A DNA stretch of 38,134 nt from Chloroflexi bacterium HGW-Chloroflexi-9 (GTDB taxonomy: Bacteria; Chloroflexota; Dehalococcoidia; UBA2979). Position 1 is the first letter of the stretch; the number at the start of each line of letters is the position of its first letter. The position numbers and the translations under genes were made by a program. Shown here in pieces: positions 1 to 38,134 of the stretch. The notes beneath the pieces were generated by a model, which did no database searches, was not told where the DNA came from, and was given only the letters and a program-made list of their open reading frames with translations. The DNA lies in contig PHBR01000006.1 of assembly GCA_002840675.1 (NCBI GenBank), positions 1 through 38,134 of the forward strand, given 5' to 3'.

Positions 1-54
1 GACGTCGCCCGGTCCATGTGGCTCGACGACGGCGCCCCGGGTGTCGGCCGCTAA
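1..54 (+). CDS. C-terminal tail of an upstream gene (partial)
   Basis: Frame 1 is open from the first base and ends at a TAA at 52-54, giving 17 residues ending in GAPGVGR. Nothing in so short a tail identifies the protein. The stop is followed 35 nt later by a perfect GC-rich hairpin, which is where a terminator for this gene would be expected. That placement is the main reason to treat it as real. The start lies outside the window. Confidence 0.3.
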   Translation, partial: DVARSMWLDDGAPGVGR

Positions 55-88
55 GCGACTTCGGTCGCTGGCCATTGCTCGGTATGAT

Positions 89-118
89 GAAGGGCGGGGA
101 GCATGCTCCCCGCCCTTC
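89..118. terminator. Perfect 15-bp palindrome, probable terminator
   Basis: Positions 89-103 are the exact reverse complement of 104-118 (arm GAAGGGCGGGGAGCA). No run of T follows, so if it terminates transcription it does so without a canonical U tract. It lies between the stop of the partial gene at 54 and the start at 145. A -10-like TATGAT sits directly before it at 83-88, so the hairpin could instead fall in the 5' leader of the next gene. Confidence 0.5.
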
Positions 119-144
119 TCGTTCCCGCCCGGACGGAGATACGG

Positions 145-507
145 ATGACCAAAGAACCAGAGATCTTGCACTGCGGGCAGATGCTGCAGCCCCAGGACGA
201 CTGCTGCGCGGGGACGACCACGTGCGAGTCTGCCGCCGCGTGGATCCACCAGGAGAGCGGCGTCGCGCTCTGCGAACTGCACGAGCGAAACGCGCGCACC
301 TTCGGTGGGCTGAAGTTCCGCGAGTGGACCGTGGGCCTGACGAAGGTTTCCTACCCGGAGGGCTGGACCCATGTCGACGATGGCTCGCCGCTGACCGTCG
401 ATGAGCCCGCCCCGGCTGCGGCCACCCCGCGTCCATCCGTGGGGGGCGCCGCGATCCTCGAGGTCCCCGCCGCGCCGAACCACCCGAGCGGCCTGATCCT
501 GCCGTAA
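145..507 (+). CDS. Small Cys-rich hypothetical protein
   Basis: This gene encodes 120 residues of unknown function. The ATG at 145 is preceded by GGAG at 135-138, six bases away, and is preferred over an in-frame upstream ATG that lies inside the palindrome. The N-terminal third holds H9, C10, C20, C21, C27, C43 and H46, a spacing compatible with a small zinc-binding or disulfide-linked fold. The C-terminal third is Pro/Ala-rich and low in complexity, ending in a short hydrophobic tail. No signal peptide or membrane segment is visible, so it is probably cytoplasmic. It stands alone between the hairpin at 89-118 and the convergent tRNA gene. I do not recognise the family. Confidence 0.6.
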   Translation: MTKEPEILHCGQMLQPQDDCCAGTTTCESAAAWIHQESGVALCELHERNARTFGGLKFREWTVGLTKVSYPEGWTHVDDGSPLTVDEPAPAAATPRPSVGGAAILEVPAAPNHPSGLILP

Positions 508-554
508 GGCGCGCGCCTCAGGGTGCCGGCGGGAACGTGGGAGTGGTGGGGTTG

Positions 555-630
555 TGGTGCCCTCGGGACGATTCGAACGTCCGACCGGCGGATTAGAAGG
601 CCGCTGCTCTATCCCCTGAGCTACGAGGGC
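555..630 (-). tRNA. tRNA-Arg (anticodon UCU), CCA encoded
   Basis: On the minus strand the 73-nt body folds as a full cloverleaf. There is a perfect 7-bp acceptor stem (GCCCTCG/CGAGGGC), D stem GCTC/GAGC, anticodon loop CTTCTAA with anticodon TCT (plus-strand 595-597), a 5-nt variable loop, T stem GGACG/CGTCC with loop TTCGAAT, and discriminator A. A 3' CCA is encoded at 555-557. The anticodon stem has a C-U mismatch at the pair closing the loop (31-39), which is unusual. The 5' half (tRNA positions 1-39, plus one flanking base) is exactly duplicated near 4602-4641, so this gene appears to be an integration target. Confidence 0.93.
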
Positions 631-631
631 G
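592..631. repeat. Left copy of 40-bp direct repeat (att-like)
   Basis: This copy runs from the anticodon-loop side of tRNA-Arg to one base beyond its 5' end. It is identical to 4602-4641. The bases flanking the repeat differ (591 G versus 4601 C; 632 C versus 4642 T), so the identity stops sharply at both sides. Confidence 0.85.
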
Positions 632-740
632 CACGCCCAGTCTACTCAACGGGCGCGTGGGGGCGATTGCTGGCGGTACGGCGGCACGTCTCGGCTGGTG
701 CACGCAGCTCATTCCGACATCGGAGGCAGATGTGTAGGGA

Positions 741-2069
741 CTACGGGCGCGCCAACGCGCGATACAGATGGCTCATGCGGGTGGCGACGGTTGGCCAAGT
801 CAGACGGGCGCCGAGGGAGCCGGCATTCCGCTCGAACTCGGCCTTGAGGCTCGGGCTATCAAGCACACTGCTCACCGCGCTCGCCAGTTCGCTCGCGCTG
901 CGGAACCCAACCAGGATGCCCCGGCGATCCCCCAGTGCTTCAACCGCGTGTGCGTAGGCCGTCGACACGATCGCCTTCCCGGCGCCGAGCGCATAAGACA
1001 GGGTACCACTGGTGATCTGATCGGGGTCGAGATAGGGCGTGACATAGACGTCGCTGGCGTGCAGGTAGTCGAGGATCTCCGCCTGGCTCAGGTAACGATC
1101 CACGAACTGCACCTGCGCCCCGAGCCCGCGCGCCTCAACGAGGTCATTGAGTGACCTTCGATAGGCATCCTCCGTCTTCCGTGTGAGGTCCGGGTGAGTC
1201 TTCCCGAGCACGAGGTAGACCGCGGTCGGGTGGGCGCGGACGACGTCGGCCATCGCCTCGATCATGTACTCAATGCCCTTGCGCGGATCGACGAAACCAA
1301 AGGTCGAGATCACGCTGCGCCCATGCAACTCAAGGCGTGCCTTCATCGCCTCCCGATCGGCGTGGGTGACGGGCGGCGCACCGTGCGGGATCACGTGGAG
1401 CGTGCTGGGATCGAGGCCGTAGGTCTGCTCCAGAATCTCGCCAGCACGCTTGGTCATGACCACCACCGCGTCACTCCGACGGCCAAGCCGACGTACGGCG
1501 TTGAAGACGGTCGAGGAGGGCGCGGGGAGGACGGTGTGGAACGTCGTGATCAGCGGCTTCCGGAGTCTCTCCAGGAACGGCGTGAGATAGTCGTCGAACT
1601 GCTCACCCCATATCCCATAGAGGCCGAATTCGTGCTGCACTGCGACGATGTCGACGTCCGCGGCATTGAGATCCACGGCTGCGCGCTCGTAGGCAGCTGG
1701 GTCACCCTGACGGATCCGCCAACGCACCTCGGGCCGAGCGGCCAGCTCCGGTTCTTCATCGTCGATCGCCGCCCAGCTGACGCGGATCGCGGGGTCGACA
1801 TCGGCCAGAGCATTCGCGAGGTCTGACGTGAACGTGGCGATGCCGCATTCGCGCGGCTCGTGCGTGGAGACCATCGCGACGCTGAGCTGGCCGGGAGAGC
1901 GTGCGCCGACAGTGGATTCAGACGGACAACTCTGAATCGCGGAACCGACGAGGTTGCGCGCATTCGTGTGCGCGGGCCGCGGGGCAGCACTTCCGGGGGC
2001 CTCGGCTTGCTGGGCTGCAAGGGATTCGATGATGTCACCCGCTTCTGCGCGCCGGTAACGACCGAGCAT
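741..2069 (-). CDS. GT4 family glycosyltransferase
   Basis: This is a GT-B fold glycosyltransferase of 442 residues that should transfer a nucleotide-activated sugar, probably mannose given the GH130 gene nearby. The N-terminal Rossmann half begins around residue 62 with VAMVSTHEPRECGIATFT. The RECGIA motif is typical of GT4 enzymes encoded beside GH130 genes. The linker VIPHGAPP leads into the C-terminal donor-binding half, with FGFVDPRKGIEYMIEA, LVLGKTHPDL, and the YLDPDQITSGTLSYALGAGKAIVSTAY segment carrying the nucleotide-sugar contacts. The first ~60 residues are low in similarity value and the true start may be further in (a Met begins MVSTHEP). It lies 9 nt downstream of the six-hairpin gene and was probably cotranscribed with it. 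Acceptor and linkage are unknown. Confidence 0.85.
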   Translation of the reverse strand: MLGRYRRAEAGDIIESLAAQQAEAPGSAAPRPAHTNARNLVGSAIQSCPSESTVGARSPGQLSVAMVSTHEPRECGIATFTSDLANALADVDPAIRVSWAAIDDEEPELAARPEVRWRIRQGDPAAYERAAVDLNAADVDIVAVQHEFGLYGIWGEQFDDYLTPFLERLRKPLITTFHTVLPAPSSTVFNAVRRLGRRSDAVVVMTKRAGEILEQTYGLDPSTLHVIPHGAPPVTHADREAMKARLELHGRSVISTFGFVDPRKGIEYMIEAMADVVRAHPTAVYLVLGKTHPDLTRKTEDAYRRSLNDLVEARGLGAQVQFVDRYLSQAEILDYLHASDVYVTPYLDPDQITSGTLSYALGAGKAIVSTAYAHAVEALGDRRGILVGFRSASELASAVSSVLDSPSLKAEFERNAGSLGARLTWPTVATRMSHLYRALARP

Positions 2070-2078
2070 CTCGAAGCG

Positions 2079-3191
2079 TCATGCGAGTGCCGTCACAGCC
2101 GCATCACCGGACGTCGGCATGCGGGCCATCCTTGTCTCGATTCGAGGCCAGCGGCTCGATGTGAGCGGCGGCGAGTCCCACGGCAGGACGTCGAGGAATG
2201 CGAGCGCACCTTCAATATTGGATTCCGCACCCGAGTTCACGCTCACTCGATCGCCGTCGATGCCGTCCGCGACGAGTCCGCGGGTGCGGTCATAGACCGA
2301 ACGGCCCGCCGCGTTCCGACCGTCGAACCACGCCCGGGCGGCGGCGGCATGCTCGATGTAACGGTGATCGGAGGTCGCGGCCGCCACAGCCTCCAACCCC
2401 GCAATCACGCTACTCACGTCGAACGCCAATGAGCGCGCTCCGCCAAAGGCCCGCAGCACCACCGGGACCAGGAGCTCATCCGCACTCTGCGCAGCCACCT
2501 GAATCAGATCGTTCCGTCCGAAGGCGCGCCCGATGCGAGCGAGCGCGGCCTCCTGCAGGTGACCCCAGAGGTGAACCTCATCGCTGCCGGCCCGGTCTGG
2601 GAGGATGCCCTCGACCGCGGTACCGGCGAGCTCCTCGGCCCAGGCCAGGGCCAGGGCGCCCGCTGATGAGTCAGCAGTTGCCTGCCAGTACTCGAACACG
2701 GCGATGGCTCGAAGCGCGCGCACGTCGAGATGTGGCGTGGGAGCGGAGAGCGCCGGCAAGCCGGCCTCGAATGCATCGACGTAGGCGGGCCGGTCGAACA
2801 CGCCGACGCCGTAGGCGAGGGCGTGCATTGCGCGGGCCTGCCAGGGGTCACCTCCCGGGTATGAGGTTGTGGTGTCGAGCTGTCGCTCCCCGTTCCATGT
2901 CGCGATGAAGTTCACGAAGGCGCCGCCCTCGACCTGCATCGCACGGGTGAAGGCCAGCAGCCCCTCGGCTGTCTCCCGCGCCCAGGCCGAACCATGACGC
3001 CGCCAGATCCCGGCGTACACGATGGCGGCGCGGGCGGCGTCATCCACGCAGGCAACGCCCTCGTAGCCGGACTCTGCAGCTTCGCGGACCTCGAACGTCT
3101 CGCCCGAAGGGTGCGCGTACGTCGCGATCGCGATCACGCCTGGTCCCAGCGCGGGCACGGGCCTGAGTAGTCGGTTCAGCTGGCGGATCAC
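2079..3191 (-). CDS. Six-hairpin glycosidase-like protein
   Basis: This gene encodes 370 residues from a GTG start. The sequence has regularly spaced helical repeats rich in Ala, Trp and acidic residues (VDDAARAAIVYAGIW, WQARAMHALAYG, HLWGHLQEAALARIG, GAESNIEGALAFL), resembling (alpha/alpha)6 toroid enzymes such as unsaturated glycosidases and GlcNAc 2-epimerase-like proteins. The conserved VDDAARA, TWNGE, YPGGDPWQARAM and GAESNIEGALA segments contain acidic and aromatic residues suited to sugar binding. I cannot name catalytic residues. There is no signal peptide, so it is probably cytoplasmic. It sits directly upstream of the GT4 gene and divergent from GH130, which suggests a role in making or remodelling a mannose-containing glycan. 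Confidence 0.65.
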   Translation of the reverse strand: MIRQLNRLLRPVPALGPGVIAIATYAHPSGETFEVREAAESGYEGVACVDDAARAAIVYAGIWRRHGSAWARETAEGLLAFTRAMQVEGGAFVNFIATWNGERQLDTTTSYPGGDPWQARAMHALAYGVGVFDRPAYVDAFEAGLPALSAPTPHLDVRALRAIAVFEYWQATADSSAGALALAWAEELAGTAVEGILPDRAGSDEVHLWGHLQEAALARIGRAFGRNDLIQVAAQSADELLVPVVLRAFGGARSLAFDVSSVIAGLEAVAAATSDHRYIEHAAAARAWFDGRNAAGRSVYDRTRGLVADGIDGDRVSVNSGAESNIEGALAFLDVLPWDSPPLTSSRWPRIETRMARMPTSGDAAVTALA

Positions 3192-3257
3192 CCGGGCTCA
3201 ACCATGGACGCCGGGCTCAGCCAAGCGATGCGCGGCCCCGGGGCGCGGTACGGAAGG

Positions 3258-3297
3258 GATTACAGTGAGGATCCCGTGGCGACAGCTGCGTGTAATC
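3258..3297. promoter_or_regulatory. Symmetric divergent promoter region with inverted repeat
   Basis: GATTACA at 3258-3264 is mirrored by TGTAATC at 3291-3297 with 26 nt between, inside the 137-bp gap between the divergent six-hairpin and GH130 genes. Each arm reads TGTAAT, five of six matches to the TATAAT -10 box, in the direction of the gene it faces. The arms may be back-to-back -10 elements or two half-sites of one operator. No good -35 boxes are seen. Confidence 0.35.
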
Positions 3298-3328
3298 GAG
3301 GTCATCGTCATCTTCGGAAGGTAACACC

Positions 3329-4330
3329 TTGACCAGCTCATCCCCACGGCGGGAAGCGCGCCCGGGACAATCCAGATTCAGCGAACTCTTCATCCGGCAC
3401 GAACAGAACCCGATCCTCGAGGCGGGGCGATGGCCATATCCGGCCCACAGCGTGTTCAACCCGGGTGCGGTCCGGCTCCCCTCCGGGGAGCGCCTGCTCC
3501 TGGTGCGCGTCGAGGACCGGCGCGGCGCTTCTCACTTCGCGACCGCACGCAGCGCGGACGGCGTTTCGGACTGGGTGATCGACCCCGAGCCAGCCCTGAT
3601 GCCTCGTCCCGAGGATCACCCGGAGGAGTTGTGGGGTATCGAGGATCCTCGGATCGTCTGGCTCGATGAGATCCAGCGATACGCCGTCACCTACACAGCG
3701 TTCTCTCGCAATGGCCCGCTCGTCGCTCTTGCGCTGACCGAGGACTTCCGCGAGTTCGAGCGGCGCGGCCCAATCACCCCGCCCGAGGACAAGGATGCCG
3801 CGCTGTTCCCGTATCGGATCGGAGGACGGTGGGTGCTGATCCATCGACCGGTCGCCAGCCACGGTTCGTCGAAGGCGAACATGTGGCTGTCGTTCTCGCC
3901 CGATCTGAAGCACTGGGGCGACCACATGATGCTGATGGAGGCTCGGGATGGTTCCTACTGGGATGCCGGCAAGATCGGCCTCTCGCCTCCGCCGGTGGCG
4001 ACGTCCGAGGGCTGGCTGATCCTGTACCACGGCGTGAGACACACGGCCTCCGGCGCGCTCTATCGGATGGGCCTCGCGTTGTTGGACCTGGAGGATCCTC
4101 GAGTGGTCGTGGCCCGCGGTGAAGACTGGGTGTTCGGTCCCTCCGCCAGTTACGAGGTGTCAGGCGACGTCCCGAACGTGGTCTTCTCCTGCGGTACGGT
4201 CGTCGATGAGTCGGGCCAGATGCAGATGTATTACGGCGCGGCGGATACGTCGATCGGAGTCGCCACTGCTAATGTCTCGGATCTGCTCCAGTGGCTGCGG
4301 TCGCAGCGCACTCCACGGAGTCCATCGTGA
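3329..4330 (+). CDS. GH130 family beta-mannoside phosphorylase / mannosidase
   Basis: This is a five-bladed beta-propeller GH130 enzyme of 333 residues. Family members phosphorolyse or hydrolyse beta-mannosides. Blade motifs run in order: NPILEA near residue 30, VFNPGAVRL, LLLVRVEDRRG, WGIEDPRIVWL (the Asp in EDPRI is the family catalytic acid), YTAFSRNGP, PPEDKDAALFP, GKIGLSPPP, GWLILYHGVRH, GDVPNVVFSCG and MYYGAADTSIGVA. The start is the TTG at 3329, with GGAAGG at 3316-3321 seven bases upstream. No signal peptide is present, so it acts in the cytoplasm. With the GT4 gene it suggests synthesis and recycling of a mannosylated product. The sequence alone does not decide between phosphorylase and hydrolase. 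Confidence 0.9.
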   Translation: MTSSSPRREARPGQSRFSELFIRHEQNPILEAGRWPYPAHSVFNPGAVRLPSGERLLLVRVEDRRGASHFATARSADGVSDWVIDPEPALMPRPEDHPEELWGIEDPRIVWLDEIQRYAVTYTAFSRNGPLVALALTEDFREFERRGPITPPEDKDAALFPYRIGGRWVLIHRPVASHGSSKANMWLSFSPDLKHWGDHMMLMEARDGSYWDAGKIGLSPPPVATSEGWLILYHGVRHTASGALYRMGLALLDLEDPRVVVARGEDWVFGPSASYEVSGDVPNVVFSCGTVVDESGQMQMYYGAADTSIGVATANVSDLLQWLRSQRTPRSPS

Positions 4331-4332
4331 GG

Positions 4333-4361
4333 TCCGTGACCTCGGCCGCCGAGGTCACGGA
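4333..4361. terminator. 13-bp perfect hairpin after GH130 gene
   Basis: TCCGTGACCTCGG (4333-4345) pairs exactly with CCGAGGTCACGGA (4349-4361) around a 3-nt loop, beginning 2 nt after the GH130 stop. No T run follows. Position and stability make it the likely transcript end. Confidence 0.6.
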
Positions 4362-4705
4362 GCGGCCCTGGGGCGCCCACCGAGTCCCTCGAGGAGTGCT
4401 TGATCGATCGCATCCAAGAGCGTGTCGGGCATTTCACGCGCATCCTAGCGACAGCAGGAGCGAACTCAGGGGCGCGTCTGTTAGACATGCCGCTCTGGTA
4501 GTGCCGGTAATCGCCCGTTCTGGACTGATGAAGGGGGCCCAGACCCTCGGTGGCATGCGGCTCATCGGGGAGCGCAAAGCGGACGTTCCCGCGGAGCCGA
4601 CATTAGAAGGCCGCTGCTCTATCCCCTGAGCTACGAGGGCGTACCTCGATCTTAGCCGTTGGCCCGGCGCACGCGACCCGCGCCGACCTCACGGCGCACA
4701 GATAG
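4362..4705. other. Gene-poor right end of the island
   Basis: No convincing coding frame is seen across this stretch. It holds the orphan half-tRNA at 4602-4641 and otherwise nothing recognisable. In particular there is no integrase remnant, complete tRNA or repeat array. The bases left of the half-tRNA (4570-4601) do not restore a T arm or an acceptor strand. Confidence 0.5.
4602..4641 (-). repeat. Right copy of 40-bp repeat: orphan 5' half of tRNA-Arg
   Basis: This copy is identical to 592-631. Read on the minus strand it gives tRNA-Arg(UCU) from the 5' end through the D arm and anticodon to position 39, then diverges, lacking the T arm and 3' acceptor strand. It cannot make a tRNA. Under the integration model it is the displaced original 5' half, and the bases to its right (4642 onward, with a -10-like TAAGAT on the minus strand) would be the original tRNA promoter region. 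Confidence 0.85.
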
Positions 4706-4731
4706 AAGGGGCGGCCCCGCGGCCGCCCCTT
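4706..4731. terminator. GC-rich hairpin terminator for the exported-protein gene
   Basis: AAGGGGCGGCC (4706-4716) pairs with GGCCGCCCCTT (4721-4731) around CCGC: 11 bp, perfect. It lies 25 nt past the stop of the minus-strand gene that ends at 4756. No long T run follows on either strand. Confidence 0.65.
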
Positions 4732-4755
4732 CGTCGTAGCGTGTCGGCTCGGGCG

Positions 4756-5646
4756 CTAGGCGCGACGGCGGGCGAAGCGTAGGCCGAGGCCACCGAGGGC
4801 GATCGTCGCAAGCACGGTGCCCGCAAGGAGCGCGTCGGTGCCGGTGCGGTCCGCCTCGGTGGTGGCGGAAATGCCGGTGTTGGCCGGTGCCGGTGCGACC
4901 GTAGCCTCCGCCGTGACGACATTCACGAGGATGGCGTAGGCGCCCTCCTTCGTGAACTCGAAGGCCAGCTGGCCGGGGGCGGGGCTCGGAAGCATCTTGA
5001 CCGGCTCGAAGATCCCGCCGTTCGGGTCGACGAAGTAGACGGAGAGGCGGCTGAGGTCGCCGCCGGCCTGCGCCAGAGTCTCCGGCAGGACGTTCAGGAT
5101 GCCGGTGGCCGGCTCGGGGAGTTCGGTCCCGGTCTGCAGGAACGCCCCCTGCTGCACCTGAAGCATGGCGCTGGAACTCATGACGAACATCTGCCCGGCG
5201 TTGGATGCGCTGCCGCCGAACGACACCGTGAAGACGTACGCGAGTTCAACAGTCTCGCCGTCTAGCACGGTGGAGGTGCTCCCTGTGAGGTCGGCCGTCC
5301 CGCCCAGCAGGTTCGACACGAAGTCGGTGACGGCGAGCGTCGCGGTATCGGCCTCCGCGCTCGCACTTGCAGGTGTCGTCGTTACGGTGAGGCTGATGGT
5401 GGTAACGGCAGAGCCCGGCGGGAGGACGACGGTGGCGAGGCCGCCGGGCGTGGTCACGATGGTCTCAGTGTCCCCGTTCACGACGACCGTCACGGTGACG
5501 ATGGCGGGTGGGGGTGGTGGAGGCGTCCCGGCGGTCTGGGCCAGGGCGGGGCTGAACGAGCCCGGCAGTAGCGCGACCGCACCGAGCATTAACGCGACCA
5601 GTCCAACGGCGATCACGCCGCGAGAAGCACTCAACCGACCGAACAT
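4756..5646 (-). CDS. Exported protein with C-terminal membrane anchor
   Basis: This gene encodes 296 residues. The ATG at 5646 is preceded by GGGAG at seven-base spacing, and an N-terminal signal peptide follows (positive MFGRLSASR, hydrophobic VIAVGLVALMLGAVALL, cleavage after SPALAQ). The mature part starts with a Pro run and a Val/Thr-rich segment (residues ~45-110) like beta-sandwich surface domains. The C-terminus has PANTG, a 17-residue spacer, a hydrophobic segment (LLAGTVLATIALGGLGL) and the basic end RFARRRA. This resembles a sortase or exosortase-type anchoring tail but is not a canonical LPXTG. Function is unknown; it is probably a cell-surface or S-layer-associated protein. The reading frame is open further upstream to 5865, but that part is out of place before a signal peptide and would overlap the divergent gene. 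Confidence 0.7.
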   Translation of the reverse strand: MFGRLSASRGVIAVGLVALMLGAVALLPGSFSPALAQTAGTPPPPPPAIVTVTVVVNGDTETIVTTPGGLATVVLPPGSAVTTISLTVTTTPASASAEADTATLAVTDFVSNLLGGTADLTGSTSTVLDGETVELAYVFTVSFGGSASNAGQMFVMSSSAMLQVQQGAFLQTGTELPEPATGILNVLPETLAQAGGDLSRLSVYFVDPNGGIFEPVKMLPSPAPGQLAFEFTKEGAYAILVNVVTAEATVAPAPANTGISATTEADRTGTDALLAGTVLATIALGGLGLRFARRRA

Positions 5647-5806
5647 ACGGCTACTCCCTGTAGCGCCCCCAGCATCAGACCGGACTATACAGAACCTGAG
5701 CGCTCGCGTGCCACACATCGAGGCCGCCGCCAGGCCGTGCCGTCGCAGGCCGCTCGGAATGTCGCACGCTTCGAAGGGCCTCGCCGCGGAGTATCCTGAG
5801 GCGCGG

Positions 5807-5851
5807 ATGCGGCGCACCGGCGCGCCCCCAGACCAGGCGGTCACTGGATGA
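5807..5851 (+). CDS. Possible 14-codon upstream ORF coupled to the phosphatase gene
   Basis: ATG at 5807 opens a 14-residue frame (MRRTGAPPDQAVTG) whose TGA overlaps the phosphatase ATG as ATGA at 5848-5851. A -10-like TATCCT lies at 5792-5797, nine bases before this ATG. The phosphatase start has no Shine-Dalgarno of its own, so coupled translation is plausible. The peptide could also be chance. Confidence 0.25.
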   Translation: MRRTGAPPDQAVTG

Positions 5852-6393
5852 GCCTCTTCGAGCAACTCCGGTCAGTCCTCGGCGGAAGTCGCCAGGTGAC
5901 GCCTCCTTCGCGCGTGGACCAGGTCGCGCCGTGGCTCTTCATCGGTCCGGAACTGAGTGCGACTCAGTACGCCGACCTCCGTGCTCGCGGTATCACCCAT
6001 GTGGTGGATCTTCGGCTCGAAGGCTCGGACGATCCGGCCACGCTCGACCTCATGGGGCTGCGTTGGCGACGGGTGCCGATCGCTGACCGCGAGGCGCCGA
6101 CCGATGTGCAACTGGCGGAACTCATCCAGTGGCTCGACCGCGAGGCCGACCACGCCCCTGACCCGGCGCTCTATCTGCACTGCCAGGCCGGACTGGGGCG
6201 CACGCCCACCGTGGCGGTCGCACTGCTGATGCAGCATGACCTTTCCCTCCAGGAGGCGCATCGTCTGGTGGTGGCCGCCCGACCCGAGGCGCAGCCGACG
6301 AGCCGGCAACTGGCGTGGTTGCAGGCGCTAGAGGCGCAGCGACGCGGGCCACCTCGGGGCGCTGCGCCTCCGCACCAGGCCCCCCCGCACTAG
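5848..6393 (+). CDS. Dual-specificity protein phosphatase family protein
   Basis: This is a Cys-based phosphatase of 181 residues. The signature loop H111-C112-QAGLG-R118-T fits HCx5R(S/T), with C112 the nucleophile and R118 the phosphate-binding residue. D80 in PIADREAP is the likely general acid. The fold order (APWLFIGPELSA, GITHVVDLR, general-acid loop, P-loop, helical C-terminus) matches compact DSPs. The last ~20 residues are Pro/Arg-rich. Substrate could be phospho-Ser/Thr/Tyr or a non-protein phosphate. It is cytoplasmic by lack of signal. Its stop overlaps the stop of the convergent DUF2723 gene in the palindrome CTAG (6390-6393). Confidence 0.88.
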   Translation: MSLFEQLRSVLGGSRQVTPPSRVDQVAPWLFIGPELSATQYADLRARGITHVVDLRLEGSDDPATLDLMGLRWRRVPIADREAPTDVQLAELIQWLDREADHAPDPALYLHCQAGLGRTPTVAVALLMQHDLSLQEAHRLVVAARPEAQPTSRQLAWLQALEAQRRGPPRGAAPPHQAPPH

Positions 6394-7718
6394 GGTCTGG
6401 GTGGCACTACGGGCGCCAGCCCGCGTGTGTCGATCACCGTCACATCCGGCCGTTCACCCAGCACCACCCGCGCGTACCACAGCGGGAACGTCTGCTCGTC
6501 CCGGTCGGTCTCGATTACGGCGTCTGGCTCGGCGGCGGCGAGGATCGCGACCGCCTCGTCGCGGAGTGCGGTGTCGCCTCGGCGTGACACCTCGTCGCCG
6601 TTCACGACCAGCCAGAGCGCGAGGAGGCCGACCGCGATGGCCGACGTGGTGAACGGCGGTGGCGGTTGCGGCAGTAGACGGCGCGCCCAGTCGAGGGTGA
6701 GCGGGAGGCCCCACGCGACCAGCAACGCGCCCGCGAACGCCACCGTCGTCAGGTAGTCCTGGCGCCCCGTCGCGCGGTACGCGGAGACGAAGAGCCCGAG
6801 GAGTACCACCGATACGCCGAGGCTCGCGGCGAGGGCGGGCCTGGAGCGGCCCACGGCCAGCGCACCGACCGGGAGCAGCGGCCACGCCAGCGGAGGGACC
6901 TGCCGGAGGGTACGGCGCAGCGTCTCCGGCACTGACTGGAGCACGGTGGAGTGGTTGCGGTCGATCACGTCGCGGTAGATGGCCCCGCTCAGGTGATCCC
7001 AGACCCCGCGCAGCGTGGAGGTGTCGCCCCAGGCGAGCGGCGCGTCCGCTCGGATCAGCAGGTAGGCGACGGTGTAGACACCCGGCAGCAGGAAGAGTGC
7101 GAGCGGCACGCCGAGGGTGCGTGCTCGTGGGTGCGCGAGCACGAGGCAGGCGATGCCCAGCGGCAGCGCCACGGCGAGCCCGGTGGGGTGATTCCACGCG
7201 AGCAGCCCCAGCGTCAGCGCGAACGGAGCCCACGCGCGGCCTCGGGCGGCGTCCACGGCGAGGACCAGGGCGAGCGCGGTGAGGAGCGCCTGCAGCGCCA
7301 GCACCTCCGTCACCAGCGCCTGCGCCCACGGGATCGGCGCCAGCCCGGCGAGGAGGCCGGCGAGCGCGCACGCCCACGCCGGTGTGCCCGGCATCCAGCG
7401 GCGCGCGGCGACCGCGATCAGCGCCCCGGCGAGCGCCATGCACACCACCGAGAGCAGGTTCGTGCGTAGCGCCGGCTCCTCGATGAACCCGAGGAGGTCG
7501 AGGGCCGCACGCCCCAGCGGGACCCAAATCGCGGAGCCGGGTGGGTGCGCGATGCCGGTCACGCTGGCGACCGTCACCAGTTCGGCGCTGTCCACGTTGT
7601 CGTGGAGCGCGGAGATGGAGGGCGCCACCGTCCACCAGTAGAGCAGCAGCAGGAAGAAGCCGACGCCCACCGGGGCGGCGATGCTGGAGGCCTCCGGGGA
7701 GCGGGATGCGCGTCTCAC
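6390..7718 (-). CDS. DUF2723 family polytopic membrane protein
   Basis: This is a multi-pass protein of about 442 residues. The N-terminal motif APSISALHDNVDSAELVTVASVTGIAHPPG matches the DUF2723 signature, in which an acidic loop after the first helix precedes HPPG. The family resembles GT-C protein mannosyltransferases that use a lipid-linked sugar. About ten hydrophobic segments follow, with a soluble C-terminal part (ETDRDEQTFPLWYARVVLGERPDVTVID) also typical of the family. The GTG at 7718 is chosen because it falls just before the first membrane segment. An ATG at 7766 is possible and no clear ribosome site decides. It is predicted to act in the cytoplasmic membrane, perhaps in surface glycosylation. 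Acceptor is unknown. Confidence 0.8.
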   Translation of the reverse strand: MRRASRSPEASSIAAPVGVGFFLLLLYWWTVAPSISALHDNVDSAELVTVASVTGIAHPPGSAIWVPLGRAALDLLGFIEEPALRTNLLSVVCMALAGALIAVAARRWMPGTPAWACALAGLLAGLAPIPWAQALVTEVLALQALLTALALVLAVDAARGRAWAPFALTLGLLAWNHPTGLAVALPLGIACLVLAHPRARTLGVPLALFLLPGVYTVAYLLIRADAPLAWGDTSTLRGVWDHLSGAIYRDVIDRNHSTVLQSVPETLRRTLRQVPPLAWPLLPVGALAVGRSRPALAASLGVSVVLLGLFVSAYRATGRQDYLTTVAFAGALLVAWGLPLTLDWARRLLPQPPPPFTTSAIAVGLLALWLVVNGDEVSRRGDTALRDEAVAILAAAEPDAVIETDRDEQTFPLWYARVVLGERPDVTVIDTRGLAPVVPPRP

Positions 7719-7772
7719 GTCGCGAGCGTAGCGGAGGCCTCGGGCAGGCGCTGCGGGCGGGTGCATGGCCGG

Positions 7773-7778
7773 TACACT
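7773..7778 (+). promoter_or_regulatory. -10 box TACACT, leaderless-type promoter for SRAP gene
   Basis: TACACT is followed by exactly 6 nt and then the ATG at 7785, so transcription would start at or next to the start codon. The same spacing recurs at 11770-11775, 25039-25044 and 25087-25092. No -35 box is evident. Confidence 0.45.
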
Positions 7779-7784
7779 CGGAGC

Positions 7785-8492
7785 ATGTGCGGACGCTTCA
7801 CGCTCACCACAGATCTCATCGAGGCGATCACCTCGGCGCTCGGGTTCGAGCCGGATCAGGCGTTTCTGGAGCGCTACGCCCCCCACTGGAATATCGCCCC
7901 CACGCAGGAGCACTGGGTGGTGATGGAGCAGTACGAGGAGCGCACCGCACAGCACGCCTCCTGGGGCCTCGTGAACTGGTGGGACGCGGACCGTCGCGTG
8001 GGGGCACAGCACATCAACGCGCGCGCCGAGTCACTGGAGGAGCGACGCGCCTACGCGGAGGCGTTCCGGCAGCATCGCTGCCTGGTGCCGGCGGACGGGT
8101 TCTTCGAGTGGACAGGCGACCGTAAGTCACGACGGCCGTTCTGGTTCCACCGTCCCGACCGGCAGCCGTTCGCCTTCGCCGGCCTCGCCGCTCGCGCGCG
8201 GCTGCGCGATGAGGCGGGCGCGCTGACCACCTTCACGATCGTCACGACCGAGGCGAACGGGCCGGTGGGGCGGATCCACGACCGGATGCCGGTGATCCTC
8301 CCGGACGAGGAATCGATGGCGGCGTGGCTCCACGCCGACGCGCCCATCGAGCAGGTGAAGGCGCTGCTGCGGCCGGTGGACGATCGCTTCCTCGTGGCGC
8401 GCGCCGTATCGACGCGCGTCAACTCGGTGGCGCACGACGACCCCGCGTGCATCGAGGAGGCGGAGGGGGACACGCAGGCTGCGCTGTTCTGA
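7785..8492 (+). CDS. SRAP/YedK-type abasic-site DNA-protein crosslinking protein
   Basis: This gene encodes 235 residues of the SOS-response-associated peptidase (HMCES/YedK) family, which forms a thiazolidine crosslink with abasic sites in single-stranded DNA to protect them. Active-site residues are present: C2 (MCGRFTL, exposed after Met removal), N78 in HINARAES, E108 in ADGFFEW and H165 in GRIHDRMPVIL. NIAPTQ and the WGLVNWW strand are also typical. Length is normal for the family. The start is fixed by the need for Cys at position 2. It is divergent from the DUF2723 gene and has a leaderless-type promoter. No LexA-like operator was recognised upstream. Confidence 0.95.
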   Translation: MCGRFTLTTDLIEAITSALGFEPDQAFLERYAPHWNIAPTQEHWVVMEQYEERTAQHASWGLVNWWDADRRVGAQHINARAESLEERRAYAEAFRQHRCLVPADGFFEWTGDRKSRRPFWFHRPDRQPFAFAGLAARARLRDEAGALTTFTIVTTEANGPVGRIHDRMPVILPDEESMAAWLHADAPIEQVKALLRPVDDRFLVARAVSTRVNSVAHDDPACIEEAEGDTQAALF

Positions 8493-8509
8493 GCGCGGCC
8501 TGCCGCCTC

Positions 8510-9037
8510 CTACCTCGGTCGGCGGTGGGTGTAAACCTTCGAGACGCCCGGGAAGAACGTGCGCACGTCCGTGACCTCGACGAGATCGTGGTCGGCGAGG
8601 GTCGTGATGTGCTCCTGCACCAGGCGCCCGGCAGGCTGCGCGATCACGGCCGCGAGCATGGAGGCGCTGATGGCGTCGCCGAGGCGATCGCGGCCCCTCG
8701 AGCCGCGGCTCCGCATCCACGAGCAGAGCGTGAAGATCGCGCACAGCGTCCCGGTCACGGCGAGGTTGGTGCCGCACATCGGCGAGACCACCAGCCCGGA
8801 CTCGCCGCGCTGCAGGCGCTGGAGCGCCTCGTCCGCGCAAGACCGGAGCAATTCCGGTTCTACCTTGCCGATGATGAAGAAGCCGTTGCCGCTGGCGCGC
8901 CCCGCGATGCGCTGCGGGCCGCGCCGTGCGAACAGCACCGCGACGGTCGCGTGTTCCAGTCCGTGGTTGCGGCGGATATCCGCCACCCAGTCACGGGCGA
9001 GGTTTGCGAGGGGTGTGAGGGCAGTGAGCGATGCCAT
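8510..9037 (-). CDS. DUF6391 domain protein
   Basis: This gene encodes 175 residues. The N-terminal DIRRNHGLEHATVAVL matches the conserved NHxLEHATxxVL signature that I associate with DUF6391, a family of unknown function in Chloroflexi and Cyanobacteria. GNGFFIIGKVEPE and SGLVVSPMCGTNLAVTG follow, then a moderately hydrophobic stretch (TGTLCAIFTLCSW, ISASMLAAVIAQPAGRLVQEHITT) that may be membrane-associated. The C-terminus VTDVRTFFPGVSKVYTHRRPR is basic. The conserved His-Glu-His of the signature could bind metal. It converges on the SRAP gene with an 18-nt gap. Function is unknown. Confidence 0.7.
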   Translation of the reverse strand: MASLTALTPLANLARDWVADIRRNHGLEHATVAVLFARRGPQRIAGRASGNGFFIIGKVEPELLRSCADEALQRLQRGESGLVVSPMCGTNLAVTGTLCAIFTLCSWMRSRGSRGRDRLGDAISASMLAAVIAQPAGRLVQEHITTLADHDLVEVTDVRTFFPGVSKVYTHRRPR

Positions 9038-9125
9038 GGTCGATCCCGTCCGATGAGGCTGTGATGCCGCTTCATCGAGTGTACGACCTCGTGCGGTGGG
9101 GACAGCAGCGGCGGGAGCGGGCGGT

Positions 9126-10457
9126 CTAGCGGGCCCGGCTGGTGCCCGGTGCGCCGACCTCGAACTCCGCCAGGACGGTGATGGTGACCGTGACGCTGCC
9201 GCCGCCGTTGGGCGAGGTGACGGTGACGGTCCCCGTGGCGCGGGAAGCGGGGAGCAGCGTGGGGTTCACGTTGATGGTGAGCGTGCCGTTAGGACAGCCA
9301 GCGGAATTGCAGGGCATGCCCTGTCCCAGTGCGACGCCGGCGGGTGGATCGACGATCAGGAACGGGTCGTTCGTGCTGGCGACCCAGGACAGGATCCCCG
9401 TGCCCTGGTTGCGGATCGTCACGGACGCGCGCATCGGGGTCGTCGGGTCGTCCAGGCGCACCGTGATGCGCTCCGTGCTGCTGGACAACGACGGCGAGCC
9501 GAAGATGCGGGATTGCAGGTCGGGCGGAACCGCGGGTGCGATCACGAGGTTCGCGGGCTGCGGTGTCGGGATGTCCATCTCGTTGTAGGGGAACCGCCAG
9601 CGGGCGACGCTGAGCGGGGTGAAGAAGGCGGGGGAGGTCAGGTCAGGGAGCGTCGCGTTGACGCGCTCCCAGAGCGCGACGCCGTTGCGGCTCTGCGGGT
9701 TCGCCATGCAGCCCCACACGAGTTCCTGGTACGGGTAACGGTCGCGCGACTGGGTCCCGTCGCACCGGTACGCCGGCCGCGGCCAGCCCGCGAACGAGGG
9801 GTCGAGCGGGTGGTTACTGCGGTTGGCGCCGGGGCCGGTGAAGCCGTTGTAGCCCCAGACGGCGTAGTACCAGTTCTCCACGATCGCCGGGTCGGACGCG
9901 GAATCCGTCCCGGCAATCGGGCGGGCCTCGGGCGCCGCGTTCCACTTCTCGGCCAGGATCTGTGCGCCGCGGGCGATGTTGTAGCCGAAGTGCGTCGCGA
10001 TGGTGACCTGGCGGTCGGAGGGCCCGCTGCTCCCCAGGGGCACCGTCATGCCGGTGGTGACCTGCATGATCCCGTGGCCGCAGTCGAACGTCACCAGCCC
10101 CTCGCCGATCGAGTCGAACGGCGTGGAGCGGGAGGCCATCGTCATCGTGGACTCGGTCCACGCGATCGCTTTCAGCAGCACGGGCGGGATGAACGGCGCG
10201 CCGTCGGTGCGGCCGTTGCGGACGCCGCGTTCGATCGGCTGGAGCGCGAAGAACGGATCGCCGGGGAGCATGGCGTTCGTCGCCGCGGCGTCGAACGCCA
10301 TGCGATACAGGGTGCGCGTCTGGTCTGCCTCGTAGGCGAACGGGATGCGCGGGTCGAAGGCGCACGCGTCCGCGGTGCCGCTCGGTGAGCGCAGCGCCGC
10401 GGCCACCAGTACCACGCCCAGGATGGCAGCGGCGAACAGGGCCGTGCGCTTACGCAT
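9126..10457 (-). CDS. Exported lysozyme-like (SLT) protein with BACON/Ig-like domain
   Basis: This gene encodes 443 residues with signal peptide MRKRTALFAAAILGVVLVAAAL. Residues ~80-200 resemble a lytic transglycosylase/lysozyme fold: LLKAIAWTESTM carries the likely catalytic Glu, followed by DCGHGIMQVTTGM and a helix with NIARGAQILAEKW and WYYAVWGYNGF. The C-terminal ~110 residues (ERITVRLDDPTTPMRASVTIRNQGTGILSW, TVTVTSPNGGGSVTVTITV) form a beta-sandwich of the BACON/Ig-like type that may bind cell wall or glycans. It should act outside the membrane on peptidoglycan or a related polymer. Its start overlaps the stop of the preceding propeller gene by 8 bp, implying a two-gene operon. Confidence 0.75.
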   Translation of the reverse strand: MRKRTALFAAAILGVVLVAAALRSPSGTADACAFDPRIPFAYEADQTRTLYRMAFDAAATNAMLPGDPFFALQPIERGVRNGRTDGAPFIPPVLLKAIAWTESTMTMASRSTPFDSIGEGLVTFDCGHGIMQVTTGMTVPLGSSGPSDRQVTIATHFGYNIARGAQILAEKWNAAPEARPIAGTDSASDPAIVENWYYAVWGYNGFTGPGANRSNHPLDPSFAGWPRPAYRCDGTQSRDRYPYQELVWGCMANPQSRNGVALWERVNATLPDLTSPAFFTPLSVARWRFPYNEMDIPTPQPANLVIAPAVPPDLQSRIFGSPSLSSSTERITVRLDDPTTPMRASVTIRNQGTGILSWVASTNDPFLIVDPPAGVALGQGMPCNSAGCPNGTLTINVNPTLLPASRATGTVTVTSPNGGGSVTVTITVLAEFEVGAPGTSRAR

Positions 10458-11601
10458 GCACGTACCAGCCGATGAGGATCACCTCGGTCGCGGCGGTCAC
10501 CGGGTAGCGGTTGCCGTCCGTGCCGATGATGACGGCGGACTCCGTGCCCGCGTCCATGGAGTTCACGCCGCTGAAGGTGCGCGCGGCCAGGTACCGGCCG
10601 TCCGGGCTCCACTGCACCGGCACGTCGAACCCCTGCTCGGGCGGTGCGAGAGCAACCGGGTCATCTCCGGCGAGGCCCAGCACCGTCGCCGGGGCGGTGT
10701 CTCCGGTCTCGGCCTCCTGACCCACGGTCAGGGAACGTCCATCCGGTGTCCACGTCGGCCCGTACTGTTCGCCGGTGGGTGAGCCGCGGTCCGGCAGCCC
10801 TCGCTCCTCGCCATCGACTCCCACGACATGGGCGCGATGCACGATCCGCTCGCCGCGGGCCTCGGGCGCCAGGTAGGACACCGCGCTGCCATCCGGCGCC
10901 AGTCGCCAGTCGCGCGCGATCTGGTCGGAGGCGTGGAAGAGAAGCGTCGCGGCGGCGCCGTCGCGGACGCTGAAGACGTCCGTGCCCGCCGTCGACAGGC
11001 GGGCGAACAACAGGTCGCCGCCCGCCGTGTAGCCGATCGGGAAGATGCCGAACGCCGTCTGCTCCGCGTGCACGACGCTCCGCGTGTTGTCCTGGATGGC
11101 CACGCGCACGAGTTCCTGCTGGCTGCCGGCGCTCCGCCGGTAGACCAGGACCGCGCCGTCGTCAGCGAACGTGGGCGCCACGAGGAGGTCCGCGTCGCGG
11201 GCGATCCGGGTGCGCTCGCGCGTCGCGAGGTCGATCACCCACAGTTCGGCGGGGGTGTCACGCTCGGGGACCACGCCCGGCGCCAGGACGGTGTAGGCGA
11301 CGATCGACCGGGCAGTGCCGGCCGCGGGGTTGATGCCCCAGCCCGGCGCGTGCTCGATGGTTTCGATCAGCGTGCGTTCCTGCGGGCGCTCGGGCGGGGC
11401 GAGGTACAGCCGGTCCGCGTTCTCACCGAACTCCGCGAACACCAGCAGCGGTTCGGATGTGGCGGTGGCGACCGTGGCAGCCTCGTCGCCAGAGAGCGCG
11501 CGCATCAGCAGGAAGCCGGTGATGGCGAGGCCAAGCACGGCCGTGGCGGCGACCAGCGAGAGTGAACGCGAAGAGAGGCGACGGCGGGTGTGGTCGGACA
11601 T
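10450..11601 (-). CDS. Membrane-anchored TolB-like beta-propeller protein
   Basis: This gene encodes 383 residues from the ATG at 11601 (MSDHTRRRLSSRS). One N-terminal membrane helix (LSLVAATAVLGLAITGFLLM) is followed by an extracytoplasmic region with repeated blades of the WD40-like/TolB type: LLVFAEFGENADRLYLA, AELWVIDLATRERTRIA, APTFADDGAVLVYRR, RDWRLAPDGSAVSYLA, GPTWTPDGRSLTVG and VQWSPDGRYLAARTF. Such propellers bind proteins or small ligands and no catalytic residues are evident. The frame is open upstream to 11736, but that Pro/Arg-rich part is not expected before a signal anchor. It is coupled to the lysozyme-like gene downstream, so the two may act together at the envelope. Confidence 0.75.
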   Translation of the reverse strand: MSDHTRRRLSSRSLSLVAATAVLGLAITGFLLMRALSGDEAATVATATSEPLLVFAEFGENADRLYLAPPERPQERTLIETIEHAPGWGINPAAGTARSIVAYTVLAPGVVPERDTPAELWVIDLATRERTRIARDADLLVAPTFADDGAVLVYRRSAGSQQELVRVAIQDNTRSVVHAEQTAFGIFPIGYTAGGDLLFARLSTAGTDVFSVRDGAAATLLFHASDQIARDWRLAPDGSAVSYLAPEARGERIVHRAHVVGVDGEERGLPDRGSPTGEQYGPTWTPDGRSLTVGQEAETGDTAPATVLGLAGDDPVALAPPEQGFDVPVQWSPDGRYLAARTFSGVNSMDAGTESAVIIGTDGNRYPVTAATEVILIGWYVHA

Positions 11602-11769
11602 CGGTCGGACACGCGCGGCTGCCGGGCAGCATGACCCCGGCCCCCGCCAGGTCCGGATGTCCTCGCGCGCGCCCCGGGCCTTTCGTTCAGGTCGGGCAGT
11701 TGGGGTCGGCGTCGACGTTGGGAATAGGTTAGGCACCCGTCTGCGGGCGCGTCAACGAAGGACGGAGGG

Positions 11770-11775
11770 TATGCT
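11770..11775 (+). promoter_or_regulatory. -10 box TATGCT, leaderless-type promoter for M50 protease
   Basis: TATGCT is followed by 6 nt and the GTG at 11782, the same geometry as at 7773. It lies in the divergent gap between the propeller gene and the protease. Confidence 0.45.
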
Positions 11776-11781
11776 CGAAGC

Positions 11782-12522
11782 GTGATCCTCCGTTATCTCT
11801 CGCTCCTCGGTGACGCCCCGATGGCGTTCGTGATCCTCGTCGGGGCCTTCGGGGCTTCACTGCTCGTCGGGCTGATCTTTCACGAGTTCTGCCACGCGTT
11901 CGTGGCGGATCGCCTCGGTGATCGCACGCCGCGGCTGCTCGGGCGGCTGACGCTGAACCCGAAGGCGCACTACGACCCGATCGGCACGACGCTGATCTTC
12001 TTCGCCGGGTTCGGGTGGGCGAAGCCGGTGCCGGTGAACCCCGCGAACACCGCGAACCCCCGCCAGGCGATGACGCTGATCGCGCTCGCAGGGCCGCTCT
12101 CCAACCTCGTGATGGCAGGGCTGGCCGGGCTGCCGATCAAGCTTGGGCTGGTGCCCTTCTATCACCCGTTCGTGAGCGCCGGCAGCGCACGGCTCTGGGC
12201 AGAGGTCTGGACCGCCTCACCCGCGGACATGGCCGGCCTGTTCCTGGGCACGGTGCTGCTGCTGAACGTCTTCCTGGCCGTATTCAACATGCTCCCGGTC
12301 CCCCCGCTCGATGGGTCGAGGGTGCTGGGGGGGCTGCTGCCGCTGCCGCTGGCGCGCGAGTACGCGCGGCTGGAGCCATGGGGGATGGGGATCCTGATGC
12401 TGATCATCCTGGCGCCGTTCATCACCAACGGTCAGTTCTCCCTCCTCACGATCACGGGGCCGCTGATCGAGCTGCTCCTCCGCGCCTTTGCGGGAGAGGC
12501 CGGCGGGGTTGTCCTCGGCTGA
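11782..12522 (+). CDS. M50/site-2-type intramembrane zinc metalloprotease
   Basis: This is a polytopic protein of 246 residues from a GTG start. The zinc motif H34-E35-F-C-H38 lies in the first membrane segment (GLIFHEFCHAFVADRLGD). The third ligand motif NMLPVPPLDGSR is in the second half and supplies the Asp. LNPKAHYDPIGT and FGWAKPVPVNP between them are hallmarks of the short bacterial S2P (M50B) group without a PDZ domain. It should cleave membrane-embedded substrates, which are unknown. The following HD gene begins inside its 3' end, so the two are cotranscribed. Confidence 0.92.
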   Translation: MILRYLSLLGDAPMAFVILVGAFGASLLVGLIFHEFCHAFVADRLGDRTPRLLGRLTLNPKAHYDPIGTTLIFFAGFGWAKPVPVNPANTANPRQAMTLIALAGPLSNLVMAGLAGLPIKLGLVPFYHPFVSAGSARLWAEVWTASPADMAGLFLGTVLLLNVFLAVFNMLPVPPLDGSRVLGGLLPLPLAREYARLEPWGMGILMLIILAPFITNGQFSLLTITGPLIELLLRAFAGEAGGVVLG

Positions 12523-13051
12523 GCCCGGCCCGCTGGCGGCTGCCCTCACCCTGCTCCGTCGCGGGCGCTACCGCGTCCACCAGTTCACGCGCGGCTTGCA
12601 TCCCCACCTGGCTCCCGGCGAGGTCGCCGAGGTGCGCGGGTTGCTGCGCCCGGAGGAGTTCCGCCTGTTCCTCCACGCGGAGCCGCGCGACCGCCGTCAC
12701 TCCCTGGACCTGTACCGCTTGCTGGTGGCCGAGGGCGCCTCGCCCGCGATGCTGGTGGCGGCGCTGGTGCACGATGTCGGGAAGGGGCGCCTCGCCACCT
12801 GGCATCGCGTCGCGTTCGTGGTGCTGAGCGGCGTCTCACCCCGCTTGGTGAGCGTGATCGCGGCGGAGAGCGGGGCCGGATGGCGACGCGCCCTCTGGCG
12901 CCTACAGCACCACGCGGCGCTCGGGGCGCAGGCGCTGGAGGCGGTTGGCGCGGACGCGCGTGTGGTTGTTCTCGTGCGCGCGCACACGGGGCCACCGCCG
13001 GACGACGACGCCGAAGTCGCGCGGTTCATCGCGGCCGACGACCAGGTCTGA
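12509..13051 (+). CDS. HD domain protein
   Basis: This gene encodes about 180 residues with a truncated HD-superfamily signature: H64 in DRRHSLDLYRLL, H88-D89 in LVAALVHDVGKGR, a later HHAALGAQAL and RAHTGPPPDDD. These supply metal ligands for a phosphohydrolase, perhaps on nucleotides, but the substrate is unknown. The TTG at 12509 is preferred, with GGAGAGG about eight to nine bases upstream. A TTG at 12488 would also be in frame. Either way it overlaps the protease gene, indicating coupled translation. A stable hairpin follows the stop at 13057. Confidence 0.8.
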   Translation: MSSAEPGPLAAALTLLRRGRYRVHQFTRGLHPHLAPGEVAEVRGLLRPEEFRLFLHAEPRDRRHSLDLYRLLVAEGASPAMLVAALVHDVGKGRLATWHRVAFVVLSGVSPRLVSVIAAESGAGWRRALWRLQHHAALGAQALEAVGADARVVVLVRAHTGPPPDDDAEVARFIAADDQV

Positions 13052-13056
13052 GGGCT

Positions 13057-13077
13057 CCTCACCCGCGGCGGGTGAGG
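13057..13077 (+). terminator. Hairpin after the HD gene
   Basis: CCTCACCCG (13057-13065) pairs with CGGGTGAGG (13069-13077) around CGG, 5 nt after the stop at 13051. No T run follows. Confidence 0.6.
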
Positions 13078-13106
13078 CCGCAGCGCCGGGAGGCCTGCCG
13101 GCACGG

Positions 13107-13112
13107 TAGGAT
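13107..13112 (+). promoter_or_regulatory. -10 box TAGGAT upstream of tyrA
   Basis: TAGGAT lies downstream of the hairpin at 13057-13077 and 31 nt before the tyrA ATG. It leaves a short leader carrying the strong GGAGGGGG ribosome site. No -35 match is seen. Confidence 0.35.
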
Positions 13113-13143
13113 CGTGCTCCACCATCGGGCGGAGGGGGTACGC

Positions 13144-14172
13144 ATGACTCGTGTCGCGATTCTGGGGACCGGGCTGATCGGCGCCTCTATCGGCCTGCGC
13201 CTGCGGCAGACGCTGAAGGATGTTGAGGTCGTCGGCTACGACCGCTACCCGGATGTGGCCCGCGTGGCGGAGCGGCGCGGCGCGATCCAGCGCGTGTTCC
13301 ACACGCCCGAGGACGCGGCGAAAGACGCCGACGTGGTGATCCTCGCCGCGCCGATCCTCGCGATCCGCGAACTGCTGAAGGACATCGCCGGCGTCGTCAG
13401 TCCGGACGCGGTGATCACGGACACCGGCTCCACCAAGGTGGAAGTGATGCGCTGGGCTGCGGAACTGCTGCCCGGCCACCACGGCTTCGTCGGCGGCCAC
13501 CCCATGGCCGGGAAGACGGAGTTTGGCCCCGCCGCTGCCGACCCCGCGCTGTTCGAGGGCGCACGCTGGGTCGTGCTGCCGCCGCCGACCGCGAGCGAGC
13601 ACGCCGTGGCGACCGTCACAAACCTCGTGGAGTCGATGGGCGCGCGGCTGATGTTCATGGACGCGGAAGAGCACGACGCCTACACGGCGGCGATCTCCCA
13701 CATGCCGATGATGGCGGCGATCGCACTGTTCTCCATGGAACGCGCCTCCGAGGCCTGGCCGGAACTCTCCGCCCTCGCGGCCGGCGGCTTCCGCGACATG
13801 ACCCGCCTCTCCGCGACCGACCCGTCCATGGCGTTCGATATCGCCGCCACCAACCGCGGGCACATCGTGCACTGGCTGAACCGATACATCGAAACGCTGC
13901 GCGAACTGAGCCGCCGCGTCGCCGACGAGGCGGGCGAAGAGGACCTCTACCGCCTGATCGCGGCGACGGAGTGGGAGTACACCTCCTTCCGCGCCGGCAA
14001 CGTCGGGCGGACCGAGAACGTCTCGAAGGCGATGTCGAGCATGGACGGCGCGGGCTTCGGCGACTTCCTGGCCGGCGGCTGGGTGACCGACAAGCTGGAG
14101 GCGCTGACGCGCGAGTCGGAGGACCGCGTCCGGCAGCGCGAGGAGACGGAGCGCAACCGGCGAACGCCGTAG
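13144..14172 (+). CDS. tyrA: Prephenate dehydrogenase
   Basis: This gene encodes 342 residues of the TyrA family, which oxidatively decarboxylates prephenate to 4-hydroxyphenylpyruvate with NAD(P)+ in tyrosine synthesis. The N-terminal Rossmann motif is VAILGTGLIGASIG. TDTGSTK and FVGGHPMAGKTEFGP form the substrate site, with the catalytic His in GGHPMAG. The all-helical dimerisation half follows (HDAYTAAISHMPMMAAIAL, GGFRDMTRLSATDPSM). The C-terminus is longer than the minimal family core by a charged tail, with no clear ACT domain. The start ATG has GGAGGGGG in front. A pathway partner of aroF/aroH and the trp genes downstream, but on its own transcript. Confidence 0.93.
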   Translation: MTRVAILGTGLIGASIGLRLRQTLKDVEVVGYDRYPDVARVAERRGAIQRVFHTPEDAAKDADVVILAAPILAIRELLKDIAGVVSPDAVITDTGSTKVEVMRWAAELLPGHHGFVGGHPMAGKTEFGPAAADPALFEGARWVVLPPPTASEHAVATVTNLVESMGARLMFMDAEEHDAYTAAISHMPMMAAIALFSMERASEAWPELSALAAGGFRDMTRLSATDPSMAFDIAATNRGHIVHWLNRYIETLRELSRRVADEAGEEDLYRLIAATEWEYTSFRAGNVGRTENVSKAMSSMDGAGFGDFLAGGWVTDKLEALTRESEDRVRQREETERNRRTP

Positions 14173-14275
14173 TCGCCTCCGGGTGGACGGGCGGTACGGG
14201 CGGTGGCGTATCCTTTTCCCGGGCGGATGTCCGGCGCTGAGCGTCAGGATTCAGCCCGGAAGGAGGGCGGCAGCC

Positions 14276-14545
14276 ATGGCAGCCGACCTGATACATGTGG
14301 GATTCGACAACTACCTCACGCTTGATCGCGTGCTTGCGGTGGCTTCGCCGGCCTCGGCGCCCATGAAGCGGACCATCCAGCGCGCGAAGGAGATGCACCG
14401 CTCGATCGACCTGACGAGCGGGCGTCGTACGAAGGCCGTAGTGGTGATGCACGAGGACTGGGTCTCGCTGATCGCGATCACGCCTGAGACGTTCGCCGGG
14501 CGGGTGGCCGCACTCCGCGCCGCTGCCAGCGGCTCGGCCTCCTAG
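14276..14545 (+). CDS. RemA-like (DUF370) DNA-binding protein
   Basis: This gene encodes 89 residues with the full DUF370 pattern: DLIHVGFDNYLTLDRVLAVASPASAPMKRTIQ, then IDLTSGRRTKAVVVMHEDWVSLIAITPETFAGR. The family includes RemA of Bacillus subtilis, an oligomeric DNA-binding regulator of matrix and osmoprotection genes, and it is usually encoded next to gmk, as here. AAGGAGG nine bases before the ATG at 14276 is a near-perfect ribosome site. The role in this organism is not known. Confidence 0.92.
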   Translation: MAADLIHVGFDNYLTLDRVLAVASPASAPMKRTIQRAKEMHRSIDLTSGRRTKAVVVMHEDWVSLIAITPETFAGRVAALRAAASGSAS

Positions 14546-14550
14546 CCTTC

Positions 14551-15159
14551 GTGGAGGACGTCGCCGTCGCCTCACCGCTGGTCGTCGTCCTCACGGGCCC
14601 CTCGGGTGTCGGCAAGGATGCCGTGGTGAACCGCGCGCGTGACCTGGGCGTCCCGCTGGAACGCCCGGCGACCATGACCACGCGCGCCCCGCGCCCCGGC
14701 GAGATCGAGGGCGTCCACCATCTGTTCGTGACCCGCGATGCGTTTCTCCGCAACGTCGCCACCGGCGAACTGCTGGAGCACGCGGAGGTGTACGGGAACC
14801 TGTACGGGGTGCCCCGTTCCTCCGTCCGCGCCGCGCTCGCGACCGGCCACCATGTGGTGATCCGCGTGGACGTGCAGGGCGCCGAGTCGCTCCACGACCT
14901 GCTCCCGGGCGCGCTCTTCATCTCGCTCGAACCGTCCACCCTGGACGCGTTGCGGGTGCACCTGGAGGAGCGCGGTACGGAGGGTGCGGGCGAGGTGGAG
15001 CGCCGCCTGGCGATCGCCGCCGCCGAGATCGAACGCGCCCGCACCTTCTGCCGGCCGCTGGTGAACGCGGAGGGCGACCTGGACGCCACCGTCGCCGCCC
15101 TCGTCGCGCTCCTGGAGGCGGAACAGACGCGCCCGGACCGCGCGGTGGTGCGGATCTAG
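14551..15159 (+). CDS. gmk: Guanylate kinase
   Basis: This gene encodes 202 residues and makes the enzyme that phosphorylates GMP to GDP with ATP. The P-loop is GPSGVGKD. The GMP-binding segment TMTTRAPRPGEIEGVHHLF, the FLE-type GELLEHAEVYGNLYGVP and RVDVQGAESL are all in family order. Start is GTG 5 nt after the remA-like stop, so the pair is cotranscribed. The core lid region is somewhat degenerate compared with enterobacterial enzymes but key residues remain. Confidence 0.92.
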   Translation: MEDVAVASPLVVVLTGPSGVGKDAVVNRARDLGVPLERPATMTTRAPRPGEIEGVHHLFVTRDAFLRNVATGELLEHAEVYGNLYGVPRSSVRAALATGHHVVIRVDVQGAESLHDLLPGALFISLEPSTLDALRVHLEERGTEGAGEVERRLAIAAAEIERARTFCRPLVNAEGDLDATVAALVALLEAEQTRPDRAVVRI

Positions 15160-15199
15160 GGGCGCTTCCGGCGACCTGGCGGCCGACCGCGGGCGTTCG

Positions 15200-15229
15200 T
15201 TGACAGCGCGATTCCGGTAGACGTAACGT
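15200..15229 (+). promoter_or_regulatory. Promoter of the trp operon
   Basis: A perfect -35 TTGACA (15200-15205) is followed after 18 nt by TAACGT (15224-15229), placing the start of transcription near 15236, just ahead of the T-box. It is the only consensus -35 I see in the window. Confidence 0.6.
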
Positions 15230-15236
15230 GGCCGTC

Positions 15237-15554
15237 TGATCAATCGCGTACAGAGTGACGCTGATCGGGAATAGTAGGCCGCTTCGCGGGACTCAGAGAG
15301 CCGGGGCAAGGTGAGAGCCCGGCGTCCGCCAGCAGCGGTTGAATGGACCCGTGAGTCCCGGCCCGAGGCCCTCGATCCATCGAGGGAGGTAGGCGTCGGC
15401 GGTGTGGGCGCCGTTATCCATGCCCAGGCGATCGCCACCACGGGGTACCGGGGCGGGCCGTCGCTGGATGAGCCTCCACCCCTGCGGGCGGAGGGAATTG
15501 TGGGTGGCACCGCGAGGACCATCGCCCCACGTGTACGGGGTGGTGGTTTTTTTT
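15237..15554 (+). promoter_or_regulatory. T-box riboswitch, Trp-specific (UGG specifier)
   Basis: This is a classic transcriptional T-box that binds uncharged tRNA and permits readthrough. Stem I elements are the AGTA motif at about 15273-15276, AGAGAGCCGGGG with GGTGAGAGCCCGG forming the distal arm (about 15296-15323), and the specifier loop GAA-TGG-ACC at 15341-15349 with Trp codon TGG at 15344-15346. The loop is bracketed by helices GCCGCT/AGCGGT and CGGG/CCCG. The T-box sequence GGGTGGCACCGCG starts at 15502. Its TGGC matches a GCCA 3' end, agreeing with the G discriminator of tRNA-Trp. The terminator follows. It controls trpE and the genes after it. Confidence 0.93.
15519..15554 (+). terminator. 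T-box intrinsic terminator
   Basis: A 10-bp stem with two G-U pairs (15519-15528 with 15537-15546, arms CCATCGCCCC and GGGGTGGTGG) is followed by eight T residues at 15547-15554. It is the only hairpin in this window with a long U tract. The upstream arm directly follows the T-box sequence, as needed for a switch between antiterminator and terminator. Confidence 0.92.
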
Positions 15555-15591
15555 GTGGGCCGGAGCCGGCGAGATGACGAGGGAGCGAAGG

Positions 15592-15696
15592 ATGAGCAGG
15601 CATCACCGTCCGAGCGCGCAGACGCGACACGGGCAGTGGTCATGGTGGTGGCGCGGGCGCGTCACCCACCCCACCTTTGTGGTCCTCGGAGCCTGA
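15592..15696 (+). CDS. Trp-rich leader peptide upstream of trpE
   Basis: This is a 34-codon open frame placed after the T-box terminator. AGGGAG at 15580-15585 is six bases before the ATG, an excellent ribosome site. Residues 16-20 read W-S-W-W-W (TGG TCA TGG TGG TGG at 15637-15651), while the rest is ordinary. The TGA at 15694-15696 is one base before the trpE ATG, and the trpE Shine-Dalgarno lies inside its last codons. The Trp codons overlap a hairpin (15648-15665, GTGGCGC/GCGTCAC). No second terminator separates it from trpE, so it should act on translation: ribosomes would pause at the Trp run when charged tRNA-Trp is scarce. The mechanism is inference; the frame, site and codons are seen. 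Confidence 0.8.
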   Translation: MSRHHRPSAQTRHGQWSWWWRGRVTHPTFVVLGA

Positions 15697-15697
15697 C

Positions 15698-17164
15698 ATG
15701 ACCTACTCACCCGAACTCACCGACGTCCGCCGCATGGTGGGGCGCGGCAACATCGTCCCGATCTATCGCGAGGTGCGCGCGGACCTGGAGACGCCCGTCT
15801 CCGCCTACCTGAAGGTGGCGCGCGGCCCGTACTCGTTCCTCCTAGAGTCCGTCGAGGGGGGCGAGCGCCAGGGGCGCTACTCCTTCATCGGCACGGAGCC
15901 GTACCGCGTCCACTCCGCCACGCACGCGGAAGGCGACCCCTTGAACGTGGTGCAGGAGGAACTGGCGCGCTTCAAGTCCGTGCAGGTGCCGGGCCTGCCG
16001 CGGTTCCACGGCGGCGCCGTGGGCTACCTGGGCTACGAGGTGGTCACCCACTTCGAGCCGCGCGTGCCGATCACCGGTCGGGACGTGCTGGGCGTGCCGG
16101 AGTCGTGGCTGATGTTCACCGACACCCTGCTCGTGTTCGACCACCTGAAGCACAGCATCAAGGCCGTCGCCCACGTCCGCCTCGATGGCGACGTGGACGC
16201 CTCCTACCGCGCGGCGCAGCGCCGCATCGACGAACTGGTGGAGCGGCTGGCGATGCCGCTGGGGGCGCTGCCGTACGTGCCGTTCTCCGGCGTGCGCGGC
16301 GACGAGGTGCAGTCGAACTGGGAGCACGAGGACTTCCTGGGCGCCGTCCGTCGCGCCAAGGAGTACATCACCGCCGGCGACATCATTCAGGTGGTGCTCT
16401 CGCAGCGACTGTCGCGCCGCACCGGCGCGCACCCGTTCGAGGTCTACCGCAGCCTCCGCGCGATCAACCCGTCGCCCTACCTCTTTTTCCTGCGCTTCGA
16501 TGACACGTACCTGGTCGGCTCCTCGCCGGAACTCCTCGTGAATATCGAGGAGGGCGGCGTGGAGGTGCACCCGATCGCCGGCACGCGCCGCCGTGGCGAG
16601 ACGCCGCTGGACGACGAGCGCCTCGCCGAGGAGTTGCGGCACGACCCGAAGGAGATCGCAGAGCACGTCATGCTCCTGGATCTGGGTCGGAACGACGTCG
16701 GCCGCGTCTCGGAGCCGGGCAGCGTGGCGGTGAACCAGAAACTGGACCTGGAGTTCTACTCCCACGTCATGCACCTGGTGAGCAACGTCACGGGCCGCCT
16801 GCGTAAGGACATGACCGCTTACGACGCACTGCGCGCCGCGTATCCGGCGGGCACGGTCTCCGGCGCGCCGAAGATCCGCGCGATGGAGATCATCGCGGAA
16901 CTGGAGTCGGATCAGCGCGGCCCGTACTCGGGTGGGGTCGGCTTCTTCGACCTGTCGGGGAACATCGAGACCTGCATCACGATCCGGACACTGGTGATGA
17001 AGGACGGCATGGCCCATGTGCAGGCCGGCGCCGGCATCGTGTACGACTCCGATCCGCAGAAGGAGTACGAGGAGTGCTGGCAGAAGGCCCGTGCGCTCCT
17101 CGCCGCCCTCGACGATGCAGAGCGGGGCGAGGGCGCCGCGCCCGCCGGAAGCCTGGGGTACTAG
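15698..17164 (+). CDS. trpE: Anthranilate synthase component I
   Basis: This gene encodes 488 residues of the large subunit, which makes anthranilate from chorismate using ammonia passed from TrpG. LLES at residues 48-51 is the tryptophan feedback-binding motif. The C-terminal chorismate-binding half has DIIQVVLSQRL, NPSPYLFFLRF, GSSPELLV, HPIAGTRRRG, LDLGRNDVGRVS, SGAPKIRAMEI and GPYSGGVGFF, with IETCITIRTLV near the end. The ATG at 15698 has CGGAG seven bases upstream, inside the leader peptide end. Normal length. First gene of the operon, controlled by the T-box and probably by the leader peptide. Confidence 0.97.
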   Translation: MTYSPELTDVRRMVGRGNIVPIYREVRADLETPVSAYLKVARGPYSFLLESVEGGERQGRYSFIGTEPYRVHSATHAEGDPLNVVQEELARFKSVQVPGLPRFHGGAVGYLGYEVVTHFEPRVPITGRDVLGVPESWLMFTDTLLVFDHLKHSIKAVAHVRLDGDVDASYRAAQRRIDELVERLAMPLGALPYVPFSGVRGDEVQSNWEHEDFLGAVRRAKEYITAGDIIQVVLSQRLSRRTGAHPFEVYRSLRAINPSPYLFFLRFDDTYLVGSSPELLVNIEEGGVEVHPIAGTRRRGETPLDDERLAEELRHDPKEIAEHVMLLDLGRNDVGRVSEPGSVAVNQKLDLEFYSHVMHLVSNVTGRLRKDMTAYDALRAAYPAGTVSGAPKIRAMEIIAELESDQRGPYSGGVGFFDLSGNIETCITIRTLVMKDGMAHVQAGAGIVYDSDPQKEYEECWQKARALLAALDDAERGEGAAPAGSLGY

Positions 17165-17166
17165 TC

Positions 17167-18081
17167 ATGGCAGAGTCACAACTCGCCTCGGTCGGCGTCC
17201 TCGTGCGTGAGGACGGCAAGGTGCTGATGGTGCGCCACCCCAGCGGCCCGTTCGCCGGGAAGTGGTCCATGCCACTCATTGGCGTGCACGACATGGAGAC
17301 CGCGGAGGCCGCCCTGGAGCGCATGCTCCGGGAGATGCTGCATGTGCAGCCCGGGCCGTACGAGTTCCTGGACACGCTCTACCTCGGTGGTTCCGGTGGC
17401 GAACGCTTCATCGGCAACGTCTTCACCTGCGTCGACTGGACCGGCGACCCGCGCTTCGCGCGCGAGGTGTTCGACGACGCGATCTGGCTGTCGCCGTCCG
17501 AGCCCGGTGGCCTGGAACTTCTGCCCGAGGTGCGCGAGTTCCTCCGCACCTCCTTCGAGGCGGAGACCGGCGTGATCGCCGCCGTCGAATACGACTCGGC
17601 TTCGCTGGCGCAGGAACTGGCGGACGCGCGCGAGGGACTGCTGGCTGCGTACGACGCGATCCCGTCCGACCTCCGGGTGGAGGTGCTGGAGGAGGGTGGC
17701 TGGTCACCGCTGGACGCGCTGACGCACGCCGCGGACGCGGAGGCGTACTACATCGCCGAACTGCGCCGCTGCCTGGACGAGCCCGGTCGGGTGTGGGTGC
17801 CCTTCAACGGTGGCCAGTGGGGCGACATGCACCGCCTCTACCCCGCGCAGGGTGAGGCGGACGTCATAGTGCGGATGGAGCAGGTGCGGCAGGAGACGCT
17901 GCTCTGGCTCAAGTGGCAGGGCCCGGACACGCTGCGCGCGTACGTGAGCCACCCGGAGCGCGGCGTCACCCAGGCCGGTGGCCGCGTTGCGAAGGTGGCC
18001 ACGCACGACCGCGAACACGCCGAACAACTGCGGCGGATGTGGCAGACCGCCACCATCCGTGCCGCCCTTGACCCGCAGTAG
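17167..18081 (+). CDS. Nudix-like / DinB-like fusion protein within the trp operon
   Basis: This gene encodes 304 residues in two parts. Residues ~5-125 have the Nudix fold pattern ([33 protein letters not shown]), but the Nudix box is degenerate: G39 and R55-E56 are present, while the catalytic EE is replaced by H59-V60, so hydrolase activity is doubtful. Residues ~145-300 resemble a DinB four-helix bundle with the metal triad H187 (LTHAADAE), H280 and H284 (HDREH), and the helix [13 protein letters not shown]. DinB proteins include thiol S-transferases and isomerases. The ATG is 2 nt after the trpE stop and trpG follows by 14 nt, so it is made with the tryptophan enzymes. Its role is unknown. 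Confidence 0.75.
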
Positions 18082-18095
18082 GACAGGAGACGCCC

Positions 18096-18689
18096 GTGTT
18101 GCTCCTCATCGATAACTACGACTCGTTCACCTACAACCTCTACCAGTACCTCATGGAACTGGGCGCGAAGGTGGAGGTGTTCCGCAACGACCAGATCAGC
18201 GTGGAGGACTGCCTCGCGATGAACCCGGAGCACGTGGTGATCTCACCCGGCCCGTGCTCGCCGAAGGAGGCGGGCATCTCGGTCGACCTCATCCCGGCCT
18301 TCGCGGGGAAGGCGCCGCTGCTGGGCGTCTGCCTGGGCCACCAGTGCATCGGCGAGGCCTACGGTGGCATCGTTGAGTCGGCCGGCGAGATCATGCACGG
18401 CAAGACCAGCCAGATCACCCACGATGGCCGAGGCGTATTCGCCGGCCTTCCGAACCCCTTCGAGGCGATTCGATATCATTCGCTTGCGATCCGGCCGGAC
18501 TCCGTGCCGGCGGTGCTGGAGGTCAGCGCACGCTCGGAGAGCGGCGTGATCATGGGCATCCGCCACCGCGAACTGGCGATCGAGGGTGTGCAGTTCCACC
18601 CGGAGTCGATCATGACCGAACACGGGCACGCGCTTCTGCAGAACTTCCTCGGCATGCGTACGACGCAGCCGGTGGGAGCCGCCTCGTGA
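18096..18689 (+). CDS. trpG: Anthranilate synthase component II (glutamine amidotransferase)
   Basis: This is a class I glutaminase of 197 residues that feeds ammonia to TrpE. The nucleophile is C79 in GVCLGHQ and the other triad residues are H168 and E170 in [16 protein letters not shown] and [12 protein letters not shown] are typical of TrpG/PabA. The GTG at 18096 has GGAG six bases upstream. No separate pabA or pabB is in the window, so a shared role in folate synthesis is possible. It overlaps trpD by 4 bases (GTGA). Confidence 0.96.
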
Positions 18690-19738
18690 TCCGCGAAGCG
18701 ATTGCCGCGCTGGTCGACGAGCGCCGGGACCTGACCGAGCGCGAGGCGCGCGATTCGATGCGCGAGATCATGAACGCCGGCCTGGACGGCTCCGCCGGTG
18801 AAGCCGCGACCGCCGCGCAGTTCGGCGCGTTCGTCACGGCGCTTCGCATGAAGGGCGAGACCGTCGATGAACTGACGGGGATGGCGCTCGCAATGCGCGA
18901 GGCGTCCCTGAAGGTGGACGTGGCGGTGAAGCCGCTACTGGACACCTGCGGCACCGGCGGCTCGAACAAGAAGGTCTTCAATGCCTCCACGGCGGCCGCG
19001 TTCGTCGCGGCCGGCGCCGGGGCGAAAGTCGCGAAGCACGGCAACCGGGCGATGACCTCGCAGTCTGGCTCCGCCGACCTGCTCGAGTCGCTCGGCGCGG
19101 TCGTGACGCTGGGGCCAGCGCAGGTGGCCGAGGTGATCACGAAGACGGGCGTGGGCTTCATGTTCGCGCAGACCTTCCACCCGGCGATGAAGTTCGCCGG
19201 GCCGCTGCGCCGTGAGATCGGCATCCGCACCGTCTTCAACATCCTGGGGCCGCTGACGAACCCGGCCGGCGCCACCTGTCACGTGATGGGCGCGCCGGAC
19301 GCCGAGCTCGCGGGCAAGCTCGCGCAGGTGCTCGCGCGCCTGGGCATGCGCCACGCGCTCGTCGTGAGCGGTGAGGACGGCCTGGACGACATCACCGTGA
19401 CCGGCCCGACGACGGTGTTCGAGGTGCGCGGGGACGCCGTGACGCAGCGCACGATCACCCCGTTCGACCTCGGCCTCACCGTCCACGCGGAGGAAACGAT
19501 CACCGGTGGTGATGCCGCGCAGAACGCGGCGCTCACCCGCTCTGTGCTCAGCGGCAACGGGCCGCTGCCGCTGCGCGACCTCGTCGTCGCGCAGGCGGGC
19601 GCCGGCCTCTACGTCACCGGCCTCGCCTCCTCGCTCCGGCAGGGCGTGGAGATGGCGATCCGTTCGATCGACGAGGGGGACGCGGCCGCGAAACTCGCCG
19701 CGTTCGTCGAAGCGACGCGCCGCGCGGCGGGGAAGTAG
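18686..19738 (+). CDS. trpD: Anthranilate phosphoribosyltransferase
   Basis: This gene encodes 350 residues and makes the enzyme joining anthranilate to PRPP. The PRPP-binding signature is [17 protein letters not shown], followed by [54 protein letters not shown] and [10 protein letters not shown], all characteristic. Length is normal. The GTG start overlaps the trpG stop, giving translational coupling, and trpC follows by 6 nt. Confidence 0.97.
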
Positions 19739-19744
19739 AGCCAC

Positions 19745-20602
19745 ATGCCCCCATCCCGCGCGCGGCACACCGGCACCATCCTCGACCGCATCGTCACCGA
19801 CCGACGCGTGCGGCTGCAGGAGGACCGCGCCACCCGGGATGAGGACGCGCTGCGCGCGCTGCTCGTGCAGCAGCCGGCCCCGCTCGACTTCGTCGCGCGT
19901 CTGCGCGACGGCCGTCGCGCGACGCCGGAGGGCGCACGGCTGCGGCTGGTGGCGGAGATCAAGCGCGCTTCACCCAGTAAGGGATTGTTCGACGCCGACC
20001 TCGACGCGGTCGTGCAGGCGCGCGCCTACGCGGAGGCGGGTGCGGCCGCGATCTCGATCCTCACGGAGCCGGACCACTTCCGAGGCAGCATCCAGGACCT
20101 GGCGGACGTCAGCGCGGCGTTCGCCGGCGATCCAGACCGCCCGGCACTGCTGCGCAAGGACTTCATCTTCGACCCGTACCAGGTGCTGGAGGCGCGCGCG
20201 TTCGGCGCGGATGCGCTGTTGCTGATCGTGATGATGCTGGAGCCGTACGCGCTGCGCGACCTCCTCGCCGCCACGCATGCGCTCGGCATGGAGGCGCTGG
20301 TGGAGGTGCACGACGCGGACGAACTGGACGCGGCAGTTGCCGCCGGCGCGCGCGTGATCGGCGTGAACAACCGTGACCTGCGCACGTTCGAGGAGGACCT
20401 CGGCACGTTCGAGCGCCTCGCGGCGCTGGCGCCGGCGGGTGTGACGCTGGTCGCGGAGTCCGCGATCCGGTCGCCCGAGGATGCGCGCCGCATGGCGTAC
20501 GCCGGTGCCCACGCGTTGCTCGTGGGTGAGGCGCTCGTGCGCAGCGGCACGGTCATCGACACCGCGCGGTCGTTCATGCTGACGGGCGCGGCCGCGAAAT
20601 GA
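19745..20602 (+). CDS. trpC: Indole-3-glycerol phosphate synthase
   Basis: This is a TIM barrel of 285 residues that closes and decarboxylates CdRP to indole-3-glycerol phosphate. Catalytic lysines lie in AEIKRASPSKG and LLRKDFIFDPYQV. ALVEVHDADELD, IGVNNRDLRTFEEDL and VAESAIRSPEDA are in family order. It starts with the expected IL-DRIV-RR helix after a short N-terminal extension. The ATGA overlap with trpF couples their translation. Confidence 0.97.
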   Translation: MPPSRARHTGTILDRIVTDRRVRLQEDRATRDEDALRALLVQQPAPLDFVARLRDGRRATPEGARLRLVAEIKRASPSKGLFDADLDAVVQARAYAEAGAAAISILTEPDHFRGSIQDLADVSAAFAGDPDRPALLRKDFIFDPYQVLEARAFGADALLLIVMMLEPYALRDLLAATHALGMEALVEVHDADELDAAVAAGARVIGVNNRDLRTFEEDLGTFERLAALAPAGVTLVAESAIRSPEDARRMAYAGAHALLVGEALVRSGTVIDTARSFMLTGAAAK

Positions 20603-21359
20603 CCTACGTGAAGATCTGTGGGAACCGCACGCCGGAAGACGTCCTGGCCGCCGCCGAGGCGGGCGCGGACTTCGTCGGCATTATCTTCGCGGCCTCGACA
20701 CGCCGCGTGGAGATCGAGGACGCGCAGGCGATGGTCCGCGCCCTCGGTGGGCCGCTCTCGACGCACGAGATCCAGTACCCGCCGCCCGCGCAGCCGCGCG
20801 CACGCGAAGAGATCGGCCCGTGGTTCGAGCACGGCGCGCGCGTGCTGGAGGCGTACCGCGAGGTGAAGCGCCCGCTCGTCGTGGGCGTGTTCGCCGACCA
20901 GCCGATCGACGAGGTCAATGAGATCGCGGAGGAGGCGGGGGTCGACCTCGTGCAGTTGTCCGGAGATGAGACGTGGGAGGACTGCCTGCGGGTGAACCGC
21001 CAGGTGATCCAGGTGGTGCACGTGTCGCCCGTGGACTCGCCCTCCGACCCGATGCAGTTCGTGCAGCCCGGCTTCGCGATCGCCCTGATGCTCGACTCCG
21101 CGCACGGCCCGTACCGCGGCGGAACCGGCGTCACCTTCTCCTGGGAGGTGGCCCAGCAGGTCGCCTCGCGCATCCCGATGCTGCTCGCGGGCGGCCTCAC
21201 GCCGGAGAACGTCGCGGAGGCGGTCGCGACGGTGCGCCCGTGGGCGGTGGACGTGGTCAGCGGCACGGAGACGGACGGCGCGAAGGACCACGCGAAGGTG
21301 CGCGCATTCATCCAGGCGGTCCGCGACGCGGACGCCCGTATCGCCCGAGAGGCAGGCCG

Positions 21360-21363
<4 letters not shown>
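20599..21363 (+). CDS. trpF: Phosphoribosylanthranilate isomerase (with insertion)
   Basis: This gene encodes 254 residues. TrpF performs the Amadori rearrangement of PRA to CdRP. The general base C7 is in VKICGNR, and the general acid Asp is in [27 protein letters not shown] and [14 protein letters not shown] complete the barrel. The protein is about 40-50 residues longer than usual because of an insert at about residues 51-88 (Pro-rich, then [21 protein letters not shown]), between the second and third strands. Overlaps trpC and trpB starts (ATGA at both ends). Confidence 0.95.
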
Positions 21364-22547
<1,184 letters not shown>

Positions 22548-22611
22548 GCACCACCGGGAGGATGGGTTGCGGAGCAGGCAAGGCTGAGGCACCACCGCAG
22601 CCGGGGGGCGA

Positions 22612-22884
22612 TCACCCCAAGGGCTCGCAGCCTGCCACCGTCGCCATTAGTTCAAGCCATGCACGTCGGTTGGCTCTCCACCACCGACCGAGTTGTCTCG
22701 TGGAAGTGCAGCCGGTCAACTTCTTCAAGTCCTCGACATGGCTCCGCGCTCCGTTGACCGACACCCCCATCTGCGCCGCGACTTCCGGCAGCGTGGCCCC
22801 GTCGGCGAGCAGCGCCAGCACCTCAGCGCGCCTCGCGGTGACGTGTAAAAGGTCTGACGCGACTGGAGGTCCGTTGTCGTGCAT
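22612..22884 (-). CDS. Small LuxR-type HTH protein, possibly 5'-truncated
   Basis: This gene encodes 90 residues from the first ATG. Residues ~16-68 form a LuxR/GerE-type helix-turn-helix (TARRAEVLALLADGATLPEVAAQMGVSVNGARSHVEDLKKLTGC) with recognition helix VSVNGARSHVEDL. No receiver or sensor domain is present. The frame stays open 31 codons upstream of the ATG to a TGA at 22978-22980. That extension encodes a Cys cluster (KCPLQGDRVTACLCGKC) that looks like part of a zinc-binding domain but has no ATG or GTG start, so the gene may have lost its 5' end where the lower-GC segment begins. It is antisense to the operon and probably not part of it. The 190 bp up to 23076 hold no other gene. Confidence 0.55.
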   Translation of the reverse strand: MHDNGPPVASDLLHVTARRAEVLALLADGATLPEVAAQMGVSVNGARSHVEDLKKLTGCTSTRQLGRWWRANRRAWLELMATVAGCEPLG

Positions 22885-23075
22885 GCATTTCCCGCAGAGG
22901 CAGGCGGTGACGCGATCCCCCTGGAGAGGGCATTTACGGTACCGCTCGCTCTGGCTTTCGTAACCCCATGCAATGGATCAATACGTCTACCATTCCATTA
23001 AGTCAAATCGAGGATTGAGGAGGGAGACATCGCTCCATCGGAAAAATGAACGACTGACTAGCAGGATGGTATAAG

Positions 23076-23705
23076 GTGAATCAAGCGAAGATTGCGTTGA
23101 TTAGCGGCGCTGCCGGTGTGTTTATCGCGTTAGTTGTAATTCTTCTCAACATCACATCGATTAACTCTGGATCTTCTTCCGCAGCCGATCCTAATCAGGT
23201 CCGCGCACGATACGTGGCTTTCGTGAGTCCTGAGACACTGCGCCTTCTGGGGTCGCCTGAGATACAGGACTCACTCCGCCTCGATCAAGTCGATGCCGCT
23301 GACGCGGTCAGGCCTCTCGTTTTCCAGAGCGACGCGGATGGCATCATCATGGATGCAGAGACGATGGAGGCGCTTCCGGAAGGAACAATGGCGAACCTGT
23401 TTGCTTCTGGAAGAGTTATCGTGGTGTTTAACGTCGAGAAGCAAGACATCCTGCGTGCGTCGAATAGTAGTGACGCATTCCCAGATGCGGACAAGGCACT
23501 CATCCCCGATGTGACCATGAATCCAGGCGATCCTGTTGGGGGGTTCAGTCAGCCGTTCTTCAGTCTCGTCTACCGGTCCAGGCCCGGTCAGGGAAATGTC
23601 TATGGCGGGGAAATGACCCGAGAATTCGATCCACATCTGTTCTCGGCAATGCTGAATGAGCGCGCCACGAACGCTCGTGGCGTAATTACCGGAGTTACCG
23701 AATGA
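23076..23705 (+). CDS. Hypothetical single-pass membrane or exported protein
   Basis: This gene encodes 209 residues from a GTG start. The N-terminal segment IALISGAAGVFIALVVILL is a signal anchor, after which a Ser-rich linker leads to a soluble domain facing outward. The domain has alternating hydrophobic strands (ARYVAFVSPETLRLL, RPLVFQSDADGIIMDAETMEAL, GRVIVVFNVEKQDIL, GFSQPFFSLVYRSRPGQGNVYGGEMTREFD). No Cys and no known catalytic motif were seen. Codon use and base content are clearly less GC-rich than the flanking trp genes, suggesting recent acquisition. It overlaps the next exported-protein gene (ATGA). I do not recognise the family. Confidence 0.65.
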   Translation: MNQAKIALISGAAGVFIALVVILLNITSINSGSSSAADPNQVRARYVAFVSPETLRLLGSPEIQDSLRLDQVDAADAVRPLVFQSDADGIIMDAETMEALPEGTMANLFASGRVIVVFNVEKQDILRASNSSDAFPDADKALIPDVTMNPGDPVGGFSQPFFSLVYRSRPGQGNVYGGEMTREFDPHLFSAMLNERATNARGVITGVTE

Positions 23706-24211
23706 CCGTCACGTCAGTAGCCTCGCGAATGCGTTGGATTGGCTTGGTAGTACTTATTACGGTGCTCTTCGCTGCCGTAGCCGTCCAGCAGGCGTTTGCT
23801 GAGCAAAGCTCAAGTTCTTGCGGTGGTGTGACCTGTGTGCGGCAGACCACGTGGGCCTACAGTGATGGCAGCTATCGATCGAGTGCAGCCTCCTCGACAG
23901 GCTCAACATTCTATGCGATATCTACAGACATGTATGGTTACAATATCTACCATTATGGATCGTTCGGCGCTGCGATCGATCACGAGTACAGCTATTGTCC
24001 TTCCACGACCTTCTGCAGCGTGCCAGCCGGTTGGAACTGTAGTTCCGCTGCTCCTCCTACGGGGTGCGGGGGAGGTACAGCGAATTGGTATGACACGACG
24101 CTCCACTTTTTCCGTCAGACGAACAACGGACCCGACTTCAGCTTCTACACGAGTACAGATGGCACTCGTTCCAGTTACACATGCCTCGCCGGCTCCGGGA
24201 CGTGCTTCTAG
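23702..24211 (+). CDS. Secreted Cys-rich hypothetical protein
   Basis: This gene encodes 169 residues. A signal peptide (RMRWIGLVVLITVLFAAVAVQQAFA) precedes a mature part rich in Ser, Tyr, Thr and Gly with eight Cys (CGGVTC, CPSTTFC, NC, GC, YTC, GTCF), probably paired as disulfides. Aromatic-rich stretches such as YAISTDMYGYNIYHYGSFG suggest a beta-rich surface or binding protein. There is no anchor, so it is likely released or held by its upstream partner, whose stop overlaps its ATG. Lower GC like the partner gene. No similarity to a named toxin or bacteriocin family could be supported. Confidence 0.65.
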   Translation: MTVTSVASRMRWIGLVVLITVLFAAVAVQQAFAEQSSSSCGGVTCVRQTTWAYSDGSYRSSAASSTGSTFYAISTDMYGYNIYHYGSFGAAIDHEYSYCPSTTFCSVPAGWNCSSAAPPTGCGGGTANWYDTTLHFFRQTNNGPDFSFYTSTDGTRSSYTCLAGSGTCF

Positions 24212-24270
24212 CCTGCCCGTGTTTTAGACGTGGAGTCTGGCGGATCGGCACCGAATACGATGTCTAATGA

Positions 24271-24300
24271 GAGGAGGCTCGCCAGGCGGCGAGCCTCCTC
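24271..24300. terminator. 13-bp perfect hairpin, likely bidirectional terminator
   Basis: GAGGAGGCTCGCC (24271-24283) pairs exactly with GGCGAGCCTCCTC (24288-24300) around AGGC. It lies between the convergent secreted-protein gene (ends 24211) and HAD gene (ends 24364). It has no T run on either side. Confidence 0.65.
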
Positions 24301-24363
24301 CAGTGCAGTGGAACGACGCAGGCGAATGTCATCGTCCACCGCGCCCGGATCGGGACGGGTCCC

Positions 24364-25032
24364 TCAACGCCGCGCGGGGAGGCCCCACTCGGCCGGGTCG
24401 AACGCCTCGAGGTGGTTGAGGACCAGGTGGGCGGAGGTCACGAGCGTCTCGTGGCCCGTCTCGGGGAGCGCGATCACGGACATGCCGGCGGCGAGTGCCG
24501 ACTCGACGCCGAGCGGCGCGTCCTCGAACACGAGGCACGCCTCGGGTGCAGCACCGATGCGGCGGGCGGCCTCGAGGAAGATGTCCGGCGCCGGCTTGCC
24601 GTGCGCGACGTCCTCCGAGGTCACGATTGCTTCGAACTCCCCGAACCATGCATCGTGCGCCACGCGCTTGTCCGCGAGCGAGCGGGCCGAGGAGGACGTG
24701 GCGATCGCCTGCGGGATGCGGTGCGCGCGCAGGTGGGCGGTGAGTGCGCGTGCCCCGCGCGTGGGCAGGACGTCGCGGAACAGGATCGCCAGCGCTTCCT
24801 CGCGCTCGTGCGCGAACTCCTCGGGCGTGAGCGGGATGCCGGTGGCCTCGATCAGGATACGCGACGCGACGGACGTGGGGCGGCCGATCATCTGCGCGCG
24901 CACGGCCGGGTCCAGCGGCACGCCGTACCGGGCGAGGATGGTCGTCGTCACCTGCCGGTACAGCGGCTCGGTGTCGAGCAGCGTCCCGTCGAGGTCATAG
25001 ATGACGTGGGTGATCCGAGGGCGGTGCGGCAC
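24364..25032 (-). CDS. HAD-superfamily phosphatase, subfamily IA
   Basis: This gene encodes 222 residues. Motif I is YDLDGTLLDTE, with the first Asp the nucleophile. Motif II is the TS in AIATSSSA, motif III the Lys in VAHGKPAPDIF, and motif IV FEDAPLGVESALAAGM. The helical cap between motifs I and II matches the beta-phosphoglucomutase/pseudouridine-5'-phosphatase group, so the substrate is a small phosphorylated metabolite, not specified. The GTG at 25032 is 6 nt after a TAGGAT -10 box, which supports this start. Divergent from the CPBP protease gene. Confidence 0.9.
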   Translation of the reverse strand: MPHRPRITHVIYDLDGTLLDTEPLYRQVTTTILARYGVPLDPAVRAQMIGRPTSVASRILIEATGIPLTPEEFAHEREEALAILFRDVLPTRGARALTAHLRAHRIPQAIATSSSARSLADKRVAHDAWFGEFEAIVTSEDVAHGKPAPDIFLEAARRIGAAPEACLVFEDAPLGVESALAAGMSVIALPETGHETLVTSAHLVLNHLEAFDPAEWGLPARR

Positions 25033-25038
25033 CCCTCC

Positions 25039-25092
25039 ATCCTACCGACGCGCGGGGAGGCCGTCGCGGACGGCGGGGGCCGCTGGTAGCCT
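25039..25092. promoter_or_regulatory. Divergent leaderless-type promoters (HAD and CPBP-trpA)
   Basis: On the minus strand TAGGAT (plus 25039-25044) is 6 nt from the HAD GTG. On the plus strand TAGCCT (25087-25092) is 7 nt from the CPBP ATG at 25100. The two -10 boxes face away from each other across 42 bp. This plus-strand promoter would drive trpA and the genes after it independently of the trp T-box. Confidence 0.5.
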
Positions 25093-25099
25093 TCGAGAT

Positions 25100-25849
25100 A
25101 TGGCGATCGAACGTCCCTCGCAGTCACCGCCGTGGACGCCGCTGGGCTGGCGCGCGTCCGACCTGGCGCTCGGCCTCCTCCTCGTGCTCGTCGGGCTCGG
25201 CGGGCTGATCGGGATCGGCGTCGCGCTCGCGACCGTCCTCGATGTCGGCGATCCCGCGGAGGACGCCGCGGCGGCGTTGCTCTCCGCGATCATCGGCTTC
25301 GGGTTCGAGGTATGGCTGGGCGTGCTGGTGTTGCTGCTGGCGCTTCGGCGCGGCATCACCGGCACCGACTTCGGGTTCGACGCACCGCACAACTGGCGGC
25401 TCGTCAGTATCGGCGTGCTGGGTGCGTGGACCGTCATCCTGGTCTACGGCATCGGCCTGGCGCTGATCCAGAAGGTCACGGGCGCCGACCTCGGGCAGTT
25501 CACGGAGGGCAACGCGCTCCCGGAGTCGTCCGCGCGGACGGCGGCGGTGTGGGCGGCGCTGGGGTTGAGCATCGTGGTGGCGGCGCCGCTCTGCGAGGAG
25601 TTGTTCTTCCGTGGCTTCCTGTTCCGGGCGTTCGATACGCTGCAGGGGACGCGGGTCGCGTACGTCCTCAGCGGCCTCGGGTTCGCCCTCTTCCACTTCA
25701 ACCTGAGCGTGGTGCTCCCGTTCTGGGTGATCGGCGTACTGTTCGCCTGGATCTACCGGAAGTCTGGGTCGATCTGGACGCCCATCGCCGCACACGCGAT
25801 CTTTAATGCTGTCTCGTTTGCCGTGACCATCGCAGGAGCTACCTCGTGA
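25100..25849 (+). CDS. CPBP family intramembrane metalloprotease
   Basis: This is a multi-pass protein of 249 residues with about seven membrane segments. The CPBP (CAAX protease/bacteriocin-processing, Abi) motifs are present: EE and R in [21 protein letters not shown] with the catalytic His, and HAIFNAVSF with the final His/Asn. Family members cleave prenylated or other membrane substrates or protect against bacteriocins; the substrate here is unknown. Its TGA overlaps the trpA GTG (GTGA at 25846-25849), so trpA is translationally coupled to it, an odd pairing. Confidence 0.93.
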
Positions 25850-26667
25850 GCACCACCGCCACCACCGACCGCCTCGCGGAGATGTTCGCGCGGACCCGCG
25901 CGGAGGGCCGCCCGGCCGTCATCCCCTTCATCCCGGCGGGCTGGCCAGAACTCGACGCCACCGTCGAGATCGTCGAGGCGGCGGTCGCCGGCGGGGCGGA
26001 TGCGGTCGAACTCGGCCTTCCGTTCAGCGACGCAATGGGTGATGGGCCGGTCAACCAGCGCGCCTATGAGCAGGCGATTGCGAACGGTTGTACGACGGAA
26101 ACGGTGTTCGCCGCGGTGCGTGAACTGCGCGCCCGTGGGGTTCGCGCACCATTACTCATTATGGGATACTCCAACCCGCTGTTCGCATACGGGGTGGACA
26201 GGTTCGTGCAGCACGCCGTCGAGGCGGGGGTGGACGGTCTGATCACCGTCGACCTCCCTCCGCAGGAAGCGGGGGAACTCGAACGGCCCGCCCGGGCAGC
26301 CGGGCTGCACATGGTGTACCTGCTCGCCCCGACCTCGACCGACGAGCGCATCCGTCTGGTCGCGGCACACGGGAGCGGCTTTATCTATTGCGTGAGCGTC
26401 GTCGGGATCACCGGCGCCCGGCGCGAACTGTCGGCTGAGTTGCCTGAGTTCGTCGCCCGTGTTCGAGCCCTGACGGATCTGCCGCTGGCCGTTGGCTTCG
26501 GCATCTCCGCCCGCGAACACGTCCAGGCGGTCGGGGAACTGGCGGATGGTGCGATTGTCGGCAGTGCCTTCGTCAACCTTGTGGCGGAGACACCAAGGGA
26601 GCAGCGCCCGGCACGTGTCCGGGCCTTCCTGGAGGAGATCACCGGTCGTGACCCTGGACATCGGTAA
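25846..26667 (+). CDS. trpA: Tryptophan synthase alpha chain
   Basis: This is a TIM barrel of 273 residues that splits indole-3-glycerol phosphate to indole and G3P. The catalytic Glu is in [19 protein letters not shown] and the catalytic Asp is in the same loop (GDGP; the usual sequence is ADGP). [40 protein letters not shown] and [13 protein letters not shown] are canonical. The gene starts with GTG overlapping the CPBP stop and is separated from trpB by 3.3 kb, so it is not under direct T-box control unless transcription reads through. Confidence 0.96.
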
Positions 26668-26695
26668 CCGTCGCGTCGAGGCGTATGCCCTCGGA

Positions 26696-26717
26696 GGTTC
26701 CACGTATACGTGGAGCC
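26696..26717. promoter_or_regulatory. Dyad between trpA and aroH
   Basis: GGTTCCACGTA is followed at once by TACGTGGAGCC, an 11-bp dyad with one G-T pair and no loop, which suits a protein operator better than an RNA hairpin. It lies in the 186-nt gap between trpA and aroH. A GTG-started 40-codon frame (26648-26770) covers the same bases and includes two Tyr and one Trp codon, but has no enrichment and is not called. No T-box or terminator is seen in the gap. Confidence 0.3.
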
Positions 26718-26853
26718 AGGCGACCGCTGCCGTCCCCGTCCGGGCGACGACCGGTTCGTTTGGCTCGTAGCCCCCGCATCACACGTCCCGGCGAGCAGCA
26801 GGCGAGCCCGCGACGGTCTGGAACGGTCTGACGAGCGAACGGAGATCCTCAGC

Positions 26854-27225
26854 ATGCTGGTCCGCGGTATTCGTGGCGCCACCACTGTGGCCACCAACAC
26901 GCGTGAGGCGATCCTGGCGGCGACGCACGAGTTGCTGACCCGCATCGTGGAGGCGAACGAGGTCGACCCCGACCTGGTCGCCAGCATCATCTTCAGCACC
27001 ACACCAGACCTGAACGCGGAGTTCCCCGCGGTGGCGGCACGGGAGCAGGGGTACACCATGGTGGCCCTCTCCTGCGTCCACGAGATGAACGTGCCGGGTT
27101 CGCTGGCGAAGTGCCTGCGCATCCTGATGCACGTCAACACGGACCGCCCGGTGGGCGAGATCAAACACATCTACCTCCGCGGGGCGCGCGCACTTCGCCG
27201 CGACCTGGTGGACGACGAGGAGTAA
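26854..27225 (+). CDS. aroH: Chorismate mutase, AroH type
   Basis: This gene encodes 123 residues of the trimeric alpha/beta AroH class that rearranges chorismate to prephenate. MLVRGIRGATTV, SIIFSTTPDLNAEFPAVAARE, VALSCVHEMNVPGSLAKCLRILMHV and HIYLRGARALRRDL contain the active-site Arg, Glu and Tyr residues of the family. The ATG has GGAG nine bases upstream. The frame is open further upstream but without family similarity. Followed 6 nt later by aroF. Together with tyrA it channels chorismate toward Tyr/Phe. Confidence 0.95.
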   Translation: MLVRGIRGATTVATNTREAILAATHELLTRIVEANEVDPDLVASIIFSTTPDLNAEFPAVAAREQGYTMVALSCVHEMNVPGSLAKCLRILMHVNTDRPVGEIKHIYLRGARALRRDLVDDEE

Positions 27226-27231
27226 GCCCCC

Positions 27232-28281
27232 GTGATCGTTGTCATGAAGCCCGACCATTCGCCCGAGCAGGCGGAAGCCGTGATGACCCGCCTGGGCGAG
27301 TTCGGCCTGAAGGGCCAGCCCGTCTTCGGCGTCACCCGCACCGTCATCGCCGGCCTCGGCCAGGTGCTCCAGGACCACCGCGACGACATCTCGATGATGC
27401 CCGGCGTGGACGAGGTTATCCGTGTCTCTAAGCCGTACAAGCTGTCCGGTCGCGAGGTGCACCCGAACGACACCGTGATCGAGTTGAGTCACGGCGTGAA
27501 GATCGGCGGCGGCCACCCGGTCTTCATGGCCGGCCCGTGCGCGATCGAGACCGAGGAGCAGCTGTGGGCTTCCGCCTCCGGCGTGCGGGCGGCCGGCGCG
27601 CACGTCCTGCGCGGCGGCGCGTTCAAGCCGCGCTCCTCCCCGTACTCCTTCCAGGGCCTGGGCGTGCCCGGCCTGAAGCTGCTCCGCCAGGCGGGTGACG
27701 AGTTCGGGATGCCGGTCATTACCGAACTACTGTCCGTCCGCGACGTGGACGCCGTGGCGCAGTACTCCGACATCCTGCAGATCGGCGCGCGCAACATGCA
27801 GAACTTCGTCCTGCTGGGCGAGGCGGGCAAGACGGGCAAGCCCGTCCTCCTGAAGCGCGGCATGGCCGGGACGATCGAAGAGTGGCTGCTCGCCTCCGAG
27901 TACATCCTGTCCGAGGGCAACCCGAACGTGATGCTCTGCGAGCGCGGCATCCGCACCTTCGAGCCGGCGACGCGCAACACGCTGGACCTCAACGCCGTCG
28001 CGCTGCTGCGCCGGCTGTCCCACCTGCCCGTGATCGCCGACCCGTCGCACGGCACCGGCAAGTGGTACCTGGTGAAGCCCATGTCGCTCGCCTCGCTCGC
28101 GGCGGGCGCCGACGGACTGGAGATCGAGGTCCACCCGAACCCGGACCACGCCCTCTCGGACGGTGCGCAGTCACTGACGCCGGGGAACTTCGCCGAACTG
28201 GCGAACGAGTGCCGGGCGCTGGCGAGCGCCCTCGGCCGCCCGTTTGCGGAGCCGCCGGTCGCCGTGCCGGTGGGCTCCTAG
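27232..28281 (+). CDS. aroF: DAHP synthase, type I-beta with regulatory N-domain
   Basis: This gene encodes 349 residues and makes the first enzyme of the shikimate pathway (PEP plus erythrose-4-phosphate). Residues 1-~70 (MIVVMKPDHSPEQAEAVMTRL...) form the ferredoxin-like domain that in Thermotoga-type enzymes binds Tyr/Phe for feedback. The barrel has metal ligands Cys103 (AGPCAIE), His in ADPSHGTGK, Glu in LEIEVH and Asp in HALSDGAQSL. LRGGAFKPRSSPYSFQG and LLKRGMAGTIEEW bind substrate. It starts with GTG right after aroH. The C-terminal tail is Pro/Ala-rich. Confidence 0.96.
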   Translation: MIVVMKPDHSPEQAEAVMTRLGEFGLKGQPVFGVTRTVIAGLGQVLQDHRDDISMMPGVDEVIRVSKPYKLSGREVHPNDTVIELSHGVKIGGGHPVFMAGPCAIETEEQLWASASGVRAAGAHVLRGGAFKPRSSPYSFQGLGVPGLKLLRQAGDEFGMPVITELLSVRDVDAVAQYSDILQIGARNMQNFVLLGEAGKTGKPVLLKRGMAGTIEEWLLASEYILSEGNPNVMLCERGIRTFEPATRNTLDLNAVALLRRLSHLPVIADPSHGTGKWYLVKPMSLASLAAGADGLEIEVHPNPDHALSDGAQSLTPGNFAELANECRALASALGRPFAEPPVAVPVGS

Positions 28282-28294
28282 TCCCCGCCGTCCG

Positions 28295-29260
28295 ATGACC
28301 ATCGAGCACGACCACGACGCGCCTGCGGCTCCCGAGGGGGAGCCGCAGGACGCGGCGTCCGCCGTCCCCTCGGAAGTCGCGCCCGAGGCCGCCGCTGAGG
28401 CGTCCGAGGGCTCGGCCGCCGCTGAGGCCGCCCCGGAGGCTGCGGCGGAGGGCGCCGACGACGCCAGTGCGGAGGCGGCTGCTGCGCAGCCTGACCCGGC
28501 GATCCAGCTCGTGCTCCCCGTCTTCCACGGCCCGCTCGACCTGCTCCTCCATCTCATCGAGGACAACCGGCTCGACATCACGGAGGTCTCGCTCCTGCAG
28601 GTGACGGAGCAGTACCTCCGCCACCTGCGTGGCCGTGAGCAGATCGACCTCGGCATGCTCGCCGAGTTCATCGGCATCGGCGCCCGCCTCCTGCTGCTCA
28701 AGTCGCGCGCGCTGCTCCCGAAGGAGGAGCAGCCGGCCGCGGACGACGAGGAGCCGGAGGACGACATCCGCGCGCTGATCGAGGCGTTGAAGGACTACCG
28801 GCGCTTCAAGCAGGCCGCCGAGTTCCTCCGCGAGCGGGAGGTCGGCCACGGCACCTACCGCCGCGAGGTGCCGCCGCCGCAGGTGCCGCTCCCGACCGGC
28901 CTCGGCGCCGTCACGCTTTCCTCGCTCGTCGACCTGATCCGGGACGTGCTGGAGCGGATGCCGGAGGAGGAGCCCGCCGCGCCGGAGGTACGGCGCGAGC
29001 CGGTGCGCCTCCGCGACCGCATGCAGAAGATGGTGCAGACGCTCGAGACCTCAAAGACGATGTCCTTCCGGCGGCTGATCGAGTCGGCCACCTCCCGGAC
29101 CATGGTGATCGTGGACTTCATGGCGGTGCTGGAGTTGATCAAGCAGCGCTACCTGGCCGCCCGGCAGTCGGAGTCCTTCGGGGACATCGAACTCGTGCGG
29201 CTGGACGGGGCGGAGGCACCGCTGTTCGCGCAGGCGGAGGAGGACTTCGCCGGTGTGTAG
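28295..29260 (+). CDS. scpA: Segregation and condensation protein A
   Basis: This gene encodes 321 residues of the kleisin subunit of the SMC-ScpAB condensin. Kleisin N-terminus FHGPLDLLLHLIEDNRLDITEVSLLQVTEQYL starts at about residue 78. LGMLAEFIGIGARLLLLKSRALLP follows, and a winged-helix C-terminus (SRTMVIVDFMAVLELIKQRYLAARQSESFGDIEL) would bind SMC. Residues ~9-68 are an Ala/Glu/Asp-rich low-complexity extension absent from typical ScpA. No scpB or smc gene is adjacent; ribF follows instead. Confidence 0.95.
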   Translation: MTIEHDHDAPAAPEGEPQDAASAVPSEVAPEAAAEASEGSAAAEAAPEAAAEGADDASAEAAAAQPDPAIQLVLPVFHGPLDLLLHLIEDNRLDITEVSLLQVTEQYLRHLRGREQIDLGMLAEFIGIGARLLLLKSRALLPKEEQPAADDEEPEDDIRALIEALKDYRRFKQAAEFLREREVGHGTYRREVPPPQVPLPTGLGAVTLSSLVDLIRDVLERMPEEEPAAPEVRREPVRLRDRMQKMVQTLETSKTMSFRRLIESATSRTMVIVDFMAVLELIKQRYLAARQSESFGDIELVRLDGAEAPLFAQAEEDFAGV

Positions 29261-29331
29261 GCAGGCGGCAGCAGGGCGGCTAGCATGCGCCGGACGCGCC
29301 CGTGCGGCGCGCGCGATGGGAAGTGGGTCCC

Positions 29332-30261
29332 GTGCTCCTCGTCCGTGACGAGTTGCGCCGCGTCGCGACGCCGGGGGACCACGCGCTCTCCATCGGCGTC
29401 TTTGACGGCGTGCACGGCGGCCACCGCCTGCTCGTCGCCCGCATGCTCGAAGAGGCGACCGCCCGAGGTTTGACCGGCGGCGTGGTCACCTTCCACCCGC
29501 ACCCGCTGAGCGTGCTTCGGCCGGACGTGCCACTCGTCTACCTCGAGTCGCTCGAACGCCGCGTGGAGCTGCTGCGCGAGGTGGGCGCCGACTTCGTTGC
29601 CGTCCTCCAGTTCACCTCTGAACTGCAGCAGGTCTCCGCGGAGGACTTCACCCGCCTGCTCGTTGAAGAGGCGCGCATGCGGCTGCTCGTCGTCGGCGAG
29701 GACTTCCGCCTCGGCCGCGGCGGTGCCGGCACGGTGCCTGTCCTGACGGAGATCGGCCGCGAGCAGGGCTTCGAGGTGCTCGCGGTGCCGCTGCTCCCGG
29801 ACAACGATGGCCGCGAACGCATCTCCTCCACCCGCATCCGCCAGGCGCTGGCGGAGGGCCGGATGGAGGAGGTCGCCGCGCTCCTCGGGCGGCCCTATGC
29901 CGTGCGTGGCCCCGTGGTGCATGGCGAGGAGCGTGGCCGGGCGATCGGCTTCCCCACGCTGAACATCGGCGTGAGCGCGGACCGTGCGCTGCCGCCGAAC
30001 GGCGTGTATGTGACGCGCGCGTTCGTGGGCGACCGCGTGCTGGATGCCGTCACCAACATCGGCACGCGGCCCACCTTCAACGACGGCACGGAGCGCCGCG
30101 TGGAGACGCATCTCCTGGACTTCGAGGGCGACGTGTACGGACAGGTGGTCACCATCGAACTGCTGGCGATGCTGCGCCCGGAGCAGAAGTTCGAGGGCTT
30201 CGAGGCGCTCGTGGAGCAGATCCGCCGCGATGTGACCGCGACGCGGGAGTGGTTCGCGTGA
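29332..30261 (+). CDS. ribF: Bifunctional riboflavin kinase / FAD synthetase
   Basis: This gene encodes 309 residues and makes FMN from riboflavin and FAD from FMN. The N-terminal nucleotidyltransferase has SIGVFDGVHGGHRLLV, GVVTFHPHPLSVLRP, VGEDFRLGRGGAG and RISSTRIRQAL. The C-terminal kinase has GRAIGFPTLNI, PNGVYVTRAFV, VTNIGTRPTFNDGTERRVETHLLDF and YGQVVTIELLAMLRPEQKF. The GTG at 29332 (GGGAAG eight bases before it) gives the usual N-terminus. An in-frame GTG at 29302 is possible but has no ribosome site. Its stop overlaps the tyrS start. Confidence 0.94.
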   Translation: MLLVRDELRRVATPGDHALSIGVFDGVHGGHRLLVARMLEEATARGLTGGVVTFHPHPLSVLRPDVPLVYLESLERRVELLREVGADFVAVLQFTSELQQVSAEDFTRLLVEEARMRLLVVGEDFRLGRGGAGTVPVLTEIGREQGFEVLAVPLLPDNDGRERISSTRIRQALAEGRMEEVAALLGRPYAVRGPVVHGEERGRAIGFPTLNIGVSADRALPPNGVYVTRAFVGDRVLDAVTNIGTRPTFNDGTERRVETHLLDFEGDVYGQVVTIELLAMLRPEQKFEGFEALVEQIRRDVTATREWFA

Positions 30262-31478
30262 CCGCGCGCCGCATGGCCCCCGTGGACGAGCAGATGCGCG
30301 TGCTGATGGCCGGCACCGAGTTCGGCGACCCGGCCACGCGGGTGACGATGGAGCGCGAGTTGCGCGCGCGCATCGAAGAAGACCGCCCGCTGCGCGTCTA
30401 CTGCGGTTTCGACCCGACGAAGGTGGACTTGCACCTGGGCCACACCGTGCCGCTGCGCAAGATGCGCCAGTTCCAGGACTTCGGGCACCAGGTCACGTTC
30501 CTCGTGGGTTCGTTCACGGCGCTCATCGGTGACCCCACCGGCAAGGACCGGACGCGCCCGATGCTGACGCCGGAGGAGATCGCGGAGAACGCGAAGACCT
30601 ACACGGAGCAGGCGTTCGCCGTCCTGGACGCGGAGCGCACGACGATTGCCTTCAACGGAGACTGGCTCTCCAAGCTGGGCTTTGCGGACGTCATCCGCCT
30701 GACCGCGCAGTTCACCGTGGCCCAGTTCCTGCGCCGCGACAACTTCGCGAAGCGGTACGAGGGCGGCGACCCGATCCACATCAGCGAATTCCTCTACGCG
30801 ATGATGCAGGCCTACGACGCCGACCACATGGACACGGACATCCAGATCGGCGGCACCGACCAGACCTTCAACCTGATGGCCGGCCGCCAGTTGCAGGAGG
30901 CGAACGGCCATCGCCCGCAGGTGTGCATCACGCTCCCGATCCTGGTCGGTACGGACGGCCACGAGAAGATGTCGAAGTCGCTCGGCAACTACATCGGCAT
31001 CACCGAGTCGCCGACCGACATGTTCGGCAAGACGATGTCGATCCCGGACGACGCCATCGCCACCTACTTCACGCTGGTCACGCCCCTCCACCCGAACGAG
31101 GTGGAGGAGGTCCGCTCCGGCCTGGAGGCTGGCGCGCTCCGCCCGATGGACGCGAAGAAGCGCCTCGCGGAGACGATCGTCGGCATCTTCCACGGCACGG
31201 CGGAGGGCGCGGCCGCGCGCGAGTACTTCGAGTCCACCTTCCAGCGCCGCGAGACGCCGGACGAGATGCCGGAGCACGCGCTGGCGGGGCCGACCGTCCT
31301 CGCGGACGTGCTCACGGAATCGGGACTGGCGGCGAGCAAGGGCGAGGTGCGCCGGCTCGTGCAGCAGGGCGGCGTGCAGGTGAATGGCGAGCGCGTCGAC
31401 GACGCGAACGTCAAGGTGTCCCCGGGGGACGAGGTGCGCGTGGGGCGCCACCGCTTCCTCCGGCTGGTGACGCAGTAG
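30258..31478 (+). CDS. tyrS: Tyrosyl-tRNA synthetase
   Basis: This is a class I synthetase of 406 residues that charges tRNA-Tyr. The HIGH motif is HLGH at residues 59-62. Tyrosine-binding residues are in YAMMQAYD and IQIGGTDQTFN. The KMSKS motif is EKMSKSLGNYIG, of the TyrZ-like subtype. A C-terminal S4 domain (SKGEVRRLVQQGGVQVNGERV) binds tRNA. The GTG start overlaps the ribF stop, so it cannot have its own T-box and is expressed with ribF. Confidence 0.96.
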   Translation: MTARRMAPVDEQMRVLMAGTEFGDPATRVTMERELRARIEEDRPLRVYCGFDPTKVDLHLGHTVPLRKMRQFQDFGHQVTFLVGSFTALIGDPTGKDRTRPMLTPEEIAENAKTYTEQAFAVLDAERTTIAFNGDWLSKLGFADVIRLTAQFTVAQFLRRDNFAKRYEGGDPIHISEFLYAMMQAYDADHMDTDIQIGGTDQTFNLMAGRQLQEANGHRPQVCITLPILVGTDGHEKMSKSLGNYIGITESPTDMFGKTMSIPDDAIATYFTLVTPLHPNEVEEVRSGLEAGALRPMDAKKRLAETIVGIFHGTAEGAAAREYFESTFQRRETPDEMPEHALAGPTVLADVLTESGLAASKGEVRRLVQQGGVQVNGERVDDANVKVSPGDEVRVGRHRFLRLVTQ

Positions 31479-31515
31479 CGCGAGTCTGGCACAGTAGAGG
31501 TCGAAGGGCGGCAGG

Positions 31516-31962
31516 ATGATCGACGGTGGCCTTGAGCTGGACCTGGACGCGGTACGTCAGAACATCTCCGAGGCTGAGGTTATCTGCTTCTACTTCACGT
31601 TCCTGAACCGCACCCTGGTGGTGGACACGCGCAGCAGCGACCAGGTCGGCACTTTCATCCGCGTGGTGCCCATGGCAAAGGACGGCGGCGACCGTCTCCG
31701 TTCGATCCGCCGGCTCCGCCCACAACTCCCCCGCCCGACCTCCATGACCCTGATCCCGTGGGACTGCCGGGTCGCCTCGCTGGTAAGCATGGGCGTGTGG
31801 GCGCCGCTCCTGTCCCGCCTCGACAACGTCGAGGAGGCGGAGGCGTGCCTGCAGGCGCTGCGGCTGCGTGAGCACCGCGAGTTGCGCCGGATGATCCGGG
31901 GTCACCAGTACGACACGCTGTGGATGCGCCCCGACTACTCCAAGGAGAGCGCGGACCAGTAA
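31516..31962 (+). CDS. Hypothetical protein downstream of tyrS
   Basis: This gene encodes 148 residues of unknown function, with no signal peptide. The first half is beta-rich (EAEVICFYFTFLNRTLVVDTR, VGTFIRVVPMAKDGGDR, RPTSMTLIPWDCRVASL) and the second half is helical (DNVEEAEACLQALRLREHRELRRMIRG) with an end QYDTLWMRPDY. GGCAGG lies close to the ATG at 31516. It lies in line after tyrS with a 37-nt gap and converges on recJ with a 9-nt gap. I do not recognise the family. Confidence 0.7.
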   Translation: MIDGGLELDLDAVRQNISEAEVICFYFTFLNRTLVVDTRSSDQVGTFIRVVPMAKDGGDRLRSIRRLRPQLPRPTSMTLIPWDCRVASLVSMGVWAPLLSRLDNVEEAEACLQALRLREHRELRRMIRGHQYDTLWMRPDYSKESADQ

Positions 31963-31971
31963 GGCTCCCGC

Positions 31972-33711
31972 TCAGTCCTCGGTCGCGGGGCGGAGGTCGG
32001 TGACCTCCAGTTGCAGGCCGCCGTCGCCCCGGAAGTCATCGCGCTTGAACGTGTAGACGATGTCCGCGCGCTCCCCGATCGGCACGGCGAACTCCGCGTT
32101 TCCGAACGAGATCGCCCGCCACGTCACCGCACCCTCGCGCACGCTGAACTGCAGGTGCTGGCCGTCCGCACCCACCGCGCGCGCATCCGTCACCAGCACG
32201 TTCCGCGCGAGGAACAGCGGCAGCGGGTTGCCGACGCCGTGCGGACCGATCAGCGTGAGCCACTGCACCATGCGTCCGTTCACCTCGGATAGCGGCAACT
32301 CCGCGTCCACCGGGATGGTCGGTGCGAGGTCGTTCAGGTCCAGGTGCCGCCCGGCGTCCTCGATCAGCCGCGCGCGCAGTTCCGGCACCCGCGCGGCGTC
32401 CGCGGAGAAGCCGGCGGCGGCGCGGTGGCCGCCGAAGCGCAGGAACAGGTCGGCGTTCCGCTGGAGGAGCGCTGTCACGTCGAATGACTCGACGCTGCGA
32501 CAGGAGGCGCGCGCCTCGCCGTCCCGGATCTCCATCACGATGGCCGGGCGGCTGAACTCCTCCGCCAGTCGGGCCGCGCACAGGCCGACGATGCCGGACG
32601 AGATCGCCTCGCTCGCCACGACCAGCAGCGGCCCGGTGCGGTCCGCCTCGCTCAGCGAGTCGCGGGCCGTCTCGATCGCGGTCTGCGTCGCGTCACGCCT
32701 CGCACGGTTCAACTCTTCGAGGTGGCTCGCGAGGCTGCGGGCCTCCTCGCTCGTCCGTGCGAGCAACAGTTCCAGGGCGAGGCGAGCGTGCTCCATGCGG
32801 CCGGCGGCGTTCAGGCGTGGCCCGATCACCCAGCCGATCGTCTCCGCCGTCACCTGCGCCTGCTTCACGCCCGCTGCCTCGAACAGCGCGAGTAGGCCCG
32901 GGCGCTTCGTCACGCGCAGCGCCTCCAGCCCGAGGCGGACGAGGTCGCGGTTCTCGAACAGCATCGGCGCGAGGTCGCAGACGTTGCCCAGCGCGACCAG
33001 GGCGCGGTGCTCGGTGGGGTCGTAGCCGCGTCCCAGGCGGTCGTGCAGGTCGTGGATGACCTTGTACGCCACGCCGACCGCCGCTGGCTCTGAGCCGTAC
33101 GAGAGGTCGTTCAGGCGCGGGTTCACGATCGCCAGCGCCTCGGGCAGCACGTCCGGGATGGTGTGGTGGTCGATTACGACCACGTCCATGCCGAGGCCGT
33201 TCGCCTCCGCGACCTCGGTGACGGCGGAGGTGCCGGTGTCCGCGGTGATCAGGAGCGTGGCGCCGCGGTCGGCCAGTTGCCGCACGGCCCGGACGTTGGG
33301 GCCGTAGCCCTCCGTGAACCGGTCCGGGATGTACGGCATCGGCTTCGCGCCGAGCGCCGTTAGCCCCTCTATCAGCACCGCGGTCGCCGTGACGCCGTCG
33401 ACGTCGTAGTCACCGAGGACGGCGACCGTCTCGCCCGTCTCGCACGCGCGCGCCAGGCGCGTGACGGCGGTGTCCAGGTTCGGCATGAGTCGGGCGTCTG
33501 TGAGGTCGCCGGGGCTGCCCAGGTACTTCCGGGCCGCCTCGGTCGTCAGGATGCCTCGATGCGCCAGCAGGACGCGCACGAGCGGCGGGAGGCCGGGCCC
33601 GGCGTCCGCGTAACCATCGAGCGCAGGCGTGCCGAGCAGCCGCCAGCGGCGGCCACCGGATCCGCGCAGGAGCCTCGTCGCGGTCTCAGATGTCGGAGCG
33701 GTCACGGACAC
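31972..33711 (-). CDS. recJ: Single-stranded-DNA-specific exonuclease RecJ
   Basis: This gene encodes about 579 residues and makes a 5'-3' ssDNA exonuclease of recombination and mismatch repair. DHH motifs are in order: LGDYDVDGVTAT, ITADTGTSA, VVIDHH, NPRLND, GNVCDLAPM and the IGPRLNAAGRM lead-in. The DHHA1 domain is SSGIVGLCAARLAEEFSRPAIV with RFGGHRAAAGFS. The C-terminal OB fold ends at residue ~579. Metal-binding Asp and His residues are retained. The GTG at 33711 is taken as start; a GTG at 33705 and an upstream ATG at 33756 are alternatives and no ribosome site decides. Confidence 0.94.
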   Translation of the reverse strand: MSVTAPTSETATRLLRGSGGRRWRLLGTPALDGYADAGPGLPPLVRVLLAHRGILTTEAARKYLGSPGDLTDARLMPNLDTAVTRLARACETGETVAVLGDYDVDGVTATAVLIEGLTALGAKPMPYIPDRFTEGYGPNVRAVRQLADRGATLLITADTGTSAVTEVAEANGLGMDVVVIDHHTIPDVLPEALAIVNPRLNDLSYGSEPAAVGVAYKVIHDLHDRLGRGYDPTEHRALVALGNVCDLAPMLFENRDLVRLGLEALRVTKRPGLLALFEAAGVKQAQVTAETIGWVIGPRLNAAGRMEHARLALELLLARTSEEARSLASHLEELNRARRDATQTAIETARDSLSEADRTGPLLVVASEAISSGIVGLCAARLAEEFSRPAIVMEIRDGEARASCRSVESFDVTALLQRNADLFLRFGGHRAAAGFSADAARVPELRARLIEDAGRHLDLNDLAPTIPVDAELPLSEVNGRMVQWLTLIGPHGVGNPLPLFLARNVLVTDARAVGADGQHLQFSVREGAVTWRAISFGNAEFAVPIGERADIVYTFKRDDFRGDGGLQLEVTDLRPATED

Positions 33712-33755
33712 TCGTTCGCGGTCGGGGAGATGCGCGGTGGGTGGTGAGCGTAACA

Positions 33756-33772
33756 CCCCGCTCGGAGCGGGG
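33756..33772 (-). terminator. Terminator of the fabD-fabF-fabF operon
   Basis: On the minus strand CCCCGCT pairs with AGCGGGG around CCG, 1 nt after the fabF stop, followed by TGTTACG. The hairpin is short and lacks a full T run. Confidence 0.55.
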
Positions 33773-33773
33773 C

Positions 33774-35012
33774 TCAGTCCTCGTGGCGCTTGAAGATCAG
33801 CGAGGAGTTGTGGCCGCCGAAACCGAGCGAGTTGGACATCGCGTAGCGGATCGCCAGGTTGCGCGGCCCCTCGGGCACGTAGTCCAGGTCGCAGTCCGGG
33901 TCCGGCGTCACGATGTGGATCGTCGGGTGGATCTTCTGGTCACGGATCGAGAGCACCGTCGCCGCCGACTCGATGCCGCCGGCGGCACCGAGGGTGTGGC
34001 CGATCATCGACTTCGTCGAGGAGATCGGGAGATTGGCCGCGCTCTCGCCAAAGACCGTCTTCACGGAGAGCGTCTCGAACTTGTCGTTCAGCGGCGTGCT
34101 GGTGCCGTGCGCGTTGAGGTAGTCGATCTCGCTGGCGGCGATGCCGGCCTTCTTCAGGGCGATGTTCATGGCGCGCGCCGCGCCCTCGCCGTTCTCGGAC
34201 GGCTGGGTGACGTGGAAGGCGTCCGCGGACTGCCCGTACCCGACCATCTCGCAGAGGATCGTCGCGCCGCGCGCAATCGCCTGCTCGCGCTCCTCCAGCA
34301 CCAGGATGCCCGCGCCCTCGCCGAGGACGAAGCCGTCGCGGTTGAGGTCGAACGGGCGGCTCGCGGTGAGCGGGTCGTCGTTGCGGGAGAGTGCACGGCT
34401 GGCGGCGAAGGCGGCGATCGACATGCGGTTCACGGCCGCCTCGGCGCCGCCGGCGACCATCGCGTCCGCGTCGCCGCGGCGGATGATCTCGAACGCCGTG
34501 CCGAGCGCGTCCGCGCCGGAGGCACAGGCGGAGACGGGGTTGAAGTTGGGGCCGCGGAGCCCGAAGCGGATCGAGACCTGCCCGGCGGCCATGTCCGGGA
34601 TGAACATCGGCACCAGGAACGGCGAGACGCGGCTCGGACCCTTGTGGAAGAAGGTGTCGAACTCCTGCTCGAGCGTCTCGATGCCGCCGATGCCGGAGCC
34701 GATCATGCAGCCGGTGGTGTCCGCGATCTGGTCGAGCGGCAACTTCGCCTGCTCCAGCGCCTCGCCCGCGGCCATGATCGCCAGGTGGGTGAAGCGGTCC
34801 ATGCGGCGCGCTTCCTTGCGGTCCAGGTAGGTGCTGAGGTCGAACTCCGGCACCTGCCCCGACACCTTGGAGGCGAGGTCGCTCGCGTCGACCAGCGTGG
34901 TCATGGTGATGCCGCTCGTGCCGGCCAGCATCGCCTGCCAGGACGCCTCGCGCCCCACGCCGATGGCGCAGATGATCCCGGCCCCTGTCACCACCACGCG
35001 ACGCTCGGTCAT
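33774..35012 (-). CDS. fabF: 3-oxoacyl-ACP synthase II (second copy)
   Basis: This is a thiolase-fold condensing enzyme of 412 residues that elongates acyl-ACP with malonyl-ACP. The Cys-His-His triad is intact: Cys in NFNPVSACASGADALG, His in YLNAHGTSTPLND and His in KSMIGHTLGAAGGIE. The C-terminal SNSLGFGGHNSSLIF gate loop is present. It overlaps the preceding fabF by 4 bp, so both are translated together. The two copies differ across most of the sequence, so this is not a recent duplication. One may serve a special chain length or function. Confidence 0.95.
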   Translation of the reverse strand: MTERRVVVTGAGIICAIGVGREASWQAMLAGTSGITMTTLVDASDLASKVSGQVPEFDLSTYLDRKEARRMDRFTHLAIMAAGEALEQAKLPLDQIADTTGCMIGSGIGGIETLEQEFDTFFHKGPSRVSPFLVPMFIPDMAAGQVSIRFGLRGPNFNPVSACASGADALGTAFEIIRRGDADAMVAGGAEAAVNRMSIAAFAASRALSRNDDPLTASRPFDLNRDGFVLGEGAGILVLEEREQAIARGATILCEMVGYGQSADAFHVTQPSENGEGAARAMNIALKKAGIAASEIDYLNAHGTSTPLNDKFETLSVKTVFGESAANLPISSTKSMIGHTLGAAGGIESAATVLSIRDQKIHPTIHIVTPDPDCDLDYVPEGPRNLAIRYAMSNSLGFGGHNSSLIFKRHED

Positions 35013-36250
35013 GACTGGCCCTCCCAGGCGCTGAAGATGATCGCGGAGTTGTGGCCCCCGAGGCCGACCGAGGTGCTCATCGCCGCGCGCACCGGGCGGA
35101 CGCGCGCCTGGTTCGGTGCGTAGTCCAGGTCACACGCCGGGTCCGGCGTCTCGTAGTTCATGGTGGGCGGGATCACGCCGTGGTGGCACGAGAGCACGGC
35201 GACGGCTGCTTCCACGGCCCCGGCCGCACCCATCATGTGCCCGTGCATCGACTTGGTCGAGGTCACGACGAGGGAGTTGGCGTGCGGCCCGAAGACCTGG
35301 TGGATCGCCGTAGTCTCCACGCGGTCGTTGAGCGGCGTCCCGGTGCCGTGTGCGTTGATGTAGTCGATGCCGTCTGGCTGCATCTCGGCGCGCGCGAGGG
35401 CGTCTTCCATCGCCTGGCCGATGCCGTGGCCGTCCTCGGCCGCGCCGACCATGTCCTCGGCGTCGTTGCTGGTCGCCGCGCCACGCCACTCCGCGTAGAT
35501 GTGCGCGCCGCGCGCGAGCGCATGCTCCAGCTCCTCCAGCACGAGGATGCCGGCGCCTTCCGAGATGATGAAGCCGTTGCGGGTGAGGTCGAACGGGCGC
35601 ACGGCCTTCGCCGGGTCCTCGTGCGTGGCCAGCGCCTTCATGGCGTGGAAGCCCGCGTAGTAGATCGGCTGGATCGGCGCTTCGTAGCCGCCCGCGACGA
35701 TCACGTCCGCGTTGCCGCGCGCGATGATCTCGGCGGCCTCGCCTACGGTCGCGCCGCCGGTGGCACAGGCCGCGGTGATCGCGAAGTTCGGCCCGCGCGC
35801 GCCGATCTCGATCGCGAGCAGGCCGGTCGCGGTGTCCGGGAGCATGTGCGAGGTGAGGAACGGCGAGATCCGGCGCGGGCCCTTCTCATCCAGGATGCGC
35901 TGCTGCTCCACGATCAGGTGGGCGCTGCCCATCCCGGTGCCCAGCACCACGCCGACCCGGCGCGCGTTCTCCGTGGCCATGTCCAGGCCGGAGTCCGCGA
36001 ACGCCTGCTTGCCGGCCGCGATCGCGAAGGCCGACGAGAGGTCGATGCGGCGCGCCAGTTTCGCATCCACGTAGTCGGTGACCTCGAAGCCCTTCGCCTC
36101 GCCGGCGATCGGGCACTCGTAGGCGGAGGTGTCGAAGCGGGTGATGGGAGCGATGCCGGAGCGGCCGGCGACGAGCGCATCCCAGGTGGACGCCACGTCC
36201 AACCCGACGGGCGTGATCAGCCCGAGACCGGTGACGACGACTCGACGCAT
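35009..36250 (-). CDS. fabF: 3-oxoacyl-ACP synthase II (first copy)
   Basis: This gene encodes 413 residues. Active Cys is near residue 165 in NFAITAACATGGATVG, with His in YINAHGTGTPLND and KSMHGHMMGAAGAVEA and the gate loop STSVGLGGHNSAIIF. The N-terminal VVVTGLGLITPVG is family-typical. It begins 2 nt after fabD and overlaps the second fabF. No acpP or fabG lies between fabD and fabF, where many bacteria have them. Confidence 0.95.
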   Translation of the reverse strand: MRRVVVTGLGLITPVGLDVASTWDALVAGRSGIAPITRFDTSAYECPIAGEAKGFEVTDYVDAKLARRIDLSSAFAIAAGKQAFADSGLDMATENARRVGVVLGTGMGSAHLIVEQQRILDEKGPRRISPFLTSHMLPDTATGLLAIEIGARGPNFAITAACATGGATVGEAAEIIARGNADVIVAGGYEAPIQPIYYAGFHAMKALATHEDPAKAVRPFDLTRNGFIISEGAGILVLEELEHALARGAHIYAEWRGAATSNDAEDMVGAAEDGHGIGQAMEDALARAEMQPDGIDYINAHGTGTPLNDRVETTAIHQVFGPHANSLVVTSTKSMHGHMMGAAGAVEAAVAVLSCHHGVIPPTMNYETPDPACDLDYAPNQARVRPVRAAMSTSVGLGGHNSAIIFSAWEGQS

Positions 36251-36252
36251 GG

Positions 36253-37257
36253 CTACGTAATCGGCTTGCGGACGGGGAGGACGGAGATCGGGATCGGGTT
36301 CTCGCGCGCGTCGTCCAGCGACACAGCGGTGCTGTCGTCCTGGATGCGCTTGATCATGCGCGACAGCGCGTGACCCGGGCCCACTTCAACGAAGGTGTCG
36401 ACGCCTTCGCGGGCCATGCGGCGGACGTTCTCCGCCCACAGTACGGGCGACTTCAACTGCGCCTCGAACTCGCCGCGAACCTCGTCCGCGGTGCGGAGCA
36501 GCTCGGCGGTGATGTTGGAGACGATCGCGGTGTCGGGGTCGGCGAACGGGATCTCGCGGATGATCTCCGCGAACTCGGCGGCCTGCGCCACGTGCAACGG
36601 GGTGTGGGAGGAGACCTTCAGCTTGAGTCGGATCGCCTTGCCCTGGAGCCCCTTCGCGTGCGCCATCGCGCGTTCGACCGCGCTGACGTCGCCGGAGATC
36701 ACCGTCTGGGTGTCCTCGTTGTGGTTCGCCACGTCCACACGGTCGTGTCCGCCGAGCGTGGCATCCTCGCAGATCGCGCGCACCGTCTCGGAGTCCAGGC
36801 CGATGATCGCGGCCATGCCCACCGGGCGATCCGCGTTGAAGGAGCCCATGAGGCGCGACCGCTCGATGATCACGAGCAGGGAGTCGCGGAAGGAGAGCGC
36901 ACCGGAGGCGACCGCCGCGCTGAACAGGCCCAGCGAGTGACCGCCGAGCAGGCGCGGGCGGATGTTCTCGCCCACCTCGCCGGCCTTCTCGCGCATGGCG
37001 CGAAGGAAGGCGATGGAGGTGGTCAGGACGGCCGGCTGCGTGTTTTCGGTGGAGGCGAGGTCGTCCGCCTCGCCCTCGAAGCAGATCTTCGTGAGGTCGA
37101 GCCCGGTGACGTCGCTGGCCTCTTCGAACGTGCGTCGCGCGGCCTCGGAGTGGCCGTGGATCAGGCGCCCCATGCCGGGGGCCTGGGAGCCCTGGCCGGG
37201 GAAGACCAGCGCGATCCCATCCGTGGAGTCGTGCATCCGGCGGTCGGTGTCAGTCAC
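36253..37257 (-). CDS. fabD: Malonyl-CoA:ACP transacylase
   Basis: This gene encodes 334 residues and makes the enzyme moving malonyl from CoA to ACP. FPGQGSQAPGMG at the N-terminus, the nucleophile Ser in LLGGHSLGLFSA, Gln of TQPAVLTTS, and SSHTPLHVAQAA with the catalytic His are present. VEVGPGHALSRMIKR closes the domain. The C-terminus runs ~25 residues beyond the core. The GTG start has an AGGAGAGG region upstream. It is the first gene of the fab operon, and a long inverted repeat lies 52 nt upstream. Confidence 0.94.
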   Translation of the reverse strand: MTDTDRRMHDSTDGIALVFPGQGSQAPGMGRLIHGHSEAARRTFEEASDVTGLDLTKICFEGEADDLASTENTQPAVLTTSIAFLRAMREKAGEVGENIRPRLLGGHSLGLFSAAVASGALSFRDSLLVIIERSRLMGSFNADRPVGMAAIIGLDSETVRAICEDATLGGHDRVDVANHNEDTQTVISGDVSAVERAMAHAKGLQGKAIRLKLKVSSHTPLHVAQAAEFAEIIREIPFADPDTAIVSNITAELLRTADEVRGEFEAQLKSPVLWAENVRRMAREGVDTFVEVGPGHALSRMIKRIQDDSTAVSLDDARENPIPISVLPVRKPIT

Positions 37258-37308
37258 CGAGGAGCCCTCTCCTGGCCGAGGTCAACCTCAGCCCGCATGT
37301 CGTCCTGT

Positions 37309-37359
37309 GAAGTGTAACAGTCACGGCGGTCTGCAACTGCGCAGCGCCGTTAACACTTC
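37309..37359. promoter_or_regulatory. Long inverted repeat upstream of fabD
   Basis: GAAGTGTAAC (37309-37318) is mirrored by GTTAACACTTC (37349-37359), with smaller nested pairs (GGCG/CGCC and CTGC/GCAG) inside. On the minus strand the fabD-side arm contains TACACT, a possible -10 box. The AT-rich outer arms and overlap with a promoter suggest an operator for a fatty-acid regulator, or two half-sites, rather than a terminator. The gap between the NAD(P)HX dehydratase gene and fabD holds no gene. Confidence 0.4.
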
Positions 37360-37381
37360 TAGTCGACATAAAGGCACGTTA

Positions 37382-38134
37382 TCACGCGGGTGTGATCGAT
37401 TTGCGCACCTCGGGCAGCACACGCAGGAGGTCGGAGGCCAGCGTGGAGGCGTCACCGTAGACCTCCGCGACCTGTCGGGCGGTCTCGGCGTGCAGATAGA
37501 CGGCCGCCGTGGCCGCATCGAACGGCTCGAGGCCCTGTGCGATCAGGCCGGCGATGAGGCCCGCGAGGACATCTCCGGTCCCTGCGTGGGCCAGGGCGGA
37601 GGTCGCCGCCTCCGAGATCCGTGCGCGGCCGTCCGGCGCCGCCACGATCGTCCCGGCACCCTTCAAGACGATCACGCTGCCGGTGCGCGCAGCGTACTCA
37701 AGCGCGGTGTCGAGGCGGGCCGCCTGCACCTGGGAGACCGTGAGCCCCGTGAGCCGGGCCATCTCGCCCGGATGGGGCGTAAGCACGCGGGGCAGGGTCA
37801 GGCGGGTCCACCATTCCGCCTCGCCCCCGAGGAGGTTGAGCGCGTCCGCGTCCAGGACGGCCGCGTTCAGCCCCTCGGAGACGCCATCCAGGCCGGCGAG
37901 CAGGTGCTGCACGAACGCCCTGGTCCCGTCGGACGCACCGATGCCGGGCCCGACGAGGAGCGCACGGGCCTTCGAGCCGGCGAGCGCGCGCAGCAGCGCG
38001 CGGGCGGAGTCCGCGTCCAGCGCGCCGCCCGTGCCGGGGAGGGGCTCGTGGGTGATGTCCGCGAGCGCTGTCAGCAGCGGCTGGATCGTCTCCGGCGCGG
38101 CGAGGGTGACGAGTCCGCAGCCGGACCGCGCTGC
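37382..38134 (-). CDS. ADP/ATP-dependent NAD(P)H-hydrate dehydratase (5' end outside window)
   Basis: This is a partial gene: 250 codons run from the window edge to the stop, with no start seen. It repairs hydrated NAD(P)H (NAD(P)HX). The ribokinase-like fold shows RSGCGLVTLAAP, LLVGPGIGASDGT, AVLDADALNLLGG, VLTPHPGEMARLTGL, GSVIVLKGAGTIVA and SALAHAGTGDVLAGLIAGLIAQG, with the catalytic Asp in GTGD. An epimerase (NnrE) domain is often fused in front and would lie beyond the window. It is upstream of fabD but separated by 124 bp with a regulatory repeat. Confidence 0.92.
   Translation of the reverse strand, partial: AARSGCGLVTLAAPETIQPLLTALADITHEPLPGTGGALDADSARALLRALAGSKARALLVGPGIGASDGTRAFVQHLLAGLDGVSEGLNAAVLDADALNLLGGEAEWWTRLTLPRVLTPHPGEMARLTGLTVSQVQAARLDTALEYAARTGSVIVLKGAGTIVAAPDGRARISEAATSALAHAGTGDVLAGLIAGLIAQGLEPFDAATAAVYLHAETARQVAEVYGDASTLASDLLRVLPEVRKSITPA

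What the first reader, a model, noticed from the sequence alone, without database searches (positions are those of the whole stretch)
15200..15700. Two tryptophan sensors in series before trpE: T-box plus Trp-rich leader peptide
Seen: a full T-box with UGG specifier, T-box sequence and U-tailed terminator (15237-15554), followed by a 34-codon frame with AGGGAG ribosome site and W-S-W-W-W, stop 1 nt before the trpE ATG, with the trpE ribosome site inside its last codons. Known: in Bacillus subtilis the anti-TRAP gene rtpA has a T-box followed by a leader peptide with three Trp codons that controls translation. Here the same logic appears on the biosynthetic operon itself, with no TRAP-type step visible. 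Inference: readthrough depends on uncharged tRNA-Trp, and trpE translation depends on ribosome pausing in the leader, giving a steep AND-type response. A hairpin at 15648-15665 overlaps the last Trp codon, and TCCGAG (15609-15614) could pair with CTCGGA (15685-15690) over the trpE ribosome site.
Basis: partly seen in the sequence, partly recalled or inferred. Interest (0 to 1): 0.87.

Follow-up and report, generated by a model that had tools for sequence, protein, structure and literature searches.

The report
Double tryptophan sensor before trpE
In one family of uncultured Chloroflexota bacteria, the tryptophan-making operon is preceded by two tRNA-Trp sensors in a row, a T-box and then a short tryptophan-rich leader peptide that runs into the trpE start, an arrangement so far best known from a regulatory gene of Bacillus subtilis.

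Summary
A T-box (RF00230, 54 bits, E 6e-11) with UGG specifier and U-tailed terminator is followed by a 34-codon frame (M..QWSWWWR..LGA*) that stops 1 nt before trpE. It is not chance. In the window's family (uncultured Dehalococcoidia), 30 of 41 genomes with readable DNA before trpE carry a UGG T-box before trpE or trpS-trpE. In 29 of these 30 a short frame follows with 1-5 Trp codons (27 have two or more). In-frame TGG is 82, against 22 and 12 in the other frames. In 24 of 29 the stop lies within 1 nt of, or past, the trpE start; in 24 of 29 the last Trp codon lies 46-68 nt before it. No T-run marks a second intrinsic terminator, and TRAP was not found (0 of 44). Of 98 other Chloroflexota read, 34 have the T-box motif before trpE, none followed by a multi-Trp leader. 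In three genomes trpS sits between T-box and leader.

Best reading: the T-box controls transcription and the leader then controls trpE translation, as at B. subtilis rtpA, but on the biosynthetic operon itself. The hairpin/anti-SD details are not supported: modelled stalling does not free the trpE site. So the sign of the second step, hence AND logic, is inferred.

The parts
15200..15229 (+). promoter-like site TTGACA - 18 nt - TAACGT before the T-box
   Evidence: sequence; TTGAC found upstream of the T-box in 22 of 29 leader-bearing genomes, each followed by a TA-starting hexamer read by eye (of the 7 without, some stretches did not reach that far, not checked one by one); the strict sigma-70 scan did not list it
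15252..15532 (+). T-box leader (RF00230): stem I, specifier loop, antiterminator
   Evidence: 54.0 bits, E 6e-11
15344..15346 (+). UGG specifier (Trp)
   Evidence: position in the Rfam alignment; GAA-UGG in 30 of 30 trpE or trpS T-boxes of the family (28 by script; G007 and G013 read by eye); at that place the family's ileS T-boxes read ATC in 11 of 12 (one CTC) and thrS T-boxes ACC in 8 of 8, by eye
15502..15514 (+). T-box sequence GGGTGGCACCGCG
15517..15554 (+). intrinsic terminator hairpin with 8-T tail
   Evidence: fold and sequence; the simple consensus scan did not list it
15580..15585 (+). leader ribosome site AGGGAG
   Evidence: sequence; purine-rich stretches before many of the 29 leaders, read by eye
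15592..15696 (+). 34-codon Trp leader peptide MSRHHRPSAQTRHGQWSWWWRGRVTHPTFVVLGA
   Evidence: max in-frame Trp count 4, reached by 0.2% of 500 shuffles; conserved in the family
15637..15651 (+). control codons Trp16, Trp18-Trp20 (TGG TCA TGG TGG TGG)
15688..15691 (+). trpE ribosome site GGAG inside leader codons 33-34
   Evidence: sequence; SD-like site before trpE in 27 of 29 leader-bearing genomes, one of them only GGTGG
15698..17164 (+). trpE, anthranilate synthase component I (first gene of the trp operon)
   Evidence: TIGR00564 554.6 bits

Best explanation
This is a two-stage tRNA-Trp sensor on the trp operon. Stage 1: a transcriptional T-box with UGG specifier; uncharged tRNA-Trp stabilises the antiterminator and RNA polymerase reads through the terminator. 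Stage 2 exists only on read-through mRNA: a short leader frame with Trp codons whose end lies on the trpE initiation site. When Trp-tRNA is charged, ribosomes finish the leader and terminate on the trpE ribosome site, occluding it. When it is short they stall, mostly 46-68 nt upstream, and leave the site free, so trpE is translated. Transcription and translation of trpE then both need poor tRNA-Trp charging. Shown: the parts, their conservation and position, no sign of a second intrinsic terminator, TRAP not found. From established knowledge of the families: how a T-box works. Inferred: that the leader is translated, that ribosomes stall at the Trp codons, and that stalling raises rather than lowers trpE translation.
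For: T-box with UGG. In 29 of 30 T-box-bearing family genomes a leader frame follows with 82 in-frame TGG against 22 and 12 in the other frames and 21 expected from composition; frames were picked by hand with Trp content in view. Test without picking frames: the maximum Trp count of any ATG/GTG frame ending near trpE exceeds shuffles, Fisher p 1.7e-12 over 13 groups, one genome each (the trpE starts that bound the regions were set by hand). In 11 ungapped within-genus pairs, not independent, 28 of 31 Trp codons are kept against 238 of 368 other residues, and substitutions show no third-position excess: frame and Trp codons matter, not the peptide. Stop within 1 nt of or past the trpE start in 24 of 29; last Trp codon 46-68 nt before the start in 24 of 29. 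No T-run of 4 or more between leader start and trpE in 29 of 29; SD-like site before trpE in 27 of 29. In G004 and G028 the T-box precedes trpS (TIGR00233) and the leader lies between trpS and trpE. TRAP 0 of 44. Precedent: anti-TRAP is controlled by a T-box and by tRNA-dependent ribosome stalling (PMC11255114 passages; PMC4027176 passages).
Against: No expression or ribosome data. An ATGA stop/start overlap usually gives positive coupling (established knowledge), which would make stalling lower trpE translation. Modelled stalling does not open the trpE site: at the last Trp codon it opens by more than 1 kcal/mol in 3 of 29 and closes by more than 1 in 8 of 29, and against shuffled leaders 8 of 29 have z below -1 and 1 above +1. 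Five leaders stop 22-42 nt before trpE, and two (G012, G013) have one Trp codon and no SD for trpE. G060 has the T-box without a multi-Trp leader. For 7 of 30 genomes the Trp count is not beyond the 5% level of shuffles taken alone.
Confidence: 0.58

Rival explanations
1. Positive coupling: ribosomes that finish the leader reinitiate at trpE (ATGA overlap). The leader senses Trp in the opposite sense to the T-box, cutting trpE translation only when Trp is so scarce that ribosomes stall; together a band-pass.
For: Stop/start overlap of 4-17 nt in 21 of 29, 16 of them exactly 4 nt; G012 and G013 lack an SD for trpE; in G000 and G002 a stall at the last Trp codon closes the trpE site by 7-8 kcal/mol.
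Against: 27 of 29 have their own trpE SD-like site; closing by a stall is not seen in sister G001, and 21 of 29 have z of -1 or above; lowering an enzyme of Trp synthesis when Trp is lowest is physiologically odd.
Confidence: 0.2
2. Structural translation attenuation: stalling at the Trp codons refolds the leader and frees a sequestered trpE ribosome site.
For: A hairpin over the Trp codons is in the minimum-energy fold of the window.
Confidence: 0.12
3. Second transcriptional step: leader translation governs Rho-dependent or other termination before trpE.
For: The leader shows no translational RNA switch; Rho sites were not scored here.
Against: No T-run of 4 or more between leader start and trpE in 29 of 29, so no sign of an intrinsic terminator; the placing of the stop on the trpE start would be unexplained.
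Confidence: 0.07
4. The frame is a chance frame or relic without function; only the T-box acts.
For: The peptide sequence outside Trp codons is weakly constrained; G060 lacks a multi-Trp leader.
Against: 82 against 22 and 12 in-frame TGG, shuffle test, recurring stop and Trp-codon placing in 12 genera.
Confidence: 0.03

Closest known systems
rtpA (yczA) leader of Bacillus subtilis, anti-TRAP (Chen and Yanofsky 2003 and 2004, cited in PMC11255114 and PMC4027176, of which I read passages; the two originals were not read)
   Same: T-box for tRNA-Trp, and tRNA-dependent ribosome stalling that controls translation of the next gene; that the stalling occurs in a Trp-codon leader after the T-box is recalled and fits the title of the 2004 paper
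   Different: Here the target is trpE, first gene of the biosynthetic operon, and TRAP was not found; leaders of 18-54 codons mostly overlap the trpE start, whereas the B. subtilis leader is short (recalled, about 10 codons) and ends before the rtpA ribosome site (recalled); different phylum
T-box before trpE in Dehalococcoides (Wels et al. 2008, PMC2494555, passages)
   Same: T-box for trpE in Chloroflexota
   Different: No leader peptide mentioned in the passages read; in the 34 of 98 non-family Chloroflexota with the motif, the T-box sequence sits 60-202 nt before trpE with no multi-Trp leader after it
Classical trp attenuators of Corynebacterium and Streptomyces (PMC1262725, passages)
   Same: Leader peptide with double or triple UGG codons before a trp operon
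   Different: Those act through terminator/antiterminator hairpins after the leader; here the terminator belongs to the T-box and lies before the leader
Cys leader peptides of mycobacteria and LEU element of Actinobacteria (PMC1262725, passages)
   Same: Amino-acid-rich leader without obvious terminator before a biosynthetic operon
   Different: Other amino acids; no T-box in front is mentioned in the passages read

Membership tests
T-box leader (RF00230) | covariance-model match with stem I, specifier loop and antiterminator | tested here: met
   54 bits, E 6e-11, full model 1-219; below Rfam gathering score 93, as in all 44 family genomes searched (0 of 44 over it)
T-box leader (RF00230) | specifier codon matching the regulated amino acid | tested here: met
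   UGG in 30 of 30; other T-boxes as internal control: ileS ATC in 11 of 12, thrS ACC in 8 of 8, read by eye (18 of the 20 genes checked)
T-box leader (RF00230) | intrinsic terminator mutually exclusive with antiterminator | tested here: met
   terminator hairpin with 8 T; overlap of its 5' arm with the antiterminator read from the alignment
T-box leader (RF00230) | response to uncharged tRNA | not testable with these tools
   needs in vitro or in vivo assay
Amino-acid leader peptide | short frame with ribosome site and clustered codons of the product amino acid | tested here: met
Amino-acid leader peptide | conservation of frame and control codons in relatives | tested here: met
   29 of 30 T-box-bearing family genomes; 28 of 31 Trp codons kept in 11 pairs
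Classical transcription attenuator | terminator/antiterminator pair downstream of the control codons | tested here: not met
   no T-run of 4 or more between leader start and trpE in 29 of 29
rtpA-type tandem T-box plus translational leader | T-box and Trp leader in series on one transcript | tested here: met
   order and strand in the DNA; that they share a transcript is inferred
rtpA-type tandem T-box plus translational leader | leader stop beside the ribosome site of the regulated gene | tested here: met
   24 of 29 within 1 nt of or past the trpE start; 5 of 29 stop 22-42 nt before it
rtpA-type tandem T-box plus translational leader | stalling at Trp codons raises translation of the downstream gene | not testable with these tools
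   accessibility modelling does not show release, but occlusion by a ribosome is not captured by it
rtpA-type tandem T-box plus translational leader | regulated gene is anti-TRAP in a TRAP-bearing genome | tested here: not met
   gene is trpE; TRAP PF02081 in 0 of 44 family genomes
Structural SD-sequestering attenuator | stall-dependent release of a closed ribosome site | tested here: not met
   (thermodynamic model only)

The most novel reading that the evidence does not exclude
The two sensors point in opposite directions: the T-box turns transcription on as tRNA-Trp charging falls, while the leader, coupled to trpE by a stop/start overlap, shuts trpE translation when charging falls so far that ribosomes stall. 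TrpE output would then be a band-pass of Trp supply, a logic I do not recall for any amino-acid operon (not searched in the literature).
Probability: 0.18. Interest if true: 0.85.

Novelty: new variant of a known kind. Interest (0 to 1): 0.63.

Why it matters
Tandem transcription and translation sensing of one tRNA is, to my knowledge, described for one regulatory gene of Bacillus. Here the same pair guards a biosynthetic operon through most genera of a family in another phylum, with a natural series of variants (T-box direct, T-box plus leader, T-box-trpS-leader-trpE, and one genome where the T-box seems lost). That makes the question of what the second sensor adds testable by comparison and by reporter fusions. 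It also shows that GC-rich T-boxes can fall under Rfam's gathering threshold.

Tried and rejected
Rfam gathering scan alone: it misses the T-box, so a targeted E-value scan was needed.

Promoter/terminator consensus scan: listed nothing in 15100-15800, not even the U-tailed hairpin.

Structural switch: free and stalled accessibility of the trpE site in 29 leaders, then against shuffled leaders (repeated because one search had given DNA letters to the folder; the result is the same). No support.

Codon-position test for coding constraint: no third-position excess in 12 pairs, so the peptide is not an ordinary conserved protein.

TRAP: 0 of 44, with B. subtilis ringing among the 14 control genomes. 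The genomes are incomplete drafts.

Wider occurrence: 58 other genomes of the class and 40 of other classes were read upstream of trpE. They are a part of what was found: the class search matched 300 of 393 genomes and the phylum search 111 of 161. The T-box was sought there by its sequence motif only, and leaders only as frames of up to 60 codons with WW, W.W or three Trp; single-Trp leaders would be missed. Motif in 19 of 58 and 15 of 40. The Trp-bearing frames listed in these 34 start before the T-box sequence, and none starts after it.

Covariance-model support: of the 30 family T-boxes, 27 have an RF00230 match at that place. G005, G010 and G019 do not and rest on specifier and T-box sequence motifs. 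In one search 14 of 16 loci matched, the two misses being G019 and G005.

Literature: searches listed no paper whose title or abstract start describes a T-box plus Trp leader on a trp operon. I read passages only, of six papers. One of them (PMC2965389) speaks of T-boxes and leader peptides replacing each other, not of both in series, in the passages seen. Two papers that could mention it, Gutierrez-Preciado 2009 and Vitreschak 2008, are not held.

Errors corrected: minus-strand loci were read in the wrong orientation, redone; translated wrong frames, redone; L101 was a two-base placeholder and was dropped. The 29 leader frames and trpE starts were chosen by hand from the list. One search does not choose frames but uses those trpE starts; there G060 (genus g9) was counted as a group of its own beside 12 genera.

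Full report
OBSERVATION. The window lies in a 2.5-Mb draft genome, 82% complete. Between a guanylate-kinase-like gene (best NCBIfam matches, below their cut-offs) and trpE there is a T-box: RF00230 at 15252-15532, 54 bits, E 6e-11 in a targeted scan, with UGG in the specifier loop, the sequence GGGTGGCACCGCG and a hairpin ending in eight T. Its score is below the Rfam gathering score. So is that of every T-box match in the 44 genomes of this family (0 of 44 over cut-off), so the low score goes with the family and is no sign of a doubtful match. Behind the terminator an AGGGAG site precedes a 34-codon frame, MSRHHRPSAQTRHGQWSWWWRGRVTHPTFVVLGA, which stops 1 nt before the trpE ATG.

SPECIFICITY. 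Twenty other T-box loci of the family were read. Of 18 whose gene was checked, 11 are ileS and 7 thrS (the ileS pieces are cut and so below the whole-protein cut-off); L204 and L192 read as ileS and thrS by eye. At the position where the trpE T-box carries TGG, the ileS T-boxes read ATC in 11 of 12 (L198 reads CTC) and thrS T-boxes ACC in 8 of 8, all by eye. The trpE or trpS-trpE T-box carries TGG in 30 of 30 family genomes (28 by script, G007 and G013 by eye). For 27 of the 30 RF00230 matches at that place; G005, G010 and G019 rest on motifs.

CONSERVATION. TrpE was searched in 44 family genomes and found at E 1e-100 or better in 41. Upstream DNA of all 41 was read. Eleven have no T-box there: the genera g5, g8, g10 and g17, and G016. 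Thirty have one. In 29 of these 30 a short frame follows, in 12 genera, 18-54 codons long, starting with ATG or GTG, with 1-5 TGG codons (two have one). In-frame TGG total 82 against 22 and 12 in the other frames and 21 expected. The frames were chosen by hand with their Trp content in view, so repeats the test without choosing frames: the highest Trp count of any ATG/GTG frame that ends near trpE, against 500 dinucleotide shuffles of each region. It is reached by 5% or fewer shuffles in 23 of 30 genomes. The seven others are G013, G014, G018, G027, G033, G060 and G061. Fisher's p over one genome for each of 13 groups (12 genera, and G060 apart) is 1.7e-12. G060 has the T-box but no multi-Trp leader.

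WHAT IS CONSTRAINED. In 12 same-length pairs, substitutions show no third-position excess. In 11 pairs, not independent, 28 of 31 Trp codons are kept, against 238 of 368 other residues. All leaders within g1 have 34 codons, within g9 38, within g13 37; in g2, g4, g7, g11 and g12 lengths differ. The stop lies within 1 nt of, or past, the trpE start in 24 of 29, in 16 of them as a 4-nt overlap; in 5 it lies 22-42 nt before. The trpE start was set by me where several are possible (G015 is doubtful). The last Trp codon is 46-68 nt before the trpE start in 24 of 29. This is the pattern of a control region: frame, Trp codons and position matter more than the peptide.

A NATURAL SEPARATION. In G004 and G028 the T-box stands before trpS (TIGR00233 over cut-off) and the Trp leader stands between trpS and trpE. 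G013 has the same order (trpS by eye) with an 18-codon, one-Trp frame. There the T-box can govern both genes and the leader only trpE. This argues that the leader is a separate device.

DISTRIBUTION. Outside the family, upstream DNA of 58 genomes of the class and 40 of other classes of the phylum was read; 19 and 15 have the T-box motif before trpE, and none has a multi-Trp frame beginning after it (search by motif, see Tried and rejected for its limits). Named records for the family's TrpE are uncultured Dehalococcoidia and Chloroflexi (some carry doubtful labels such as Dehalococcoides mccartyi or Thermoflexus). T-boxes at trpE of Dehalococcoides are in print (PMC2494555, passages). The simplest history is an old T-box at trpE with the leader gained in this family; no tree was built.

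MECHANISM. The leader lies after the T-box terminator, so it would be made only on read-through. There is no T-run of 4 or more between leader start and trpE in 29 of 29, so nothing points to a second intrinsic terminator. TRAP was not found (0 of 44). An RNA switch that frees the trpE site on stalling is not supported: the opening cost of the trpE site falls by more than 1 kcal/mol in 3 of 29 and rises by more than 1 in 8 of 29 when a ribosome is placed at the last Trp codon, and against shuffled leaders the mean z of release is -0.65. In the window itself the stall closes the site by about 8 kcal/mol, which counts against derepression by RNA folding; sister G001 shows no change. What remains is the ribosome itself. 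The trpE ribosome site lies inside the leader frame in most; a ribosome that completes the leader ends on it, and one stalled at the Trp codons is far enough upstream to leave it free. That is the logic of rtpA as I recall it; the passages read say only that AT translation is regulated by tRNA-dependent ribosome stalling. 27 of 29 have their own SD-like site before trpE, as occlusion requires. But an ATGA overlap also permits reinitiation, which would give the opposite sign. I put occlusion ahead because both sensors then agree, and keep coupling as the main rival.

KNOWN OR NEW. Each half is known, and the tandem is known at rtpA. New, as far as the searches go, is the tandem on a trp biosynthetic operon, in Chloroflexota, without TRAP, with the leader overlapping trpE, and with the variants above. 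I file it as a new variant of a known kind.

Recounting changed: shuffle test 23 of 30 (first written 22), promoter-like site 22 of 29 (first written 21), the exact wording of the specifier control, and the covariance-model support (27 of 30). One search was repeated.

Noticed in passing
L025 (genome G016), about 150 nt before trpE: The T-box body is missing; a TTGACA/TAGCCT promoter-like site is followed at once by a frame with Gly-Trp-Trp-Arg, the hairpin GGACCATCGC/GCGATGGTCC with TTCTGT, and a frame that by eye is open into trpE. It looks like a deletion that joined promoter, Trp codons and old terminator, perhaps a newly made classical attenuator or a TrpE extension.
   Followed up: partly
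L033, L060, L032, L034 (genus g10): Relatives without T-box have a short frame with a single Trp codon upstream of trpE (for example MTRGKFSSLLSSRRWLAS), possibly a remnant leader (read by eye).
   Followed up: no
L206, L207, L208: T-box with UGG before trpS, followed by trpE in the same direction (G004, G028, G013).
   Followed up: yes
L056 (genome G060): T-box kept but the leader region holds GC-rich repeat-like sequence and no multi-Trp frame.
   Followed up: partly
L198 (genome G012): T-box before an ileS gene whose specifier position reads CTC instead of ATC, by eye.
   Followed up: no
window 17164-18081: A frame with a weak NUDIX match in its first part lies between trpE and trpG inside the trp operon.
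   Followed up: no
L002 (own genome, contig C43): The only other T-box listed in the window's genome, 33.8 bits, stands before ileS (TIGR00392, 466 bits on a cut piece).
   Followed up: yes
window 15200-15229 and relatives: TTGACA promoter-like site before the T-box; TTGAC in 22 of 29 leader-bearing genomes.
   Followed up: partly

Follow-up and report, generated by a model that had tools for sequence, protein, structure and literature searches.

Tryptophan synthesis is among the best-mapped of pathways, yet an uncultured family of Dehalococcoidia keeps an uncharacterised protein between its two anthranilate synthase genes, which raises the question of what such a protein does there. The case studied here comes from Chloroflexi bacterium HGW-Chloroflexi-9, contig PHBR01000006.1, positions 1 to 38,134 (this whole stretch of 38,134 nucleotides is called the window, and all coordinates are positions within it). 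The gene (17167..18081) lies on the forward (+) strand, as do its trp neighbours and the domains and residues discussed below; it starts with ATG and encodes a Nudix-DinB fusion of 304 aa. It is preceded by trpE, encoding anthranilate synthase component I (15701..17164; Pfam PF00425 4.7e-90, PF04715 1.6e-30; LLES feedback motif present), and followed by trpG, encoding component II (18096..18689; GTG start; PF00117 9.6e-62), and then by trpD (18686-19738), trpC (19745-20602), and trpF (20599-21363), all three assigned by ORF and sequence. The tight spacing noted by an earlier, sequence-only reading was confirmed, with gaps of 2 nt from the trpE stop (17164) and 14 nt to the trpG GTG (18096). 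Scans of limited power showed no sigma-70-like promoter or terminator in 15100-18800, and the Rfam search returned a tRNA as its sole match.

The source genome belongs to a GTDB-level family of Dehalococcoidia (Chloroflexota), coded f1, for which 36 genomes were available. The Nudix-DinB gene is present in 33 of them, representing 16 genera with TrpE identity down to 66%, and every copy is located between trpE and trpG; the count is based on tblastn at 30 loci, on coordinates for G007 and G021, and on G017, where the contig runs out just within the gene. Further downstream, trpD follows trpG in all loci that extend far enough. The sequence-only reading had proposed a constant member of the operon, and had named as evidence to the contrary homologues scattered away from trp genes or a chance fusion in a single genome; the arrangement trpE-X-trpG in 33/36 genomes and the spread of the fusion across the genera bear out the proposal and speak against both. 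The gene is thus conserved far beyond chance, in view of its frequency, its fixed slot, and dN/dS below 1 in all pairs tested, and it forms an accessory of the trp operon that is passed on by vertical descent. Among the three remaining genomes, no trpE was found in G030, while G006 and G020, two reduced genomes of genus g5 (~1.1-1.2 Mb; assemblies 83-88% complete), lack the gene and have trpE and trpG adjacent, showing that it is dispensable. We infer from these two genomes that the Nudix-DinB protein is not a required subunit of anthranilate synthase. Named relatives are Dehalococcoidia/Chloroflexi MAGs of several studies, UBA6627 among them, and contamination or misassembly was rejected because the relatives' genomes show an identical gene order and because independent MAG projects yielded the named matches.

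Both domains of the protein scored above the Pfam cut-offs (NUDIX PF00293, residues 7-118; DinB_2 PF12867, residues 151-288), and an AlphaFold2 model with 29 family sequences as input had a mean pLDDT of 89 and a pTM of 0.66. The N-terminal domain (residues 5-133; 17179..17565) has the Nudix fold, according to both the Pfam match (1.2e-9, 38.7 bits against a cut-off of 21.1) and the model (VIA Z 17.8 to 3r03 and 17.2 to MutT 3a6t). It resembles Nudix hydrolases of the MutT/NudI type (3r03, 3a6t, 4dyw) in its fold (Z 17-18, 18-22% identity) and in a box that aligns without gaps, and differs from them in lacking Gly38, E53, E57, and Gly59, in being fused to DinB, and in being fixed between trpE and trpG. 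The Nudix box (residues 38-60; 17278..17346), aligned to MutT without gaps and with positions given in MutT numbering, does not match the catalytic pattern GX5EX7REUXEEXGU; it carries G38I, E53M, E57M, and G59H, with E44, R52, and E56 kept. E53 and E57 are key catalytic and metal residues of MutT, and Glu occupies the matching columns in 60 and 68, respectively, of 69 Nudix domains taken for comparison from the genomes studied. As both are absent from all 30 aligned family members, which retain the fold residues, the Nudix half is very probably non-hydrolytic. The earlier claim of a missing Glu pair was therefore right as to the loss and wrong as to the place, since it pointed to H59-V60, where H59 stands at the box Gly position and V60 is a normal hydrophobic residue. 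Its further suggestion of a binding role is compatible with the very probable lack of hydrolysis, and the domain may thus have become a binding module.

Two kinds of protein offer comparisons for such a change. In NrtR-type transcription factors, a Nudix domain serves as the sensor module; the C-terminal half of the slot protein, however, is DinB rather than a DNA-binding (winged helix-turn-helix) domain, and a domain search found no HTH family match in the Nudix-DinB protein. A precedent is also provided by CCAR2/DBC1, in which a catalytically dead Nudix domain binds NAD+ and which likewise lacks the catalytic acids and keeps the box Arg (PMC10474295). CCAR2/DBC1 is eukaryotic and has unrelated partner domains.

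The C-terminal half (residues 143-296; 17593..18054) is a DinB/YfiT-like four-helix domain (PF12867 5.3e-6, 27.3 bits against 24.8; VIA Z 16.6 to YfiT 1rxq over 158 residues, 15.2 to ClbS 7mtl), which places it in the DinB/YfiT S-transferase-like (STL) superfamily. In the source protein, the three histidines that had been described as intact are indeed all present: His187 (17725..17727), followed after 93 residues by His280 and, four residues later, by His284 (HxxxH; 18004..18018), which is the spacing of H67, H160, and H164 in the BstA/YfiT triad (PMC5815605). Across the 30 aligned family members, the triad is intact in 23 and broken in seven, from the four genera g10, g11, g12, and g15, all of which keep the gene; the alignment indicates that it was lost several times within the family. 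The idea that the metal site is the working part of the protein is hence not supported. The slot protein further differs from BstA/YfiT in its N-terminal Nudix domain, and BshC was not found in any f1 genome searched, so that bacillithiol is not an obvious co-substrate and the reading of the DinB half as a bacillithiol transferase is weakened. DinB proteins of the ClbS/DfsB type (7mtl, 6anr, 5civ) also share the fold of this half (Z 14.5-15.2), whereas the slot protein has two domains and is encoded in a trp operon rather than in a biosynthetic cluster.

The two halves are constrained to different degrees. NG86 dN/dS, calculated for ten close pairs and to be read as rough figures because some dS values are high, was below 1 in all ten, with 0.013-0.447 for the Nudix half versus 0.112-0.746 for the DinB half. 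The Nudix value was the lower in nine of the ten pairs, so this half is usually under the stronger purifying selection, and it is the dead Nudix that stays constant. In genus g10, in which the triad is gone, the values were 0.40 for DinB and 0.16 for Nudix.

The Nudix half also has relatives beyond the family. Its best matches outside f1 lie in the same slot and are fused to a class I SAM methyltransferase (f16, f66, and G102 of f50; for the methyltransferase-type contigs G183, G223, and G243, the trpG side alone was checked). Degenerate Nudix domains in the slot are fused to a CMD domain in f33 and to an AAA_33/CPT-like P-loop kinase-like domain in f25, and the slot of f68 holds a stand-alone Nudix protein with an intact box. 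Against 47 Nudix domains from the slot we set 69 others, taken from nine of the same genomes. The DinB- and methyltransferase-fused domains grouped together (UFBoot 96, SH 0.93-0.97), and by this grouping they are one lineage; with the CMD- and kinase-fused types added, all degenerate fused domains still grouped (UFBoot 80, SH 0.845), giving moderate indication that these belong to the same lineage. These UFBoot values are from a set of 46 sequences, and an interim IQ-TREE tree of all 116 Nudix domains agreed with them. The degenerate fused slot domains have a signature in Asn84 (17416..17418), found in 42/42 of them versus 0/69 other genomic Nudix domains. When a slot-Nudix profile was run over 400 genomes of the phylum, the hits of 98-150 bits, some of them training members of the profile, came from eight genomes and without exception from the slot, and scores elsewhere were at most 54.5 bits; no degenerate fused slot Nudix was found away from trpE-trpG in these 400 genomes. 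One degenerate Nudix lineage, which probably includes the CMD- and kinase-fused types, occupies the trpE-trpG slot of several Dehalococcoidia families, and its C-terminal domain differs by family. Since the TrpE tree, examined for a single clade of the Nudix-bearing families, had an unresolved backbone, a single insertion with losses and several transfers are both compatible with this pattern.

We tentatively propose, with a probability of about 0.38, that the protein is a ligand-binding dead-Nudix module made together with anthranilate synthase and joined to an exchangeable modifying domain. The proposal draws on the fixed slot, the loss of E53 and E57, purifying selection, the swapping of C-terminal domains, Asn84, the slot-restricted profile, the match to YfiT/BstA, and the dead-Nudix precedent; binding, ligand, and the link to the pathway are all putative. 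The Nudix half would have lost hydrolysis and kept a remodelled ligand pocket (Asn84, Phe67, Thr70, Trp107), and its constant task would be to recognise a single ligand, either a metabolite from the chorismate-anthranilate-PRPP node or a related nucleotide. The C-terminal domain may modify or scavenge the bound ligand, in the source genome as a His3-metal thiol transferase of the DinB/YfiT type, and lineages that have no His triad might act through binding alone. Such a division of labour would recall that of two-domain DinB enzymes, in which specificity for the non-thiol substrate is attributed to the second domain (PMC5815605), and the close spacing to trpE and trpG would tie the dose of the protein to that of anthranilate synthase. 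A bolder form, which we consider improbable, would see in the protein an operon-embedded metabolite sensor of a new class, in which a dead Nudix recognises a chorismate/anthranilate-node ligand and passes the ligand or a signal to a swapped effector (DinB, methyltransferase, CMD, or kinase) while the slot stays fixed. Both halves belong to known superfamilies; in the literature searched, there appears to be no description of their architecture or of the fixed trpE-trpG slot with its changing partners, and no paper connected Nudix or DinB with trpE/trpG. Effector swapping on a conserved dead-Nudix core is a natural experiment, in which the common pocket should point to the ligand and the attached domains to its fate.

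The strongest rival is that the gene has nothing to do with its neighbours: an ancestral Nudix gene would have landed in an insertion-tolerant gap, where it uses the steady expression of the operon for an unrelated housekeeping or detoxification job, with the C-terminal domains as by-products of fusion. The slots of other families are empty or hold unrelated genes (SDR, CMD-CMD, ABC transporter, HflKC-like, SH3-like; names assigned by eye from sequence wherever Pfam was not run), so position alone is no proof of a common role. Likewise, the slot of f59 holds a stand-alone methyltransferase that shares 47-49% identity with most of its fused f66 counterparts, suggesting that the fusions arose from adjacent slot genes, and a CMD-CMD gene is present in the slot of f20. 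The dispensability of the gene in g5 fits this explanation too, as does the separation of trpA itself from trpB by ~3.3 kb in the window. It accounts less well for a degenerate Nudix lineage that is confined to the slot in the genomes searched, for a new pocket residue (Asn84) conserved across four types of partner, and for purifying selection; we regard it as doubtful, though a serious possibility.

A second alternative keeps the link to anthranilate synthase and dispenses with the ligand: the protein would be a pseudo-enzyme that binds TrpE and/or TrpG and adjusts how they assemble, channel glutamine, or respond to feedback, with a C-terminal domain that provides a spare surface for dimerisation or contact. 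The position of the gene exactly between the two subunit genes, mostly with short gaps or overlaps, would suit such a partner, and so would the persistence of the gene when catalytic residues have gone from both halves. TrpE and TrpG, however, function elsewhere without the protein, g5 included, the C-terminal partners are structurally unrelated, and the LLES feedback motif is retained in every TrpE checked (57/57 sequences), which makes this alternative unlikely. The sequence-only reading had also suggested that the protein could be a regulator, a possibility to be weighed against the same LLES motif in TrpE and the absence of the gene from g5. A last alternative is a DinB/YfiT/ClbS-type enzyme that detoxifies as an active S-transferase or hydrolase, with the Nudix half as a structural cap only. 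It would explain the triad with its BstA/YfiT spacing and how closely the fold matches YfiT and ClbS, but it is very unlikely given the seven members that retain the gene without the triad, the greater constraint on the Nudix half, and the failure to find BshC.

Several observations concern the slot in families other than f1. The Dehalococcoidia trpE-trpG gap is insertion-prone, with ABC-transporter, HflKC-like, SDR, and Lrp-type genes according to family (L076, L077, L081, L089-L098). In f33, one slot has two successive Nudix-like genes, a stand-alone one followed by a degenerate CMD-fused one (L085 160-627 and 576-1322, G109; compare L083 151-585), and a protein of ~109 aa with no Pfam match is encoded between a HAD-like gene and trpG (L083 2089-2415), with similar proteins in several f33 slots. 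The f50 slot of L067 (G143) contains GNAT-like, stand-alone degenerate Nudix, and quinone-oxidoreductase-like genes and no Nudix-methyltransferase fusion. Locus L182 (G227, f33) has a slot gene of the f33 Nudix-CMD type, but its TrpE groups with that of f16, a hint that trpE was transferred or recombined in this genome.

In the window itself, there is a second break in the trp cluster, with trpA (PF00290 match 25885-26610) lying beyond an intervening region (22548-25845) after trpB. This region includes a helix-turn-helix ORF on the reverse strand (22612-22884, -), ORFs with no Pfam matches, and a CAAX-protease-like gene (25001-25849). Just upstream of trpE (14240-14545) are a RemA-like (PF04025) gene and a gmk-like gene.
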